From Planctomycetota bacterium (GTDB lineage Bacteria > Planctomycetota > Planctomycetia > Pirellulales > Pirellulaceae), in the NCBI GenBank assembly GCA_963204915.1, contig CAUJHS010000063.1:1-64000 (forward strand): 64,000 nucleotides of DNA, given 5' to 3'. The notes under the pieces are model-generated. The model was not told the DNA's origin. It searched no databases and saw only the letters and a list, made by a program, of their open reading frames with translations. The translations under genes were made by a program, and so were the position numbers. Positions 1-64,000 of this stretch are shown in pieces. Position 1 is the first letter of the stretch. Every line of letters starts with the position of its first letter.

Positions 1-138
1 ACCGGGGCCATCCGCATCGGCCTTCAGCAAGATCTGCGCTCGCCGCACCTTCTGCGACGACCCCTTGAACCTCTTAACCACCTCTTCCAATGTCGCGCGT
101 TCCTGGTCCGTGAGACGGACGATATACTTCTTCTGCAT
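1..138 (-). CDS. IS630-family transposase, N-terminal fragment (cut by window edge)
   Basis: Reading leftward from an ATG at 136-138, 46 codons stay open to the window edge. The product begins MQKKYIVRLTDQERATLEEV and continues with a basic stretch containing KVRRAQILLKADADG. This is the usual N-terminal helix-turn-helix start of IS630-family transposases, with a conserved 'RRAxILLKAD' block. A strong AGGAGG Shine-Dalgarno (about 144-150 on the complement) fixes the start. The DDE catalytic domain lies outside the window, so intactness cannot be judged. IS630 elements insert at TA and duplicate it. The two MITE copies at 37.5 and 50.3 kb have the same TA signature, but I could not match their ends to this element. 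Confidence 0.75.
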   Translation of the reverse strand, partial: MQKKYIVRLTDQERATLEEVVKRFKGSSQKVRRAQILLKADADGPG

Positions 139-236
139 GGCGACCCTCCTTGGTTGCCTTAAATCATCGCCGAATCATGCTTGGCGACCAATCCCAATAT
201 CGAAAGGTGACAGAGCACTAGGTGCGGTGCGCCGCA
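139..236. other. Leader between IS fragment and nnrD
   Basis: This short spacer holds the ribosome binding site of the transposase and presumably one end of the insertion sequence. I could not define a terminal inverted repeat because the other end of the element is outside the window. Confidence 0.3.
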
Positions 237-1085
237 TCAAGAAACTTCGCGTAACGCCGCGGGGATATATTTCAGCAAGTCACTAGAGATGAGGCTGACT
301 TGCCCCAGTTCTTCGGCGGCCAGATCTCCGGCAAGCCCGTGAACGTAGACCGCCAAGCGAGCCGCGTCGTAGGGTGTCAACTTCTGACATACAAGAGCGG
401 TAATCAACCCGGTTAACACGTCGCCTGTGCCCCCGGTCGCCATCCCCGGATTGCCCGTTGTATTGAGATGCGTTCGTGCTCCGTTGGTTACTAAGGTAGG
501 ATTGCCCTTGAGGACAATGGTGACGCCGCACTGTACAGCTAATTCCACCGCGCGCTGTTGAGCCTCAGACGTATTCAGTTTCTTCTCCTGGGACAAGCGT
601 TGAAACTCGCCAGGATGCGGCGTAAGTATGCGCGGTCCACCGGGCCGGGATAATGTGTCTTCGCATTTTGCCAGTAGGTTTAGGCTATCGGCATCCAACA
701 CCATGGGCTTCGCGACCGAACGGTATAGCCACTCGACTAAGTCCTGTAGGGAATCCGTTTGCCCCAAACCTGGTCCGCACGCAATGCATGTGGCTGACTC
801 AATGGCGTCTTCTAAGGCGTTTCTCGCCCTTCCGGCGATGCGCCCGTGACTGTCGCAGGGGAGGGGCAGTGTCATATAGGAGGGTTCGAAGCTCGCGACC
901 GTGTCCAGGCATACCTCGGGCACGGCGAGTCGAACTAATCCCGCGCCGCCGCGTAAGGCCGCCATGCCGCTTAACGCGATGGCGCCTGACATTCCCCGTG
1001 AGCCCCCAATGAGCAAAGCCCTTCCAAAGTCACCCTTGTGGGCCGTTCGCTCTCGTTGAGGTAACCGTGGCAAAGGTGGGGACAT
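237..1085 (-). CDS. nnrD: ADP-dependent NAD(P)H-hydrate dehydratase
   Basis: This enzyme repairs damaged nicotinamide cofactors by ADP-driven dehydration of S-NAD(P)HX in the cytoplasm. The 282-residue product is the YjeF C-terminal, ribokinase-like domain alone. It shows an early GGSRGMSGA nucleotide-binding turn, an ACGPGLG block, LTPHPGEF in the middle, and the catalytic and anion-hole motif NPGMATGGTGDVLTG near the end. The N-terminal epimerase domain (NnrE), fused in E. coli, is absent here, so it would be a separate gene elsewhere. The ATG at 1083-1085 is the first in frame. The gene stands alone and is divergent from the downstream oxidoreductase. Confidence 0.9.
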   Translation of the reverse strand: MSPPLPRLPQRERTAHKGDFGRALLIGGSRGMSGAIALSGMAALRGGAGLVRLAVPEVCLDTVASFEPSYMTLPLPCDSHGRIAGRARNALEDAIESATCIACGPGLGQTDSLQDLVEWLYRSVAKPMVLDADSLNLLAKCEDTLSRPGGPRILTPHPGEFQRLSQEKKLNTSEAQQRAVELAVQCGVTIVLKGNPTLVTNGARTHLNTTGNPGMATGGTGDVLTGLITALVCQKLTPYDAARLAVYVHGLAGDLAAEELGQVSLISSDLLKYIPAALREVS

Positions 1086-1324
1086 GTCCGTCTCGCACTT
1101 GCAAAAGTGAATGGGCTAGGTTCAGCGACGTCGAACGTCATTTCGCCTACCGCCACTGTGGCAAAAGCGTTTCGAAGCGTCAATTGCGTTGCGTCATGGC
1201 GGCGTCGTAGGTTGGGTGTGTAGAGATGCTGCGCGTTTGGCCTTGTAGACAGCCAATTCGCTTTCGCATACGTTTGACCGCACGTTTGATTTCGGATCAA
1301 CTGCCCGAACAAAGGATCAGCGTA

Positions 1325-2320
1325 ATGAAGGCCGCTTACATTGAAGAAACGGGGCCGCCCGACAAAATCATTTACGGCGATTTGCCCATGCCAACGCCCA
1401 AAGCGAACCAAGTCCTGGTGCGGGTCAAGGTTGTGTCGGTCAATCCGATTGATACGTATATTCGCGGCGGAATGATCGCCGCGGAATTGCCCAAACCGTT
1501 TATCCTCGGTTGCGATGCAGCCGGTGTTGTCGAGGCGGTGGGCGCGCAGGTAACACGGTTCAAGAAAGGAGACCGGGTTTGGACCACGAACCAGGGGCTT
1601 CTCGGACGGCAAGGGACATTCGCCGAATTCTGTGCGATCGATTCCGACTGGGTTTACGCGACTCCCGATAACGTTGATGACCATACTGTCGCCGCGTGCG
1701 CCTTGGTCGGCGTTACGGCGCATCTGGGATTGGTGCGAAACGCGCGATTGCAATCAGGAGAATCGATCTTCGTGCACGGAGGAACGGGCGGCGTGGGTTC
1801 GATGGTTGTACAGATGGCCAAGGCGATTGGCGCTCGGGTATTGACCACCGGCGGATCCGACGAGAAATGCGCCCGCGCGAAAGCGCTTGGTGCGGATGAG
1901 GTCGTGAACTATAAAACGCAGGACGAGGACGCCGCTCTGAAATCGTTCGCGCCTCCGGGCGTGAATGTCTATTGGGAAACGCTGCGCGAGCCCAACTTCG
2001 AGAAAATTGTCGCTGCATTGGCTGAACGCGGGCGTATCGTACTCATGGCGGGCCGTGACGCCAAACCCGTGTTTCCTGTGGGGCCATTCTACGTCAAACA
2101 GTGTTCGATGTTTGGCGTCGTCATGTTTAAGGCAAAGCCTGAGGAAATGCGAGCTAGCGCCGACGAAATGAACCGATGGATGGCCGAGGGCAAACTCAAG
2201 GCGCAAATTGCGAAAGTGTTGCCGTTGTCGCAAGCGGCCGAGGCGCATCGCTTGCAAGAGGCCAGCACCGTTCACAAGACCGGAGAACTGGCCGGAAAGA
2301 TTGTGCTAACGGTGGATTAA
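1325..2320 (+). CDS. NADPH:quinone oxidoreductase (zeta-crystallin-type MDR)
   Basis: The 331-residue product is a zinc-free medium-chain dehydrogenase/reductase. It has the N-terminal GroES-like half (VNPIDTYIRGG, LGCDAAGVVEAVG, KKGDRVW) and a Rossmann half with the NADPH-binding turn FVHGGTGGVGSMVVQMAK. The family reduces quinones or enones with NADPH; the true substrate is unknown. No structural-zinc cysteine cluster is visible, which fits the quinone reductase branch. I chose the ATG at 1325 because an AAGGA ribosome binding site lies 8 bases upstream and the product then starts MKAAYIEE, as family members do. An in-frame upstream start at 1226 would add 33 atypical residues. Confidence 0.88.
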   Translation: MKAAYIEETGPPDKIIYGDLPMPTPKANQVLVRVKVVSVNPIDTYIRGGMIAAELPKPFILGCDAAGVVEAVGAQVTRFKKGDRVWTTNQGLLGRQGTFAEFCAIDSDWVYATPDNVDDHTVAACALVGVTAHLGLVRNARLQSGESIFVHGGTGGVGSMVVQMAKAIGARVLTTGGSDEKCARAKALGADEVVNYKTQDEDAALKSFAPPGVNVYWETLREPNFEKIVAALAERGRIVLMAGRDAKPVFPVGPFYVKQCSMFGVVMFKAKPEEMRASADEMNRWMAEGKLKAQIAKVLPLSQAAEAHRLQEASTVHKTGELAGKIVLTVD

Positions 2321-2347
2321 GTCGTTTTTGATTGGACCTTGATCGGG

Positions 2348-2376
2348 GCGATGCCGGTCGATCTGTCCGGCATCGC
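2348..2376. terminator. Hairpin between convergent genes
   Basis: GCGATGCCGG (2348-2357) and CCGGCATCGC (2367-2376) form a perfect 10-bp stem with a 9-base loop. It lies between the ends of the quinone reductase and the minus-strand SHD1 gene. There is no T-tract, so it could be a factor-dependent or bidirectional terminator, or only an mRNA 3'-end stabiliser. Confidence 0.5.
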
Positions 2377-2468
2377 TACCTAAATAACTTTCGGAATAGC
2401 AAACCGATTTTGCAAACGAATTGTTCGTTGTCAGTTCAAGACGTACACGTAAATTCCGATCCATGGGG

Positions 2469-4772
2469 TTAGTTGGAAACGATTCCCTGAACCGACAGTT
2501 GCGACTTGCCAAAACCTCCCAGGAATTGCGGCCGGACAATTTGTCGTGGAATTCCCAGATTATCGAAAAACTCGGGATAGGGTTTTTCCGTTTCGGCGGC
2601 CGCTTGTTGGAGTGATTGCCCCTCTCTGGCGACCAAGACTCCTGATGGCCCGGTTTCCGTTTGGCGAAGCCAACTCTCTGCCCCATCGATTTGAATTACC
2701 ACCGTGTGGATGAGGGGTTGATAGGTGACCGTGGTCGTTGGTCCGTTGAGTCCCGCGCCTTGCTGATACGATTGCGACTTTGGCGCGCCGCGCGTGATTG
2801 ATGCTATGAGTTTCGCGGGCGCGGCTGAGTTGACTTTCCAGCCGTTCGCCGCAATCTGTTTTTCCAAAGAACGACGCACCCGATCACCGTCCGCGCCGCC
2901 GATGTTAATCTGAAGACTGACTTCACGGCCAGGAGCCAAACCAAACAATTGTGTTTTGTCAACGTTATTCAAGGCCTGTGTCGCTTCGGGATGGGGAAGC
3001 GTAACTACGCATAACGTGGGAATGCGACTCGACCCCGGTAAGATGTCTCTCGCGATGTAGGCTACGTGTCCGGCAAAAGATTGCAGGATAAACGTTGAGC
3101 CAATCGACCGGAGTGTATAGTCCCAAATCGTGCAGCCAGCCTCGAGATCGACGAGATACTTTTGCCCCACTAAAATGTGACTATCGCTTGTCCAAAGCAG
3201 GCCGTTGTCGCCAACGACGGACCCCGGAGGCAAGACGCCCTGGTATTTCGATTCGCCCGTACTGAGATCGTAAACCCGGAGGTCACGATCATTGTATGTG
3301 AACGCGAGTTGCGCCCCGTCTGGAGAGAACTCTATGTGGTGCAGAGGCAACCATCCCGTATCCCAGAAGCCTGCCTGTTGACCAGTCGAGAGGTCGACAA
3401 CTGCAATACCGTTTTCGCCGTACATGGCCAAATAGCGACCGCCGGGGCTGACCGCGGCAACTTCGGCCTTCCAGAGTTTTTCAACTCGACGTTTTTCTAA
3501 ATCCCAAAGCACGATTTCGTCGTTGCCCGTCAAGAAGACAGCTCGCCCAGCTCCCGCGAGATGGGCGTCTTCAAACGTTTTGGAGAATGGGTTCGGATCA
3601 TCGTTTTGCAGAACCAAGGCATATACGGGTTGCGGGGACTCCTCCACCTTGGGCCATTTCCAAACGACGAGTCGTTTGTTGTCTCGCGGTTCATAGGTCA
3701 ATAGCCAACCATTCGTAGCGTCGCACGCGAAAAATGCATGTCCGCCCGGGAGGGCAGCGTCTTTGGTTACTCGCTTTTCCGCGACGTTGCACCATGCGAG
3801 CTGTGTCGAAGGAGATTTGCCGGGCGGTTGATTGACGATCGATGCGATGATCGTCGTTTCATTGATTGGCGCTATGCTTGCCAAACTTTCAAAGGTGGAT
3901 AAATCGCGTAGGGGAGTAGCGCCGGTCGCGAGTGTAGAAAGTTTCGCCGGATCTGGCGCTAAGCCTTTGGGAGGCGCCAGTTTTTCCAAAGCTGTGACCG
4001 TTGAGGAGTCGATGCTGCACGCCACGGTCTCTACTTGGAGTTCACCCGAGTCGGCGGCTGGCGTTTGGCTTGAACCGGGCACGCTCGCCATCCCCGGCGT
4101 TCCCGACGGTGCAGGGTCGCCGGGTTTGCGAATTCGATCTGATGCGACCCATTCGTCGAACGCGTCGGAGTAATCGTCGTAGTGGATGAGCCATCGCTGT
4201 CCCTCCGCTCGCACCACCGTTGCGGGCCACCATCGTCGACTTTGGAGCACTTCCACCTTTTGTCCCGCTTGGAACGAAACGCTTCCCGTCGATTGATTTT
4301 GAGGGTCTGGCGCCGTAGCGAGAAATTCAACGTCTGCCTGGCTCAGCTTCGAAATCGGTACACTAATTTCCACCCCATCCGTTTTGCGAAGCTTGATATT
4401 CGCGCCTTGCTTCGCCACCAGCACGGCCTCGATTTTAAATTGGCCTGTTGCATCGGACCAAATTCGCAATTGACCGCTCGGAGACGCTGCTTCCGCACCT
4501 CCCAATGTGGAAGCGGACGCGCTGGGTTGGGAAGGTAATCGCACCTGCCCAAGCGTAACAACACCAACTTGGGGCCGCCCGCCTTGCTTAATGCGGACTT
4601 GCACCGACTGACCATCGGGCATAATCCGCGTAACCTCGCCTTCCACCCAGCGACCACGCACGCTGACTTCAACGTTTTGTCCCACTCGCAATCGCTCTTG
4701 CGCTGCACTTATCGACGCACACAAAAAGATCGCTAGGAATAGCCCGATACGAAACTCTTGAACCAAGCCCAT
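2469..4772 (-). CDS. Secreted SHD1/Tudor-like protein with WD-type propeller
   Basis: The product is 767 residues when started at the ATG 4770-4772, which gives a clean signal peptide (residues 1-24, ending CASISAAQ). A longer open frame to 4961 adds a non-signal-like leader and was rejected. Domains in order: a small Tudor/SH3-like segment (about 28-78, GQNVEVSVRGRWVEGEV); an SHD1 domain (about 104-152, ending VPISKLSQADVEFL); a second Tudor/Agenet-like segment (about 165-217, WWPATVVRAEGQRWLIHYDD); then a beta-propeller with blades such as HIEFSPDGAQLAFTYNDRD. A separate C-terminal domain begins near IGGADGDRVRRSLEKQI. SHD1 is a peptide-binding fold known from yeast Sla1 and common in planctomycetes. 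The function is unknown; an exported binding or scaffold protein is my inference. Confidence 0.75.
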   Translation of the reverse strand: MGLVQEFRIGLFLAIFLCASISAAQERLRVGQNVEVSVRGRWVEGEVTRIMPDGQSVQVRIKQGGRPQVGVVTLGQVRLPSQPSASASTLGGAEAASPSGQLRIWSDATGQFKIEAVLVAKQGANIKLRKTDGVEISVPISKLSQADVEFLATAPDPQNQSTGSVSFQAGQKVEVLQSRRWWPATVVRAEGQRWLIHYDDYSDAFDEWVASDRIRKPGDPAPSGTPGMASVPGSSQTPAADSGELQVETVACSIDSSTVTALEKLAPPKGLAPDPAKLSTLATGATPLRDLSTFESLASIAPINETTIIASIVNQPPGKSPSTQLAWCNVAEKRVTKDAALPGGHAFFACDATNGWLLTYEPRDNKRLVVWKWPKVEESPQPVYALVLQNDDPNPFSKTFEDAHLAGAGRAVFLTGNDEIVLWDLEKRRVEKLWKAEVAAVSPGGRYLAMYGENGIAVVDLSTGQQAGFWDTGWLPLHHIEFSPDGAQLAFTYNDRDLRVYDLSTGESKYQGVLPPGSVVGDNGLLWTSDSHILVGQKYLVDLEAGCTIWDYTLRSIGSTFILQSFAGHVAYIARDILPGSSRIPTLCVVTLPHPEATQALNNVDKTQLFGLAPGREVSLQINIGGADGDRVRRSLEKQIAANGWKVNSAAPAKLIASITRGAPKSQSYQQGAGLNGPTTTVTYQPLIHTVVIQIDGAESWLRQTETGPSGVLVAREGQSLQQAAAETEKPYPEFFDNLGIPRQIVRPQFLGGFGKSQLSVQGIVSN

Positions 4773-4807
4773 GATGAACTCCGACAACCCCCTAACCCTC
4801 GCAGGAA

Positions 4808-4829
4808 ACGCCTGACAAACCTCAGGCGT
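4808..4829. promoter_or_regulatory. Inverted repeat upstream of SHD1 gene
   Basis: ACGCCTGA and TCAGGCGT form perfect 8-bp arms around CAAACC, in the 220-base divergent spacer and 36 bases upstream of the SHD1 start. It could be an operator or a leader hairpin. No clear -10/-35 pair was seen beside it. Confidence 0.35.
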
Positions 4830-4992
4830 AGAAAAAACGACAAGTGTAGAGGATAGGTTACCTGAAACGCGCGGGCGGGAAAAGAGTTTTTTGGATTCGT
4901 AGTCGACAATTCGGCAGAATTCCGGCAACTTTACAGCGACGGGGCGTTCGGCCATACTCACAACTTCTCCCGCCTTTCAGGAGCAGTCTTGT

Positions 4993-7980
4993 ATGCGAAA
5001 TTGCGTGGCGTACATCGCGATCATCTTCGGCGCGTTCAGTTTTGTTCTTGTATCCCAAGTTCGCTCGGACGATGTGATCCCTCATCATCAGACGAAACCC
5101 CCAGGGCCCGCACTTTCGCCCCAAGAAGCGATCGAGAAAATGGATGTGCCCGAAGGTTTCACCGTTGAGCTTGTTGCGGCGGAGCCCGACATTCAGAACC
5201 CCGTGGCGATGACCTTTGACGATAAAGGCCGCATTTGGGTGACCGAGAGCTTTGAGTACCCGCGGACCGAACCAGGGCCCGGACGAGATCGTGTCAAAGT
5301 GCTCGAAGACACCGATCAAGACGGACGGGTTGACAAAGTAACCGTCTTTGCAGAAGGACTTAATATTCCCTCGGGCATTGCCGTAGGTCATGGTGGCGTA
5401 TGGGTGGCGAACGCTCCAGACATACTGTTCCTGCAAGACACCAACGGGGATCTTAAGGCCGACAAAACCGAAGTCGTCGTCACTGGTTTTGGCCGCACCG
5501 ATACCCACGAATTGCCAAATTCACTGACTTGGGGACCTGATGGTTGGCTGTACGGTCTGAACGGTGTGTTCAACTTCTGCCACGTTAAACACAAGGGCAA
5601 AGAGTACGAGTTTACCTGTGCGCTGTTTCGCATTCACCCGAAAACACGCGACTTTGAGCTATTCGCGGAAGGTACGAGCAACCCTTGGGGCATTGCGTGG
5701 GACCCCGAAGGCAGCGCGTTTCTCAGCGCTTGCGTGATCGATCATCTTTGGCACTTGACCGAAACAGGCTACTATCATCGCCAGGGCGGGCCTTACCCCC
5801 CGTTCACCTGGAAGATCGATTCCATTGTCGATCACAAACACCAAATGGCCGCGTATTGCGGCATCCACTATTTTGATAGCGACGCGTATCCGGAAAAATT
5901 CCGCGATCGCCTGTACATGGGCAACATCCACGGCAATTGCATCAACGTCGACAAGCTCCGGAGAGACGGCTCAACGTACTTTGCGACGGGCGAACCCGAT
6001 TTCCTCTCCGCCAACGATGCGTGGTTCATGCCCGTTGTTCAAAAGACCGGCCCTGATGGATGTTTGTATGTTCTGGATTGGTACGATCGGTACCACTGCT
6101 ATCAAGACGCGCGACGCGATCCCGAAGGAATTGATCGTGGCCGAGGTCGCCTCTATCGCGTTCGCTACCAAGAAACACCGCGCGCTCCAAAGTTCGATTT
6201 AGCATCGGAAAGCGATGACCGGTTAATCGAGCGGCTTCATAGCGGCAACGTTTACTACCGAGACATCGCCCAACGACTCTTGACCGAACGTAATCAAGAC
6301 GACACGCGTCGAAAGCTCGAACAACTCGTACTGAGCGAAGCTCCGCGCAAGACGCGTCTCCATGCACTTTGGGCCATGGCGGGGACAGGCTCCTTGAGTC
6401 CCGAGTTTCATGAGAAACTGCTGGCGCATTCCGATGCAAGTTTTCGCGCCTGGGGAGTTCGCATGGCCGGTAACATGGGCCAAATCGCGGATACGCTTCG
6501 CCAGCGCATTGTGCAAATGACCGGCGATTCCTCGCCGGACGTTCAATTACAGGTCGCAATCGCCGCACGAAAGATCTCGGGCGTTGACGCCTTGCCCCTG
6601 TTGATCGACGTGTTATCGCGATGCGGAACGGATCCGTTAATCCCGCACATTGTTTGGCATAACGCGCATCCGATGATCGAACGTGATCCCATGCATTTTG
6701 TCCATTTGTTGACGCAGAAGGACTTTTTGGCCCGCCCTGGCGTTGCGCGAATGACGCCCCTGGCCGTTGATCGAATGCTCGCGATCAAGAACGCCGACCC
6801 CGCCGCCGCTGGTGCGTTTTTTGCTGCCTTGCTCATCGAAGACGCGGCTGATCAAACGACTGTTTCGCAGTGCCTGCAAACCCTGGCGCAGCGGATTCGC
6901 ACCGGAGAGGTTGCGGGTGAAAAGTTGGCGGCGCTCTCCGAGCACCTCAAAGATTCTCTTGGGAGCATCATACAGAATGAGAAGAACGATGAAGGCGCGT
7001 TTCAGGCCGCGCTGGTGGCCGCTGCGTGGGGCGATCCGGTGGCGCAAGAACGTTTGCGCATGAGGGTCGTGACCGACAAAAATCCGGCGGTACGACTGGC
7101 GGCCCTTGAGTCGCTGATCGCAGGCGGCGACGAGGAAGCTCTTACGCTCGCCCTTTGCGTCTTGACGGATCCGAAAAACTCATCGCGCGAACTTCAAGCG
7201 GGCGTGCTCGGCTCGCTCGGCCGACTTGACGATTCGCGCGTCGGCAAGATGGTGGCAAGCGCCTACGAACGACTTGACGCGGAACAGAAACCGAAGGCCA
7301 TTGAACTGATGACACAACGCGCAGCATGGAGCAAAGATTTGCTCGAAAGCATTGGCAAGGGTGCTATTCCGACAACCGCATTGAACGCCAACCAGGTCCG
7401 ACGCATGCTCGATAGCGGCGACGCCAAACTCGTCGCGGCCGTGCAACGCCACTGGGGCACGCTTCGTACCGAACGCGATCCGAAGCGCGAGGAAATCATC
7501 ACACAAATGCGCGGCTTCCTGCGCGCTACGCCAGGCGATCCGCACCGCGGACGTGAAGCGTTTATGAAGGTTTGCGGCCAATGCCACAAGATTTATGGTC
7601 AAGGACAAGAGGTTGGTCCCGACATCACAAGCAACGGGCGCGGAAACTTCGAGCAATTGTTGTCGAATGTGTTTGACCCCAGCTTGGTGATCGGGGCCGC
7701 TTACCAAGCACAAACCGTAATCACAAACGATGGCCGCGTGCTTTCTGGATTGTTAGTGGAAGACAGCCCGGTGCGTGTGGTGTTGAAAACCCAAGGTGGG
7801 AAGCTGGAGACCATTCCGCGCGACGATGTCGAGGAAATGCGCATCAGCAAGCTTTCCTTGATGCCGGAAGGTTTGGAAAGCCAGCTTAAACCCGAAGAAA
7901 TTGCCGACTTATTCTCGTTCCTTGTGCTGGACCGTCCACCGGAAGACCCCAACGCGGCTTTAATTCCCGGAGTCAAGTAA
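4993..7980 (+). CDS. PVC-type heme-binding CxxCH protein with dehydrogenase-like propeller
   Basis: This is a 995-residue exported protein of the planctomycete 'membrane-bound dehydrogenase plus heme-binding domain' class. It has a signal peptide (1 to about 25), a six-bladed propeller of sugar-dehydrogenase type (about 45-400, with blocks such as GLNIPSGIAVGHGGVWVANA and SNPWGIAWDPEG), a HEAT-like helical middle (about 410-830), and a C-terminal c-type heme domain. The heme site is CGQCH at residues 861-865, followed by GPDIT and the distal region around MPEGLESQL. These proteins are thought to oxidise carbohydrates or alcohols in the periplasm and pass electrons to heme; the substrate is unknown. 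AGGAG lies 9 bases before the ATG. The stop overlaps the start of the next gene by one base, so the two are co-translated. Confidence 0.88.
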   Translation: MRNCVAYIAIIFGAFSFVLVSQVRSDDVIPHHQTKPPGPALSPQEAIEKMDVPEGFTVELVAAEPDIQNPVAMTFDDKGRIWVTESFEYPRTEPGPGRDRVKVLEDTDQDGRVDKVTVFAEGLNIPSGIAVGHGGVWVANAPDILFLQDTNGDLKADKTEVVVTGFGRTDTHELPNSLTWGPDGWLYGLNGVFNFCHVKHKGKEYEFTCALFRIHPKTRDFELFAEGTSNPWGIAWDPEGSAFLSACVIDHLWHLTETGYYHRQGGPYPPFTWKIDSIVDHKHQMAAYCGIHYFDSDAYPEKFRDRLYMGNIHGNCINVDKLRRDGSTYFATGEPDFLSANDAWFMPVVQKTGPDGCLYVLDWYDRYHCYQDARRDPEGIDRGRGRLYRVRYQETPRAPKFDLASESDDRLIERLHSGNVYYRDIAQRLLTERNQDDTRRKLEQLVLSEAPRKTRLHALWAMAGTGSLSPEFHEKLLAHSDASFRAWGVRMAGNMGQIADTLRQRIVQMTGDSSPDVQLQVAIAARKISGVDALPLLIDVLSRCGTDPLIPHIVWHNAHPMIERDPMHFVHLLTQKDFLARPGVARMTPLAVDRMLAIKNADPAAAGAFFAALLIEDAADQTTVSQCLQTLAQRIRTGEVAGEKLAALSEHLKDSLGSIIQNEKNDEGAFQAALVAAAWGDPVAQERLRMRVVTDKNPAVRLAALESLIAGGDEEALTLALCVLTDPKNSSRELQAGVLGSLGRLDDSRVGKMVASAYERLDAEQKPKAIELMTQRAAWSKDLLESIGKGAIPTTALNANQVRRMLDSGDAKLVAAVQRHWGTLRTERDPKREEIITQMRGFLRATPGDPHRGREAFMKVCGQCHKIYGQGQEVGPDITSNGRGNFEQLLSNVFDPSLVIGAAYQAQTVITNDGRVLSGLLVEDSPVRVVLKTQGGKLETIPRDDVEEMRISKLSLMPEGLESQLKPEEIADLFSFLVLDRPPEDPNAALIPGVK

Positions 7981-9545
7981 TGCGAGGCCGTCAGGGACGC
8001 GCGACTCGCGGGTCGTCCGATGCTACAACGTCCGTCGGAATCGGCAAAGTCTATCTAGTCGGCGCGGGACCGGGAGATCCCGACCTCATCACGCTCCGCG
8101 GCGTTGAATGCTTGCGACGGGCGGATGTGGTGCTGTACGACCATTTAGCCAATTCTCGCATTCTCGCCAACGCTCCGTCGAATGCCGAATTGGTATGTGT
8201 GGGTAAACACGGGAAGTCGCATCTTTGGTCTCAAGAAGAGATTAACGCGCGCGTGCTGGCCGAGGCGCGTCAAGGAAAAACGGTGGTTCGGCTCAAAGGC
8301 GGCGACTCGACGGTGTTCGCCCGCATTGCCGAAGAAACCGAATCGCTTTTGCACGCGGAGACTCCTTTTGAGATCGTGCCTGGCATTACGGCGGCGTTGG
8401 CGGCAGGAGCGTACGCCGGCATACCCATTACCCATCGAGACTTTGCCTCCGCCGCAGCGCTAGTGACGGGGCAAGAACATCCCGCCAAGGAAGGCTCAGC
8501 ATTAGACTGGAGCGCGCTGGCGCGGTTTCCAGGCACCTTGGTCTTTTACATGGGCGTGACAACGGCGCGTCGTTGGACGGAGGAGCTCATCAAGCATGGA
8601 AAGCCGGCGGCCACGCCGGCCGCCATTGTTCGGCGTTGCAGCCTGCCCGATCAATTAACGATTCGCTGCACTTTGGCCGACGTGGCTGAGAACGTCGAAG
8701 CCAAAGATGGCGGACCATTGCGTCCGCCGGCGGTGGTGATTGTCGGCGAGGTCGCATCGCTGTCGCCCGCCCTCTCTTGGTTCGAGCAGCGACCGCTTTT
8801 TGGTCTGACGATTTTGGTCACTCGTCCGCACCAACCCGAAGATCCACTGGAGCATGGTTTGCGTGAATTAGGCGCTGAGGTGCTGCATCAACCCGTCATC
8901 AAGATTTCCGATCCTCCGGCGTGGGACCCTGTCGACGACGCCATTCGACGTGTTGGTAGCTTCGATTGGCTCGTATTCACGAGCGCTAACGGGGTGCGAT
9001 ACTTCCTGAATCGCATCTTCACGTTGGGACTTGACGTACGAGTTTTGGGCAACGTTAAGCTTGCCGTAATTGGGCCAGGTACGGCGCACGTATTGAACGA
9101 ATACCATTTACGCGCAGACTGCCAACCCGATCGGTACGATGCGGAGGCTCTCGCGGAGCGACTCGCGCCAACGGCGCGCAGTCAACGATTTCTCTATGCC
9201 CGCGCCAGTCGAGGACGAGATACGCTGCCGTGCATGTTGCGCAACGCCGGCGCCGAGGTTGAAGAGGTCGTCGTCTACTCGAACGCGGATGTCAATGAAC
9301 CCGATGCGGAAATCACGGCGCGTCTCGCTGCAGGAGAGATTCACTGGACAACCGCTACGAGTAGCGCAATCGCTCGAAGTTTGGCAGCCATGTTTGGCGA
9401 AGCGCTCTCAAAAACCCGCATCGTGAGTATCAGTCCTCTAACTTCCAGCGCATTACGGGAATGCGGATGGGAACCTGCTGCGGAAGCTGTGGACTATACG
9501 ATGGACGGCGTGATCGCAGCACTGCGGAACGCGGTTGTGCGTTAA
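7980..9545 (+). CDS. cobA-hemD: Fused uroporphyrinogen-III C-methyltransferase / uroporphyrinogen-III synthase
   Basis: The 521-residue bifunctional enzyme has an N-terminal SAM-dependent methyltransferase (about 18-265: YLVGAGPGDPDLITLRG, VVRLKGGDSTVFAR, VPGITAALAAGAYAGIPITH) that makes precorrin-2. Its C-terminal HemD domain (about 270-515: TILVTRPHQ, DWLVFTSANGVRYFL, FLYARASRGRDTLP) closes hydroxymethylbilane to uroporphyrinogen III. Both activities sit at the branch point to siroheme, cobalamin and heme. This fusion order is known in Firmicutes, planctomycetes and others. The start overlaps the preceding stop as TAATG, with GGAG upstream. Its coupling to a heme-dependent protein may be meaningful. 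Confidence 0.92.
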   Translation: MRGRQGRATRGSSDATTSVGIGKVYLVGAGPGDPDLITLRGVECLRRADVVLYDHLANSRILANAPSNAELVCVGKHGKSHLWSQEEINARVLAEARQGKTVVRLKGGDSTVFARIAEETESLLHAETPFEIVPGITAALAAGAYAGIPITHRDFASAAALVTGQEHPAKEGSALDWSALARFPGTLVFYMGVTTARRWTEELIKHGKPAATPAAIVRRCSLPDQLTIRCTLADVAENVEAKDGGPLRPPAVVIVGEVASLSPALSWFEQRPLFGLTILVTRPHQPEDPLEHGLRELGAEVLHQPVIKISDPPAWDPVDDAIRRVGSFDWLVFTSANGVRYFLNRIFTLGLDVRVLGNVKLAVIGPGTAHVLNEYHLRADCQPDRYDAEALAERLAPTARSQRFLYARASRGRDTLPCMLRNAGAEVEEVVVYSNADVNEPDAEITARLAAGEIHWTTATSSAIARSLAAMFGEALSKTRIVSISPLTSSALRECGWEPAAEAVDYTMDGVIAALRNAVVR

Positions 9546-9636
9546 GTCGTCAGAATATTCCGCTGACGATCCAACACGAATTTGGCGATGAGATTCATCT
9601 GCCTTGCGTGTCGCAATCTTGCGAAACCGACGGTGC

Positions 9637-10764
9637 TTACTTCGGTTGCACTCGGCCGATGCCGAATTGATCGCCAGCAAGCACCGCATCCCGCCCACGA
9701 AAGTGGAGTTCGACCATTTTCTCGCTTTGAACCGCGGCGCCGGTTTCGTCGGCAAGTGTTGCAACAACTTGTCGCGTCGCAACGTCAATTACCTCGCCGG
9801 TCGATGGCCACGCGTGCTTTCCATCCAGGCAAAAGGTGATCCAACCTGGCTCGTCGCGCAGTTTTACGTTGGCAATTTGCTTGGGCGGCATGACCGTGGC
9901 GTCGAAAACATGCATGCGCTGGTTCGCGGCGTCGCAAACCCAAAGTTCCTTTTCATCGGGTGTCAAACCAATTCCATGGCTCGGACAACCGTGTCGTTTG
10001 ATCGGACCTTTTTGAAATCCTTGGACTTCGACTCGGTGCAGCTTTTCGCGCGTTGTAAGGTCGCCTACTTCAAAGCCCAATAAATCGTTCACGTTCACAA
10101 AACACAAAGTTTGTTGTCCATTCACGGTAAACGGTCGAACGGGTGCACTGAACGGACCGACCTGCGCCGTCAAGGTATGCGTGGTCGTCTCTGCGACACC
10201 CAGCCACGGCGACCGCAACCCCGCAAGATAGACATGTTTTCCATTTGGACCATACACCGTATTGTGAGCGCCCGACATCGGCGTGATCTTGGCGACAACT
10301 TCGCCCGAAATAGCATTTAGCACGTGCCAGTGGTCTTTCTCCAACGACGGCAAGTAGATGACCTGCCCGTTGGGCGAAATCGCCATCCGATCGCAACCAC
10401 CCTCGTAACGTTGCTCCCACAACAGTTGGTTCTTCGCCAGGTCTAAGCACTGCAGCGTCTCTAATGTGCTGACGTATAAGCGGTCCGTCTCTTCACTCGC
10501 GCAAATGCCTTTAACGTTCATCGGTTTACCCGAGCGGTCGAGTCCGCCCAGCGGGATTCGCTGCACGAACCGGTAATCGGCGTCAATGTCGAACACCAAT
10601 AAGCCGTGTCCTCCATATTCCAGATAATTTCGAATCCCTGGGGTTGCGACGTACAACAATCGCCGCGTTTGTGGCGTTGCGTCGTCGGCGAAAGTTGCTG
10701 TCGCGCACGCCAAGCCAACTAGTACCAAAACGAGCGGAAACGCTCGTTGCAGGCGCGATTGCAT
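9637..10764 (-). CDS. Secreted YVTN-type beta-propeller protein
   Basis: The 375-residue product has a signal peptide (residues 1 to about 27, ending CATATFAD) and repeated propeller blades with the pattern 'xLYVxT...LxxDIxxxx', for example RLLYVATPG, RLYVSTLETLQCLDLAK, ELWVCDAANQRMHVFDA. Proteins of this type (YncE/lactonase-like fold) bind ligands or partners, and activity cannot be read from sequence. I chose the ATG at 10762-10764 because AGGAG lies 7 bases upstream and a signal peptide follows directly. It follows the asparaginase gene by 56 bases on the same strand, so the two are probably one operon. Confidence 0.75.
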   Translation of the reverse strand: MQSRLQRAFPLVLVLVGLACATATFADDATPQTRRLLYVATPGIRNYLEYGGHGLLVFDIDADYRFVQRIPLGGLDRSGKPMNVKGICASEETDRLYVSTLETLQCLDLAKNQLLWEQRYEGGCDRMAISPNGQVIYLPSLEKDHWHVLNAISGEVVAKITPMSGAHNTVYGPNGKHVYLAGLRSPWLGVAETTTHTLTAQVGPFSAPVRPFTVNGQQTLCFVNVNDLLGFEVGDLTTREKLHRVEVQGFQKGPIKRHGCPSHGIGLTPDEKELWVCDAANQRMHVFDATVMPPKQIANVKLRDEPGWITFCLDGKHAWPSTGEVIDVATRQVVATLADETGAAVQSEKMVELHFRGRDAVLAGDQFGIGRVQPK

Positions 10765-10820
10765 GATGTACTCCTGGTAAAGAAAACGGAAAATTGCCTC
10801 GATGGCAGGCAACGGGCGCG

Positions 10821-11813
10821 TCACTCTTTTGCGCTCAAGCTGACCGTGAAGCGTCCTTGCGAGTCGGCGGCGGCTCGCGCCATCCCGGCCGTGTTAAAGT
10901 CCATCACGATCTTGCCATGGCGATCGACGGCAATGACGCCGCCACTGTCCTTGGGCAATGTTTTCTGAATCACGTGGGCAACGGCGTCTTCCAGAGATGC
11001 GTTCTGGTACGCCATTCTCGCCGAAATGTCATAGGCTATGGCGTTACGAATAAAAAGCTCTCCGACGCCCGTGCAGCTAACGGCGCACGTGGTGTTGTCG
11101 GCGTAGGTCCCGGCGCCAATAATCGGCGAGTCTCCAATTCGGCCAAAGCGTTTGTTCGTCAAGCCGCCTGTCGATGTTCCCGCAGCAAGGTTGCCATGTC
11201 GATCGAGTGCGGCGCATCCCACGGTGCCCATGTGCGCATCGGTTTTCGCTGAATTCTCGGCCTGTTTGGCGCGATTCAATCGCTCGCGTTGGAACGGCGT
11301 TGAGAAGTAATCTTGCGGAACCAGTTCGACCCCCATTTCCTTAGCAAACCGATCGGCGCCCTCGCTCGCCAGCAACACATGGCGAGTTTTGGTCATTACC
11401 AGTCGCGCCAGAGAGATTGGGTTCTTCACCGTACGCACCCCGGCCACGGCGCCGCACGCCCGGTCTCGACCATCCATAATGGAAGCATCGAGTTCATGCC
11501 CTCCGTCGGCATTGAAAACGGCTCCGCGCCCGGCGTTAAACTGCGGTTCGTCTTCCAAATGACGAATCACTTTTTCGACCGCATCTAAACTCGTTCCGCC
11601 GCCCTTAAGCACTTCGACGCCCAATTCCAGCGCCTCGCGTAACGCAGTCGTGCGCGCCACGCGAGCTTCTTCGGAAAGTTCGGCCGGATCGTCGCCCGCG
11701 CCGCCGTGAATCACAATCGCATAATCCATTGGTTGAGGCTCATCGCCAAGCAAATCGCCGGCCTTTGCAAGGAGGATCCAAGCACACCACACGCCAATCA
11801 GTATGCGGGTCAT
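10821..11813 (-). CDS. Isoaspartyl peptidase / plant-type L-asparaginase precursor
   Basis: This is a 330-residue N-terminal-nucleophile hydrolase. The family is made as a precursor that cleaves itself before a threonine, which becomes the catalytic residue. Here that is Thr197 in [11 protein letters not shown], followed by the substrate loop [12 protein letters not shown] and IGAGTYADN. Earlier hallmarks are VIHGGAG (about 35-40) and the FNAGRGAVF block. The enzyme removes isoaspartyl-type dipeptides or hydrolyses asparagine. The start (ATG 11811-11813) gives a hydrophobic leader ([19 protein letters not shown]), so export is likely. It is first in a two-gene unit with the propeller protein downstream. 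Confidence 0.88.
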
Positions 11814-11957
11814 AGGTTGCAACCGTCGGTCCAAGTAAATGGTACGCACATCATGCGAGAGGATCCCGCGCGATCCCAAGTCCGTAAAAGTCTAAACGAC
11901 CTAAGCGCCGCTGAGGAGCGGTTCCGTTGCCGCCGAGAGAGTTTTGCGGACGATGAG

Positions 11958-12860
11958 TCAGGAACCGCCATAATTGATTTCGGCCCACAACATGAGCATG
12001 CTCATTCCATTGAGCAGCAAATGCACGGTCATCGACGGGGCTAACCGATGCGTTTGCCGGTACAAATAGCCGAGTCCCAGCGCGAGTACAAACAACGGAA
12101 TTGGATCTGGGCCGTGGCCGAGATGCAATAATGCGAATACTGCAGCACTCACGAAGATCGGCCAGTACGGAGCTTGCTCCGGATCGCTCGGCATGATGTC
12201 GTTTTCAACCGGTTGACCGAGCGGTGCTTCGACGCGACGCGGCTTTTCTAACCACCCCTGCAACAGTACGCGGAAAATCAATTCTTCAAACAAGGGGGCC
12301 ACAATCACCGCGATGAACACACTCGCCACAAACAACCACGGATGTGAATGATCGCGCAACATCATGATGAGGGGATGCTCCGACGGCATCCATTGAACGA
12401 GCGCGGCCTGAATCACCAGTACGGGAAGCGCCAACATAAAAAACGCCACCACGCCGATCCGCACGTCGTTCGCCAGTTGCACGAGAGACCAGCCTATGTC
12501 GCCTGAGTTTGCATGCGTGCGAATCACAATTCCCAACACGGCGAGCACCCCGGTTGCGAGATTCGCGGCGCCTTGCGCAAGCAACAGGGCGGTCAGTTGA
12601 TCGGCCGACGCATCTTCCAGTGAAATCGGGCCTCCGCCCAACCATTGGCGAAGTAACACGCCAGCCGCCGCTTGCGTAATCAGGTACGTGGCGAATACCG
12701 CGAGCAGATCAAGCAATGTCCACGGGACGGGGCGACGCGGTTCATAGGGCAAAAGCGGTTCTCCGCGACGCCACGCGGCCAAAGCGTTCAGCCATCCGGT
12801 TAAACCGAAAACGAGCAGCGCCAGGAAGGCGGCCGCCGCCAACTGCACATGGAGCGGCAT
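11958..12860 (-). CDS. CPBP-family intramembrane glutamic endopeptidase
   Basis: The 300-residue multi-pass membrane protein has the Abi/CPBP (Rce1-like) protease signature. The first motif is EELIFR with Glu192, Glu193 and Arg197. The second is FALLHLGHG with Phe242 and His246. The third is HLLLN with His280 and Asn284. These residues form the catalytic site of the type II CAAX protease family. About eight hydrophobic segments are visible. Its bacterial substrates are mostly unknown. It starts 4 bases after the pgsA stop, so the two membrane-protein genes are translationally coupled. Confidence 0.88.
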   Translation of the reverse strand: MPLHVQLAAAAFLALLVFGLTGWLNALAAWRRGEPLLPYEPRRPVPWTLLDLLAVFATYLITQAAAGVLLRQWLGGGPISLEDASADQLTALLLAQGAANLATGVLAVLGIVIRTHANSGDIGWSLVQLANDVRIGVVAFFMLALPVLVIQAALVQWMPSEHPLIMMLRDHSHPWLFVASVFIAVIVAPLFEELIFRVLLQGWLEKPRRVEAPLGQPVENDIMPSDPEQAPYWPIFVSAAVFALLHLGHGPDPIPLFVLALGLGYLYRQTHRLAPSMTVHLLLNGMSMLMLWAEINYGGS

Positions 12861-12864
12861 GAAG

Positions 12865-13476
12865 TCAGTCTGCCTCGCGTAGGAACTTCAACGCCGCCAA
12901 AACGTACCCGGCTCCGGAATAAATCGTCAGCAACACGGCCGACCAGATCGAAGCGTGCAGTCCCCAGTACAGCCAACCGGGAAGTTCGAAGGCCACGGTT
13001 TCTTTGCGTGTATGCAATACAATCAGCGCCGCAAGACTGGCCACAACCGCGGCGCATTGGAACACCATTTTCAACTTGCCGGCCTTACTCGCGGAAAAGT
13101 CGCCGCCACTTTGCTCGATAAAGCCTCGCAACGCCGTTACGAGCATTTCTCGGGCTACAACCACCACCGCCATCCAGCCCTTGATTTCCGAATCGGGCTC
13201 CGCGGCCAGCATGATGAATGTGCCACAGATGATGATTTTATCGACAAACGGATCGAAAATGCGCCCCAACTTCGTAACCTGCCCGTACTTTCGGGCCCAA
13301 TAGCCGTCAATCCAATCGGTCGACGCGGCAATCAAAAACACGATCATTGCCGACCGGTAGAATTGCAAAGGGATGAGTACAAACACGGCCACCGCCAGCA
13401 ACAAACGCAGCAGTGTCAGTTGATTGGGCACGTTAAACAACGTACGGCGTATGTCTTCTTGCGCGGCAACGGTCAT
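12865..13476 (-). CDS. pgsA: CDP-diacylglycerol-glycerol-3-phosphate 3-phosphatidyltransferase
   Basis: The 203-residue membrane enzyme makes phosphatidylglycerol-phosphate from CDP-diacylglycerol and glycerol-3-phosphate. The full CDP-alcohol phosphotransferase motif is present: Asp54, Asp57-Gly58, Ala61-Arg62, Gly71, Asp75 and Asp79, with exact spacing. The region around NVPNQLTLLRLLLA is typical of PgsA rather than of phosphatidylserine synthase. The ATG at 13474-13476 was chosen because the longer frame adds 17 unsupported residues. It leads a two-gene unit with the CPBP protease. Confidence 0.9.
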   Translation of the reverse strand: MTVAAQEDIRRTLFNVPNQLTLLRLLLAVAVFVLIPLQFYRSAMIVFLIAASTDWIDGYWARKYGQVTKLGRIFDPFVDKIIICGTFIMLAAEPDSEIKGWMAVVVVAREMLVTALRGFIEQSGGDFSASKAGKLKMVFQCAAVVASLAALIVLHTRKETVAFELPGWLYWGLHASIWSAVLLTIYSGAGYVLAALKFLREAD

Positions 13477-13594
13477 GCAACGGTCCGAAAGCCGTAAAAA
13501 AGTGGTTCCGCACGGTCCGCCGTCCACATGGAGTCGGCATTCGTCGGCATGTACTCAGCATACCCGTTTGCAACGGTTTTGATAATCGGGCCGA

Positions 13595-13615
13595 CATTTG
13601 CAATTGGCGCAAATG
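13595..13615. promoter_or_regulatory. Inverted repeat in pgsA/fliG divergent spacer
   Basis: CATTTGC and GCAAATG are perfect 7-bp arms around a 7-base centre, between the divergently transcribed pgsA and fliG. The geometry suits a dimeric repressor site. No matching promoter elements were convincing. Confidence 0.3.
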
Positions 13616-13751
13616 CCGCAATGGCACCGGAATCGCCGGGTGGACCAGGGAAACTTTCAACTGTAAATGCGCGTTAGCGAATGCGTCGATGACTTACGAT
13701 GCGCGCCGTCGCGCGTCGCAAATGTCGACCACTTGCTCCACGAATTTGGCC

Positions 13752-14759
13752 ATGCCGGTTCACGCCACGAATATTCGCAAGGCTGCAGTCCTGCTGACGA
13801 GCTTGCCGGCCGAAGAAGCCGCCAACCTGCTCAAAAGACTAAAGCCCAAGCAAGTCGAGGCGGTCTCGGTTGAGATCGCGCGTCTGGGCGCCACGGCCAG
13901 TGATGAGCAAGAAGCCATTATCACGGAGTTCGCCGAATCAAACCCCAACGCGCTTGGTGGCGAAGCGGGCGGACTCGATGTCGCCCAAGCGCTCGTCGAA
14001 AAGGCGCTGGGCAAAAACGCCCGAGAAACCCTCGACAACGTCAAGCAATCGCTCGATGCGCTCCCGTTTGGCTTTCTCAAACGCGTGGATCCTGAAAACC
14101 TGCTGACGTTCGTTATCGACGAACATCCGCAAACCATCGCCCTGGTGTTGTCTCACTTGCCGCCAGCGTATGGCGCGGAAATCATCTCCGGACTACCCAC
14201 CGAGCGTCAACTCTCGGTGATCCGGCGCATCGCCAATATGGGGCAAACGAGTCCCGAGGTCATCGAAGCGGTGGAGCGCGGACTGGAGCATCGCATGGCA
14301 AGCGTCATGAGTCAGTCCAGCACGAACAAGGCCGGCGGCGTTGATTCCGTCGCCGAAATCCTCAATGTTACCGATCGGACGACGGAGAAGGCGCTCCTGG
14401 AGAATTTGGCGCAAGAAGACCCCGACCTGGTCGAGGAAATTCGCCGGTTAATGTTCGTATTTGACGACATTATCAAGATTGGGGACAAAGACATTCAAAC
14501 GATTCTGAAGAACGTTGAAAGCGCCCAGTGGGCCTTGGCGCTTAAACGCGCTTCGGAAGAACTCAAGGGGAAAATCCTGGGCAACATGTCGCAGCGCGCC
14601 GCCGATATGTTGCGCGAGGAAATGGAGTACCTCGGTCCGGTTCGCGCCTCGGAAGTCGAGGCGGTTCAACAACAAATCGTCGATGTGATTCGGAAGTTGG
14701 AAGACCTCGGGCAACTCACGCTAAGCGCGGGATCCGACGAGGACGAGTTCATTCAGTAA
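13752..14759 (+). CDS. fliG: Flagellar motor switch protein FliG
   Basis: FliG sits on the cytoplasmic face of the flagellar basal body and transmits stator torque to the rotor. The product is 335 residues from the ATG at 13752, the usual family length. It shows the N-terminal ATNIRKAAVLLTSLP block, the middle-domain motif EHPQTIALVLSHLP, the armadillo/hinge region, and a C-terminal charged torque helix around RASEELKGKILGNMSQRA. Two upstream in-frame starts (13689, 13722) exist; none has a good Shine-Dalgarno, and I chose the one matching family N-termini. No other flagellar gene is adjacent, so this is an isolated copy. It converges on the Hsp70-like gene. Confidence 0.9.
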   Translation: MPVHATNIRKAAVLLTSLPAEEAANLLKRLKPKQVEAVSVEIARLGATASDEQEAIITEFAESNPNALGGEAGGLDVAQALVEKALGKNARETLDNVKQSLDALPFGFLKRVDPENLLTFVIDEHPQTIALVLSHLPPAYGAEIISGLPTERQLSVIRRIANMGQTSPEVIEAVERGLEHRMASVMSQSSTNKAGGVDSVAEILNVTDRTTEKALLENLAQEDPDLVEEIRRLMFVFDDIIKIGDKDIQTILKNVESAQWALALKRASEELKGKILGNMSQRAADMLREEMEYLGPVRASEVEAVQQQIVDVIRKLEDLGQLTLSAGSDEDEFIQ

Positions 14760-14808
14760 TCCGCGGCCGCGGCGCGTCTCGAATGCGTCGCGAGGGATGG
14801 ATCGGACG

Positions 14809-17646
14809 TCAGTCCGCCAAGCGCAGCCCCTTGGGCAACGCCTCGCCGAACACGCGGTTCTGCTCCTCGGTGTCGAGCGACCCGCCCGTGCGAACTAACT
14901 CGATGAGATGCGGCGACGCACGACGGCTCTCCAACCAGGACAGCGCTTCCTCACGTTTACCCTCCGACACATCGCGATAACGATCGCCCGTTTTGCGCGC
15001 CATTTGCATTACCGCGAGGGTGAACATCGGTTCGTCGGCTTCATGTTGAAATAATCGCTCGAGCCACGCTTGCGCCGCCTTCGGCGTAACGACCGTATTG
15101 AGCGGACCATACATCGGGACGCGAGCGCCAAGACGCCCCAGCGCCCAGGCAAGCGCTCCGCGGATCGGATCCCACTTGCGGCGAGTTAAGAGGTCGGAAA
15201 TCATGTCGCCAAGTTCACGTTTGACGTCAACGTCAAGCCATTCCAGTGAACCGAGCAATCGCCAAAGTTCGGGCGTTTCTTGCGGAGCAATATCGAACTC
15301 GCCGCCGCGCCCACGTCCCGTGGTCATCCGTTTGTGCATGGCGCGGAGCGAAGCGAGCAACGGATCGGCCAGGGCGCGTTGTTGCCCCGCGTTGAGTCCG
15401 CCGCCGATGCGACGCCACAAAATCCAAGATTCATTCCGGCTTGTCGGCGAAGGATGGTACAGCTTTCCTTGTAACAGTCGCCAGGTTTGTGCTACGCGCC
15501 AGTCATCGGCCGCGAGCCCGTAGCCAGGCCGTAGCGCATAACCGAGCAAATTCAGCCACCTCGCTTCGTGAGCCGGACTTTTTCGTCGTCCGGCGTCAAG
15601 GCTGACGAGTTCTTCCCAGATGCGTCGCAGGAGCGACGTAGGCCATTCTTCGCGGCTCATGGCGGTCGCCTCGGACAGACGCTTCATCAAGCTGCGCGGA
15701 TCGGCGGCGCCTTCCTGCGCAAAGACTTCGTGCATTCGTTGCCGACACTCGTCCCACAGCGATTCGTCCAGCATGCCCTCGGCCTCGGCGGCCGATTGAT
15801 GCGCCGTGACATCGGTTTGCGTGGCGCTCCGAATGTCAAACTGCAACCGCCAATTTCTTTCGCCGCCCACTTCACTGCACCAAACATCGAGCACGCCGAT
15901 TTCGAGTAGTCGGGCGTGCAGTTCAACGTCAATGGCGCCACGCTCCGACTTGCGACGCGTGCGCAACACGGTGCGAATTGGCGGCAAAGGGGTCATCTGT
16001 TCGCGGTCCACGGCGACGAGTTGCCCGGGTTGGTCGGTCAATCGAACGCTGGAGTAGTACAGAGGGAACTCAATGGGTTGGCCCACGAGTAAGTGAAACC
16101 GGCGATTGGCCAAACGCACTTCGCGTCCTGGCTCGACGCCTGCGGGCGCCAGACAAACGGCGACGTGTTCGTCGCTTTCGACGCCGACGTAATACGTTCG
16201 GGCGAGCCCCGCCGCGATGCGCACGCCCTCGCCGCGGCGCACCATGCCATAGTACGCCGCGCCATGGGCGACGGCCAAATCCAATCGTTCGTTCTCCAAA
16301 ACCAGCGGCGTCCAATCGGGCGCCTCGGCGCAGAACCAGCCAGTTAGCACTTCCAGTAACCGAGTTCGCAAGATCGGCGATGCGAAAAATCCACCGTTAA
16401 ATAGGACGATGTCCGGCCGAGCCGGATCGTGGGTTTGCGCATCTTCCTCACCCAAGGCGCTATGGCGGTGGGCCGTAAGAAACGCCGCCAAATGGCGCGA
16501 AATCGCGGCATCGGGTGCGAAGGGAAGGCCAAACTCTTGAAATCCCGATTGTCGGCCGCGAGGTTTTTCTTCCAGTTGACATTGTGGCAAAAAGCCCTCC
16601 ATGAGTTGCTGGCGAACTTCCTCGCGGTTCACTTCGATTTGACGTCCGCCCCCCAACAGTCGAGCACCCGAGCCCGGAAGATGAACCGTCGCCGATTCGG
16701 GAGCATGACTTGCCAGCAGCGTTTCTTTAACCTGGCGACACAAACGAACCAGGGCCGCCCATTGCCGCGCCGTGAGTTTTTCATGCGTCGCGAATTTGGG
16801 CTCCAAGCGGTGCGCCAGCGCCAGGTCGAGGTTGTCTCCTCCTAAGAGCAAATGGTCGCCCACGGCGACACGATGGAATTGAACCTCCCCGGCCTCGGTA
16901 CGTCGCACGCGAATCAAGGTGAAGTCCGACGTCCCGCCGCCAATATCGCACACCAGAATTTTTTGCCCCGGCGAAACCAGCGTTTCCCAGTTCTCAGCGT
17001 GCTTGTTAATCCAGGCGTAAAAGGCCGCTTGCGGTTCTTCGATAAGCACTACTCGCGGCAGTCCCGCCGCCGCAGCCGCGCGAATCGTCAGTTCACGCGC
17101 CACCTCGTCAAATGACGCCGGCAACGTCAGTATGACGTCTTGCTTGGCGAGCCGATCGTTCGGGAAGCGGTGATCCCACGCTTCACGCATGTGCCGCAAA
17201 TACCGCGCGCTGGCCTCAACGGGAGAGAGTTTTTGCACATCCTCCACGTCGTGCCAAGGCAACAGCGCCGCAGTGCGGTCAACGCCCGTATGGCATAACC
17301 AAGACTTCGCCGAGGCGATCAATCGTCCTGGCGACAAAGCGCCATGATTTCTAGCGAAAAACCCAACCGTCGTACGCGGCGCGTCCTGGCTCCAAGGCAA
17401 ACGAAGGGCATCCGGGGTAAACTCGCTTGGGGCGGCTTCATAGTGAAAGGACGGAAGGGTCTCACGCACCTCGATTACGCCCGCTTCGACCAACTGCGGG
17501 ATCTCGAACGTCCGCACGGTCCACGGCGATTCGTGCGTATCGACATACGCGACGGCCGAATTGGTCGTGCCCAGGTCGATTCCCACGACAAACCGGCTAG
17601 GCGGTTCATCGAACAACAGGGAAGGATTTGACGCTTCATTAGCCAT
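14809..17646 (-). CDS. Hsp70-family (DnaK-like) protein with long C-terminal extension
   Basis: The product is 945 residues. The N-terminal actin-like ATPase domain has the phosphate-1 loop GIDLGTTNSAVAYV (about residues 21-34), LTLPASFDEVARELTIRAA, LIEEPQAAFYAW, and the phosphate-2 loop VCDIGGGTSDFTLIRV. The canonical DnaK substrate-binding domain is not recognisable. The second half is a long, mostly helical region, probably the DUF3731-type domain found in this Hsp70 subgroup. Such proteins occur in proteobacteria and planctomycetes and their clients are unknown. The ATG at 17644-17646 has GGGAG 6 bases upstream; the longer open frame to 17793 was rejected. It follows eboE by 94 bases on the same strand. 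Confidence 0.85.
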   Translation of the reverse strand: MANEASNPSLLFDEPPSRFVVGIDLGTTNSAVAYVDTHESPWTVRTFEIPQLVEAGVIEVRETLPSFHYEAAPSEFTPDALRLPWSQDAPRTTVGFFARNHGALSPGRLIASAKSWLCHTGVDRTAALLPWHDVEDVQKLSPVEASARYLRHMREAWDHRFPNDRLAKQDVILTLPASFDEVARELTIRAAAAAGLPRVVLIEEPQAAFYAWINKHAENWETLVSPGQKILVCDIGGGTSDFTLIRVRRTEAGEVQFHRVAVGDHLLLGGDNLDLALAHRLEPKFATHEKLTARQWAALVRLCRQVKETLLASHAPESATVHLPGSGARLLGGGRQIEVNREEVRQQLMEGFLPQCQLEEKPRGRQSGFQEFGLPFAPDAAISRHLAAFLTAHRHSALGEEDAQTHDPARPDIVLFNGGFFASPILRTRLLEVLTGWFCAEAPDWTPLVLENERLDLAVAHGAAYYGMVRRGEGVRIAAGLARTYYVGVESDEHVAVCLAPAGVEPGREVRLANRRFHLLVGQPIEFPLYYSSVRLTDQPGQLVAVDREQMTPLPPIRTVLRTRRKSERGAIDVELHARLLEIGVLDVWCSEVGGERNWRLQFDIRSATQTDVTAHQSAAEAEGMLDESLWDECRQRMHEVFAQEGAADPRSLMKRLSEATAMSREEWPTSLLRRIWEELVSLDAGRRKSPAHEARWLNLLGYALRPGYGLAADDWRVAQTWRLLQGKLYHPSPTSRNESWILWRRIGGGLNAGQQRALADPLLASLRAMHKRMTTGRGRGGEFDIAPQETPELWRLLGSLEWLDVDVKRELGDMISDLLTRRKWDPIRGALAWALGRLGARVPMYGPLNTVVTPKAAQAWLERLFQHEADEPMFTLAVMQMARKTGDRYRDVSEGKREEALSWLESRRASPHLIELVRTGGSLDTEEQNRVFGEALPKGLRLAD

Positions 17647-17740
17647 GCGCGCGCTCCCGGCGACTCGACCTCCTATTGTACGCGGTCCGGACCGCGCGGG
17701 CAGCGAGTACGTCGCGCGGTTTGCTCGGGCAAGGAACGCC

Positions 17741-18904
17741 TCAACCCGTGAGCGAGGCGAGCGCTCCGTCGAACCACCGCAACTCTTCCGCAATGCCGTC
17801 CGCCAAGTGCGGTTGTTTCAAATCCTCCGGCAACACGCTCCAGGCGTACGTTTCCACTTCAAAGTGTTTCACGTGTGAGCGATCGCGCGCGGCCACGAGG
17901 CAGCTCAGGATATCGCTTTGCGTCGTCGCCAAATGTCCAAAATGGCTCAGATACACGGGCACGTGAAAATGAATGCGCCAATCGCCCGATGCCGCCTCTC
18001 GGTCGGAGTGGGCCGCCAACGCGAGCGGCAAATCCTCAAAGAACTGCTCACCCTCGCGAGCCTGGATCACGGTCTGATGCAAGTAACGATCTTCGGCAAA
18101 ACGAGCGAGTTGATCGAGCGCGCCGCGGCGTTCGTCGGAGTTCATCCGGTCGAGCGGAACATGAATGGCTGCAGAGACCTGCACTTTTCCCACGGCGATG
18201 CCTGCCGCCTGGTATCGAACGAATACCTCGTCTTGTGTTTCGAACATGACCGAGGCGTGACACACATCGTGACACACCCGCAAATGCCTTCGGATTGCCG
18301 CTTCATTACCTTGTGGAAGCAGGTAACCTTCAAAAAACTGCACAACATCCTTCGAACGCTGGAGGCAACAACCCGGCTCCGGCTCCAGACAGATCGTTAT
18401 CGTTCGACCTTCCTCGCGCTCCAATCGCGCCAGGAGTTCTGCGACTTCCGCCAAATGTTGCGCGGCGAGCCGCCATTGCGCGTCGGTCGGTTGCGGGTGG
18501 TTCCAGGCAATGGGTAATGTTGAAATGGAGCCTTCCATACCCGGAGGCAACAGGGCATGCTGGACGCGAATGAGATCGAACGTGTAGTCCCGTCGCGACG
18601 GCTCCCACCACGTGGGATGGTACACACGGTGTTTCACGACCGGTTGGTGAAAGTCGCCGTACGGAAAGCCGTTTAGGGTGAACGGTAATAAACCCACGTC
18701 GTTTAACCACGCGCGGGCTTCTTCGAGGCCTTCGGTTAAGAGTTGCCGCGCCGCATCGGCCGCAAGCCACAAACCGACACCCATCGTCGTGTGGGGTCGA
18801 ACTGCTTGTTTCACCGCCAGCGCGTGGCGTTCTAAATTGGCGCGCGCGGTTTCCCACGTCGGGCCGGCATGCACATTGGTGCAATAACCAACTTGAAGTT
18901 CCAT
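17741..18904 (-). CDS. eboE: EboE-like TIM-barrel protein
   Basis: The 387-residue product resembles the 'metabolite traffic protein EboE' family, a xylose-isomerase-like TIM barrel. Typical landmarks are the start GYCTNVHAGPTWETARANLE, then GVGLWLAADAARQLL, TLNGFPYGDFH, and later CHDVCHASVMFE with putative metal ligands. In known ebo clusters (cyanobacteria and others) EboE works with EboA, B, C, D and F in exporting or placing secondary metabolites such as scytonemin precursors. None of those partners is present here, so the role is open. The start at 18902-18904 gives the family N-terminus; the Shine-Dalgarno is weak. Confidence 0.78.
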   Translation of the reverse strand: MELQVGYCTNVHAGPTWETARANLERHALAVKQAVRPHTTMGVGLWLAADAARQLLTEGLEEARAWLNDVGLLPFTLNGFPYGDFHQPVVKHRVYHPTWWEPSRRDYTFDLIRVQHALLPPGMEGSISTLPIAWNHPQPTDAQWRLAAQHLAEVAELLARLEREEGRTITICLEPEPGCCLQRSKDVVQFFEGYLLPQGNEAAIRRHLRVCHDVCHASVMFETQDEVFVRYQAAGIAVGKVQVSAAIHVPLDRMNSDERRGALDQLARFAEDRYLHQTVIQAREGEQFFEDLPLALAAHSDREAASGDWRIHFHVPVYLSHFGHLATTQSDILSCLVAARDRSHVKHFEVETYAWSVLPEDLKQPHLADGIAEELRWFDGALASLTG

Positions 18905-18992
18905 GAGGTACGAATCGGTTCGAGAGTTTTCGCGAACGGAGGCAACCGCGGCGCTTCGGCCGCGAACGGCGTTCATAGGTAGAAACACAATT

Positions 18993-20618
18993 CTAAGGAA
19001 AGTCGCGCAAGATCTCTTGCGCCGCATTGCGGCCGCAGGCTCCGAGAACGCCCCCGCCAGGATGGCTCGCAGCGCCGCAGAGGTACAGGCCCTCGACGGG
19101 CGTGTGATGATCGGCCCAACCCGCCACAGGACGAAAAGCGAACAACTGATGGAAATGCATCGCCCCTTGCATAATGTTGCCGCCAGTCAGGCCGAACGTG
19201 CGTTCCAGATCGAGCGGACTCAACACCTGGCGATGCTCAATCGCGCCGGGCACGTTGGGAGCGTAACGCGCCAACAGCTCGATGCAACGGTTGGCGAAAT
19301 CTTCTTTGATCTCATCCCAGGAGCCGCGCGCCAGACGATAGGGAGCATATTGCACAAACATCGACATCACATGTTTGCCCGCCGGCGCCAGTGTGGGATC
19401 AACGCTTGAGGGCATGGTCATTTCGAGAATCGGCTCCGTACTGGGCAGACCGTATTTGGCGTCATCAAAAGCGCGTTCAATCGTGTCCAACGTGGGACAA
19501 ATGTGGATCGTGCCGTGATGGTGCGGTTGTACGCCGTCGCCAGGTATACAAGTGAACCGGGGCGGCTCGGCCAACGCCAGGTTGATCTTCGCCGATGCTG
19601 AGGCGTAGTCGATCTTGGCGACCGCTTGTCGGAAGTCGTCGGGCAATTCTTGGGGCGAAAGAAAACATTCGAACGTCAAGTGCGCGTCAACGCTCGAAGC
19701 GACGACCGGAGCCTCAAGAATTTTACCGTCCGACAACGCCACGCCTAGTGTTTTCCCACCGCGGGTAAGAATGCGCGACACAGGCGACTCACGGCGAATG
19801 TCGACATGTAATTCCTGGCAAACGTGCTCCAAAGCATTGGCCAATCCGCCCATCCCGCCTTGGACATAACCCCAAACGCCACGCGCGCCTCCCGCCGTTC
19901 CCATGACGTGGTGCAGCAGGACATACGCAGTACCAGGATACGAGGGCGACGCAAAGGCGCCGATCACGGCATCGGTAGCCAAGGTCGCCTTCAACACCTC
20001 GGCCTTGAACCAGCGCTCCAAAATTGGCCGCGCCGCCCCGGAAAGCAGCTCGAGCGCGTCGATTTGCTGCTGTCCCAAGTCCGCTAAGGCGTTATAGAGT
20101 TTCCACAGTTTGTTCGTATCCCGCAGGCGCTTGGTCAGCCCAATTTTGCGATGCTCCTTCGGCAATGGGAGCGGATCGGGCGCCGCGTCCGACAGCACTG
20201 GCTCGAGTGCCGCGGCGACACGCTCCAACATCTCGCAATATTGGGGGTAACGTTCGGCATCCAACTCGCTGAATTTGGCGATTTCCCCTTGAGTTTGCCG
20301 CAGGTTCGGGCCCATTTGCAATGAACGACCATCTAACAGCGGCGTAAACGACGACGGGTTGCGCGGCAAAATGTTCAGCCCGTGCTGTTTAAGCCGCAGA
20401 TCTCGAATGATCTCGGGCAGAAACAAACTAATGACGTAAGCCGCAGTCGAAACCTTGTACCCTGGCCATAGCTCTTCTGTGGCGGCGCAACCTCCCAAAA
20501 TGTGCCGTCTCTCCAGAACACATACGCGTTTGCCAGCCTTGCCCAGATAGGCAGCGGCCACCAGACCGTTATGTCCGCCGCCAATCACGATGCAGTCATA
20601 GTGCGATTTCGAGTGCAT
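18993..20618 (-). CDS. Phytoene-dehydrogenase-like FAD oxidoreductase (PYROXD2 type)
   Basis: The 541-residue flavoprotein has an N-terminal Rossmann FAD motif (VIGGGHNGLVAAAYL), followed by VLERRHILGGCAATEE and a C-terminal FAD block (EGLYLCGAASHPGGGVLGAC). It belongs to the CrtI-like superfamily, in the PYROXD2 branch rather than a true phytoene desaturase: there are no carotenoid genes nearby and the middle region matches the PYROXD2 style. The substrate is unknown. The ATG at 20616-20618 was preferred over a TTG at 20630. It is the first gene of a minus-strand run with eboE (88-base gap) and the Hsp70-like gene. Confidence 0.82.
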   Translation of the reverse strand: MHSKSHYDCIVIGGGHNGLVAAAYLGKAGKRVCVLERRHILGGCAATEELWPGYKVSTAAYVISLFLPEIIRDLRLKQHGLNILPRNPSSFTPLLDGRSLQMGPNLRQTQGEIAKFSELDAERYPQYCEMLERVAAALEPVLSDAAPDPLPLPKEHRKIGLTKRLRDTNKLWKLYNALADLGQQQIDALELLSGAARPILERWFKAEVLKATLATDAVIGAFASPSYPGTAYVLLHHVMGTAGGARGVWGYVQGGMGGLANALEHVCQELHVDIRRESPVSRILTRGGKTLGVALSDGKILEAPVVASSVDAHLTFECFLSPQELPDDFRQAVAKIDYASASAKINLALAEPPRFTCIPGDGVQPHHHGTIHICPTLDTIERAFDDAKYGLPSTEPILEMTMPSSVDPTLAPAGKHVMSMFVQYAPYRLARGSWDEIKEDFANRCIELLARYAPNVPGAIEHRQVLSPLDLERTFGLTGGNIMQGAMHFHQLFAFRPVAGWADHHTPVEGLYLCGAASHPGGGVLGACGRNAAQEILRDFP

Positions 20619-21146
20619 GGGGCGTGTCAAAATGGTTGGAAGGACAGGGTAAGGCTGCGATTGTAGGCTCTGAAATTGCGCAGGGGAACCTGTCGCACCC
20701 GGAGGCGGGAAGTAAATCGCTACGCGACGTTTGTCACGATTTTTTGAAGAAATATCTGTATGAATTTTGAAAATCGTTCTTAATAAAGCGTATAGTTAAT
20801 AGAGGCGTAAAAGGCGGCGTTCTCCGGGTGGCCATCCCCGCCGCAAAACCTAGTCGTCAAGTTCGTCTGACGTAACTCCACCTGCGCGCTTGGCGATTCG
20901 CGACGGCGTTTAAACGTACGATTTTGTCAATATTCGCGCCAAAGTTGCCCGTGACGGGGCGTGTTGTAATACTTTTCTCCTATTGCCGTTGGGCCGGGTC
21001 CGCCTGTATGGCAATCGGCCAATGAAAACGCTCGGTAAATGCCGAAGAAAAGATTACGCGCATCGGCGGCGTCTCGAGTTCTTTGGCGACCTTGAACTTG
21101 GTTCTCCTCTCAACGCATTTCTCCAACTCACTTATTCCGGCGTATT
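20619..21146. other. Intergenic stretch, partly AT-rich
   Basis: This stretch has no convincing gene. The part from about 20735 to 20815 is much more AT-rich than the surroundings and holds a good plus-strand promoter. GC-rich, potentially foldable sequence follows to about 20960. It matched none of the RNA classes I know (SRP, 6S, tmRNA, RNase P). Confidence 0.4.
20767..20796 (+). promoter_or_regulatory. Sigma-70-type promoter
   Basis: TTGAAA (20767-20772), an 18-base spacer and TATAGT (20791-20796) lie in an AT-rich island. Transcription would begin near 20803 and run toward the possible small gene at 21147 and the terminator at 21513-21536. It is unclear whether this transcript encodes a protein or is an RNA. 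Confidence 0.5.
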
Positions 21147-21365
21147 GTGGAACACGAAGCCGCGAGAAAACTCCTGGCGAACGCGAAAAGCTTCGACGAG
21201 CGCGTAACAGCGACCCTACGTGCGCTCGAGATGGGAATGCCCTTGCACGCCATTGAAGCGCTTCTCGACGAGCTCGAAAATCAAACCCCGCTACCCATTC
21301 CGTCGCCGGTCGACCCTCAATCCGTTCGCCCTCCGCAAACTCGTAGTCAGCCTGAGGGGGCGTGA
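21147..21365 (+). CDS. Possible small helical protein, GTG start
   Basis: A 72-codon frame from a GTG encodes a charged, amphipathic helix (AARKLLANAKSFDERVTATL, then LEMGMPLHAIEALLDELENQ) and a proline-rich tail. Codon choice looks coding, and a good terminator lies 150 bases downstream on the same strand. Against it: no Shine-Dalgarno, a GTG start and no family I recognise. An overlapping minus-strand frame (20980-21447) has arginine-rich, shadow-like composition and was not preferred. Confidence 0.4.
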   Translation: MEHEAARKLLANAKSFDERVTATLRALEMGMPLHAIEALLDELENQTPLPIPSPVDPQSVRPPQTRSQPEGA

Positions 21366-21512
21366 CACCCAAATCACGCGGCCTCGTGTACGAGCCATCG
21401 GCAAACAATCGCTTCAGCACTTTCGCCGACCGCGGGTCAGGGAGCATCGAAAAGACGTTATATAAATCACCCTGGTTGAATTCCCTGAGCGGAACGATAC
21501 GATTTTAACGGC

Positions 21513-21536
21513 GGCCGAATAGTCCGGCCTTTTTTT
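21513..21536 (+). terminator. Rho-independent terminator before nuo operon
   Basis: GGCCG (21513-21517) pairs with CGGCC (21525-21529) around a 7-base loop and is followed by seven T residues. It should end plus-strand transcription coming from the 20.8-21.4 kb region and insulate nuoA. Confidence 0.7.
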
Positions 21537-21543
21537 GGGTCCC

Positions 21544-21567
21544 ACTTTGTGATAACTTTCACAAAGT
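21544..21567. promoter_or_regulatory. CRP/FNR-type palindromic operator upstream of nuoA
   Basis: ACTTTGTGA, six bases, TCACAAAGT: perfect 9-bp arms that contain the exact CRP consensus half-sites TGTGA-N6-TCACA. The centre is about 48 bases before the nuoA ATG, and the site begins 8 bases after the terminator. CRP/FNR-family regulators commonly control respiratory operons; which member acts here cannot be told. I could not find a consensus -10 between the site and nuoA. Confidence 0.6.
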
Positions 21568-21603
21568 CGCAGGACGCCTCAAAGCCCTTTGGTCGTTGCA
21601 GTT

Positions 21604-22014
21604 ATGGCAACCGCATTCCTCCCCGTGTTTTTGTTTGTGCTGGCTGGTCTGGCCACGTCGCTAGGAATGCTTTCCATGGGGTGGGCGTTTGGCCCCGCGC
21701 GCAAAGGTCGTGTCAAGGAAATGCCGTACGAGAGCGGCATGGATCCGATTCACGACGCACGGCGACGTTTTGACGTCCGTTTTCACCTAGTGGCTATCGC
21801 CTTCGTCTTGTTCGACGTCGAATTGCTGTTTCTTTATCCTTGGGCCGTGGCGAACCGCCATCCCGAAGGGATCGATGCTGCCGTGGCGAAAGCAGGCGCC
21901 TTGAACGTGGACTACAGCCGGATGTTGGTGTTCGGCGAGGTCATGGTGTTTCTCGCCATCCTCGCCTTGGGGTTTGTGTATGTGTGGCGGAAGGGGGTGT
22001 TTCAATGGCGGTAG
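21604..22014 (+). CDS. nuoA: NADH-quinone oxidoreductase subunit A
   Basis: This is a 136-residue membrane subunit of proton-pumping complex I with three transmembrane helices. The conserved loop is [20 protein letters not shown], and the next helix starts [20 protein letters not shown], as in all NuoA. It lies at the junction of the membrane and peripheral arms, near the quinone channel. It is the first gene of the nuoA-N operon, follows the CRP-like site, and overlaps nuoB by 10 bases. The ATG at 21604 fits family N-termini; a TTG at 21589 would add five residues. Confidence 0.95.
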
Positions 22015-22562
22015 CGACCAATCCACAGACGGGTTTGCCCGACAACGTCATGGTCAGCCGATTGGATGCGTTGGCCAATTGGTGCCGTAAGAATAGTCTC
22101 TGGCCGATGCCGTTCGCCACGGCGTGCTGCGGCATCGAATTAATGGCGACCGGCGCCAGTCGACACGATTTGGCCCGCTTCGGCGCCGAGGTCTTTCGTT
22201 TTAGTCCCCGCCAATGCGACTTGATGATCGTCGCCGGGCGGGTCGTGATGAAAATGTTGCCCGTGCTCCAGCGCATCTGGCAACAAATGCCCGAACCGAA
22301 GTGGTGCATCTCGATGGGCGCCTGCGCCTCGACCGGCGGCGTGTTTGACACCTATTGTGTGGTGCAAGGCATTGACCGATTTATTCCGGTCGACATGTAC
22401 GTGCCCGGGTGCCCGCCCCGACCCGAGCAGTTGATTCAAGGGATCATCGACCTGCAAGACAAAATTCAGCGTGAAGGCACGCTGAGTGGTAAGGAGTTCG
22501 CTCTTCCACAACGCCAGCAACGCAAGCGCGCTCTGGTTGAGTTGCCCATCATTGGGCAGTAG
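22005..22562 (+). CDS. nuoB: NADH-quinone oxidoreductase subunit B
   Basis: The 185-residue subunit carries the N2 4Fe-4S cluster, the last electron carrier before quinone. The ligands are visible as the adjacent pair Cys41-Cys42 (FATACCGIE), Cys107 (SMGACAST) and Cys136 (VPGCPPRPE). The ATG lies inside the end of nuoA, with an AGGGGG ribosome binding site upstream, so translation is coupled. Confidence 0.96.
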
Positions 22563-22715
22563 TCGAAAGTTGCGAGCGCATTGCCAGCGCCAAGCGGTTG
22601 AACGGAGCAACGTCTTCGGCCAGGCGAGTCGCGTGGCGCACGTTGCAATGTGCTGTTGGCGGTGCGTCCTCCGAGTTGGTTTGTTTGTCCCCTCTTGCGA
22701 GAGTTTGGCGATCGT

Positions 22716-23216
22716 ATGCCCGCCGCCCCAGAAACTGTCAACGCGATCAAGGGCCGCTTTGCGGAAGCGGTGGAGAGCGAATTTCGCGGGCAAACGCGCG
22801 TGATCGCGCCGCGCGAATCGCTGTTCGACATGCTTCAATTCCTCAGGGGAACGCGAGGGTTCGACCTTTTGGTTGACATTACCTGCGTCGATTACCTGAA
22901 CTACCGCGACGCGATCGAACGATTCGGCTTGGTCTACCTATTGGCGAACGTCGAAACCAGCGAGCGCATCACCATTCGCTGTTTTTTGGACGAGCCCGAC
23001 TTAACCGTTCCGTCGGTCACGTCGTTATGGGCTGGCGCCGATTGGATGGAACGCGAAGTGTGGGACATGTTTGGCATTCATTTTGAAGGACATCCTGACT
23101 TGCGGCGCATTTTGTTGCCCGACGAATACACCGCATTCCCGCTGCGTAAGGATTACCCCCTGCAAGGCCGCGGCGAACGCCACAATTTTCCCGTGTTGCG
23201 GCGGGATCAGTCCTAA
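22716..23216 (+). CDS. nuoC: NADH-quinone oxidoreductase subunit C
   Basis: The 166-residue 30-kDa-type subunit of the peripheral arm is encoded separately from nuoD, unlike the NuoCD fusion of E. coli. The family signature is present: EREVWDMFGIHFEGHPDLRR followed by ILLPDEYTAFPLRKDYPLQG. It bridges NuoD and NuoB structurally and carries no cofactor. It follows nuoB after a 153-base spacer in which I see no gene. The ATG at 22716 was chosen over upstream frame extension. Confidence 0.94.
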   Translation: MPAAPETVNAIKGRFAEAVESEFRGQTRVIAPRESLFDMLQFLRGTRGFDLLVDITCVDYLNYRDAIERFGLVYLLANVETSERITIRCFLDEPDLTVPSVTSLWAGADWMEREVWDMFGIHFEGHPDLRRILLPDEYTAFPLRKDYPLQGRGERHNFPVLRRDQS

Positions 23217-23348
23217 GGGATTCCAAACGAACAGCCGCGGGGCTGGCCGCCTGACGAGCGTCCCGTGCGTCGCTGTGGGAAGAATATACGTTGGAATGAT
23301 TTTGAGCGCTCCCAGAGGAGCCGCCCTCCGAGGAAAAGACGACAACTC

Positions 23349-24566
23349 ATGCCATTGACCCGCACCGCGCCGCCGCTGCCGGGGGCAAGCGATGAATACT
23401 TGTGGACCCTCAACTTTGGGCCGCAACACCCGGCTACGCACACCACGTTGCGTCTCGTGCTCAAGTTGGACGGTGAGCGCGTGGTGGAGGCGATACCCGA
23501 CATCGGATACTTACACTCAGGGTTCGAAAAGCTTGGCGAGCATTTGGACTACAACCAGTATGTAACCATCACCGACCGCATGAATTATATTTCGCCGATG
23601 GCCAACAACGTGGCCTGGCATAATGCGGTCGAGAAGCTCTGCGGAATCGAGATTACCCCGCGGTGCAAATATCTCCGCATCATTGTGGCGGAGTTGGCTC
23701 GAATTAGCGATCATTTGCTTTGCACCGGCGCCATGGGGTTAGACGTCGGCGCCTTCACGTTCTTTCTGTACGCCTTCTATCAACGCGAACGCCTGTACGA
23801 CATTTTCGAATCTTTGTGCGGCGCCCGGTTCACGAACAGCTACACGCGCGTGGGCGGTGTAGCGCAAGACGTGACGCCGGTAACGCTGGAGAAGATCCGC
23901 GCGTTTCTTAAAGATTTCCCGCAAACGCTCAACGATATGGAGCGGTTGCTCAATCGCAATCGTATCTTTACCGACCGCACCAAGGGCGTCGGCGTCTTGT
24001 CGAAAGAGGAAGCGATCAACACGTCGAGTACGGGGCCCATTGCGCGGGCCAGCGGCGTGCCGCGCGATCTGCGCAAAGACGAACCGTATCTGGCCTATGC
24101 CGATTTCGACTTCAACGTCGTGTGCATGAAGACCGGAGATTGCTACGCCCGGTATCTCGTGCGCATGGAGGAAATGAAAGAGAGTTTGAAAATCGTCCAA
24201 CAAGCGATTGAGAACTTACCATCCGGCCCGGTTCGCGTCGGCGAGGAAGAGCGCGCCGCCTTGCCCGATAAGGGAAAGGTTTATCAAACGATCGAAGGTT
24301 TGATCACGCACTTCGAGTTGGTCATGGCCAACCGGGGCGTGGAAGTACCCAACGAGGAAGCCTACGCCGCGATCGAAGCCCCCAACGGCGAGCTTGGCTT
24401 TTACCTGGTAGGCGACGGAAGCGACGTCGCCTACCGTGCGCGTTGCCGTCCGCCGTCGTTTATTCACTTCGCTATTTTTCCGCGTTTGATCGTCGGCCAC
24501 ACACTCAGCGATATCGTGGCGGTGCTGGGCAGCCTAAACATCATCGCCGCCGAGCTAGACCGTTAA
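23349..24566 (+). CDS. nuoD: NADH-quinone oxidoreductase subunit D
   Basis: The 405-residue 49-kDa-type subunit forms the quinone-binding site with NuoB. The NFGPQHPATHTTLRL block near the N-terminus carries the quinone-binding His. Also visible are IGYLHSGFEKLGEH, the central NSYTRVGGVAQDV, and the C-terminal PPSFIHFAIFPRLIVGHTLSD. The fold derives from NiFe hydrogenase large subunits without the metal ligands. GAGGA lies upstream of the ATG at 23349. Confidence 0.95.
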   Translation: MPLTRTAPPLPGASDEYLWTLNFGPQHPATHTTLRLVLKLDGERVVEAIPDIGYLHSGFEKLGEHLDYNQYVTITDRMNYISPMANNVAWHNAVEKLCGIEITPRCKYLRIIVAELARISDHLLCTGAMGLDVGAFTFFLYAFYQRERLYDIFESLCGARFTNSYTRVGGVAQDVTPVTLEKIRAFLKDFPQTLNDMERLLNRNRIFTDRTKGVGVLSKEEAINTSSTGPIARASGVPRDLRKDEPYLAYADFDFNVVCMKTGDCYARYLVRMEEMKESLKIVQQAIENLPSGPVRVGEEERAALPDKGKVYQTIEGLITHFELVMANRGVEVPNEEAYAAIEAPNGELGFYLVGDGSDVAYRARCRPPSFIHFAIFPRLIVGHTLSDIVAVLGSLNIIAAELDR

Positions 24567-24613
24567 TCGCCGGCTTGCCCCGCAGGCCGCGCAAAGCAAG
24601 ACACAACCCAACC

Positions 24614-25129
24614 ATGCCCACCGAAAACCCCCTACCTGCCGCGCCGGAGCCAGTGTCGGAACGGCTGCTCACGCCCGCCATGGTCGAGGAGATCCGCGCG
24701 TTCTTTCCTCGCTATCCCAATCGGCTGGCGGTTACGCTTCCGGCGCTGCATGTGGTGAACGAACATCTGCGGTACGTGCCGCTGCAAGCCGTGGTTGAAG
24801 TGGCGGAGCTGCTCGAACTGCATCCCTCCCAGGTCCAAGATACGCTGTCGTTTTACGGCTTGTTCAAACAAGACGCGCCAGGTGGCGAAGTTCGGGCATG
24901 GGTATGCCGCTCGATTAGTTGTGCGCTTCGCGGCGGCGAGGAACTGCTTGACCACCTTTGTGAAAAAGCGCAAATCCACCCCGGTGAAACAACCGCCGAC
25001 GGCAAGCTCACGCTGGAGTATGCCGAGTGTCTTGGCGCCTGTGAGTATGCTCCTTGCATGTTGGCCAATCAAACCTTGCATAAGTCGGTATCCAAGGAGC
25101 AAGCCGATGCGTTTTTGAAGTCGCTGTAA
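24614..25129 (+). CDS. nuoE: NADH-quinone oxidoreductase subunit E
   Basis: The 171-residue thioredoxin-like subunit holds the 2Fe-2S cluster N1a. The four cysteines appear as CRSISC (CxxxxC) and CLGACEYAPC, of which the first two of the latter block are ligands in the family pattern. It pairs with NuoF in the NADH-oxidising module. The start follows nuoD by 47 bases. A proline-rich N-terminus precedes the conserved VEEIRAFFPRYPNR helix. Confidence 0.94.
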   Translation: MPTENPLPAAPEPVSERLLTPAMVEEIRAFFPRYPNRLAVTLPALHVVNEHLRYVPLQAVVEVAELLELHPSQVQDTLSFYGLFKQDAPGGEVRAWVCRSISCALRGGEELLDHLCEKAQIHPGETTADGKLTLEYAECLGACEYAPCMLANQTLHKSVSKEQADAFLKSL

Positions 25130-25214
25130 ATATCGTTGAACGTCGGCCGCAACCGGAAAATAACCCCGCGCTCTTGGCGAACATTTCGCGTCGATCTCGA
25201 AAACCAGGACACCC

Positions 25215-26570
25215 ATGCCCCCATTTGAACCAGTTCTGCTGGCGAACGTCGGTCAAGAAGGCAGTCATACGCTACGGTTCTATGAGCAAACGGGCGGCTA
25301 TCAGTCGCTGCGCCGCGTGCTCAAAGAGCAGTCGCCGGTTCAATTCACCGACATCGTCAAGAACAGCAATTTGCGCGGGCGCGGCGGCGCCGGGTTTCCC
25401 ACCGGCTTGAAATGGACGTTCCTTCCCAAAGATCACCCGGGCCCCATCTACTTTTGCCTGAATGCCGACGAAAGCGAACCGGGAACCTTCAACAATCGCA
25501 TCTTGATGGAGGATGATCCTCATCAAGTGATCGAAGGGTTGATCCTGAGCTGTTATGCAACCCGCGCGACCACGGCCTACATTTACCTGCGCTTTGAGTA
25601 CCCGCTTGCGTACCAGCGGCTCCAACTGGCGATCAACGAATGTTACGAAGCGGGACATCTCGGGAAAAATATCCACGGCTCGGAGTTCTCGCTCGACATT
25701 TACCTGCATCGCGGCGCTGCGGCGTACATTTGCGGTGAAGAAACCGGCTTGATCGAAAGCCTGGAGGGCAAGCGCGCCTGGCCGCGCATCAAACCGCCGT
25801 TTCCCGCCGTGGAAGGGTTGTTTCGCAAGCCGACGGTGGTGAACAACGTCGAAACGGCGGCTTGCGTCAAGCAAATTGCCGATCGCGGCGTCGAGTGGTT
25901 CAAGTCGATTGGCGTGCCCGCCGATCCGAACAATCCCCGCGACGCCGGAAGTTACGGTCCCAAACTGTATTGCTTGTCGGGCCATATCGAGCGGCCAGGT
26001 TGTTATGAAGCGCCGCTCGGAATCACGGTCAACCAGTTGATCGATGAATACGGCGGCGGCATGTGGAAAGGCCGCAAGCCCAAAGCGGCCATCCCCGGCG
26101 GCATCAGCATGGGGCTGCTCAAGGCCGACGAGTTCCATTGCCCGCTCGATTTCAACGGGCCTGGCAAGTTCGGTTGCCTTGGCTTGGGTACCGCGGCGGT
26201 CGTGGTGATGGATGAAACCGTGTCGATGATCGACACGCTGCACAACAGCTGCCGGTTTTTCGCTCATGAAAGCTGCGGCCAATGCACGCCCTGCCGCGAA
26301 GGAACGAATTGGGCGCTCAAAATGATGAATCGCATCAAGGCCGGCAAAGGCCGCCTGAAAGACTTAGACCTCTTACTCGAAATCGGCGACAACATTGGCA
26401 TCATGCCAGGCACGACCATTTGTGGTTTGGCCGACGGCGCGGCATGGCCCATCAAGAACGCCATCAGAAAGTGGCGCGGCGAGTTCGAAGAATTCATCAA
26501 ACGCACCAACCCGCAGGGCTACCAAGAAGAAAGCGCCGTGCCAGCGCTTGAACTGATTGGAATTCACTAA
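25215..26570 (+). CDS. nuoF: NADH-quinone oxidoreductase subunit F
   Basis: The 451-residue flavoprotein subunit oxidises NADH, binds FMN and carries 4Fe-4S cluster N3. The nucleotide and FMN segments are NLRGRGGAGFPTGLKW, NADESEPGTFNNR and AYICGEETGLIESLEG. The cluster ligands are in ESCGQCTPCREGT plus a later cysteine (TTICGLADGAA). Length and motifs are standard. Confidence 0.96.
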   Translation: MPPFEPVLLANVGQEGSHTLRFYEQTGGYQSLRRVLKEQSPVQFTDIVKNSNLRGRGGAGFPTGLKWTFLPKDHPGPIYFCLNADESEPGTFNNRILMEDDPHQVIEGLILSCYATRATTAYIYLRFEYPLAYQRLQLAINECYEAGHLGKNIHGSEFSLDIYLHRGAAAYICGEETGLIESLEGKRAWPRIKPPFPAVEGLFRKPTVVNNVETAACVKQIADRGVEWFKSIGVPADPNNPRDAGSYGPKLYCLSGHIERPGCYEAPLGITVNQLIDEYGGGMWKGRKPKAAIPGGISMGLLKADEFHCPLDFNGPGKFGCLGLGTAAVVVMDETVSMIDTLHNSCRFFAHESCGQCTPCREGTNWALKMMNRIKAGKGRLKDLDLLLEIGDNIGIMPGTTICGLADGAAWPIKNAIRKWRGEFEEFIKRTNPQGYQEESAVPALELIGIH

Positions 26571-26638
26571 CAACGTTGCGCGCATCTTCCCCGGTGCGGT
26601 GCAACGACATTCCGACCACGGTCAATCAAAGACGTTTC

Positions 26639-28255
26639 ATGGCTATTGTCATCATCGACGGACAGGAAATCGAAGTAGGCGACGACGAGCGGCTGAATGG
26701 AATTCAAGCCGCCAAGCGAGCCGGGGTCGATATCCCTCATTACTGCTGGCATCCCGGCCTGTCGGTCGTGGCAAGTTGCCGGATGTGCCTGGTCGAGTCG
26801 GGCACGCGCGATCCGGCCAGCGGCAAAATCACCATGGTTCCCAAGCTCGTGCCGGCGTGTCAAACCCCCGCCCGCGCGAATACGGTCTTCGTCACGAACA
26901 GTGAAAAAGTTCAGCAGGCCCGGGCGATGGTCGAAGAAGACCTGCTCATTCGCCACCCGGTCGATTGCCCCATTTGCGACAAAGCGGGCGAATGCTATTT
27001 GCAGGACTACCACTTTGAACACGGCCAGAAAGAGCGCCGCGCCGACATCAAGCCGTTCACGAGTCGCCGCCGCTCTTTAGGTCCAACCATTACGCTATTC
27101 GTCGATCGCTGCGTGATGTGCACGCGCTGTGTTCGCTTCACGCGCGAGGCGACCGGCACCAACGAGTTAATGGTCATCCATCGCGGGGCCCATGAAGAGA
27201 TCGATATCTTCCCCGGTTATCCGCTCGAGAACAAACTTTCCGGCAATGTGGCCGATCTTTGCCCCGTCGGCGCGTTGGGCGACAAAGACTTTCTGTACGA
27301 GCAACGTGTCTGGTTCATGAAGAAGCACGCGGGGGTATGCTCGCGCTGCTCGACCGGCTGTTCGATTTACACCGAAGAGAACCAGGACCGCATTTATCGC
27401 ATCAAGCCGCGAGAAAATCCGCATGTGAATAAGTGGTGGATTTGCGACGAAGGCCGCTACGGCTGGAAGCACGTGCACGCCGCAGAACGCAATACGGAGC
27501 CACAACGCCTTGAGGGCGACGACTACGTCAACGCCGATTGGTCCACGACGCCGGCGCTACTTGACAAACAACTGCGCGATGCCGACAACCTGGCCGTCGT
27601 GCTCTCGCCATTTCTCACGGTCGAAGAAGCGTACTTGCTGGCTAAGTATGCTCGCCGCGTGAACAAGCATGCAACCATTGCGCTCGGTTTCGTTCCGGTC
27701 GTGGGGGAGGATGAAACCTACCCCAATGGCTTTACCATTCGAGCCGAGAAATGCCCCAACCGCCGTGGCGTCGAGGAAGTCGCTTCGCGCATGAACGGCG
27801 GTCTTGTCGCCTGGGACGACTTCCTGGCTCGCGCCGAAGCCGGCGAGTTCGACGCCGTGTGGATCACCGGCGCCTACCCGGAACCTTGGCACGACGAAGC
27901 GACCGCCCAGCGTCTGGCGGAAGTCCCTCTGTTGATTGTGCAAGATTTGCTGCCGTCGCCGCTATGGAGCATCGCAACGTGGCGCCTGCCGAGTGCGGCC
28001 TACGCCGAGCGGGACGGTTCGTTTGTCAATCACGCCGATCGGCTCCAGTCGTTCCAATGGGCTATTCGTCCGCCTGCGGGCGTGATGGTCGAAGGCCGTT
28101 TGTATTGGCGCCTGCTAGGCGAGAAGGGTTTGTACAACGCCCGGTCGGCCATGCTCGAAGTGGCGAATGAGATCAACTACTTTGCCCCGGCGCATCATGA
28201 ACCGCCTCCCCTAGGAATCGACTTGAAGACATCGCAGCTTGCGTCGACGGTTTAG
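26639..28255 (+). CDS. nuoG: NADH-quinone oxidoreductase subunit G (short form)
   Basis: The 538-residue iron-sulfur subunit is clearly shorter than the roughly 900-residue E. coli protein; the missing part is the C-terminal molybdopterin-oxidoreductase-like region. Cluster sites in order: 2Fe-2S N1b (Cys36, Cys47, Cys50, Cys74), the His/Cys site of N5 in CPICDKAGECYLQD, N4 in CVMCTRCVRFTRE and CPVGAL, and an extra N7-type site CSRCSTGC with a later Cys. Retention of the N7 ligands is a variable trait among bacteria. The start is the ATG at 26639; the open frame extends upstream to 26576 without support. Confidence 0.93.
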   Translation: MAIVIIDGQEIEVGDDERLNGIQAAKRAGVDIPHYCWHPGLSVVASCRMCLVESGTRDPASGKITMVPKLVPACQTPARANTVFVTNSEKVQQARAMVEEDLLIRHPVDCPICDKAGECYLQDYHFEHGQKERRADIKPFTSRRRSLGPTITLFVDRCVMCTRCVRFTREATGTNELMVIHRGAHEEIDIFPGYPLENKLSGNVADLCPVGALGDKDFLYEQRVWFMKKHAGVCSRCSTGCSIYTEENQDRIYRIKPRENPHVNKWWICDEGRYGWKHVHAAERNTEPQRLEGDDYVNADWSTTPALLDKQLRDADNLAVVLSPFLTVEEAYLLAKYARRVNKHATIALGFVPVVGEDETYPNGFTIRAEKCPNRRGVEEVASRMNGGLVAWDDFLARAEAGEFDAVWITGAYPEPWHDEATAQRLAEVPLLIVQDLLPSPLWSIATWRLPSAAYAERDGSFVNHADRLQSFQWAIRPPAGVMVEGRLYWRLLGEKGLYNARSAMLEVANEINYFAPAHHEPPPLGIDLKTSQLASTV

Positions 28256-28369
28256 TCTTTTCCTCGATGGCGCCAGCGGCAGGACAGGCTCGCAGCCCGC
28301 AAGCGACGCCAAGGGACCGATTAAATCGCCAGAAACGAATTGCACGCCGTCCCACACGATCAAACTTCC

Positions 28370-29611
28370 ATGTACGTAGAGCTAATTCTTTCCCTCGCGA
28401 AGATCGCCCTCCTGTTAGGAGGGTTGATGACCGCCGCAGCGTACTTCGTGCTGCTGGAGCGCTGGATCGCGGCGTGGGTGCAGGACCGACGTGGTCCGAA
28501 CCGCGTGGGAATTCCCCTCACGAAAGTGCGCTTATTTGGACTCGGGCAACCCCTCGCGGACGGCTTGAAATTCATCTTCAAAGAAGAATTCACGCCCGCC
28601 CATGTGAATCGCGGCTTGTTCGTGCTGGCGCCCATTGCGATTCTGGCCGCCGCGCTGGCCGTGTTTGCCGTCATTCCCTTTGGCAGCGTCATTCCAGGTG
28701 AGACGATTCGCGGCTGGCTGGGCGAAGAAAGCGACCGCCCGATCGAACTGATCGCCGCACCGGGCGTGAACGTTGCGCTGTTGTATGTGTTCGCGCTTTC
28801 CAGTATCGGCGTGTATGGCGTGATTCTCGGAGGCTGGGCCAGTAACAACAAATACAGCTTCCTGGGCATGTTGCGCTCCAGCGCTCAGTTGATCGCTTAC
28901 GAGATTCCCCTCGGGCTGGGCATTCTGGGCGTGGTGGCCGCGACGGGATCGCTCGAACTCGATGTGATCATCGAGCAGCAAGCGCAAACGGGCGTCTGGT
29001 TCGCCTTCGCCCAGCCGCTGGGTTTGATCGTATTCGTCGTCGCCGCTTTTGCGGAAGCCGCGCGGCTTCCCTTCGATTTGCCCGAAGCCGAACAAGAGTT
29101 GATCGGCGGTTATCACACCGAGTACGCCGGCATGAAGCTGTTGTTATTCCTGGTGGCCGAGTTCCTGCACATGATCACGGCGGCCTTCTTGATCGTCATT
29201 TTGTTCGCAGGAGGATGGCATTTTTGGGGACTGACCGACCCTGGCTTCTGGGGCGTGTCGGAAGTGAATTGGCCGATCGCGCTGGCTCGGATCGCGGTGT
29301 TGATGACCAAGATCTTTCTCGTGATTCTGTTCTTCATGATGGTCCGCTGGAGTTGGCCTCGCTTTCGTTTCGACCAATTGATGAACTTGGCCTGGAAGGT
29401 CATGCTGCCGCTGGGAATGGTCAATCTGGTCGCCGTGGCGGTGTTTGAAGAACTGCGAAAGTCGTTTGAGGTTAGCGATTGGCTACTGGTGCCGATGGCG
29501 TGGGCGGTGTGCCTGGCGGGTTGGCTGGCTGTGGCCTATGCGGCGCCACTGACGAGCGATAACCGGCCGCGCCGCGGACTTCAACCGTACCGTGTAGACA
29601 CCCAGATTTGA
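28370..29611 (+). CDS. nuoH: NADH-quinone oxidoreductase subunit H
   Basis: The 413-residue membrane subunit has about eight helices and connects the quinone cavity to the proton-pumping arm. Signatures are QDRRGPNRVGIP (first loop), GQPLADGLKFIFKEEF, and the charged loop AEAARLPFDLPEAEQELIGG followed by YHTEYAGMK. The ATG at 28370 was chosen over a TTG at 28340. Confidence 0.95.
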   Translation: MYVELILSLAKIALLLGGLMTAAAYFVLLERWIAAWVQDRRGPNRVGIPLTKVRLFGLGQPLADGLKFIFKEEFTPAHVNRGLFVLAPIAILAAALAVFAVIPFGSVIPGETIRGWLGEESDRPIELIAAPGVNVALLYVFALSSIGVYGVILGGWASNNKYSFLGMLRSSAQLIAYEIPLGLGILGVVAATGSLELDVIIEQQAQTGVWFAFAQPLGLIVFVVAAFAEAARLPFDLPEAEQELIGGYHTEYAGMKLLLFLVAEFLHMITAAFLIVILFAGGWHFWGLTDPGFWGVSEVNWPIALARIAVLMTKIFLVILFFMMVRWSWPRFRFDQLMNLAWKVMLPLGMVNLVAVAVFEELRKSFEVSDWLLVPMAWAVCLAGWLAVAYAAPLTSDNRPRRGLQPYRVDTQI

Positions 29612-29627
29612 CGTTGGAGCGTTGTGT

Positions 29628-30251
29628 ATGAAATCTCAAGATCCCGCCATTCGCTGGGTGGACGAGCCGAAGTTGGGCCTTGCCGGCAAGATGTACTTGC
29701 CCTTGTTCCTGCAAGGTTTAACCGTAACCACCAAGCACCTGGTTTCGCCGAAGGTGACGGTCAGCTACCCGGACCAAGAACCCCAAATTGACAACCCGCT
29801 GATTTACCGCGGGGTGCATCGCCTGAATAAAGACGCGCAAGGCCGCGTTAAATGCGTTGCGTGCTTTTTGTGCGCCACGGCCTGCCCCGCTCACTGTATC
29901 GACATCGTCGGTGTCGAAAGCCCGTGGCCGGACCGCGAGAAATATCCCGAGAGTTTCACCATCGACGAACTGCGTTGCATTTTTTGCGGCATGTGCGAAG
30001 AAGCCTGCCCCGTCGATGCGATTGAACTAACCAGTTTGTATAACCTAACGGGCCGCAGCCGCGAAGAAATGGTGTTCGATAAGGAAAAGCTGCTGTCCGT
30101 TTACGAAGCGACGAAAGACGCCGAACCCATGGCTTCCGTTCGGCATGGCCTCCCGACCCCGAGTTCCGAAGGAACTGGCGCGCCCCAGTCCGCGGCGCCG
30201 CCGCAGGCATCGCCTGTGCTGCAGGGCGACGTCCACACGCATTCGCACTGA
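29628..30251 (+). CDS. nuoI: NADH-quinone oxidoreductase subunit I
   Basis: The 207-residue ferredoxin-like subunit carries 4Fe-4S clusters N6a and N6b, bound by CVACFLCATACP and CIFCGMCEEACP. It relays electrons from NuoG to NuoB. The C-terminus has an extra proline- and alanine-rich tail ending in VHTHSH that is not part of the conserved core. GGAG lies 8 bases before the ATG. Confidence 0.95.
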   Translation: MKSQDPAIRWVDEPKLGLAGKMYLPLFLQGLTVTTKHLVSPKVTVSYPDQEPQIDNPLIYRGVHRLNKDAQGRVKCVACFLCATACPAHCIDIVGVESPWPDREKYPESFTIDELRCIFCGMCEEACPVDAIELTSLYNLTGRSREEMVFDKEKLLSVYEATKDAEPMASVRHGLPTPSSEGTGAPQSAAPPQASPVLQGDVHTHSH

Positions 30252-30271
30252 ACCCATCATAAATTCCTCGT

Positions 30272-31213
30272 ATGACTTCTTCCGTATTATGCCGTGTCGC
30301 GTCGTTTTCCGCTTCGGCGGTTGCGCAGGCGGACGCGGCTTCGTCCCCTCCGGCCAAGGCCGCGACCGAACAGGTCGCGCTCGGGTCGACCCTTGAGCCC
30401 TACTTGCTGCCGGGGGCGATGCTTCTCGGCGCCATAGGGGTGTGGCTGATGCTGTCCCGTTTGCATCGCACGGGTCGAGTCATCGGCGGCGTGGTCGCCC
30501 TCTTGGGTTTCGTGTTGCTGGGGCTGACCCAGCACTCCATTACTCATTCCGCCGACGCGGCCGGCGCCAGTTATGAAGATTTGTTCGTGTCCGTCTTGTA
30601 TTGGCTCATGGCGGGTGTGACCGTCATCGCAGCGGGGGCCACCATCACCATGCGCAGCCCCGTATACAGCGCCGTGTGCTTCGCCACCACACTGCTGGGT
30701 ATAGCTGGGTTGTTCTTGCTCACCGGTGCGCAGTTCTTGAGTATCGCCACGGTTGCGGTGTACGCCGGCGCCATTGTCGTGATGTTCCTCTTTGTCGTGA
30801 TGCTCGCGCAGTCGGAAGGCCATGCGTATTACGATCGCATTAGTTGGGGCCGTTTACCGCCTCTGGCGGCCTCGGCCGCCGCGGCGTTATTTATTGGCGG
30901 GGTGGCGTATCTGACGGAAAGTTTAAACGGCCTGGCGGCGCCGGTGACCGCCAACGCCAACCCTGTCTTGGCCGAAGCGCACATGGCGCACCTGGGGCGA
31001 GAACTCTTCAGTACGCACTTGATTGCTGTGGAAATTGCGGGCACGCTGCTGCTTGTGGCCCTGGTCGGCGCCATTGCGATTGTCATCCAAGGGCGCGATC
31101 CGGCCATCGTCCGGCGCGATTACGAACGGAACGAACGCACAACTCAGGACGGCGCCGCTCAGCCCGCTCCTGCCCGAGAACTCCAACCCGCAGGAGGAAA
31201 CGGCCGTGAATGA
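30272..31213 (+). CDS. nuoJ: NADH-quinone oxidoreductase subunit J with N-terminal extension
   Basis: NuoJ is a membrane subunit at the pivot of complex I. The conserved core begins near residue 105 (DLFVSVLYWLMAGVTVIAAG) and includes AVYAGAIVVMFLFVVMLAQ, the pi-bulge helix. Family members are usually 160-200 residues; this one is 313. The extra N-terminal part contains two predicted membrane segments (LLPGAMLLGAIGVWLML and VIGGVVALLGFVLLGL). The C-terminal tail is polar. It overlaps nuoK by 8 bases. The start at 30272 is the first ATG; an internal start that would remove the extension cannot be excluded. Confidence 0.9.
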   Translation: MTSSVLCRVASFSASAVAQADAASSPPAKAATEQVALGSTLEPYLLPGAMLLGAIGVWLMLSRLHRTGRVIGGVVALLGFVLLGLTQHSITHSADAAGASYEDLFVSVLYWLMAGVTVIAAGATITMRSPVYSAVCFATTLLGIAGLFLLTGAQFLSIATVAVYAGAIVVMFLFVVMLAQSEGHAYYDRISWGRLPPLAASAAAALFIGGVAYLTESLNGLAAPVTANANPVLAEAHMAHLGRELFSTHLIAVEIAGTLLLVALVGAIAIVIQGRDPAIVRRDYERNERTTQDGAAQPAPARELQPAGGNGRE

Positions 31214-31649
31214 AACCGCCTTACTGCAAAACTACCTGGTCCTAGGCGGGGTGTTGTTCGCCTTGGGGCTAGCCGGCTTTCTGGTGCGCCGCAACGCCAT
31301 CGTGATGTTCTTGTGCGCTGAAATGATGCTGCAAGGCGTTTCGCTCACGTTCATCGCGTGGTCGCGCTTTCACGGCAACTGGGATGGCCAAATGCTCGTG
31401 GTGTTTATCGTCGCCGTGGCCGCCTGTGAGGCAGCCATCGCCCTGGCGCTCATTTTGATGCTGTACCAACGGAGCGGAACGCTCGATATCGCCTTCTGGC
31501 AAAACCTGCGGGAAGAGCATTTGCCGGCGCATGTCGATCGTCGCATTCCGGAGGAGCAACCCGAAGACCGCGCTTGGCCCGTACTTACGCCAGCCGGACG
31601 TATTCCCGAGGTCGACCTGGAGCAAATTAGCCATCGGCGAACGCTTTAG
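31206..31649 (+). CDS. nuoK: NADH-quinone oxidoreductase subunit K
   Basis: The 147-residue subunit has three transmembrane helices and the conserved acidic residues of the proton path (FLCAEMMLQGVSLTF and VAACEAAIALALIL). It starts with GTG at 31206 inside the end of nuoJ; AGGAGG 8 bases upstream decides this start. The roughly 45-residue charged C-terminal tail after LMLYQRSGT is longer than usual (the family is about 100 residues). Confidence 0.93.
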   Translation: MNETALLQNYLVLGGVLFALGLAGFLVRRNAIVMFLCAEMMLQGVSLTFIAWSRFHGNWDGQMLVVFIVAVAACEAAIALALILMLYQRSGTLDIAFWQNLREEHLPAHVDRRIPEEQPEDRAWPVLTPAGRIPEVDLEQISHRRTL

Positions 31650-31785
31650 AATTTTCGAACGCCGTGGCACGCGACATTTTGTCAACGCATCGTTCCCTGC
31701 AAATTGGTTAACTTCCTTGAGGCGTCCCAGTCTTCCCTTATTGACTGTCCTTGGACCGAGCACGTTTCCCACAACGTGAGACTGT

Positions 31786-34053
31786 ATGTTCGACGTTCGT
31801 ACGTTACTCATCCTGATTCCCGCGCTGCCGCTGGCCGCCTGCGTGATTACGGCGCTTCTCGGTCCGCGGGTGTTGCGGTCGCAAAGCCATTGGCCGGCCA
31901 TCGTCGCGATCTTTGGATCGTTCGTGTGCAGCGCGCTTTTGGGTTTGGAAATTTATCACCGCCAGGCGGAACCGACCGATGGAGCCTCGGCTCGCGATAC
32001 GCTCGGCGGCGTCGAAGTGATTCCTGCGCCGCTGTGGACTTGGGCCGCCATCGAAGGCGCTTACCCCTGGACCGCGCCATCGAACTGGCATGAAGGGTCG
32101 TCCGAGCGCGACTTCCGCATTTCTGTCGTGTTGCGCGCCGATGCACTGACCGCCATGATGCTGGTCATGGTGACTTTCGTCGCAACCTTGGTCGCCATTT
32201 ACTCGGCGGGTTACATGCACGGCGACGCCGGTTATTGGCGGTTTTTTACGTATGTGTCGTTGTTCGTATTTTCGATGACGATGCTCGTGTCAGTAAGCAA
32301 CTTCCTGTTGCTTTACGTGTTTTGGGAGGCCGTGGGCGTTTGCAGCTACTTATTGATTGGCTTCTGGTATCAAAAACCCGAGGCGGCTGCCGCCGGTAAG
32401 AAGGCGTTCCTCGTCAATCGCGTGGGCGACTTCGGCTTCGCCCTGGGCTTGTTTCTGATTTGGACCACCTACGGAACGCTCGACTTTCACGACTCGCTGG
32501 CCAACGGCGATACCGATCCGGTTCGCGTCGCCCAGGCGCGTGAAGAACTTCAAACAGGCAAGACTCCTGCCGACCCTTCGCAACGTCTGACGCCGGGGGT
32601 GCTCGGCCAAACTTTGTTGGAAACGCAAGACGCGGGCGGCCGGCAGATGCGTCGTGACTGGGAAACCATACTTACCGGCGGGCAAGGACCCGACACACGC
32701 AGTTACGTGGGCGGCGGCGTCGGCCTGGCCATCTGCCTGCTGCTCCTGGTCGGCGCCTGCGGCAAGAGCGCGCAATTCCCCTTGCACGTTTGGTTGCCCG
32801 ATGCGATGGAAGGCCCTACCCCCGTCAGCGCCTTAATTCACGCCGCTACGATGGTCACGGCCGGCGTCTACATGATCGCGCGGTGCATTCCCTTGTTCGA
32901 CGCCTCGCCCGAAGCGCAGGCCGTGGTCGCGGCCATCGGCGGGTTGACCGCCTTGCTGGCCGCGCTCATCGCTTTGACCCAATACGATTTGAAACGCGTG
33001 CTGGCGTACTCCACGATCAGCCAGCTTGGTTATATGTTCCTCGCCATGGGAACAGCCACCGCGACGGGTGTCGCCGCGGGCATGTTTCACTTGTTCACGC
33101 ACGCGTTTTTCAAAGCCCTGCTGTTCCTTGGGGCTGGAAGCGTCATGCACGCCATGGGGGGCGTCATCGACATGCGCCGCTTCAGCGGTTTGCGGCATAT
33201 CATGCCCACCACCTACGCCACGTTTTTGATTGGCTCGTTGGCCCTTGCGGGCATGGCGCCCTTCTCGGGCTTTTTCAGCAAAGACGCGGTCATTGCGGCG
33301 GTGTATGACCGCACGCACGACGGGGCTTATGCGGGGCTTTACTCGGTGCTGATGTATTCCGCCTTGTTGACGGCGCTGTTGACCGCGTTTTACACGTTCC
33401 GCGCATTCTTTATGACGTTCCACGGTCCGCAGCAAATCCCCGCCGAGGCCGGGCATCACGCGCATGAATCGCCTGCCTCGATGACAGGGCCGCTGCTAAC
33501 TTTGGCGGTGCTTGCGGCCATTATCGGCGGCGTCCTTTTCGTCACGGGATCATTTACGCATTTCCTCGGCCATACTCCTTCGCTGGCCTATTTGTCCGGC
33601 ATCGCAGGCCACGAATCGGCGGGGGGGCATCATGCCGATCATACGTGGATCGCCGTCGTGAGCTTTTTCATCGCGCTGATTGGCATTGGCGTCGCCGCGT
33701 TCCTTTACCTGGGCGATCAGCGCGAAGTGCAAGCGATTAGCAAAGAACTGCAACTGCGCCAGAGCCCGCGGTTGCGCGGCGTTTCGCCGTATCAGTTGTC
33801 GGCGCACAAGTTTTACTTTGACGAGATCTACGATTTCCTGATCGTGCGTCCCATGCGTCTTTTCGCGCAAGGGACGTATTGGATTGATCGCCACCTGGTC
33901 GACGGGCTCGTGAACCTCGTGGGGCGAATTCCTCCGGCTCTCGGTTCGGTCATGCGATCGCTCCAAATGGGACTGGTGCAGTTTTACGCCCTCGCCATGG
34001 TGCTGGGCGCGCTGATTTTACTTGCCGTGCGGCTGTGGGCCGCCGGCCGATAG
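31786..34053 (+). CDS. nuoL: NADH-quinone oxidoreductase subunit L
   Basis: The 755-residue distal antiporter-like proton pump subunit has about 16 helices. Visible are LLLYVFWEAVGVCSYLLIGF with the key Glu, AFLVNRVGDFGFALG, SAQFPLHVWLPDAMEGPTPV, and DLKRVLAYSTISQLGYMF with the pumping Lys. The C-terminus carries the long lateral helix region. An insertion around residues 235-300 (charged, extending to TGGQGPDTR) makes it longer than E. coli NuoL. A 136-base spacer follows nuoK and contains a 6-bp-arm hairpin (31761-31778) just before the start. Confidence 0.95.
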   Translation: MFDVRTLLILIPALPLAACVITALLGPRVLRSQSHWPAIVAIFGSFVCSALLGLEIYHRQAEPTDGASARDTLGGVEVIPAPLWTWAAIEGAYPWTAPSNWHEGSSERDFRISVVLRADALTAMMLVMVTFVATLVAIYSAGYMHGDAGYWRFFTYVSLFVFSMTMLVSVSNFLLLYVFWEAVGVCSYLLIGFWYQKPEAAAAGKKAFLVNRVGDFGFALGLFLIWTTYGTLDFHDSLANGDTDPVRVAQAREELQTGKTPADPSQRLTPGVLGQTLLETQDAGGRQMRRDWETILTGGQGPDTRSYVGGGVGLAICLLLLVGACGKSAQFPLHVWLPDAMEGPTPVSALIHAATMVTAGVYMIARCIPLFDASPEAQAVVAAIGGLTALLAALIALTQYDLKRVLAYSTISQLGYMFLAMGTATATGVAAGMFHLFTHAFFKALLFLGAGSVMHAMGGVIDMRRFSGLRHIMPTTYATFLIGSLALAGMAPFSGFFSKDAVIAAVYDRTHDGAYAGLYSVLMYSALLTALLTAFYTFRAFFMTFHGPQQIPAEAGHHAHESPASMTGPLLTLAVLAAIIGGVLFVTGSFTHFLGHTPSLAYLSGIAGHESAGGHHADHTWIAVVSFFIALIGIGVAAFLYLGDQREVQAISKELQLRQSPRLRGVSPYQLSAHKFYFDEIYDFLIVRPMRLFAQGTYWIDRHLVDGLVNLVGRIPPALGSVMRSLQMGLVQFYALAMVLGALILLAVRLWAAGR

Positions 34054-34127
34054 CTGGCCCTTGCGGGACACCCCCGCAACGCGGCGAACACTACAAATTG
34101 ACGCTTGACGGAAGGTCTTGACCGACC

Positions 34128-35777
34128 ATGGATTATTCTCGCTGGCTTGTGTTTACGATCCTGCTGCCCTTCTTTGGCGCCTTCCTGATGGGAGCGCTGG
34201 CGCCGATGGGCCGGAACGTCATTCGCGCCGCAGCGCTTGGCGTCGCCCTTGCGACCCTCGCGCTGACCTGCTTCCTGGCCGCAAACTTCCCGGTCGGGCC
34301 GGAAAACCAATTTGCCAACGTGGCGCACTCGTGGATCGGCGGCGAAGATATTGGCGTCAATGTGCAATTTGCGGTTGGCTTAGACGGTCTCAGTCTATGG
34401 CTGTTTTGCTTGTCGGCCTTGTTGCTGGTCACATCGGTCCTGGTCAGTTGGGAGGCGATCGCGGAACGCCCCTCGTTGTACTACGCCATGTTGCTGCTCC
34501 TGACCGGTGGTTGCCTGGGGGTGTTCGCCGCGAAAGACATTATCCTGTTCTATATCTTCTTCGAATTCACGCTCATCCCGTTGTTCTTCTTGATCGGCAT
34601 CTGGGGAAGCGAAGAGCGACGCTACGCTGCGATTAAGTTCTTCCTGTTCACCTTTGCCGGCAGCGTGTTGACCTTCCTCGGCCTTCTGGCCATCGTGTTC
34701 TGGGTGGCCAACGACCCGGCAGCGCCGGGCGGTCAAGGCGTGCTTACCTTTTCGATTCCCGACTTGACCGCGGCGCTCCAAACGCGGCCCTTGCCGGGCG
34801 CTTTGCAACTTTGGGTCTTCCTGGCGTTGTTCGCCGGATTCGCCATTAAGGTGCCGTTGTTTCCTTTGCACACGTGGTTGCCTTTGGCGCACGTCCAGGC
34901 GCCTACCGCGGGTAGCGTGTTTCTGGCGGGCGTTATGTTGAAAATGGGAACGTACGGTTTTTTGCGGTTCAATATTCCCATGTTGCCCGATGCGGCGGCA
35001 ACGCTTGCTCCGCTGCTCTTGTGGCTGGCGGTGATCGGCATCATTTACGGGGCATTCGTTGCACTGGCCCAGTCCGACATGAAACGCTTGATTGCGTATT
35101 CCTCCGTCAGCCACTTGGGCTTTTGCATGCTGGGGTTGTTCGCCTTGAATCGTCTGGGGGTGTACGGCGGCGCCCTGCAAATGGTCAATCACGGCATTTC
35201 GACGGGAGCGCTCTTCGCCCTGGTCGGCATGATGTACGAACGTTACCATACGCGTGAGATTCGCGCCTTCGGCGGAATTGCGCGTCGGGCGCCTTGGCTC
35301 GCGTTCTTCTTTTTGCTGTTTACCTTTTCCAGCATCGGTCTTCCCGGCATGAACGGCTTCGCGGGCGAATTTCCGTTGCTCGCGGGAATGTTCCAAGCAT
35401 CGCAAACCACCGAGGTCTGGCCTTCGCAATACCTGGTGATCGCCGTCTTGTCGGTGTTCGGCGTGGTGTTGGGCGCTTGGTACATGTTGTGGCTGGTGCA
35501 ACGGGTGTTCTTTGGGCCGCTCAAGGAGCCCCCACACAACGCGCATGACGCCCACCTTCCTGCCGATTTAACCTGGCGGGAAGTCGCCTCGTTGGCGCCA
35601 TTGGCCGTGTTTGTGTTTTGGATCGGCCTGTGGCCGCAGTTCTTTTTGGAGCGAATGGCGCCAACGCTCGATCGTTCGTCGAACGCTGCACAGCAGGCTG
35701 TTGCGGAGTCGTCGCCCTGGCGACACGCCCCGGCGCGTGGGGTCAACAAGATCGCTCGCATCGAACAGGAACCCTAG
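34128..35777 (+). CDS. nuoM: NADH-quinone oxidoreductase subunit M
   Basis: The 549-residue antiporter-like membrane subunit has the key Glu in ILFYIFFEFTLIPLFFLIG, VPLFPLHTWLPLAHVQAP, and DMKRLIAYSSVSHLGFCML with the pumping Lys. It has about 14 helices. The ATG at 34128 lies 74 bases after nuoL. Confidence 0.95.
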   Translation: MDYSRWLVFTILLPFFGAFLMGALAPMGRNVIRAAALGVALATLALTCFLAANFPVGPENQFANVAHSWIGGEDIGVNVQFAVGLDGLSLWLFCLSALLLVTSVLVSWEAIAERPSLYYAMLLLLTGGCLGVFAAKDIILFYIFFEFTLIPLFFLIGIWGSEERRYAAIKFFLFTFAGSVLTFLGLLAIVFWVANDPAAPGGQGVLTFSIPDLTAALQTRPLPGALQLWVFLALFAGFAIKVPLFPLHTWLPLAHVQAPTAGSVFLAGVMLKMGTYGFLRFNIPMLPDAAATLAPLLLWLAVIGIIYGAFVALAQSDMKRLIAYSSVSHLGFCMLGLFALNRLGVYGGALQMVNHGISTGALFALVGMMYERYHTREIRAFGGIARRAPWLAFFFLLFTFSSIGLPGMNGFAGEFPLLAGMFQASQTTEVWPSQYLVIAVLSVFGVVLGAWYMLWLVQRVFFGPLKEPPHNAHDAHLPADLTWREVASLAPLAVFVFWIGLWPQFFLERMAPTLDRSSNAAQQAVAESSPWRHAPARGVNKIARIEQEP

Positions 35778-35859
35778 TTGTTCTGTATGGCGCCACAACG
35801 GCCGAGACGCGCGTGGCCGCATGAATCAACTCAATTTCCCTTCCACTGAATAACGCAAC

Positions 35860-37452
35860 GTGTTTTCCGATACAACGACCGTGTGGGTTCTTTGGCCCGA
35901 GATTGCCCTGGCCGCGCTGGCCGTGTGGATTTACGTGGGCAATGCGTTGTTTCGTCCGAAGCCGAATACCCAAACGCGGCTTGGCTGGACCACTTTTGCC
36001 GCCGCCGCCGTGGCGTTCGCAGGGTTCGCTTTGTACTGGCACCAAGGCGGAGCGGTCTGGCGCCAAAGCCTCGTCTTGGAGGGACACGGTCCCCTGGCGA
36101 TCGACTATTTCGCTTACGCCATGCGCACGGTGGCTCTTTTGGCTGGCTTCCTGTTGGTGTTGCAGGCGTCTCGCGCGGGCGAGAACGAACTGGTCAGCGA
36201 ATACCTCGGCACGTTGCTCTTGGCCATTGTCGGCGTGATGCTGACTGCCTCGGCGAACGAGTTGATCTTCCTATTTTTGGGTTTGGAAATGCTTTCCATT
36301 CCTACTTACGTACTGCTGTTCCTAGGACGCCGCGACGGCGCCACCGCGGAAGCCACGATCAAATACTTCTTCCTCAGCGTGGCTTCGTCGGCCATGCTGT
36401 TATACGGTTTCGGTTTCCTCTACGGCATGGCCGGTTCGACCTCGCTCACCGAAATTCGCGCCGCCTTGGAAACCAGTTCGGCGGCCGACGGCGGCTTAAT
36501 GACGATGGCGCCCCTGGCGTTGATCCTCGTGTTCGCTGGCTTGGGTTTTCGCATTGCTGCGGCGCCGTTTCACTTTTACGCGCCCGACGTGTACCAAGGC
36601 GCCACGCACGCAAATGCTTCGCTCCTGTCGATACTTCCGAAGATCGCCGGCGTTGTTGTCTTCGTGCGATTAGTGGGCGTAACCATGCCAGCCTTGGGAG
36701 ATTTCGCCTGGCAATTGGCGATTGTGCTTTCGATCCTGACCATGACGATCGGCAATGTATCGGCCTTATGGCAAACCAACCTGCGCCGTTTGATGGCGTA
36801 TTCGTCCATCGCGCATTCCGGCTATATGCTGATCGGTCTGGCGGTGGCTTTGGCGGCAAGTCCTGCGGAGGCCGCCACGGGTGGTTTGTCGTCGGTCATC
36901 CTGTACTTGTTCGTGTATGTGTTCGCCACGCTGGGCGCTTTTGCGGCCTTCACGTATTTGGGCGCCAAAGACCGCGAGGTGAACCGCATCGACGAACTGG
37001 CCGGCGTGGCCAAAACCCGGCCGGTCGCCGCGGCCATAATCGCAGTGTGCATGTTTTCGCTCAGCGGCATTCCTCCGCTTGCCGGTTTTTGGGGCAAGCT
37101 GGCGTTGTTTGGCAACGCCATTCGGTTGGCCACCAACACCGAGAGCGCCACGCTGCAATGGTGGTTCATTGTGCTGGCGGTTGTGGGTGTGCTGAACGCG
37201 GCCGTAGCCGCAGCGTATTACTTGCGAATCGTCGGCGTGATGTACTTCCGCACAGCGGATACGGCGCTTCCTTCGCAGGGCGGCTGGGGCGCCTGGAGCG
37301 CCGCCGCCGCCGCAGCAGCCATGGTGTTGGCGGTGGGCGTTCTGCCGGGACGGCTGTTCGATAACGCGCAGCGGGCCGAACTTGCGGTTAAAGGAATCGC
37401 TTTGCCGGAAGGCCTCTCGCAAGCCGACGCGCCAACCTCGCTCGCAAAGTAA
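35860..37452 (+). CDS. nuoN: NADH-quinone oxidoreductase subunit N
   Basis: This is the 530-residue third antiporter-like subunit and the last gene of the operon. Visible are ELIFLFLGLEMLSIPTYVLL, AAPFHFYAPDVYQGA and RLMAYSSIAHSGYMLIGLA. It begins with GTG at 35860 and has no good Shine-Dalgarno. A 10-codon frame (35821-35853) ends 6 bases before it and might couple translation, which is speculative. The stop (37450-37452) is followed after 5 bases by the MITE. Confidence 0.94.
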   Translation: MFSDTTTVWVLWPEIALAALAVWIYVGNALFRPKPNTQTRLGWTTFAAAAVAFAGFALYWHQGGAVWRQSLVLEGHGPLAIDYFAYAMRTVALLAGFLLVLQASRAGENELVSEYLGTLLLAIVGVMLTASANELIFLFLGLEMLSIPTYVLLFLGRRDGATAEATIKYFFLSVASSAMLLYGFGFLYGMAGSTSLTEIRAALETSSAADGGLMTMAPLALILVFAGLGFRIAAAPFHFYAPDVYQGATHANASLLSILPKIAGVVVFVRLVGVTMPALGDFAWQLAIVLSILTMTIGNVSALWQTNLRRLMAYSSIAHSGYMLIGLAVALAASPAEAATGGLSSVILYLFVYVFATLGAFAAFTYLGAKDREVNRIDELAGVAKTRPVAAAIIAVCMFSLSGIPPLAGFWGKLALFGNAIRLATNTESATLQWWFIVLAVVGVLNAAVAAAYYLRIVGVMYFRTADTALPSQGGWGAWSAAAAAAAMVLAVGVLPGRLFDNAQRAELAVKGIALPEGLSQADAPTSLAK

Positions 37453-37457
37453 CCCGT

Positions 37458-37584
37458 TAGAGCGCGTTTCACGCAGGTGTGACGCCCCCAATGTGGCGCA
37501 CCCGCTCCGCGAGTGCCGCAAACCACTCGCGGAGCGAGTGGACCACACGGAAGAAGTCATCTCACCTCGATGAAGTACGCTCTA
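37458..37584. mobile_element. Palindromic MITE-like element, copy 1
   Basis: This 127-base element is repeated at 50335-50461 with the same length and high identity. It begins TAGAGC and ends GCTCTA. The outer 14 bases of each end match in 11 positions as inverted repeats, and similarity continues inward. The core holds a near-perfect palindrome (CCACTCGCGGAGCGAGTGG at 37522-37540). TA at both borders fits target duplication by IS630/Tc1-mariner type transposases. It separates convergent nuoN and btuB, overlaps the btuB stop codon, and may act as a bidirectional terminator. Confidence 0.75.
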
Positions 37585-39594
37585 GTACATCAGATCAACG
37601 CCCGCGAAGACCGAGAGCGGCTGCGTTTGAAATCCTGTGATTTCTTCGTAATCTTCGTCAAAGAGGTTTTCGACCCGGCACAGCACGCGTACGTCGTCAA
37701 AGACGTCGACATGCCCGGACAGGTTGAACACCACGTAATCCTGCAAGATGACGGAGCCATCGCGCGAATCGGTTCGATCGCCGACGAAAATTCCATCCAG
37801 ATTTACCAGCGCGCGATCGTTCCAAAGTCGGCGGCCCAAGCCGAGGCTCCCCTTGTTCGGCGGACGACGGACCAACAATTCGCCCGTTTCGCCGTCGAGA
37901 CTATCCGTTCGCGTGTACGAGGCGTTGAGCACCGTCACGTCGGTGATGCTCCAGCGCCCGGTCAACTCAACGCCATGTGAGCGCGCCGTACCGATGTTCT
38001 GCAATGTAAACGTGGCGAGGTCGAACAAGATCAAGTTGCGGAAATCGTTACGGTAGTACGTGGCGTCCACCACGAGCCGGCCGTCCAGGAATGTTTGCTC
38101 TAGGCCGTAGTCCCAACCTTTGCTTTCTTCCGGGAGCAAATTCGGGTTGCCAAACGCGAACAGATTCTCGGCCAATGCGGGGGCGCGAAAGCCCGTGCCG
38201 AGGCTGGCGTGCAGTCGAGAGCCCGTTTCCGGCAAGAGGAATGCTCCGGCGAAACGGTACGTTTGCGCCGGTCCTGCGGCGCTGTGATCGTCCCAGCGAT
38301 AACCGGCCGTGAGGAACACGCGCTCCAGCACGTTGAACTGGTTTTGCACCCACAAGCCCGCATCGTTCTGGGCGGCGCTGTCGTTGCCAAACGGACTGAA
38401 CGACTCGGCGTTCTCGTCCAAATAATCGGCCCCCACGCTGAAGGTGTTGTTGTCCGCCACGAGCACATCGGCCAAGTATTCGAACTTGCGCGTTTCGCCC
38501 TGGAAGTCGAAGGGCACAGCGTCGTCGGTGTCGTCGCGGTCGTGCTTCGCCAGGTTGAACGCGACCCGATGCTCGATCGCGCCCTCCAGCGTGCTGCGCC
38601 GCGCTTGGACTCTTTGAAAGAACTGCTCGGTTTGATTCAAGCGGAAGGGATCATCCGTCGGCGGCGAACCGAGTGCGAACGAGGCGTCGTCAATTTCCGC
38701 GCTTGCGTCGATCCAGCGGAAGATGTAATCCACGTCGAACGCGTCGGTGGGCGTCCAGCCAAAGCGGCCCGAGACGGTCCCTTGCTCGAACCCGTCGGCC
38801 TCGACGCCTCCCACGCGCGGCGAGGCGGCCGAGAATCCGTCGGTTTGAAACCAACTTCCCGCTACGGAGTAGTTGTAAACATCGGTCCCGCCGCTGACAC
38901 GCGCGCCTTCCTGGTGCGTACCAAAGCTGCCGCCCATGAGTCGAGCGCGCACGGAGAGAGGACCTTCGCCGCGCGCCGTAATAATGTTAATCACGCCGCC
39001 AATCGCATTTGAGCCGTACAGCAAACTTTGCGGGCCTCGCAGCACTTCAATCCGTTCAATGTTGTCGACACTGAGTGTGGAGAAGTCAAACAACCGGCTA
39101 GGATTGCTCGGATCATTCAGCGGCAAACCATCCAGCAACACCAGCGTGTGATTCGAGTTGGCGCCGCGCATGAATACGGAAGAAGCGCCTCCCGGGGGGC
39201 CGGTCCGCACAACGTCAACGCCTGGAACGCCGCGCAGGGCTTCTCCGACGGTGCGCACGCCGCTTTGACGAAGTTGCTCTCCCGTGATTACGCTAATGGC
39301 GGCGCCGGTCTGACTGGCCGGCTGCTCGGCGCGCGTGGGAGTGACCACCGTTTGCACTTCACCGGGAAAAGCGCCGCCTTGGCCGGAGCCGCCGGTCGCC
39401 TCAACCTGCGGCGTTGCGGCGCCTTGGCTGGGTTGCCCCACGACGGTTTGCGGCGGCAACGTGGGGACCTCCGCTTCCGTTTCTGTTTCCGCAGGCGGCT
39501 CCGGCGGCTCCAGCGCCGGCTCTTGCCCCGCCAGGGATAACGTCCAACTAAGTGAAAACACCAGCGCGCAAGCGCACCGAATACCACAAGTCAT
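37582..39594 (-). CDS. btuB: TonB-dependent outer-membrane receptor, BtuB-like (cobalamin)
   Basis: The 670-residue outer-membrane receptor has a signal peptide (1 to about 23), a glutamate- and proline-rich linker to about residue 85, a plug domain (about 85-215: ISVITGEQLRQSGVRTVGEA, FMRGANSNHTLVLLDGLPLN, IERIEVLRGPQSLLYGSNAI), and a 22-strand barrel ending in Tyr. B12 specificity is inferred from the cobalamin riboswitch directly upstream and BtuB-like plug features. AGGAG lies 6 bases before the ATG. The stop codon TAG lies inside the MITE terminal repeat, so the present 3' end was shaped by the insertion. Confidence 0.9.
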   Translation of the reverse strand: MTCGIRCACALVFSLSWTLSLAGQEPALEPPEPPAETETEAEVPTLPPQTVVGQPSQGAATPQVEATGGSGQGGAFPGEVQTVVTPTRAEQPASQTGAAISVITGEQLRQSGVRTVGEALRGVPGVDVVRTGPPGGASSVFMRGANSNHTLVLLDGLPLNDPSNPSRLFDFSTLSVDNIERIEVLRGPQSLLYGSNAIGGVINIITARGEGPLSVRARLMGGSFGTHQEGARVSGGTDVYNYSVAGSWFQTDGFSAASPRVGGVEADGFEQGTVSGRFGWTPTDAFDVDYIFRWIDASAEIDDASFALGSPPTDDPFRLNQTEQFFQRVQARRSTLEGAIEHRVAFNLAKHDRDDTDDAVPFDFQGETRKFEYLADVLVADNNTFSVGADYLDENAESFSPFGNDSAAQNDAGLWVQNQFNVLERVFLTAGYRWDDHSAAGPAQTYRFAGAFLLPETGSRLHASLGTGFRAPALAENLFAFGNPNLLPEESKGWDYGLEQTFLDGRLVVDATYYRNDFRNLILFDLATFTLQNIGTARSHGVELTGRWSITDVTVLNASYTRTDSLDGETGELLVRRPPNKGSLGLGRRLWNDRALVNLDGIFVGDRTDSRDGSVILQDYVVFNLSGHVDVFDDVRVLCRVENLFDEDYEEITGFQTQPLSVFAGVDLMY

Positions 39595-39599
39595 GGCGG

Positions 39600-39622
39600 C
39601 TCCTTTCCTGCCCTCGCAGGAA
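39600..39622 (-). promoter_or_regulatory. Hairpin abutting the btuB ribosome binding site
   Basis: In the mRNA sense, TTCCTGC and GCAGGAA form a perfect 7-bp stem with a GAGG loop (39605-39622), directly before the AAGGAG Shine-Dalgarno. This is a plausible expression platform through which the riboswitch changes access to the start site. Confidence 0.5.
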
Positions 39623-39638
39623 GTGGAAGGGTTGGTCC

Positions 39639-39772
39639 CGGAGTGCGGTATCCTGACTCGGGTTCTTTCGCGGGCCGCCCTTCCCAGTGCCTAGCACCAG
39701 TGGCTTGCGGCCGTTGTCCCCCTTACAGTCGCGGGGCGGTGGGAGATTTTCACTCCGCTTCCCTGCCCTCCG
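39639..39772 (-). promoter_or_regulatory. Cobalamin riboswitch
   Basis: Read on the minus strand, the leader carries the hallmark pieces in order: P1 arm CGGAG, GGGAAGCGGAGTGAAAATC, GCGACTGTAA, GCCACTG (complement of 39698-39704), CTGGGAAGG, and the B12 box AGTCAGGATACC (complement of 39647-39658), closing with CTCCG that pairs with the first arm. Adenosyl- or related cobalamin binding normally reduces expression of the downstream gene, here btuB, which starts 45 bases later. Confidence 0.92.
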
Positions 39773-40071
39773 AGAATCGTGATGGGAGAATGACGAATAC
39801 GTCTTTCCCAATTTTTCGGAATGACCGCTTCCTGCCAATGACTCGAATTGCACCAGATTGTGCGACGAAACCGATCTTTCGGCCCCATGCTCGGCAAGCT
39901 GTACCATTTGGCCAAGCAAATCCGCGCGCATTTCTCGCGGTCCCCACGTCGCATGGTTCGCCGCTCCCCGGGGCGGGGCGCGGCGTCGCACACGATCATG
40001 GAGGAGGGAGAGTCATCCCTCGCCAGAAAGAGGCGAAAAGCCGCGCGCGGCGGATGGGTTGGCGGAACTCC
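39773..40071. other. Upstream region of the btuB leader
   Basis: This region of about 300 bases lies between the end of the coiled-coil gene and the riboswitch. It must contain the btuB promoter. I see a weak candidate, TTGGCA-N17-AAAATT on the minus strand, but nothing convincing, and no gene. Confidence 0.35.
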
Positions 40072-43000
40072 CTACTCTTCAAAATACCGCCGCAGAAGTT
40101 CTTCGTATCCGCGCGGCGGACTGCGACGCACTTTGCTTTGCATAGCGTTGCGCAAGTTCGGCGGAAGTTTGGCGAACCAGGGATCTTCCGCAAACCGGCG
40201 CGCCGCGGCAGCGGAATCATCCTGCGAGTCGCCCGCTCGGCTATCGGCCTTGGCGGCTGTTGCCAGCGCGAGTTTCCCCTCGGGAGATTCCTGGTTTTCG
40301 GTCGGGCCGCCCGCTTTGGCCGCTCCTCCCACATTCGCTGTGCTCGACGGAGCGCCCGCGGTCGGCGATGGCGCGGGCTGACCCCCTTGAGAGGCGGCTT
40401 GCGCGCTCGCAGCCGGTGTTTTGGCGGCGCCTTCCGCGCTGGATCCCGGCGAAGTCGGTTGCCCCATCGCTTGCGCTAAAGCTTGGGCCGCTTGCGATAA
40501 GGCATCAGGACCTGCAATCTGCTGCGCCGTAACGCCAGGCGATTGCGGCACAAAGCCAGTTCCCATGGCTGCCGGATTGGCTTGGCCTGAACCTTGTCCC
40601 GCCAGGTCGCCTGGTGCTTGCGATGCACCTGGCGGCGCAGGTTGCTTTTGACCCGAGGCGTTCGGTTGCCCTTCGGCAGCAGGCGCCTGACCGGCCGATT
40701 TGGAAGGCTCAGCACCCGAGGGCACCGCCTCCGGCAGGGGAAGCGGAACCAGCCCGGCAAGTAACGAAGCGGCCTCCAGTCCTTCACGAATGGGTTGGTT
40801 CGCCACTTGCTCTTGTCCCGAGACCGCCGCCGCGCCTTCGCCGGTCGCCTCCATGGCCTGAGCAAACTGCTGCGAGGCCCTGGCTAACGCGTCGGCCGCG
40901 GCCATTTGCTCGGGGCTGAACGGAGGTTGGCCGGCGGGTTGGTTTGGCGTCGGCTGGGGCATTTCGCCAAGCGCGGCAGCGTTTTGCGCGATTGCGTCAC
41001 GCGCTTGTTCCTGGGAGCCTAACAAGCCGGTGAGCGCTTCCGCGATTTGTTGATCTCGATTGATTTGCTCTTGCCGGGCCGCTAGGCTTGCGGTGGCCCG
41101 TTCCAAGTTACGAATCATTTCGGATTGCGCCTTCCCGGCCTGCCGCGCCGTGGGCTGCGCCGCTGCATGGGAAGGCGGCGAAGCTTGTTGCGCTTGTTGC
41201 AAGGCCGCGGCCGCAGAAGGATCGACCCGCGCTGCCCGATCGGCTAACTCGCCGGCTTGCATTCCTTGTTGTGTTAGTTGTTGGCCGGTCTTTTCGGCAA
41301 GCATTTGTGCGGCTTTTTGCAGTTCCTCATCGGCATTCGCCAGGGCATCTTGCGTTCCCTGTTGCGCCTTGCCCGCGGTTTGCGCGTCACCGGTTTCGAG
41401 CGCTTGGGCGGCTTGAGCCGATTGTTCGCCAGCTTCGGCCAGAGGCTTTTCGGCGTCGGGCGCCGCCTGATTGGCGATTTGGCGTGCTTCGGCGATTGCC
41501 TTTCCAGCCTCGTTTTGAGCCGCTGCGTCGCGTTCTCCTGCGGGTTCCGCTTGGGCCCGAGACACGGCCTCTTGGGCGCCCGCCATGGCTTCATTCAGCG
41601 CCGTCGCCGTCGCCTTGCGCGCCGCTTCCGCCTTGGACGGATTACCGCCAAGCGTTTCTTTCGCGGCTTGCGCGGCGTTCTGGGCTGCCTGCTTCAGCTT
41701 CTCCGCGACGTCGCCTTGCGAGTTTTCGCCAAGAGCGGCCATTTGCTCAGCCGCCTTTTGCTGCATCAGGGCGGCGTCGAGGGGCGAAGTCGCCTTCCCT
41801 GCCGCAACCTCTTGCGCGGCGACATCAGCCGCCGCCTGGAGTTCTTGCGCCATGGCCAGTTCGCGTGCAAGCTGCATCGCGTCGGCGGCTTCCGGTCGTC
41901 CTGCTGCCCGCGCTTGCGCAATTTGTGCATCTTGAACTTTCTCGCGGGCGGCTTCGAGTTCCGCCAGGGGTTCCGCGGCGGCGGCGCGGTTTTGTTGCGC
42001 GAGCGCGTCGTTCACCGCGTTGGCCACTTGGGAAACTTGCTGAAGTTGTTCGCCCGCCAACGCGGCCAACTCTTGAGCCGTTTGTTTGGCTTCCTTCCGC
42101 AAAGACGAAGCGGCCTTTTCCAGCGTTTCAGCCGCCTGACCGGCTTGCCGCGCGGCTTCACCTGCTGGCGACTTCGACGGTTCGCCGGGGTTTTGCGCGG
42201 CGGCCGCTAGTTGTTCGCTGGCCCGTTTGAGCGGGTCGACCGCGGCCGACAGTTCCTGCGCCGCTTGGGGCGCCGTGTTCTTGACGCCTTCTTGGATCTT
42301 TTGCGCAGTCTCTCGGGCGACTTCATGTTCCGCGAGCATGGCGGCCGCGTCTTGTTGCGCAAGGCCGTTATCTTTGGCGGCCTGAGAGGCTTGTTCGGCA
42401 ATGCGACGTTCGGCCGCGGCGGCTCGTTCCAGCGCTTCGGCCGCGCGCGCCAACTCACCCACTTCAACCGCTTTTTGGCGGCGTTGCGTGTCGGCCAATT
42501 CGGCTTCGACTTGGGCGAGGGCCCGCTCGACGGCGTTTTCGGCCTGTTGGGCGGCTTCCTGACGCTTGGAGGCTGCTTCGGGTGAAGCATCGGCCAAGGC
42601 CTGGTCGGCGCTGGCCGCCGCCTCTTGGGCGTCCTGAATGGGGGCTTTCACGACCGACGGCAAATCTTCCGACCCGGCAAGACTTTTCAGTTTTTCGGCC
42701 ACTTCGGCTTCTTGCTGTTTCGCTTCCGCGGGTTGATCCTTCGCATTTTGCGTGGCTTGTTCTTGCGTTTTCGCGATCTGCTCCAGTTGTTGTTTGGTAT
42801 CGGCAAGCTTTTGCACATCGGCGGCAAGTTCGTCGGCGCTGCGGTCCGACGTTTCCCGCGAGATCACGTTTTGCAGTTGTTGTTCAATTTCTGCCAAGGC
42901 GCCAATCACTTGGGTTTGTTCGGCGACGGCCTCCTCTTGCCGGTTTTCAAACAAATCGGCCGAAGCTTCAAACGCCGCCGCCTTGGCTTGCTCCAAAAGC

Positions 43001-43971
43001 GGCGAGGCGGTGGGGAATTCATCGAGCACGGGCGCCAATTGATCCAGCTCTTTTTGCAGTTGCGCTTGCCGGTCGACCAGTTCACGAAGCTGATCTTCTT
43101 TGAGATCCTTCGCTTGTGTTTCCGCACGGAGCGCTTCCTGCTTTTCGAGCATCTCGCGTATGAGTTTGAGCGCCTCTTCGCGATCGCTGCTGATGAGTCC
43201 TTGCGTTTCTTCGATTTTCTCCAGCAAGGCGCGCAGCCCCTTGATCACGGCAAACTGACTTTCCGCTGCGTCGGGAAACTCAGCCGTTGCAAGACGTTCT
43301 TCGGCCTCGTCCAGCTCCTCACCTACCTGGCCGGTCTTCAGAATTCGCAGGCCTTCCGACGCGCCGGCTCCGACCTTGCCGCCCCAGTCGGTCATGTCGC
43401 GCAGCATGGCGACCAATTGAAAAAACATTTCTTTGACGAACTTTTGCTCTTTGATGACGGCCAGTGCTTGCACCTCGCGCTCGTCCTGGGGAAGCGAAGG
43501 CAGGTTTTTCGTTTCGCCGTAGGCCTTTTGTTCAAACTCGATCATGCGGCGCACATGCGCGGCGACTTCCGCAATTTGGAGACGTTTCAGGAGTTTTTGC
43601 CGCTCGGCCAACAGCGTGAGCATGATGTCGCGCACGCGATCTTGGGCCGCCTGAAATTTGGCGGAACGCTGGTCCTCCGGTCCGGTTTGCGCTTCAACCA
43701 AGAGTTGGACCACTTCATCCATGTCCGCGCGGACCAGTTCATCCAAGCTGCCGCGCATGCTTTCGATTTCACGATAGACCGCCTGCTGCCGCAGGCCGTT
43801 TTCCTCCAATTGGCGAAGCTGAATATCCAAAATGCGCGAAACCAACTGGCGCGTAATCGACCGGGCCTTTTCCTGCGCTTGTTGCTGACGGCGCAGCGCG
43901 GCGCTATCGGCGGCCATCGTCCATGAGGCGGTCAGCAAGAGAACCCACAGCGCCAGCCAAATCCTGTTCAT
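40072..43971 (-). CDS. Giant secreted alanine/glutamine/glutamate-rich coiled-coil protein
   Basis: The 1299-residue product has a clear signal peptide (MNRIWLALWVLLLTASWTMA). Residues about 22-330 are ordinary helical sequence (LLAERQKLLKRLQIAEVAAH, EALKLIREMLEKQEALRAE). From about 330 to 970 it is a very long alanine-, glutamine- and glutamate-rich heptad-like region. The last 330 residues are proline-, glycine- and alanine-rich and low in complexity, ending in a short basic block (RRSPPRGYEELLRRYFEE). I recognise no catalytic domain. The architecture suggests an extended periplasmic or cell-surface structural fibre, by inference only. GGGAG lies 8 bases before the ATG at 43969-43971. A TATAAT-containing promoter lies upstream on the same strand. 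It stands alone. Confidence 0.82.
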   Translation of the reverse strand: MNRIWLALWVLLLTASWTMAADSAALRRQQQAQEKARSITRQLVSRILDIQLRQLEENGLRQQAVYREIESMRGSLDELVRADMDEVVQLLVEAQTGPEDQRSAKFQAAQDRVRDIMLTLLAERQKLLKRLQIAEVAAHVRRMIEFEQKAYGETKNLPSLPQDEREVQALAVIKEQKFVKEMFFQLVAMLRDMTDWGGKVGAGASEGLRILKTGQVGEELDEAEERLATAEFPDAAESQFAVIKGLRALLEKIEETQGLISSDREEALKLIREMLEKQEALRAETQAKDLKEDQLRELVDRQAQLQKELDQLAPVLDEFPTASPLLEQAKAAAFEASADLFENRQEEAVAEQTQVIGALAEIEQQLQNVISRETSDRSADELAADVQKLADTKQQLEQIAKTQEQATQNAKDQPAEAKQQEAEVAEKLKSLAGSEDLPSVVKAPIQDAQEAAASADQALADASPEAASKRQEAAQQAENAVERALAQVEAELADTQRRQKAVEVGELARAAEALERAAAAERRIAEQASQAAKDNGLAQQDAAAMLAEHEVARETAQKIQEGVKNTAPQAAQELSAAVDPLKRASEQLAAAAQNPGEPSKSPAGEAARQAGQAAETLEKAASSLRKEAKQTAQELAALAGEQLQQVSQVANAVNDALAQQNRAAAAEPLAELEAAREKVQDAQIAQARAAGRPEAADAMQLARELAMAQELQAAADVAAQEVAAGKATSPLDAALMQQKAAEQMAALGENSQGDVAEKLKQAAQNAAQAAKETLGGNPSKAEAARKATATALNEAMAGAQEAVSRAQAEPAGERDAAAQNEAGKAIAEARQIANQAAPDAEKPLAEAGEQSAQAAQALETGDAQTAGKAQQGTQDALANADEELQKAAQMLAEKTGQQLTQQGMQAGELADRAARVDPSAAAALQQAQQASPPSHAAAQPTARQAGKAQSEMIRNLERATASLAARQEQINRDQQIAEALTGLLGSQEQARDAIAQNAAALGEMPQPTPNQPAGQPPFSPEQMAAADALARASQQFAQAMEATGEGAAAVSGQEQVANQPIREGLEAASLLAGLVPLPLPEAVPSGAEPSKSAGQAPAAEGQPNASGQKQPAPPGASQAPGDLAGQGSGQANPAAMGTGFVPQSPGVTAQQIAGPDALSQAAQALAQAMGQPTSPGSSAEGAAKTPAASAQAASQGGQPAPSPTAGAPSSTANVGGAAKAGGPTENQESPEGKLALATAAKADSRAGDSQDDSAAAARRFAEDPWFAKLPPNLRNAMQSKVRRSPPRGYEELLRRYFEE

Positions 43972-44113
43972 CGCATTTCTCCCGAAGCAGGGGGGACAAG
44001 TCGACGGCAACGCATCCGAGGTGGATTATATCGGATTGGCCGGCGAGCGGAGAGCCGCAATCAAGGAACTTGCGGCAAGAAGAGGGAGCGGCGGACGATA
44101 ACGCCACATAATC

Positions 44114-44141
44114 ATTATACTCGCACAAATGTACAGATCAA
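44114..44141 (-). promoter_or_regulatory. Sigma-70-type promoter for the coiled-coil gene
   Basis: On the minus strand TTGATC (complement of 44136-44141), a 16-base spacer and a perfect TATAAT (complement of 44114-44119) predict transcription from about 44107 toward the gene starting at 43971. A second TATAAT nearer the gene (44025-44030) lacks a good -35. Confidence 0.5.
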
Positions 44142-44349
44142 TAGTTCGTTTCGAATTATGTGTAAAGTAAAAATAACTTACGACAAAACAAATTTCATCG
44201 CTCGCACGTAAGTACGGCTCCAATCTTGCTTTGCGGTGCGGCTATGCTTGGGGCTTGCGCCGTAAGTCAAGCAAAAAAATAGTTGCGTCATGCGGAATCC
44301 TGGATATAACCGCGGCAGGGTGCAGTTCCCACGTTGCTCGACGAACCAT

Positions 44350-44398
44350 AAAAGCCGACGCTACCCGACTGACCGACGCGACGGCTTTTGCCTACAAT
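44350..44398 (+). promoter_or_regulatory. lipB promoter overlapping an inverted repeat
   Basis: CTGACC (44369-44374), an 18-base spacer and TACAAT (44393-44398) lie immediately before the lipB ATG at 44405, so the mRNA may be nearly leaderless. 12-base inverted arms with one mismatch (44350-44361 and 44378-44389, around AAAAGCCG/CGGCTTTT) flank and overlap the promoter, as an operator would. Confidence 0.4.
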
Positions 44399-44404
44399 AA
44401 AGCC

Positions 44405-45190
44405 ATGCCTTCCCCTTTATGCAATGCCGCAGACCTGTCGCCCACGGCCGACTTCCACTTGCTAGGGCAAGTGGAATGGGATGACTGTTTGGCCCTGCAA
44501 CGGCGGTTGGTGTATGAAGCGAGCGGCCGTTCGGAACGCCGACTCACGGTGCTGTTGTGTGAGCATCCGGAATTGATCACCGTGGGCCGGGCCGGGTCGC
44601 GGGGCGATATTCGACTTTCGCCCGACGCGCTGCGGGAACGCCGTTTGGACGTCCGGTGGCTCGGCCGAGGCGGGGGGTGCATTGTCCACGGACCGGGGCA
44701 GCTCGCGATTTATCCCGTCGTTCCCTTGAATCATATGCATTGGACCGTGGGCGAATACTTGCGTCGGTTGCAACACGGTTTGATGGCGGCTGTGACCGAA
44801 CTGCACGTGGCGACGCAGACGCGTCCTGGCCGCTTCGGCGTGTGGGGACGCACCGGGCAACTCGCGGCGGTGGGGGTGGCGGTACAACACGACGTGGCCT
44901 GGCAGGGCGCCTTTCTGAATGTCAATCCGACCAGTCGCGCCGTGGGCTATGTGGAAACCTATCCCGCACGTTGGGCGAAACGTCCCGGAAACGGCGCTCC
45001 CGAAAAAAGCGAAATGAGTTCCCTCTTAGCCGAATGCGGCCGACCGATTAAAATGCCTCGGGTGAGGACCGCACTGATCGCCGCACTCGCCGCGGCTTGG
45101 GGCTGCGAGCGGTATCACCTCTTAACGGGGCATCCTTGGCTAACTCCTGTCCGCGAGCAACATCGTGAATCCTCGGCCCGCGCGTCTTGA
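44405..45190 (+). CDS. lipB: LipB-like octanoyltransferase homolog with altered active site
   Basis: The 261-residue product is a LipB-fold protein. LipB normally moves octanoate from acyl carrier protein to lipoyl domains using a Lys and a Cys in NPCG. The substrate loop RGGGCIVHGPGQLAIYP (His95) is well kept. However, the position of the catalytic Lys (E. coli KKICSLGL) reads GQLAAVGV with Gln152, and the NPCG cysteine has no counterpart (FLNVNPTSRAVGYVETYP). An unusual Cys92 sits three residues before His95. It overlaps lipA by 26 bases, so a lipoylation role remains likely. It may be an inactive partner or a variant with relocated chemistry. Confidence 0.8.
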   Translation: MPSPLCNAADLSPTADFHLLGQVEWDDCLALQRRLVYEASGRSERRLTVLLCEHPELITVGRAGSRGDIRLSPDALRERRLDVRWLGRGGGCIVHGPGQLAIYPVVPLNHMHWTVGEYLRRLQHGLMAAVTELHVATQTRPGRFGVWGRTGQLAAVGVAVQHDVAWQGAFLNVNPTSRAVGYVETYPARWAKRPGNGAPEKSEMSSLLAECGRPIKMPRVRTALIAALAAAWGCERYHLLTGHPWLTPVREQHRESSARAS

Positions 45191-46121
45191 ACTTCCGGTC
45201 ATTTCATCTCCTGGGTCTTCCTGTTCTTCGGGCGGGTTAGGTTGCGCGACGCGTAGCACACCGCGCTCCGCCGAGCAGTTGCCGCGTTGGTTGAAGCGGC
45301 AAATTCCCAAAGGAAACGCGAATCACTTTACGTCGCGTCTGCTGGAAGAATTGCGGTTGGAAACGGTGTGCGACAACGCGAAGTGCCCCAATCGGATGGA
45401 GTGCTACTCCCAAAAGACCGCCACCTTCATGATCTTGGGGAATATTTGCACGCGGCCGTGCGGATTTTGCTCCGTGGAGCGGGGCCGACCGGCGCCGCCC
45501 GAGGCGGACGAACCGCAACGACTGGCGGAAGCAGCGCATCGCCTCGGTTTAGAGCACGTGGTAATTACGTCCGTCACACGTGATGACCTGCCCGACGGCG
45601 GCGCCGAACATTACTACCAATGCGTTACCGCCGTGCGCGAACGAACCGGCGCGACGATCGAAGTGCTCACGCCCGATTTTGTCGAACAACCGCATGCGTT
45701 GAACCGAGTCATTCAAGCGGCGCCCGAGGTGTTCAACCACAACACGGAAACGGTGCCGCGGTTGTATCGGGAAGTGCGCGGGCCGAAGTCGAATTATCGC
45801 TGGACGCTCGACTTGCTGCGGCGCATCAAACAGCGCAATCCAGCCATCAAGACCAAAAGCGGGCTCATGCTGGGTTTGGGCGAGACGTACGAAGAAGTGT
45901 TTGACGTGCTGTCCGACCTGCGCGACGTCGATTGCGACTTCCTCACGCTGGGCCAATACTTGCGCCCCGGCGACGGCTACCTTCCCGCCAAACGGTATTT
46001 GACGCCCGACGAATTTGAGTTCCTCGGTCGAACGGCCAAGAATATGGGCTTCAAGAAAGTGGCCAGCGGGCCGTTTGTGCGCTCCAGCTACCACGCCCGC
46101 GAAATGGCCGAGTTGTACTAA
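45165..46121 (+). CDS. lipA: Lipoyl synthase (radical SAM)
   Basis: The 318-residue enzyme inserts two sulfurs into protein-bound octanoyl chains. Both 4Fe-4S sites are complete: the auxiliary cluster at Cys69, Cys74 and Cys80 (CDNAKCPNRMEC), and the radical SAM site at Cys95, Cys99 and Cys102 (CTRPCGFC). The C-terminal RSSY ligand motif to the auxiliary cluster is at 306-309. It starts with GTG at 45165 inside lipB, giving a longer, poorly conserved N-terminus of about 40 residues; a later start cannot be excluded. Cotranscribed with lipB. Confidence 0.95.
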   Translation: MNPRPARLELPVISSPGSSCSSGGLGCATRSTPRSAEQLPRWLKRQIPKGNANHFTSRLLEELRLETVCDNAKCPNRMECYSQKTATFMILGNICTRPCGFCSVERGRPAPPEADEPQRLAEAAHRLGLEHVVITSVTRDDLPDGGAEHYYQCVTAVRERTGATIEVLTPDFVEQPHALNRVIQAAPEVFNHNTETVPRLYREVRGPKSNYRWTLDLLRRIKQRNPAIKTKSGLMLGLGETYEEVFDVLSDLRDVDCDFLTLGQYLRPGDGYLPAKRYLTPDEFEFLGRTAKNMGFKKVASGPFVRSSYHAREMAELY

Positions 46122-46319
46122 TCACCCGATCGGCCACGGGAAACGCCCTTTCGCGTGTGCAGCATCTGCGTGAATCGGCTCCCAGGCCGGACGAGCATGA
46201 CCACCTTCGATGTGGTCGCGCCGGTCCGATCAACCTGTGTCGTTTCCAATGGTTGACGCGTTGCCTGCGCTGTGCCATGCTCGCGGCTGATCAAGTCGTT
46301 CCATGGTGAAAGATGCGGC

Positions 46320-47693
46320 ATGCTCAAGATCGGTCAGTTGCGAGCAACGTGTTGCGACGGTTGGACGCGGCGTGAATGGCTGCGCGCCGGCGGCCTGAGC
46401 CTGCTGGGCGTTTCGCTGGCCGATCTACTTCGCGGCGAAGGCGCCAAAGCCGCCCAGCGCACGCCGCCGGCCCGATCGGTCATCTTGCTGTGGCTGTGGG
46501 GCGGGCCAAGTCATCTCGATACGTTCGACCTCAAACCGAAAGCGCCCTCGGAATATCGCGGGCCTTACGCGCCCATCGCCACTCGTGCGCCGGGCGTCGA
46601 AATCTGCGAACTCCTGCCTCAACTGGCCGAGCGTGCGCCCCGATACGCGCTGCTTCGTTCGCTTCAGCATACGTCGAACGATCACGGCGTCGCAGGCACG
46701 ATTGGCTTGACCGGCTCCAACACCGGTGCGGCGAGCCTCAGTGGACAGGTGCTCCCAGGCGATGTGAAGCCCGCGCACGGCGCGATTGTATCGCGAGTGT
46801 TGGGCTTTGATCCTGTCACGCCACGCTTTGTGACGATGGGTGGAAATTTACATCAAGGCAAACGCCGCATCACTGGCGAAGGCGGTGGAACCGCAGGCGG
46901 GCTGCACGATCCGTTTCGGTTGGATTATGACGTCGAGCACGGTGTGAAAATTCCGCAGCTTGATTTGATCGAAGGCCAATCGCGCGAACGATTGACCTCG
47001 CAACGCGAACTGCAAATCGCGATGAATCGGCTTGCCGATCAGATCCAGAATTCGCCCAACGTGGAACGCTTCGATCAGTTTTACCGCCAGGCGCTCGCGC
47101 TCCTGACCACGTCTCAGGCGCGGCAAGTTTATGACTTAGAGCAAGAACCGGAGGTGCTGCGGCAGCGTTACGGAAGGTTTCGCTTTGGGCAGTGTTGTTT
47201 GTTGGCTCGCCGATTGATTGAAGCCGGCGTGCGGTTTGTTCAAGTGAATTGGTCGTCGCATGTCGAATCGGTGGAAGACACCGGCGACGGCGGCTGGGAT
47301 ATGCACGATCGCTACTTTCAAGTTTTTCAAGATCGGCATAGCTGGATGCTCGATCAGGCGCTGTCGGCGCTGCTGGATGATTTGCACGACCGCGGCTTAC
47401 TAGACGAAACGATCGTCGTGGCCGTGGGTGAGTTTGGCCGCACGCCCAAGATTAATGGCAAAGCAGGGCGCGATCACTGGAACGACTGCTACGCGGGACT
47501 CGTCGCCGGAGGCGGGATTCAAGGCGGTCGCGTCATTGGCTCCAGCGATCGACGGGGAGAATATCCCGCTTCCCAACCGATCTCGCCAGCCGATCTCTTT
47601 GCCACGGTGTTTCATCAAATGGGCATCACCACGACGACGTTGACGGGAGCAGGCTTGACGCCGCAAGGCGCCGTGATCGAGGAGCTGCTGTAA
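46320..47693 (+). CDS. DUF1501 protein, Tat-exported
   Basis: The 457-residue product belongs to the planctomycete-rich DUF1501 family, whose fold resembles alkaline phosphatase/sulfatase. It has a twin-arginine leader (RREWLRAGGLSLLGVSLADL) and conserved blocks LWLWGGPSHLDTFDLKP, TSNDHG, GGWDMHDRYF and VAVGEFGRTPKINGKAGRDHW that hold putative metal ligands. The enzymatic activity of the family is not established. A TTGACG-N17-CATGCT element at 46253-46281 is a weak promoter candidate. The stop overlaps the next start (TAATG), so the two genes are coupled. Confidence 0.88.
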   Translation: MLKIGQLRATCCDGWTRREWLRAGGLSLLGVSLADLLRGEGAKAAQRTPPARSVILLWLWGGPSHLDTFDLKPKAPSEYRGPYAPIATRAPGVEICELLPQLAERAPRYALLRSLQHTSNDHGVAGTIGLTGSNTGAASLSGQVLPGDVKPAHGAIVSRVLGFDPVTPRFVTMGGNLHQGKRRITGEGGGTAGGLHDPFRLDYDVEHGVKIPQLDLIEGQSRERLTSQRELQIAMNRLADQIQNSPNVERFDQFYRQALALLTTSQARQVYDLEQEPEVLRQRYGRFRFGQCCLLARRLIEAGVRFVQVNWSSHVESVEDTGDGGWDMHDRYFQVFQDRHSWMLDQALSALLDDLHDRGLLDETIVVAVGEFGRTPKINGKAGRDHWNDCYAGLVAGGGIQGGRVIGSSDRRGEYPASQPISPADLFATVFHQMGITTTTLTGAGLTPQGAVIEELL

Positions 47694-48628
47694 TGCCGCA
47701 CCTTCGCACGTTGGAAACGCCATGGCGTTGGCGAATGTGGCTGGCAAGTTCGCTGGGGTTTGTTCTCCTGGGCCAATGGACAGGGGCCGAAGATTCCACG
47801 CCGCGGCTCGTTCGCCTCACGCGCGATGGGCATTTCAAGCAGCGGCCGGTGTGGTCGCCGGACGGAACTCGCCTCGCGTTCACGCGCCATCGTGGGACAG
47901 ACATGTTTGTGTACCTGTGTGACGCCCAAGGCGCGCAGGAACGGCGTTTGACCGACCGTAAAGAACCCGAGTTTGATGCGGTGTGGTCGCCGGACGGAAC
48001 TCGCCTCGCGCTGGCGCTCGACAAAACTTCGCCCAACCAGGGAGACATCGAGGTTTACACGATTTCGGTTCAGGGGAGCGACCTTCAACCCGTGGCGACA
48101 GGCGACGGAAAACTATCGCATGAAGAATGGCCGGCATGGTCGACCGACGGGCAGTGGATTGTGTTTACGTCGACGCGCGATGACAACCAAGAAATCTATC
48201 GCGCGCGGCCCGATGGTAGCGAACGCACACGATTGACCAGCGATCCCGCACTCGATGCGCACCCGTGCTGGTCGCCGGATGGTCAACGAATTGCGTTCGC
48301 CACCGATCGCTGGGGGGACTTAGAGATTGCGCTGCTGGAAATCGAAACAGGAAAATTACAACGCCTGACGCATAGCCCCGGATTGGACGATTACCCGGTG
48401 TGGTCGCCCGATGGCGGTTGGATTGCGTTCGCTAGTTTGCGTGACCGGAATTTTGAGATTTACATCACCTCGCCGGAAGCAGATCAACCGGCCAACATCA
48501 CCAACCACGCAGGTTGGGATAACTTCCCAACATGGTCTCCTACCGGTGAAATTACCTTTGTTTCCAACCGGGACGGGAGTTTTGATCTTTACACGATTGA
48601 GGTTGGGAAGAACACAATCGGCAAATAG
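47693..48628 (+). CDS. TolB-like (PD40) beta-propeller, secreted
   Basis: The 311-residue product has an N-terminal membrane or signal segment (about 15-32) and six TolB/PD40 repeats with the pattern 'PxWSPDGxxIAFxSxRxxxxxIY': PVWSPDGTRLAF, AVWSPDGTRLAL, PAWSTDGQWIVF, PCWSPDGQRIAF, PVWSPDGGWIAF, PTWSPTGEITFV. The fold binds partner proteins or ligands. It is translationally coupled to the DUF1501 gene. A 31-base perfect direct repeat (47848-47878 and 47980-48010) inside two adjacent blades, 132 bases apart, points to recent blade duplication or conversion. Two terminators follow. Confidence 0.85.
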   Translation: MPHLRTLETPWRWRMWLASSLGFVLLGQWTGAEDSTPRLVRLTRDGHFKQRPVWSPDGTRLAFTRHRGTDMFVYLCDAQGAQERRLTDRKEPEFDAVWSPDGTRLALALDKTSPNQGDIEVYTISVQGSDLQPVATGDGKLSHEEWPAWSTDGQWIVFTSTRDDNQEIYRARPDGSERTRLTSDPALDAHPCWSPDGQRIAFATDRWGDLEIALLEIETGKLQRLTHSPGLDDYPVWSPDGGWIAFASLRDRNFEIYITSPEADQPANITNHAGWDNFPTWSPTGEITFVSNRDGSFDLYTIEVGKNTIGK

Positions 48629-48643
48629 CTTTTCCTTTGATTG

Positions 48644-48709
48644 TGGTTGTCGCTTCGCGCGGTGAACCCCTGCGGACGGGGAAGTGCGCCGCGACAGCCA
48701 ATTTTTTTT
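48644..48709 (+). terminator. Terminator after the DUF1501/TolB-like unit
   Basis: TGGTTGTCGC (48644-48653) pairs with GCGACAGCCA (48691-48700), one G-U pair included, closing a loop with an inner CCCC/GGGG stem. Eight T residues follow directly. Confidence 0.6.
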
Positions 48710-48764
48710 GCTGGCGTGCTTTGTCGTGAGAAGCGGTTTGACCGTCTTGCGGCGCCGCAAGTCG

Positions 48765-48799
48765 CAAAAAAAGAGGCGGTTTGGAAAACTCGCCTCTTT
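48765..48799 (-). terminator. Rho-independent terminator of the 80-residue gene
   Basis: AAAGAGGCG and CGCCTCTTT form a perfect 9-bp stem with a 12-base loop. On the minus strand it is followed by a run of seven T residues. It starts 7 bases after the stop of the minus-strand small gene. Confidence 0.8.
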
Positions 48800-48805
48800 G
48801 AGGGG

Positions 48806-49048
48806 TTAATTCAGTTCGTGTTCGGCCACGAGGCCGAGCAGCGTGCCGGTTTCGAGCATCAAGTCAGTGTCGTAGAGCCAGCCGCCTTCGCGCTGGCTGA
48901 CGTAGCCACGCTCGCTCACCGTGACCATTTGGGCCAGCCCCACGTGCCGGGCCACGGCTTGGGAAATAGCGCGTGCGGCGGCGGGCACCGGGGCCGAACC
49001 TTCGACGATCATCCGCAAGTCGCCCGATTCGATATAGTACTTAGCCAT
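48806..49048 (-). CDS. Small conserved-looking protein of unknown function (80 aa)
   Basis: The product is 80 residues (start MAKYYIESGDLRMIVEGSAP) and rich in helix-forming residues in the middle (AAARAISQAVARHVGL), ending LVAEHELN. It has no signal peptide or membrane segment. AAGGAG lies 8 bases before the ATG at 49046-49048 and a strong terminator follows, so it is a real, separately expressed gene. Similar 'MAKYxxESG' proteins seem familiar from planctomycetes, but I know no function. The longer frame to 49117 is not supported. Confidence 0.75.
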   Translation of the reverse strand: MAKYYIESGDLRMIVEGSAPVPAAARAISQAVARHVGLAQMVTVSERGYVSQREGGWLYDTDLMLETGTLLGLVAEHELN

Positions 49049-49369
49049 TGATGGGTCTCCTTGGCTGAAGGGGTGAATCACTTTCCACACTCCTATTGTT
49101 CGTTCGCCAAGTGACACGTAAGGTCATATCCCGTAAGATCTTGTGAAATTTTTTTAGGCTCTTTTTGACACGTCTGGTCACGCCGGGACACGTGTGGTCA
49201 CAACTTCATGCCCTTTTGGGTGGTGCGTTCACGCCGTTGGATTTTTTCTTGCACACGCCGGCCGATAGACAAACGGTCTGGCCGTGACTACAACCAAACA
49301 AAGTTGCCCAGCGTCGCCTTGGGAGCGTTGGGCGGTGTTCGGTCCCTTTGCCGCGGTAGGGTCTACGCT
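49049..49369. other. Divergent regulatory region
   Basis: This 321-base spacer lies between the 80-residue gene and the isomerase-like gene. It contains the triple direct repeat at 49113-49200 and a TTGACA (49165-49170) that overlaps the second repeat but has no matching -10. No gene is seen. Confidence 0.45.
49113..49200. repeat. Three direct repeats GACACGTnnGGTCA, operator-like
   Basis: Copies lie at 49113-49126 (AA centre), 49167-49180 (CT centre) and 49187-49200 (GT centre), all on the same strand. Starts are 54 and 20 bases apart, near five and two helical turns, so all three would face about the same side of the DNA. This suits a response regulator or activator bound in tandem between two divergent genes. 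Confidence 0.55.
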
Positions 49370-50278
49370 ATGAGCCACAACCACCCCTTGGATCGTCGTC
49401 ATTTTCTGGGCGCTTCGGCGTTGGCCGTGGGAGCCGCCTCGGCGTGGGCAGGCGCCAGCGCGACCGCGGTGGGACAAGCGGACGATGTTTCGGCGCTGGG
49501 CAAGACGCCGCACAGCCGCTTTGCGGTGAACGTGGAAATGTGGTGGACGAAACTTCCTTTTCTCGATCGCATTCGGAAGACCGCCGAATTGGGGTTCCCC
49601 GCCGTTGAGTTTTGGCCCTACAAGGGGAAAGACATCGCCGCCATTACGGCGTTGTGCGAAGAACTGGGCGTAGCCGTCGCGCAATTCACCGCCTGGGGCT
49701 TTGAACCCGGTATGAACAACCCCAAGAACGAGGACTCCTTTGTGGCCACCGTGGAAGAAGCGTGTCAGGTGGCGCACCAGTTGAAGTGCGAAAAAATGAC
49801 CGTGGTCGCGGGCAACAATCAACCGGGCATGTCGCAAGAGCAAATGCACGCGCAAGTCATCAAGGCGCTCAAGCGCGCCGCGCCCATCGCCGAACGCGAA
49901 AAGGTCATGCTCATTCTGGAGCCGATGAACGGCCGCGTCGACCATCCTGGGCATTGCCTGTACGGCAGTGAAGACGCGGTGCGCATTTGCCGCGAAGTCG
50001 ATTCGCCCATGGTGAAAATCAACTGGGATCTTTACCATATGCAAATTGCCGAGGGAGACCTTTGCGGTCATTTGAAAGACGGCTTCGATCAGGTCGGCTA
50101 TTTGCAGCTGGCCGATCATCCCGGACGCAATGAACCGGGCACGGGCGAGATTTATTATCCCCGCGTGCTCAAGCAAGCGTACGAACTTGGCTATCGCGGG
50201 TTTGTGGGGCTGGAGTGCCGCCCCAAAACAACCGAACTGGCGGCCGCACGCGGCGTGGCGCAGGCTGACCAGTGGTAA
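49370..50278 (+). CDS. Hydroxypyruvate-isomerase-like TIM-barrel protein, Tat-exported
   Basis: The 302-residue product begins with a twin-arginine leader (LDRRHFLGASALAVGAASAW). It continues as a xylose-isomerase-like TIM barrel of the hydroxypyruvate isomerase group. Landmarks are LGFPAVEFWPYKGKDI, LILEPMNGRVDHPG, KINWDLYHMQIAEGD, LADHPGRNEPGTGEI and GLECRP, which contain the expected metal ligands (Glu, Asp, His, Glu). Hydroxypyruvate isomerase is cytoplasmic in E. coli, so export suggests another substrate. The ATG at 49370 was chosen because it begins the Tat leader. Confidence 0.85.
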   Translation: MSHNHPLDRRHFLGASALAVGAASAWAGASATAVGQADDVSALGKTPHSRFAVNVEMWWTKLPFLDRIRKTAELGFPAVEFWPYKGKDIAAITALCEELGVAVAQFTAWGFEPGMNNPKNEDSFVATVEEACQVAHQLKCEKMTVVAGNNQPGMSQEQMHAQVIKALKRAAPIAEREKVMLILEPMNGRVDHPGHCLYGSEDAVRICREVDSPMVKINWDLYHMQIAEGDLCGHLKDGFDQVGYLQLADHPGRNEPGTGEIYYPRVLKQAYELGYRGFVGLECRPKTTELAAARGVAQADQW

Positions 50279-50334
50279 ACGACGGGATTCACGCCGTGCG
50301 TTGTTCGCCGCAGGAACATGAACGGGTCCAACGC

Positions 50335-50461
50335 TAGAGTGCGTTTCATGCAGGTGTGACGCCCCCAATGTGGTGCACTCGCTCCGCGAGTGCCGGAAAC
50401 CACTCGCGGAGCGAGTGGACCACACTGATGAAGTCATCACACCTCGATGAAATATGCTCTA
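50335..50461. mobile_element. Palindromic MITE-like element, copy 2
   Basis: This is the same 127-base length and nearly the same sequence as the copy at 37458-37584, bounded by TAGAG and CTCTA. The core CACTCGCTCCGCGAGTG is followed by CCACTCGCGGAGCGAGTGG, so the whole element can fold into a long cruciform or hairpin. It lies between the isomerase-like gene and a small membrane protein gene, both on the plus strand. Confidence 0.75.
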
Positions 50462-50536
50462 GGTCCAGGGCGCTCGCGCCGTTGAGGGCGAGTTGGCGAT
50501 CTTTACAAGCGTGTTATCGCTTTTTCGGAAGGCAGT

Positions 50537-50929
50537 ATGTCGCAAAATCCGTATCAACCGCCGTTTGGCGCCTTCGCCGAAAAACCGATGCCGTTTGCGC
50601 CTCCAGCGCCGCGGCATTCCGGGCTTGGCATCGCGTCGTTTGTGATGTCGTTGTTTTGCGGCATCGTCATGTTCGCCTTGATTGGCGTCGCGACCTATCT
50701 GGCGGCCAGCATGCAAGATGAATTCACGGATGAGTCGCCCCAGGCGATCATGGTCGGCCTGGGAATCATTGGTGGGTTGGGGCTGGCCGTCATCGGACTG
50801 GGGCTGGGCATTGCGGGAGTCGTCCAACCAAACCGTAACAAGCTGTTCGCCATACTCGGGCTGATTTTCAACTTTCTCGTGCTTGTTTCGGTGTGTGGCA
50901 TCATGGCGCTGGGGCTAGCCGTGAGCTAA
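50537..50929 (+). CDS. Small membrane protein, DUF4190-like
   Basis: The 130-residue product has a proline-rich cytoplasmic head (MSQNPYQPPFG) and three membrane segments (IASFVMSLFCGIVMFALIGV, IMVGLGIIGGLGLAVIGLGL, LFAILGLIFNFLVLVSVCGI). The pattern matches DUF4190-type proteins, whose role is unknown. GGAAGG lies 5 bases before the ATG. It ends 20 bases from the convergent large gene. Confidence 0.75.
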   Translation: MSQNPYQPPFGAFAEKPMPFAPPAPRHSGLGIASFVMSLFCGIVMFALIGVATYLAASMQDEFTDESPQAIMVGLGIIGGLGLAVIGLGLGIAGVVQPNRNKLFAILGLIFNFLVLVSVCGIMALGLAVS

Positions 50930-50949
50930 GGCTGTGACGCGGCGGCGTT

Positions 50950-53673
50950 TTACTTGGCTTCAAAACGATGGTTGAGCGCGCGGTCGCCGTTGATCTCCTC
51001 GGCGCGAAGGATCAACGTTTGGCCCAACAACGATTCTCCATTGGAAAGATGATAAACGACGGAGGTCCGTCCTTGATTTAGATCCAACACCGGCCGGCGC
51101 ACGCGCGGACGCCCCGGCGCGAACAGCTGACACAAGAAGCTCACGGACTCCTGCGACCGGTTAATGAACTGTTGTTCGATAACCAGTCGCCCGTCCTCAT
51201 CGAGCCAGGTGCTAACTTCCATGGCGACGTCGCCCAGACCGACGTCGATTTCTCGCCACACGCTAAAGCGATATTCGCGATCGGTATTGATTTCAAAGTC
51301 GGCGCGCATCAACTGACGGCCGCTACTGGCCGTGGGGTGCAACACCACCTGCAGCGCGTCTTGGCGCGTTTCTCCCGCCGCGAGTTTCAAAGCGGCCTCG
51401 CCTCGTTCGACATCCCACACGTCGGGCGTGTGAAACGTGACGCGGCCCGAAACGCCCTGGGAAAAGGGGTTTTCAAAGCGGTAGCGCAAACGTTGCGGGC
51501 GTCCAATCAGGCTCGCCAGTTTGGGATCGTCAAACTGAAAACTCATGCTCCAGCGCGCAATCGCGGAGTTCACGCCTGTCACGAATACGGGGGTCGGGCC
51601 AACGTGCAAGACCGTCTGCCCGTCTTCGTTCGGCGGCGTGGTGCGACGATCCCACAAGTCGATTTGCTGCAAGCTTTCGCCTAAGTAAAGCTTCTCGCGC
51701 ACGGGCCGTTCGTTCCACAACACCATGATCGAGGCGTCGCCTCGCGTGAACACCAACGCTTGACTTCCTTCCGGAGTTTGAATGGCGCCTAGGTACTCGG
51801 TTCCCATGAGCAGCGCTGCGGTGGTGCGCCACACCGGAAACAACTCGCCGGGGGTTCCGTCGGCGTTCATCAAACCCGAGTTCGCGTCGAAAGGGCGCGG
51901 GACGAACACCACGCTCGCGCCGCCAATTTTGGCCGTGACCATCCGTTCGACGAGATCGCGCGAACGGGTTGCTAAATCATAGTCGCGACGCGACAGCGGC
52001 TGCACGGTAACCCAGCGACGGTGCGCCGAGGACTGCGTCTCGTCCATGCGCCGTGCGAGTTCCGCGCTGGTGAACGCCGGGTCATCCGGCGCGAGCGTGT
52101 AGTTGAGGAACTCCCAGCGAGCCGCGGCCGTCGGCCGGGGCGGCTCTTGCTCGAGCCAAGGCCAGGCGAATCCCAACTCGACTTTCTGCCCGAAACGCTC
52201 CAGGCGTTGACGAATCTCGGCGATCTTCGCCTCCAGGCCAGGAAATCCCGAGAAGCTCGTGTCGAAATCGTCGCCAAGTTGCCACCAGCGCAGCATGGGC
52301 AGAAACCGCGTGGCGACCGGATCAATCGCCGCCGGCCAGCTATCTTTCTCCAAGAACACGCGCGCAATGGGCAACGGGTTTTCATCGCCAAACACGCGGC
52401 GCGCTTCCGGCGGCGGCTGGTCGAGAACGCCCACAACCGTCACTCCCGCTTGCTCGACCCGTTCCACGAACCGTGCGAGCCGGTCGGCTTCGTCGGCGTT
52501 TTGCTCGCTAAACCATACGGGCAATTTGACCCATTGCAGGCCCGCCATTGTCACTAGCGAGGCTTGCTCTTCCACCGAGAGGGGCGTGCTCCCGCGCGGG
52601 AGGGACCAGCCAAATTCTCCCGCACCCGAACGACTTGCCAGTCGTACGAGATGTTCGCGGACCACGGCCAAGGTCAATTCGCGCCGGTGCGCCACACCGT
52701 TGTGCATGCGCATTTCCGCCTCAACACGGTAAAACCCAGGCTCGATAATGTTCGGCTTCCAAGCGACAACGCCGGCATATGTCGTGGGGGAGGACTCGGC
52801 GCCGGCGGGATCGCGTTCCACGACCACGCTGGGCAACCGGCGAACGCACTCGTCGACGGGACGCCCCCAGACGTCGCTCGCGCGAAGATGAATCTCGGGG
52901 TCGGGTTCGCGCACTCCGGAAATCTCGCACGATAAGGCAATCGGCTGCGCCTCGCTGTAAACGTGATGCGGGCTATTCGCCGTCAAACTCATGCGCGGCA
53001 GCCGCGCCATACGCAAATCGGCAAAACACACGGTGGCGTGCAAGTCGGCTTGCTCGGTCGGCGTCACATGAACGCCGATCACGGCGATGTGAATCTTGTC
53101 GCTGCGGGGCGTCAGCGGCCCCACTTGCACGCGCTGCCACGCGCCGCCGTCGCGCAGCCGCACCGACTCATAGTTTTCCAGCAACCGCTGTTGCTTGTCG
53201 TAAAACGAAACGGTCACGTAGGCTTCATCGTGGCGCACGTTGTTCAGGCGCAGTTGCGCTTCGACAAGATAGGTAAATCGTGGGCTGACTTCCAACGTAG
53301 GCGTAAACGCCGCAGCGGCGCCCCCGTTCATGTCAATTTGGAGCCAGCGCGGGATGTGAGAGTCCGGCGCGGGAGACGCCCCCGCGGCGGAATTGTCGGG
53401 AAGCGCTGGCGACGGTCCTGCGGCTTCTGACGAAGCGGTGTCGTCATCGCCAGCGATGGCGATTTTCACATAGGTGGGATGGTTCGCGTCGCGTCGCCGA
53501 GTCCAATGGTCGGGCCAGGCGTCGTAGTTCACATCCGCGGCTTGTTCATCGCCTGCGATGGTTTGTTTCTGAAAGTCGCAACGATAAACTTCAACCGCTT
53601 CCAACCCGCCCAGGTCGATAGACGCGCTCGGCGCAGCCGCTAAAATCAGAAGAGACCATAAAACGTGAATCAT
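50950..53673 (-). CDS. Large secreted protein with glycosidase-like barrel
   Basis: The product is 907 residues from the ATG at 53671-53673 (signal peptide MIHVLWSLLILAAAPSAS). The open frame runs 879 bases further up without support and overlaps the divergent gene, so it was cut. About 20-240 resembles a carbohydrate-binding jelly roll (RWLQIDMNGGAAAAF, YLVEAQLRLNNVRHDEAYV). About 240-360 is an Ig-like segment. About 360-640 looks like a (beta/alpha)8 glycoside hydrolase-like barrel (LQWVKLPVWFSEQNADEADR, VVGVLDQPPPEARR, RWWQLGDDFDTSFSG). The rest is beta-rich. Catalytic carboxylates cannot be assigned. An exported polysaccharide-active or binding protein is my inference. Confidence 0.72.
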   Translation of the reverse strand: MIHVLWSLLILAAAPSASIDLGGLEAVEVYRCDFQKQTIAGDEQAADVNYDAWPDHWTRRRDANHPTYVKIAIAGDDDTASSEAAGPSPALPDNSAAGASPAPDSHIPRWLQIDMNGGAAAAFTPTLEVSPRFTYLVEAQLRLNNVRHDEAYVTVSFYDKQQRLLENYESVRLRDGGAWQRVQVGPLTPRSDKIHIAVIGVHVTPTEQADLHATVCFADLRMARLPRMSLTANSPHHVYSEAQPIALSCEISGVREPDPEIHLRASDVWGRPVDECVRRLPSVVVERDPAGAESSPTTYAGVVAWKPNIIEPGFYRVEAEMRMHNGVAHRRELTLAVVREHLVRLASRSGAGEFGWSLPRGSTPLSVEEQASLVTMAGLQWVKLPVWFSEQNADEADRLARFVERVEQAGVTVVGVLDQPPPEARRVFGDENPLPIARVFLEKDSWPAAIDPVATRFLPMLRWWQLGDDFDTSFSGFPGLEAKIAEIRQRLERFGQKVELGFAWPWLEQEPPRPTAAARWEFLNYTLAPDDPAFTSAELARRMDETQSSAHRRWVTVQPLSRRDYDLATRSRDLVERMVTAKIGGASVVFVPRPFDANSGLMNADGTPGELFPVWRTTAALLMGTEYLGAIQTPEGSQALVFTRGDASIMVLWNERPVREKLYLGESLQQIDLWDRRTTPPNEDGQTVLHVGPTPVFVTGVNSAIARWSMSFQFDDPKLASLIGRPQRLRYRFENPFSQGVSGRVTFHTPDVWDVERGEAALKLAAGETRQDALQVVLHPTASSGRQLMRADFEINTDREYRFSVWREIDVGLGDVAMEVSTWLDEDGRLVIEQQFINRSQESVSFLCQLFAPGRPRVRRPVLDLNQGRTSVVYHLSNGESLLGQTLILRAEEINGDRALNHRFEAK

Positions 53674-53757
53674 GGTTTTGTTCAGTGCGCCGGAGTTCCG
53701 GCTGCCGATTGCGATTCGCCGCCTGGCGGCTGAGGAATTTGGGGAGGTAATTCGTCC

Positions 53758-54540
53758 GTGCTGCGTATTCGTGTGGGAGTCCAACTGGCAAGCCTGCGGC
53801 TTCCCTTCAAACAAGCCTTGCATACCGCGGCGCAACTGGGAGCCGAAGCGGTCGAAATCGACGCGAGAAATGAACTTCGGCCGCAGGAAATGACCCGCAC
53901 CGCCGTGCGGCATTTGCGGAAAGTTCTGGAAGATTTGCATTTGCGGGTCGCGGCGGTGAGTTTCCGTACCCGTCGTGGTTACGATACCGCCGAAGAGTTG
54001 GATCGCCGCGTTGACTCGACGCGTCAGGCCATGTCGCTGGCGTGGGATCTTGGGGCGAACGCGGTCATCAACCAAATTGGTCACGTGCCGGAGTCGAACG
54101 AAGACCCCCGCTGGCAGTTGCTTCAGCAGGTTCTGACCGATCTCGGACGTCACGGGCAGCGCGTGGGGGCGTTTCTCGCGGCCGATACCGGCGGTAACGA
54201 CTTGCAACGCTTGTCCGAACTCATCCAGGCATTGCCCGAACATTGCCTGATGGTCAATTTGAATCCCGGCGGATTGGTCGCGAATGGCCGTTCGGCGACC
54301 GACGCCGCGAAGTTGTTGGGGCCGTACATCCTGCATGTGCACGCTTCGGACGGCACTCGCGATGTATCTCGCGGGCAAGGAGTGGAAACTCCGCTCGGAC
54401 GCGGTTCCGTTGACTGGCCGGCGGTGTTCGCCAACCTCGAAGAGCACGATTATCGAGGGTACTTCACCTTGCAACGGCGTGATGCGACCGACCCCGTCGC
54501 CGAATTGCGCCAATCGGTTCAATATTTGAAAAGTTTCTGA
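53758..54540 (+). CDS. Sugar phosphate isomerase/epimerase-like TIM-barrel protein
   Basis: The 260-residue product is a xylose-isomerase-like TIM barrel. Landmarks are VGVQLASLRLPFKQALHTAA, AEAVEIDARNEL, GANAVINQIGHVPES, MVNLNPGGLVANG, ILHVHASDGTRD and PLGRGSVDWPAVF. The usual metal ligands (Glu, Asp, His, Glu) are only partly recognisable: the position often Glu in the third strand has no obvious carboxylate, so activity is uncertain. It starts with GTG at 53758, with GGGGAGG 10 bases upstream. It is divergent from the large secreted protein (84-base spacer) and precedes surE. Confidence 0.78.
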   Translation: MLRIRVGVQLASLRLPFKQALHTAAQLGAEAVEIDARNELRPQEMTRTAVRHLRKVLEDLHLRVAAVSFRTRRGYDTAEELDRRVDSTRQAMSLAWDLGANAVINQIGHVPESNEDPRWQLLQQVLTDLGRHGQRVGAFLAADTGGNDLQRLSELIQALPEHCLMVNLNPGGLVANGRSATDAAKLLGPYILHVHASDGTRDVSRGQGVETPLGRGSVDWPAVFANLEEHDYRGYFTLQRRDATDPVAELRQSVQYLKSF

Positions 54541-54668
54541 CCCCGGCAACATTCGCGGGGCGGGTAGTCAGCCGCAGCGGGAACTCCTCGCAGGACGGCT
54601 CGCGAATGGTCCCTGCGATGACGGCCCGGTCATTATTCAAACGCATCCTGTCTCTTTCGTATCGGTGC

Positions 54669-55388
54669 ATGAAGATCTTACTGACCAACGACGACGGCAT
54701 TGACGCTCCCGGCTTGGAAGCGCTGGAGCAAGCGATGTCGCACTTTGGCGCCGTGGTGGTGGTAGCGCCCGACCAGCCGTTGTCGGGTTGCAGCCATCGG
54801 GCCACGACCGATGAAGTCCTGCGTGTGACGGAGCGCGGGCCCGCGCGGTTCGCCGTCAGCGGCTCGCCGGCCGATTGCGTGCGACTCGCGCTGCTGTATT
54901 TCGCCGAGGATGTGGACTGGGTCGTGTCGGGGGTTAACGATGGCGGCAACCTGGGTGTCGATGTGTACCTGTCGGGCACCGTCGCGGCGGCGCGCGAGGC
55001 GGCTTTGTTCGGCAAGCGCGCCGTGGCGATGTCCCAGTATCGCCGCGGAAAAACCGTCGTGTGGCCGCGGGCTGCGGCGGCGGCCCGGCTTGCCTTTGCT
55101 CAGTTGCTAGCGCATGAACTTTCGCCGACTTCGTTCTGGAATGTGAACTTCCCCGACTGGGGCCAAGTTGAACTTCAGTCCGGTTCGGCCGAGTCGCTGC
55201 CGGACGTGACCTTCGCCGAGTTGGACCTGCATCCGCTGCCCGTGGCGTACCAGCGCCAGGACGAGGGGTATTTGTTCCGCAGCGATTACCACAACCGCCG
55301 ACGGCGGACCGGCGGCGACGTCGACGTTTGTTTCTCCGGCGGTATCGCCGTCACGCAAATACATCCCACCAACGTCGCGAAGCCCTGA
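54669..55388 (+). CDS. surE: 5'/3'-nucleotidase SurE
   Basis: The 239-residue survival protein E dephosphorylates nucleoside monophosphates. The metal-binding start KILLTNDDGIDAPGL carries Asp8 and Asp9. VVVAPDQPLSGCS holds the conserved Ser, and SGVNDGGNLGVDVYLSGTVA the conserved Asn. The ATG at 54669 gives the family N-terminus. The stop is 9 bases before the next promoter's -35, so the gene ends this unit. Confidence 0.94.
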   Translation: MKILLTNDDGIDAPGLEALEQAMSHFGAVVVVAPDQPLSGCSHRATTDEVLRVTERGPARFAVSGSPADCVRLALLYFAEDVDWVVSGVNDGGNLGVDVYLSGTVAAAREAALFGKRAVAMSQYRRGKTVVWPRAAAAARLAFAQLLAHELSPTSFWNVNFPDWGQVELQSGSAESLPDVTFAELDLHPLPVAYQRQDEGYLFRSDYHNRRRRTGGDVDVCFSGGIAVTQIHPTNVAKP

Positions 55389-55397
55389 ACGACGGGG

Positions 55398-55425
55398 TTG
55401 ACATTTCGTCCCGGTTGCTTATTCT
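55398..55425 (+). promoter_or_regulatory. Sigma-70-type promoter of the phosphatase-cytochrome operon
   Basis: A perfect TTGACA (55398-55403), a 16-base spacer and TATTCT (55420-55425) predict a start near 55432, 37 bases before the GTG at 55469. It separates this pair from surE. Confidence 0.6.
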
Positions 55426-55468
55426 GTACGAAAACTAAAAAACCAAAAATGATAGGCGCGGGGGAGAC

Positions 55469-56344
55469 GTGCAGCAAACTCAACCACTGCGGTTCTGCAT
55501 CGCAATCTTGTACTTCGCTGGAGTGGTCGCCGCGGCGCTGGGCGAGGAGGATTCGCCCCAGGCGCCGGAAAACTTCTTGCAAGCTTCGCCGCGCGTATTC
55601 GTTGGCGGCGAACCGCACGACGAGGCCATGTTTGCATTCCTGGCGAAGTCGGGAATCCAAGCCATCGTTAGCGTGGATGGCGCTCGCCCGAACCTGGAAG
55701 CCGCGGCAAAACACGGTTTGCGTTACATCCATATTCCCATTGGTTATGACGGCGTTCCACCCGAAGCCGCGGCAGCGCTGGCGCGGCTAGCCCGAGACGT
55801 GCCGGGACCGATTTTCATCCATTGCCATCACGGCAAACATCGTGGTCCGGCGGCGGCGGCCGTCGCGTGTCTGGCGATGAATGAGTTGAGCAAGGCCGAA
55901 GCGCGCGTGTTGCTCGAACGTGCCGGCACAAGCCCGAACTACCGCGGACTCTGGCGCGACGTGGATGCATGGCGTCCGCCGTCCGCCGATGCCGTATTGC
56001 CCGAGCTTGTGGCCGAAGCGAAGGTCGATTCCCTGGCGGCCGCCATGTCGAAAATCGATCGGAGCTTTGATCGACTCAAATTGATCGCCGCCGCAGGATG
56101 GCGCCCTCCGGCCGATCATCCTGATCTTGCGCCGCGGCAAGAGGCGCTGTTATTGCGCGAACAATTGCGAGAGTCTTCTCGCCATTTATCGGGCGATTAC
56201 GACGAGCGTTTCAAAGCCTGGATGGTCGAAGCCGAACGCGGCGCCCAAGCCCTGGAGCTTGAATTGGCGAAGCCCGCCGCAAGGGCGCATTGCAAAACAC
56301 TGGAAACCTCCTGCAAGCGTTGCCATGAAGCCTACCGTGATTGA
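55469..56344 (+). CDS. Secreted tyrosine-phosphatase-like domain fused to cytochrome c'
   Basis: The 291-residue product has a signal peptide (about 1-25, ending AAALGEE). A Cys-based phosphatase domain follows (about 35-180): FVGGEPHDEAMFAFLAKSGI and the P-loop HCHHGKHRG, with Cys119 and Arg125 in the CX5R pattern and an upstream IPIGYDGVPP acid-loop region. The C-terminal ~110 residues form a four-helix, cytochrome c'-like bundle (SLAAAMSKIDRSFDRLKLIA, ERFKAWMVEAERGAQALELE) ending in a c-type heme site CKRCHEAYRD, with Cys282, Cys285 and His286. The pairing of exported phosphatase and heme is unusual. GTG start; the Shine-Dalgarno is close. The next gene starts after 10 bases. Confidence 0.82.
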   Translation: MQQTQPLRFCIAILYFAGVVAAALGEEDSPQAPENFLQASPRVFVGGEPHDEAMFAFLAKSGIQAIVSVDGARPNLEAAAKHGLRYIHIPIGYDGVPPEAAAALARLARDVPGPIFIHCHHGKHRGPAAAAVACLAMNELSKAEARVLLERAGTSPNYRGLWRDVDAWRPPSADAVLPELVAEAKVDSLAAAMSKIDRSFDRLKLIAAAGWRPPADHPDLAPRQEALLLREQLRESSRHLSGDYDERFKAWMVEAERGAQALELELAKPAARAHCKTLETSCKRCHEAYRD

Positions 56345-56354
56345 AAGCGTTTTG

Positions 56355-57371
56355 ATGAAACGCAGGGGAAAAATCGTCATCGCTGCGGTATTGCTGCTTG
56401 CGGGGGGGTGCTGGTCGGCAAGTCCTTCGCAGGTCGTGGTGTATACGGCGCTGGATCGCGAATTCTCGGAACCGATCTTTCGCGAGTTCGAGCAAACGTC
56501 GGGCGTCTCGGTCGAGCCGAAGTTCGACGTCGAGTCGACCAAAACGGTTGGGCTCGTGAATGCGATCTTGCAGGAAAAGAATCGACCACGCTGCGATGTC
56601 TTCTGGAACAACGAAATTCTCCATACCTTGCGATTGGAGAAAGCCGGTTTGCTCGAACCCTATAAACTGCCGCAGGCCGAAAAGTTTCCTGCCAATTATC
56701 GCTCGCCCACAGGAACCTGGTATGGCTTCGCCGCACGCGCTCGGGTGCTCCTTGTGAATACCGAACTCGTGCCCGAGAACGAACGACCGTCGTCGATCCA
56801 AGACCTGTCCAATCCGCGTTGGAAAGACCAGTGTGGGTTGGCGCTCCCATTGTTCGGCACGACGGCGACTCACGCGGCGGTGTTGTTCGCACAGTGGGGT
56901 GAAAGCGACGCCAAGCAGTTCTTCCGCGAAGTGAAGCAGAACGCGCAGGTTCTTTCGGGCAATAAGCAAGTCGCGCTGTCCGTGGGCCGGGGACAGCTCG
57001 CATTCGGCTTGACCGACACGGACGACGCGATTGTCGAAATCGAAAAAGGCATGCCGGTCGAGATCGTCTATCCCGATCAAGGCGAGGGGCAGCTTGGTGC
57101 GCTCTTCATTCCTAATACGTTGTGTTTGATTCGCGGCGCCGCCCATCGCGCCTCGGCCGAGGCGCTGATGCAGTATTTGCTCACTCCGCAGGTGGAGCAA
57201 AAACTGGCCGAGGGCCCCAGTGCGCAATTTCCCCTACATGCCGACGCGACAGCACAGCCGCGCATCGCCGACGCTTCCGTCCGCGGGATGGATGTGGACT
57301 TCTCGGCCGCCGCCGACGCGTGGGAAACCGCCTCCCAATTCTTCCGCGAGGAATACGTCACCGCGGAATGA
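56355..57371 (+). CDS. Extracellular solute-binding lipoprotein (iron(III)-type)
   Basis: The 338-residue product has a signal sequence and a lipobox-like LLAGGC with Cys19. It matches the periplasmic-binding-protein class that includes FbpA/FutA ferric binders: VVVYTALDREFSEPIFREFE, CDVFWNNEILHTLRLEKAGL, TGTWYGFAARARVLLVNTEL, LSNPRWKDQCGLALPLFG and GQLAFGLTDTDDA. Iron as ligand is inferred from the family; the full ferric Tyr pair is not certain. No ABC permease or ATPase is adjacent, so it is an orphan. It is cotranscribed with the phosphatase-cytochrome gene. Confidence 0.8.
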   Translation: MKRRGKIVIAAVLLLAGGCWSASPSQVVVYTALDREFSEPIFREFEQTSGVSVEPKFDVESTKTVGLVNAILQEKNRPRCDVFWNNEILHTLRLEKAGLLEPYKLPQAEKFPANYRSPTGTWYGFAARARVLLVNTELVPENERPSSIQDLSNPRWKDQCGLALPLFGTTATHAAVLFAQWGESDAKQFFREVKQNAQVLSGNKQVALSVGRGQLAFGLTDTDDAIVEIEKGMPVEIVYPDQGEGQLGALFIPNTLCLIRGAAHRASAEALMQYLLTPQVEQKLAEGPSAQFPLHADATAQPRIADASVRGMDVDFSAAADAWETASQFFREEYVTAE

Positions 57372-57406
57372 CGATGCGGGGCAACCCGACGCCAGACGTA
57401 TCCCTT

Positions 57407-60400
57407 TCAGGATGGAGCGCATGCCACGTCGGCCGCCAATTGCGCGAGCACAGCTTCCCAGGCGTCTTCTTCATCGTCCTCCACATTCGGGATGAAGACG
57501 AATTCCGCAGACGCCACGACCGACGGCGGGAATGATTCCTCCGTCGGCGGCGTTTCGCCTTCTCCCTGGCCGGCGTTCTGCAGGTCGCGGAGAGCGCGCA
57601 CCACTATTAGCAAATCGTTGACCGAGGCGATGTCGTCGCCGTCGACGTTGGCCAGAGTATCGCCGGCTTGCGGGGGAGTGCTAAACTCGAAACCCAGGCC
57701 GTTGTCGCGCAGGAATTGCACCACCGCCAGCAAGTCGGAGATATCGACATCGCCGTCGCCGTCCACATCTTCACGGAATGTCTCGTCGCGTTGCCAAAGC
57801 AAATTTACTGGCTCGGATACGTCGATGGTGATCGTCGCCACGTTCGAGACGCCGCCTTGGTTGTCCCGGACCGTGTAGGTGAAGTCGTCAAAGCCGTGGA
57901 AGCCTTCTGCGGGCGTGTAGGTGATCTTGCCATCGACGCCGACCGTCGCGGTTCCGTCTTCCGGCCCGGTCACGATCGCGGCGCTGAGCGGATCGATCGT
58001 GCCGTCCGCGTCTGTGGCGCCGGCCGCCACGTCGAAGGTAATCGGTTCGCCAGGACCCGTGCTCTCGGCGAAGTTTTTGGCCACCGGCAGTTCGTTCATC
58101 GTTTCGACGACGTCGTTCACGTGGATCGTGATCGTCTTGGTGTCGGACAGGCCGCGGGGATCCGTGTAGATGACCTGGACCAACTGACTGCTTGTTGTTT
58201 CGTGGTCGAGCGGGCTGGCAACGAGGATTTTTCCGTCGGCGTCGATTGAGAACAAGACTTGGGGGAAAATGGAAAACGGGTTGCCTTGCCCGGGTGAGTG
58301 ATCATCCGGATCCGTAACGATCACCGTTCCCACCACGGCGCCAATCGGGCTGTTTTCGTCGATCGAGAAGCTTTGATTCGGCAGTATCACCGGCGGTTGG
58401 TTGGCGAGAACCTGCACGGTGAGGTTGGTCACGACGGGCGGACCGCCGGGGCCAATCGCCTCGACCTGGACGGAGAACGTGGGCTTGGTTGCGTGGTCGA
58501 GCGTGGCGCCCGCCTGGAGCGCCAAGCGGTCGGCTGTTCCATTGCTATCGTGATCGATAAGCATGAACGAATTGTTGTCGGCCGCACCGGGGGTCAGGAC
58601 GTAGGTGTAGGTCGAGAAGTTGGGGTTCGTATCCGGATCGTCGGTCCCCAGGGCGCCGATGACGACGGGCTGGCTGGTGTCGGCCACTTCGGAAACCGTG
58701 TTGGACGACAACGTGACTTGCGACGCCGGCTCGTTTTCGTCGAGGACTTGAATGGTGATCGGCTGAATAAGGACCGGGTCGCCGGGGTTCGTGACTAACG
58801 CCACCAACAACAACTCATACGTCGGCTTGGTCTCGAAGTCGAGCGTCTGGCCCGCCTTCAGCGCCAGGGTTTCGAAGCGTTCGTCATTGTCTAGATCGAG
58901 GACTTCGAACGCACTCAGGTCGGGAGAGTCGACGTGCGGCACGATGGTATAGGCCGCGCCGGCGTCGGGATCGTTCGTCGTCAGCGTGCCGATGATGACC
59001 TGGCCGCTGGTGTCGGCCAGTTCGGAAATGGTGTTGGACGAGAGGAGGATTTGCGTCGGCGGCTCGTCCACATTGGTGAGGCTGATCGTAATTGTCGCCG
59101 TGGCCGAAGCGGGGGGCGTCGCATTGTCCGTGACTGTGACCGCGAGCGAATAGGAGTTCGTCCCTTCGAAGTTCAAGACGGCGCCCGTGGCGACGGTCAA
59201 TTGACCCGTCTTGGAATCGATCGTGAATTTCTCCTGGCCCGCGCCGCCGGTGATGGCGTAGGTGAGTGACTGACCGAAATCCGGGTCGCTCGCCGAGACC
59301 GTGCCCACGACGGTTCCCAAGGGGCTGTTTTCCGGCGCTGCGAACTCCTGCTCTTCCACCACCGGCGGTCGATTGGGGTGCTGATTGCCAAAGTTGATGC
59401 CCGTCTTGGGGGCGGTGTCTGCCACGGTAATGATGTGCGGCGCGTTACTTCCTGGGAACGTTTGTTTGAGTCCCTGCGGCCGAGTTTGCACCACGAAATG
59501 CTCGCCGTTGAACGCTCCGATGCGAGGGGGCACGCGCGGAATCCGGTAGTTTCCGTGCGCGTCGGTCGTCGCCGTGGGAACAGATTGGTTCAAGCTAATT
59601 AGATTGATCACGCCGTCGCCCGTCAGGCGATACGCCACCGCATAGGCAGCGTCGGCCGTGTCGAGGGAGGCGGCAATAAAGTCATGGCCCGCGGCAACCA
59701 CCTTCGTCGCTGCGGATAACTGTTCGTCGCGGCTGTCGTAGAGCGTGATGGCAAAGTGGCTGTCCGTCGTGGCGAACGTCGAGAGAGCGACGGCTTTGGC
59801 GGGTTCGTAGAAGTCAATTCGCAGGGCGTTGTCGGCCGTGAAGGAGGTGTCGTTGGCGCCGTGCGCGAAGACGAACTCGTTGGCGCTCTCCGTCAGGGGG
59901 TTGTCCACTACGCGGATCGGATGCGTGTCGGAGGAGCGTTGCCGGGCGCCGTCGTCGGCGGCCGTCAGCGTGACCGAGCGGAAGAAATTCTGGAGCGAGG
60001 GGTTCACCGCAGGAGGATTCGGCGGCGGAAAGTCATTCGCCTGAATGGAAACCATGTCCTCAGTGAAAAATCCGACGCGGACTGGGACGTTGAACATGCC
60101 CCGTTCGGTTTCTTGCTTGATTCCGTCGCCGTTGGCGTCTTCGAACACCTGACCCGAAACGGTGGCGAAGAAGTTCGACGCGCCTACGTGTTCCAGGTGG
60201 CGACCGGCAAAGCTCCCCGGAACCGTGAAGCCGTTGTCCAAGCGATAGTTCGAACTTAGGAATGAGACTTCTACCGCCTTGGCGCCGATCCATGCGGGCG
60301 GCGCCGAGCCGACAGAGTCGCCACTGCGCCCGACCCAGGAAACTTCGTGGGTGCGTACGATTTCGAAAGGCGCCTCCGCGACGATCTCCGCACTATGTTC

Positions 60401-61063
60401 CGCGAAGATCAGCGGGGAATAAGAAATACTGCCGATGCCGAAGTTGACCACGGCCACGCTATCGAGAATCGTCCAAGCGGCCGCATCACCGTCACGAATG
60501 GCATTGTCGTCCCCGTCGATGTCCTGGCCGACGGTGGGGGGCGTGGCGGACTGAATCAACAGGAATGTGGTCGGCTCCAGGAAGAATTCGGCGAGGGTGT
60601 TGCCCGTCAGCGAGTTGTCGCTGAACCGGTCCGTTCCATCCGGATCGCCGGGCGCCTTCATCCCGCCGAAACCATCGCTGCCGGTCAGCTCCGTGGCGTC
60701 GGGATGGACATTGTAGGAGTCGTCGACCTCGTGCTGCGTGAGGACCAGGAAGCCATTGGCGCCCAGTTTCACATTGGAGAGGTCGAACATCGCGCGCACG
60801 TTGCCGGAGTTGCCCAGCCCATCGACCGCTACCAGGTACGTGCCACTGGCCAGGACTTCGCCGGGTTCGCCGCGAATCTCGACGTACTGATCCAAGTTGT
60901 GCTGAGGGAACTCGGCGGGCATTTGAATCTCGTTAATCACGGGCGCCAACACGCGCCGCGACTCCAAGGACTCGAACCGAGGACGGCGTCCGTAAGAACG
61001 CCTCGCCCGTTGGCGGGATTGGCGTGCGGCAAGCACCTTATGACGCGGGTGGACCGAAAGCAT
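57407..61063 (-). CDS. Giant secreted cadherin/dockerin protein, paralog 1
   Basis: The 1218-residue product has an atypical basic leader ending in PRFESLESRRVLAPV, the recurrent planctomycete 'LESRRxLA' N-terminal motif. Next come a lamin-tail-like region (INEIQMPAEFPQHNLDQYVE), an SdrD-B-like segment (ISGQVFEDANGDGIKQETE in type), and four to five cadherin-type repeats (VVEEQEFAAPENSPLGTVVG, AVVGTVIVTDPDD). A Big_9/VCBS-like domain (KITYTPAEGFHGFDDFTYTV) and a dockerin-like pair follow (DVDGDGDVDISDLLAVVQFL, DGDDIASVNDLLIVVRALRD). The end is an acidic tail, WEAVLAQLAADVA. It is probably an exported adhesin or envelope protein bound through calcium-dependent domains. ATG at 61061-61063, with a promoter upstream. 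Confidence 0.85.
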   Translation of the reverse strand: MLSVHPRHKVLAARQSRQRARRSYGRRPRFESLESRRVLAPVINEIQMPAEFPQHNLDQYVEIRGEPGEVLASGTYLVAVDGLGNSGNVRAMFDLSNVKLGANGFLVLTQHEVDDSYNVHPDATELTGSDGFGGMKAPGDPDGTDRFSDNSLTGNTLAEFFLEPTTFLLIQSATPPTVGQDIDGDDNAIRDGDAAAWTILDSVAVVNFGIGSISYSPLIFAEHSAEIVAEAPFEIVRTHEVSWVGRSGDSVGSAPPAWIGAKAVEVSFLSSNYRLDNGFTVPGSFAGRHLEHVGASNFFATVSGQVFEDANGDGIKQETERGMFNVPVRVGFFTEDMVSIQANDFPPPNPPAVNPSLQNFFRSVTLTAADDGARQRSSDTHPIRVVDNPLTESANEFVFAHGANDTSFTADNALRIDFYEPAKAVALSTFATTDSHFAITLYDSRDEQLSAATKVVAAGHDFIAASLDTADAAYAVAYRLTGDGVINLISLNQSVPTATTDAHGNYRIPRVPPRIGAFNGEHFVVQTRPQGLKQTFPGSNAPHIITVADTAPKTGINFGNQHPNRPPVVEEQEFAAPENSPLGTVVGTVSASDPDFGQSLTYAITGGAGQEKFTIDSKTGQLTVATGAVLNFEGTNSYSLAVTVTDNATPPASATATITISLTNVDEPPTQILLSSNTISELADTSGQVIIGTLTTNDPDAGAAYTIVPHVDSPDLSAFEVLDLDNDERFETLALKAGQTLDFETKPTYELLLVALVTNPGDPVLIQPITIQVLDENEPASQVTLSSNTVSEVADTSQPVVIGALGTDDPDTNPNFSTYTYVLTPGAADNNSFMLIDHDSNGTADRLALQAGATLDHATKPTFSVQVEAIGPGGPPVVTNLTVQVLANQPPVILPNQSFSIDENSPIGAVVGTVIVTDPDDHSPGQGNPFSIFPQVLFSIDADGKILVASPLDHETTSSQLVQVIYTDPRGLSDTKTITIHVNDVVETMNELPVAKNFAESTGPGEPITFDVAAGATDADGTIDPLSAAIVTGPEDGTATVGVDGKITYTPAEGFHGFDDFTYTVRDNQGGVSNVATITIDVSEPVNLLWQRDETFREDVDGDGDVDISDLLAVVQFLRDNGLGFEFSTPPQAGDTLANVDGDDIASVNDLLIVVRALRDLQNAGQGEGETPPTEESFPPSVVASAEFVFIPNVEDDEEDAWEAVLAQLAADVACAPS

Positions 61064-61121
61064 AGGCCGATTTCCAGGGTGGGCACGCAGTAGCTAATCA
61101 GGGGGAAAGCATTCGCTGCTA

Positions 61122-61136
61122 CCCGCTATTTGCGGG
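61122..61136 (-). other. Small leader hairpin of paralog 1
   Basis: CCCGC and GCGGG pair around a 5-base loop within the predicted 5' leader of the gene starting at 61063. Significance is uncertain. Confidence 0.25.
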
Positions 61137-61174
61137 CTCGACATACCGCAGTCGAGGTATAAGTTGGTGTGGCG

Positions 61175-61203
61175 AGTATAGTTAGGGCGCACACCCATTT
61201 CAA
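61175..61203 (-). promoter_or_regulatory. Sigma-70-type promoter for dockerin paralog 1
   Basis: On the minus strand TTGAAA (complement of 61198-61203), a 17-base spacer and TATACT (complement of 61175-61180) predict a start near 61168, giving a leader of about 105 bases. It shows that the two paralogs are not simply one transcript. Confidence 0.6.
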
Positions 61204-61290
61204 GCGCGAGCCGAAATCCCAGGCGGCCGAACCTGAGCCATGGCCCAGCCGAGACAGTGATTGATGGGATCGCGTCGGTCCAAGGTAGCG

Positions 61291-64000
61291 TTAGCCTCGG
61301 GCCGTTGCGACATCAGCGGCCATTTGCTGAAGCACCGCTTCCCAAGATTCCTCTTCCTCGTTGTCGTCGGTCTGCGGAAGGAAGAGGAATACGGGAGGGG
61401 ACACAGACGGCGACACAGCCGCTACGTCCATCGGAGCGGGGGCTTCCGCTTCCCCCTGAACAGCGCTCTGCTGGTCGCGGAGAGCGCGCACCACCATTAG
61501 CAAATCGTTGACCGAGGCGATGTCGTCGCCGTCCACGTTGGCCAAGGTGTCGTCCGGCTGCGGGGGGGTGGTGAACTCGAAACCCAGGCCGTTGTCGCGC
61601 AGGAATTGCACCACCGCCAGCAAGTCGGAGATATCGACATCGCCGTCGCCGTCCACATCTTCACGGAACATCCCGTCGTTTTGCCATTCCAAGGACACTG
61701 GCTCCGAGACGTCGATGGTGATCGTCGCCACGTTCGAGACGCCGCCTTGGTTGTCCTGGACCGTGTAGGTGAAGTCATCGAAGCCGTGGAAGCCTTCTGC
61801 GGGCGTGTAAGTGATCCTGCCGTCGGCGCCGACCGTCGCCGTGCCGTCTTGCGGCCCAGTCACGATCGCGGCGCTTAAGGGATCGATCGTCCCGTCGGCG
61901 TCGGTGGCTTGGGCCGCCACGTCGAACGTGATCGACTCCCCGGGGCCAATGCTTTCGGCGAAGTTCTTGGCGACCGGCGGTTCGTTCTCGTCGGCCACGT
62001 CGGTCACCCTGACGGTGATGGTCGCGAAGTCGTTTAAGCCAGTGGGGTCGGTGATGGTCACAGGGAACGTGTGAACTCTTTGTGCTTCAAAGTCAAGGGC
62101 GGCCGTCGTTGTGATGACGCCGTCGGCGTCGATCGCGAAAGGCATGTCGCCGACCGAAAGCGAAAACGAGCTGCCCGGCTCCAGGCCGCTTTCCGCGTCG
62201 GGATCGGTGGCGATCACCGTGCCCACGACCGTTCCCGCGTCCAGGTTTTCCGCCACGGTGAATTGCTGAGGTTCGACCTGCGGCGGTTCCTCCTCGTTCG
62301 CGACCTCGACGGTGAGGGTGGTGATCACGGTCGATTCGCCGCTAAACGCATGGACCTCGACGGTCAACGTGGGCTGGTCTTCGTGGTCCAGCGTCACGCC
62401 AGCCTTGAGCGCCAGATCGAATTTCCCCTCGGCGTCCGGACCGACCAGCTCGAACAAGTGGTTGTCTTCCACGTCGGGCGGCAGGGCGAACGTGTAACTA
62501 TTGAAGGCGGTTGTCGTGTCGGGATCGTCGGTTCCCAAGGCGCCGATAATGACCGGGCTACTGGTGTGGGCCAGTTCGGAAACGGTGTTGGACGATAACG
62601 TCACTTTCGTCGCCGGCTCGTTTTCGTCGAGGACGTGAATCGCCACGCTGCTAGGTGCACGATTTTGGAAAAAATCGATGCGTTCAATAAACGCCGGAAC
62701 AGGGCCAGCAAAAACTTCGAAGTCGACCCCTACGCCCTCCTTGAGCGCCAGGGCGTCGAAGCGTCCATCGTTATTGTGATCGACGATTTCGAAGAACGGT
62801 GAATCTTGATCCAATTCAAACGTATAGGAGTTGAAAGCGGTGTTTGGCGTGTCGGGATCATTGGTCGTTATCGTACCGATGACGTATCCGCTGCTGGTGT
62901 CGGCAAGCTCAGGAATCCCATTGGGCGTGACGATGAGTTCCGTCGCCGGTTCATTCACGTCGCCAATCGCGATGGTGACCGTCGCCGTCGTCGTGGCGGA
63001 GGGCGTCGCATTGTCCGTGACCTGGACCTCGAGCGTATAGGAGTTCGTCTCCGCTTCGAAGTTCAAGACGGCGCCCTCGGCGACGGTCAAAGCGCCCGTT
63101 TCAGGATTGATCTCGAACTCCTCCTGTCCCGTGCCGCCCGTGATGGCGTAAGTGAGCGTCTGCCCGGCGTCCGGGTCGCTCGCCGCGACCGTGCCCACGA
63201 CGGTTCCCGCGGGGCTGTTTTCCGGCGCTGCGAACTCCTGATCTTCCACCTCCGGCGGTCGATTGGCGCGCTGGACGCCGAAGTTCACGCCTGTCTGGTG
63301 AGTGGTGTTCGTTACCGTGACGCTGTGCGGCGCGTCGTCGGCGGGGAACGTTTGCGTAAAACCCTCGGGCGGAGTTTGCCTCACCTGATGAACGCCGTCG
63401 AACGCTCCTAACGAGGGCGCGACGCGGGAGAATTGATAGTCGCCATTCGCGTCGGTCGTCACCGTGCGATTGGCAGGGCTGACCGAAACGCCCGTGATGA
63501 CGCCGTCGCCCGATTCGACATACGCCACGGCGTAGGCAATGTCGGCCGTTTCGCGGCCAAACAAAAACAAGGCGCTTGTTGGTGAAAATACTACGGTTGT
63601 TTGCGTATCTTCTGGCAAGGGCTCGCCAAGGCTGTTGAACAGCTTGATTGCAACCTGGCTGGGAGTGCTGGGCGTCGACTCCCGAAATCGAACGCCGACT
63701 TCGCTGACGGGTTCGTACAAGTCGATGCGCAGGCGGTTGTCGGTCGTGAAGGCCGTGTCACTGGCGCCGTGTGCGAAGGCGAACGCGTCGGGGTCCGTGG
63801 TGTTGGGATCGTCCACCACGCGGACGCTGTGGGTGTCGGCGGGGTGTTGCCAGTTGGTTGCGTCGGCCGTCGTCAGCGTGAGAAACGGGAAGGCGTTCTG
63901 GATGGACGGGTTCGGCTCAGGCGCCGCCGGCGGCGGCAACATCTCCGCGTTGAAGGAAAAGTTGTTGTTGGCGAAATTTCCGAGGGTCACGGCCACATTC
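61291..64000 (-). CDS. Giant secreted cadherin/dockerin protein, paralog 2 (5' end outside window)
   Basis: More than 900 C-terminal residues are visible; the frame is open through the window edge and aligns with the middle of paralog 1 (NVAVTLGNF against NVPVRVGFF), so the GTG near 63996 is not the true start. Order: SdrD-B-like segment, cadherin repeats (QEFAAPENSPAGTVVGTVAA, QQFTVAENLDAGTVVGTVIA), the Big_9-like domain, the dockerin-like pair DVDGDGDVDISDLLAVVQFL and VDGDDIASVNDLLMVVRALR, then an acidic tail with WEAVLQQMAADVA. DNA identity with paralog 1 is very high in the dockerin region. Probably an envelope or matrix protein. Confidence 0.85.
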   Translation of the reverse strand, partial: NVAVTLGNFANNNFSFNAEMLPPPAAPEPNPSIQNAFPFLTLTTADATNWQHPADTHSVRVVDDPNTTDPDAFAFAHGASDTAFTTDNRLRIDLYEPVSEVGVRFRESTPSTPSQVAIKLFNSLGEPLPEDTQTTVVFSPTSALFLFGRETADIAYAVAYVESGDGVITGVSVSPANRTVTTDANGDYQFSRVAPSLGAFDGVHQVRQTPPEGFTQTFPADDAPHSVTVTNTTHQTGVNFGVQRANRPPEVEDQEFAAPENSPAGTVVGTVAASDPDAGQTLTYAITGGTGQEEFEINPETGALTVAEGAVLNFEAETNSYTLEVQVTDNATPSATTTATVTIAIGDVNEPATELIVTPNGIPELADTSSGYVIGTITTNDPDTPNTAFNSYTFELDQDSPFFEIVDHNNDGRFDALALKEGVGVDFEVFAGPVPAFIERIDFFQNRAPSSVAIHVLDENEPATKVTLSSNTVSELAHTSSPVIIGALGTDDPDTTTAFNSYTFALPPDVEDNHLFELVGPDAEGKFDLALKAGVTLDHEDQPTLTVEVHAFSGESTVITTLTVEVANEEEPPQVEPQQFTVAENLDAGTVVGTVIATDPDAESGLEPGSSFSLSVGDMPFAIDADGVITTTAALDFEAQRVHTFPVTITDPTGLNDFATITVRVTDVADENEPPVAKNFAESIGPGESITFDVAAQATDADGTIDPLSAAIVTGPQDGTATVGADGRITYTPAEGFHGFDDFTYTVQDNQGGVSNVATITIDVSEPVSLEWQNDGMFREDVDGDGDVDISDLLAVVQFLRDNGLGFEFTTPPQPDDTLANVDGDDIASVNDLLMVVRALRDQQSAVQGEAEAPAPMDVAAVSPSVSPPVFLFLPQTDDNEEEESWEAVLQQMAADVATARG

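Follow-up and report, generated by a model that had tools for sequence, protein, structure and literature searches.

A tyrosine-phosphatase fold and a class II cytochrome c domain combined in a predicted exported protein of Planctomycetota

The locus and its genes

We present here a gene from a Pirellulaceae bacterium (assembly GCA_963204915.1) that joins two protein domains in one frame. The window analyzed is a stretch of 64,000 nucleotides of contig CAUJHS010000063.1, and all positions refer to it unless otherwise specified. The gene lies on the plus strand at 55469 to 56344, with a GTG start codon at 55469 and a TGA stop codon ending at 56344, and was delimited from the open reading frame, its homologues, and an AlphaFold2 model. 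As a sequence-only reading of this DNA had claimed, its 291-residue product contains a CX5R phosphatase P-loop and terminates in CKRCHEAYRD. The protein begins with a hydrophobic leader (FCIAILYFAGVVAAALG), predicted to be a Sec signal peptide of about residues 1 to 25 (55469 to 55543), a segment modeled by AlphaFold2 with low confidence. Leaders also precede the matched region in nearly all homologues of the fusion. A domain with the protein tyrosine/dual-specificity phosphatase (PTP/DSP) fold follows at residues 30 to 178 (55556 to 56002), assigned from Foldseek/VIA and phmmer matches, and a class II cytochrome c domain at residues 180 to 291 (56006 to 56341), assigned from PF01322, AlphaFold2, and a PDB profile search. 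The PTP domain contains a candidate general acid, Asp94 (55748 to 55750), and the P-loop HCHHGKHRGP (55820 to 55849), of which HCHHGKHRG forms residues 118 to 126; here, Cys119 is the putative nucleophile, Arg125 completes the signature, and Gly126 replaces the usual Ser/Thr. The cytochrome domain contains Met193 (56045 to 56047), a candidate sixth (distal) heme ligand, and the heme c attachment motif CKRCH at residues 282 to 286 (56312 to 56326). An AlphaFold2 model of the full protein, built with 45 homologues (pLDDT 92.3, pTM 0.87), shows the PTP alpha/beta domain followed by helices at residues 189 to 208, 222 to 243, 246 to 264, and 270 to 289, which form a four-helix bundle over residues 189 to 289.

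A promoter of its own had also been ascribed to the gene. A sigma-70-like match, TTGACA-16-TATTCT, is present on the plus strand at 55398 to 55425 and agrees at 10/12 positions, but one such site against about 0.8 expected by chance is not above background. Directly upstream, with an 80-base gap, is a SurE 5′/3′-nucleotidase gene (54606 to 55388, plus strand). It is not kept beside the fusion gene in other genera and was rejected as a constant partner.

A lipoprotein gene (56355 to 57371, plus strand; 338 residues) starts with an ATG at 56355, 10 bases past the stop codon of the fusion gene. Its product belongs to the FbpA-like solute-binding fold family (PF13343, E value of 6e-23) and is homologous to ferric-binding proteins in the PDB (E value of 6e-19), which bears out part of its earlier description as iron type. 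It differs from FbpA-type proteins at the metal site: alignment to 7w3w places the motif TDTDDA (57012 to 57029), invariant among the aligned orthologues, where FbpA has its tandem Fe(III)-binding tyrosines, and neither the lipoprotein nor these orthologues carry that pair. The lipoprotein was correctly described as lacking transporter partners. Neither the window nor 18 relative contexts contain an ABC permease that a genome-derived HMM detects. The window gene and L078 to L095 make up one FbpA-like lipoprotein family with TDTDDA and no adjacent permease. A transmembrane protein next to one orthologue (L111) was considered as a permease and rejected, being a CNNM/CorC protein. The pairing of lipoprotein and PTP genes is kept only in one genome of the same genus (G001, 76% identity); in the other relatives, the lipoprotein orthologues sit apart from the PTP gene. 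The lipoprotein was therefore rejected as a constant partner, and neither its neighborhood nor its metal site, which lacks the tyrosines, supports the suggested link to iron. Farther downstream, the window contains two adjacent large paralogous genes on the minus strand (57407 to 61063 and 61291 to 63996) for surface-type proteins that carry cadherin-like repeats and whose dockerin-like C-terminal motifs (DVDGDGDVDISDLLAVVQFLRDNGLGFEF) are nearly identical.

Distribution and gene arrangements

A protein search found homologues in about half of 40 relatives. Blastopirellula marina and Rhodopirellula are among the bacteria with homologues. Among 294 sampled Planctomycetota genomes, 161 contain a match at an E value of ≤0.001, and 89 contain a one-frame match covering both domains, counted as rows reaching residue 286 or beyond. 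This recurrence rules out a chance fusion or an assembly error joining two genes. A GTDB-wide scan yielded at least 499 relatives, including assemblies labeled Verrucomicrobia, Lentisphaerota, Hydrogenedentota, Sumerlaeota, and Abditibacteriales. The scan selected on PTP-domain peptides only, with CxxCH outside the search pattern, and CxxCH is present in 79/79 complete frames taken from it. The fusion is thus widespread, but its adjacency to the lipoprotein gene is confined to the genus. No gene neighbor of the fusion is conserved across 20 genomes, and only clade-specific ones occur across about 100 loci; the same 20 genomes and roughly 100 loci contain no conserved neighbor naming a substrate or kinase. 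A second exported family of about 325 to 360 residues with a C-terminal class II CxxCH (L222, L224, L226, L227, L231, L234, and L274) is present in many Pirellulales relatives.

The two domains also occur as separate genes. The closest PTPs that are free of a heme domain, in genomes G040 (HCHAGRHRAS), G170 (HCKNGKHRSA), and G181 (HCHHGKHRGG), are each followed directly, on the same strand, by a class II cytochrome gene. All three cytochromes are predicted to be exported and have a Met aligned at the Met193 position; that of G181, at a profile score of 16 bits, is the weakest match. One further PTP of this kind (G325, HCHGGNHRAG) has no separate cytochrome. Among exported PTPs whose P-loop ends in DRTG or GRTG, 0/17 have a cytochrome within about 3 kb, so far as sequence was available (Fisher p of 0.003 for the comparison with the DRTG type, from small numbers and related genomes). 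The cytochrome thus accompanies the C-x4-H-R type of P-loop, an argument that the two domains are functionally coupled. Conversely, the domains might share a polypeptide only, for tethering or electron storage. PVC hydrolases often carry cytochrome modules, and this family includes further hydrolase fusions, with a 3-keto-disaccharide hydrolase and GDSL in one member (L196) and with NPCBM in another (L005). However, three sisters encode the domains in separate genes side by side, and the P-loop type correlates with the cytochrome; both findings speak against such independence, which we regard as very unlikely.

The phosphatase-fold and heme domains

The N-terminal part matches VHZ, Tk-PTP, DUF442, AtPFA-DSP1, TpbA, and PRL at Z scores of 14 to 17 (Foldseek/VIA), with DUF442 (3gxh) as the top Foldseek match. 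By sequence, phmmer matches the fusion protein to DSP1 (E value of 0.001), several DSP models of Pfam score 16 to 22 bits with the single sequence, all below cut-off, and an NCBIfam model of the sulfurtransferase/dioxygenase Blh matches weakly. Residue conservation was counted over an alignment of 80 homologues. Cys119 and Arg125 of the CX5R signature are present in 80/80, as are the P-loop histidines His118, His120, and His124, while His121 is present in 79/80. Asp94 is present in 73/80, and its position suggests the role of general acid. The cysteine of a PTP P-loop is the nucleophile, and the Ser/Thr that typically follows the Arg in PTPs and DSPs speeds hydrolysis of the phosphocysteine. 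That residue is absent from the window protein (Gly126); the homologues have Gly (65/79), Ala (3/79), or Ser (11/79). Because the hydroxyl residue is usually missing, the cysteine is expected to react slowly or in an altered way, and ordinary fast classical turnover at a P-loop with Gly126 appears doubtful.

PRL phosphatases, with Ala after the P-loop Arg, have a phosphocysteine lifetime of over 1 h (PMC12192612). The fusion protein could likewise be a pseudophosphatase that traps phosphocysteine as a binder and acts on a membrane partner, while the cytochrome reports redox state. The likeness of R-G/A-P to the R-A-P of PRL, the PRL structures among the fold matches, and one open frame that combines a Na/Ca exchanger, a PTP, and a class II cytochrome (L284:3979-5973, minus strand, genome G308) are consistent with this. 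Since only one member shows this fusion and its P-loop is degenerate (VTCETGRDRAA), and no CNNM neighbor of the fusion gene was found, we consider a PRL-like role improbable.

The C-terminal domain alone is modeled by AlphaFold2 as a four-helix class II bundle (pLDDT 92.8), in agreement with the cytochrome c′-type fold first proposed for it. PF01322 (Cytochrom_C_2) is matched by 79/79 homologue C termini. The window protein scores 20.3 bits with the C-terminal part alone and 16.7 bits at full length, against a gathering score of 26.5, which some homologues exceed (e.g., L128 at 28.8). A profile search of the PDB matched cytochrome c′ (E value of 1e-6) and cytochrome b562 (E value of about 2e-5); phmmer with the single C-terminal sequence gave nothing useful there, and only the profile gave matches. 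The VIA structural matches are Kusta0087/0088 (Z of 12.9), cytochromes c′ (about 12), and b562 (about 11.6). Their range of 11.5 to 12.9 is middling and weak alone for helical bundles, but the sequence and motif agree. At the C terminus, the last helix of the bundle shows the class II arrangement, a CxxCH with xxY/F-R directly after it. Met193, Cys282, Cys285, His286, and Arg290 are invariant in this domain (80/80), and no other residues are. CxxCH is the site of covalent heme c attachment, and the source genome carries cytochrome c assembly genes (PF01578), so the protein probably carries heme c.

True cytochromes c′ have a five-coordinate heme with a vacant distal site. In the structural alignment, b562 residues 1 to 106 fall on residues 8 to 111 of the C-terminal model. 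If the first and last helices align without gaps, a register taken from the alignment ends, then Met7 and His102, the axial heme ligands of b562 (PMC7864044), coincide with Met14 and His107 of the model, which are Met193 and His286 of the full protein. A sequence-profile alignment places b562 profile position 17 on residue 7, three residues shifted, which would displace the Met by roughly one turn of the helix. The Met193 position also falls on residue 32 of 6r6m-o, where the depositors' mutants are C32M and C32G. The case for Met193 at the sixth-ligand site is strong, though short of proof, and a low-spin His286/Met193 heme of the c556/b562 type is predicted from sequence and model.

The sequence-only reading had proposed a heme or gas sensor. 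A five-coordinate cytochrome c′ that senses NO or CO and controls the phosphatase would fit the class II fold and CxxCH. The best VIA neighbor of the C-terminal domain, the anammox complex Kusta0087/0088 (6r6o), binds NO according to the title of its paper, as cited in PMC8388095. Nevertheless, the Met at the probable distal ligand position, a site left vacant in true cytochromes c′, is invariant, and this explanation is quite unlikely. Because the same position holds the sixth ligand in low-spin relatives, a six-coordinate electron-transfer heme is favored over a gas sensor.

Possible function and comparison with known systems

We tentatively favor, at somewhat less than even confidence, a redox-gated phosphatase: a periplasmic enzyme of the PTP fold in which the active-site cysteine and a covalent heme c are coupled. 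The P-loop HCHHGxHR would bind an oxyanion, for which a phosphate ester is the simplest candidate, with Cys119 as the nucleophile. The C-terminal class II cytochrome c would be six-coordinate and low spin, its heme ligated axially by His286 and probably by Met193, and would pass electrons to and from redox partners in the periplasm. Whether Cys119 is a reactive thiolate would then depend on the redox state of this heme or on the electrons flowing through it, and the outcome would be a phosphatase gated by respiration or redox state. PTP-type enzymes are redox sensitive at their cysteine. The phosphate-ester setting fits because alkaline phosphatase is fused to the PTP-cytochrome module in three members of one planctomycete clade (L128, L146, and L169). 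The proposed gating is weakened because Gly126 may mean poor turnover, for which PRL offers a precedent (PMC12192612).

Rather than a phosphatase, the protein may be an oxidoreductase built on the PTP fold, in which the P-loop cysteine and the extra histidines act on an oxyanion or sulfur species (of the thiosulfate/persulfide type) and the cytochrome takes or gives electrons. Several findings suit this: the altered P-loop, with C-x4-H-R, invariant His118, His120, and His124, and loss of the Ser/Thr after Arg in 68/79, tracks the cytochrome; the closest Foldseek match is DUF442 and Blh is matched, if weakly; and a His/Met heme is suited to electron transfer. Retention of Asp94, the usual general acid, in most homologues and the alkaline phosphatase fusions, which indicate phosphate esters, count against it, as does the lack of recurring sulfur-oxidation genes near the fusion loci (20 genomes; about 100 loci). 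We judge an oxidoreductase unlikely. The broader proposal that the P-loop cysteine works jointly with a six-coordinate heme c, as either oxidoreductase or redox-gated phosphatase, is possible, with the balance against it.

If this broader proposal is true, then a cysteine-phosphatase scaffold is wired to the electron-transport chain across Planctomycetota and related phyla. Coupled domains would give a large phylum a testable connection from respiration (or oxidant exposure) to phosphate chemistry outside the cytoplasm or, alternatively, would mean that the PTP fold serves a new redox function. Recurrence as both fusion and gene pair makes the PTP-cytochrome link notable. In the open-licence papers searched, no report of a PTP-fold protein fused to a class II cytochrome was found; both families are known, and their combination is new to that literature.

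Known systems share parts of this architecture. Like the fusion, TpbA (PDB 4r0s) is an exported PTP/DSP-fold protein with CX5R (VIA Z of 14.7 over 144 residues), but TpbA and other exported bacterial DSPs have no heme domain and have a canonical P-loop with Ser/Thr after Arg. Plant and fungal PFA-DSPs (AtPFA-DSP1 and Siw14) share the fold (Z of 15) and a C-x4-H-R P-loop with GKHR; they differ in having Thr after Arg and no cytochrome, and they are inositol-pyrophosphate phosphatases. PRL (PTP4A) shares the fold (Z of 14.9), and its P-loop Arg is likewise followed by a small residue that lacks a hydroxyl and then by Pro, but PRL is cytosolic, CAAX anchored, and heme free. Class II cytochromes c (cytochrome c′ and c556; PF01322) share the C-terminal CxxCH, the four-helix bundle, and an Arg after CxxCHxxY. 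The fusion family differs from them in its fused or paired PTP and from five-coordinate cytochromes c′ in its invariant helix A Met. Among the VIA matches, the C-terminal domain is closest to Kusta0087/0088 (NaxL/NaxS; 6r6m-o; Z of 12.9 over 101 residues) of the anammox planctomycete Kuenenia. This complex is a heterodimer without a PTP, and the titles of its Cys32/Cys101 mutant entries suggest a Cys ligand where the fusion family has Met.
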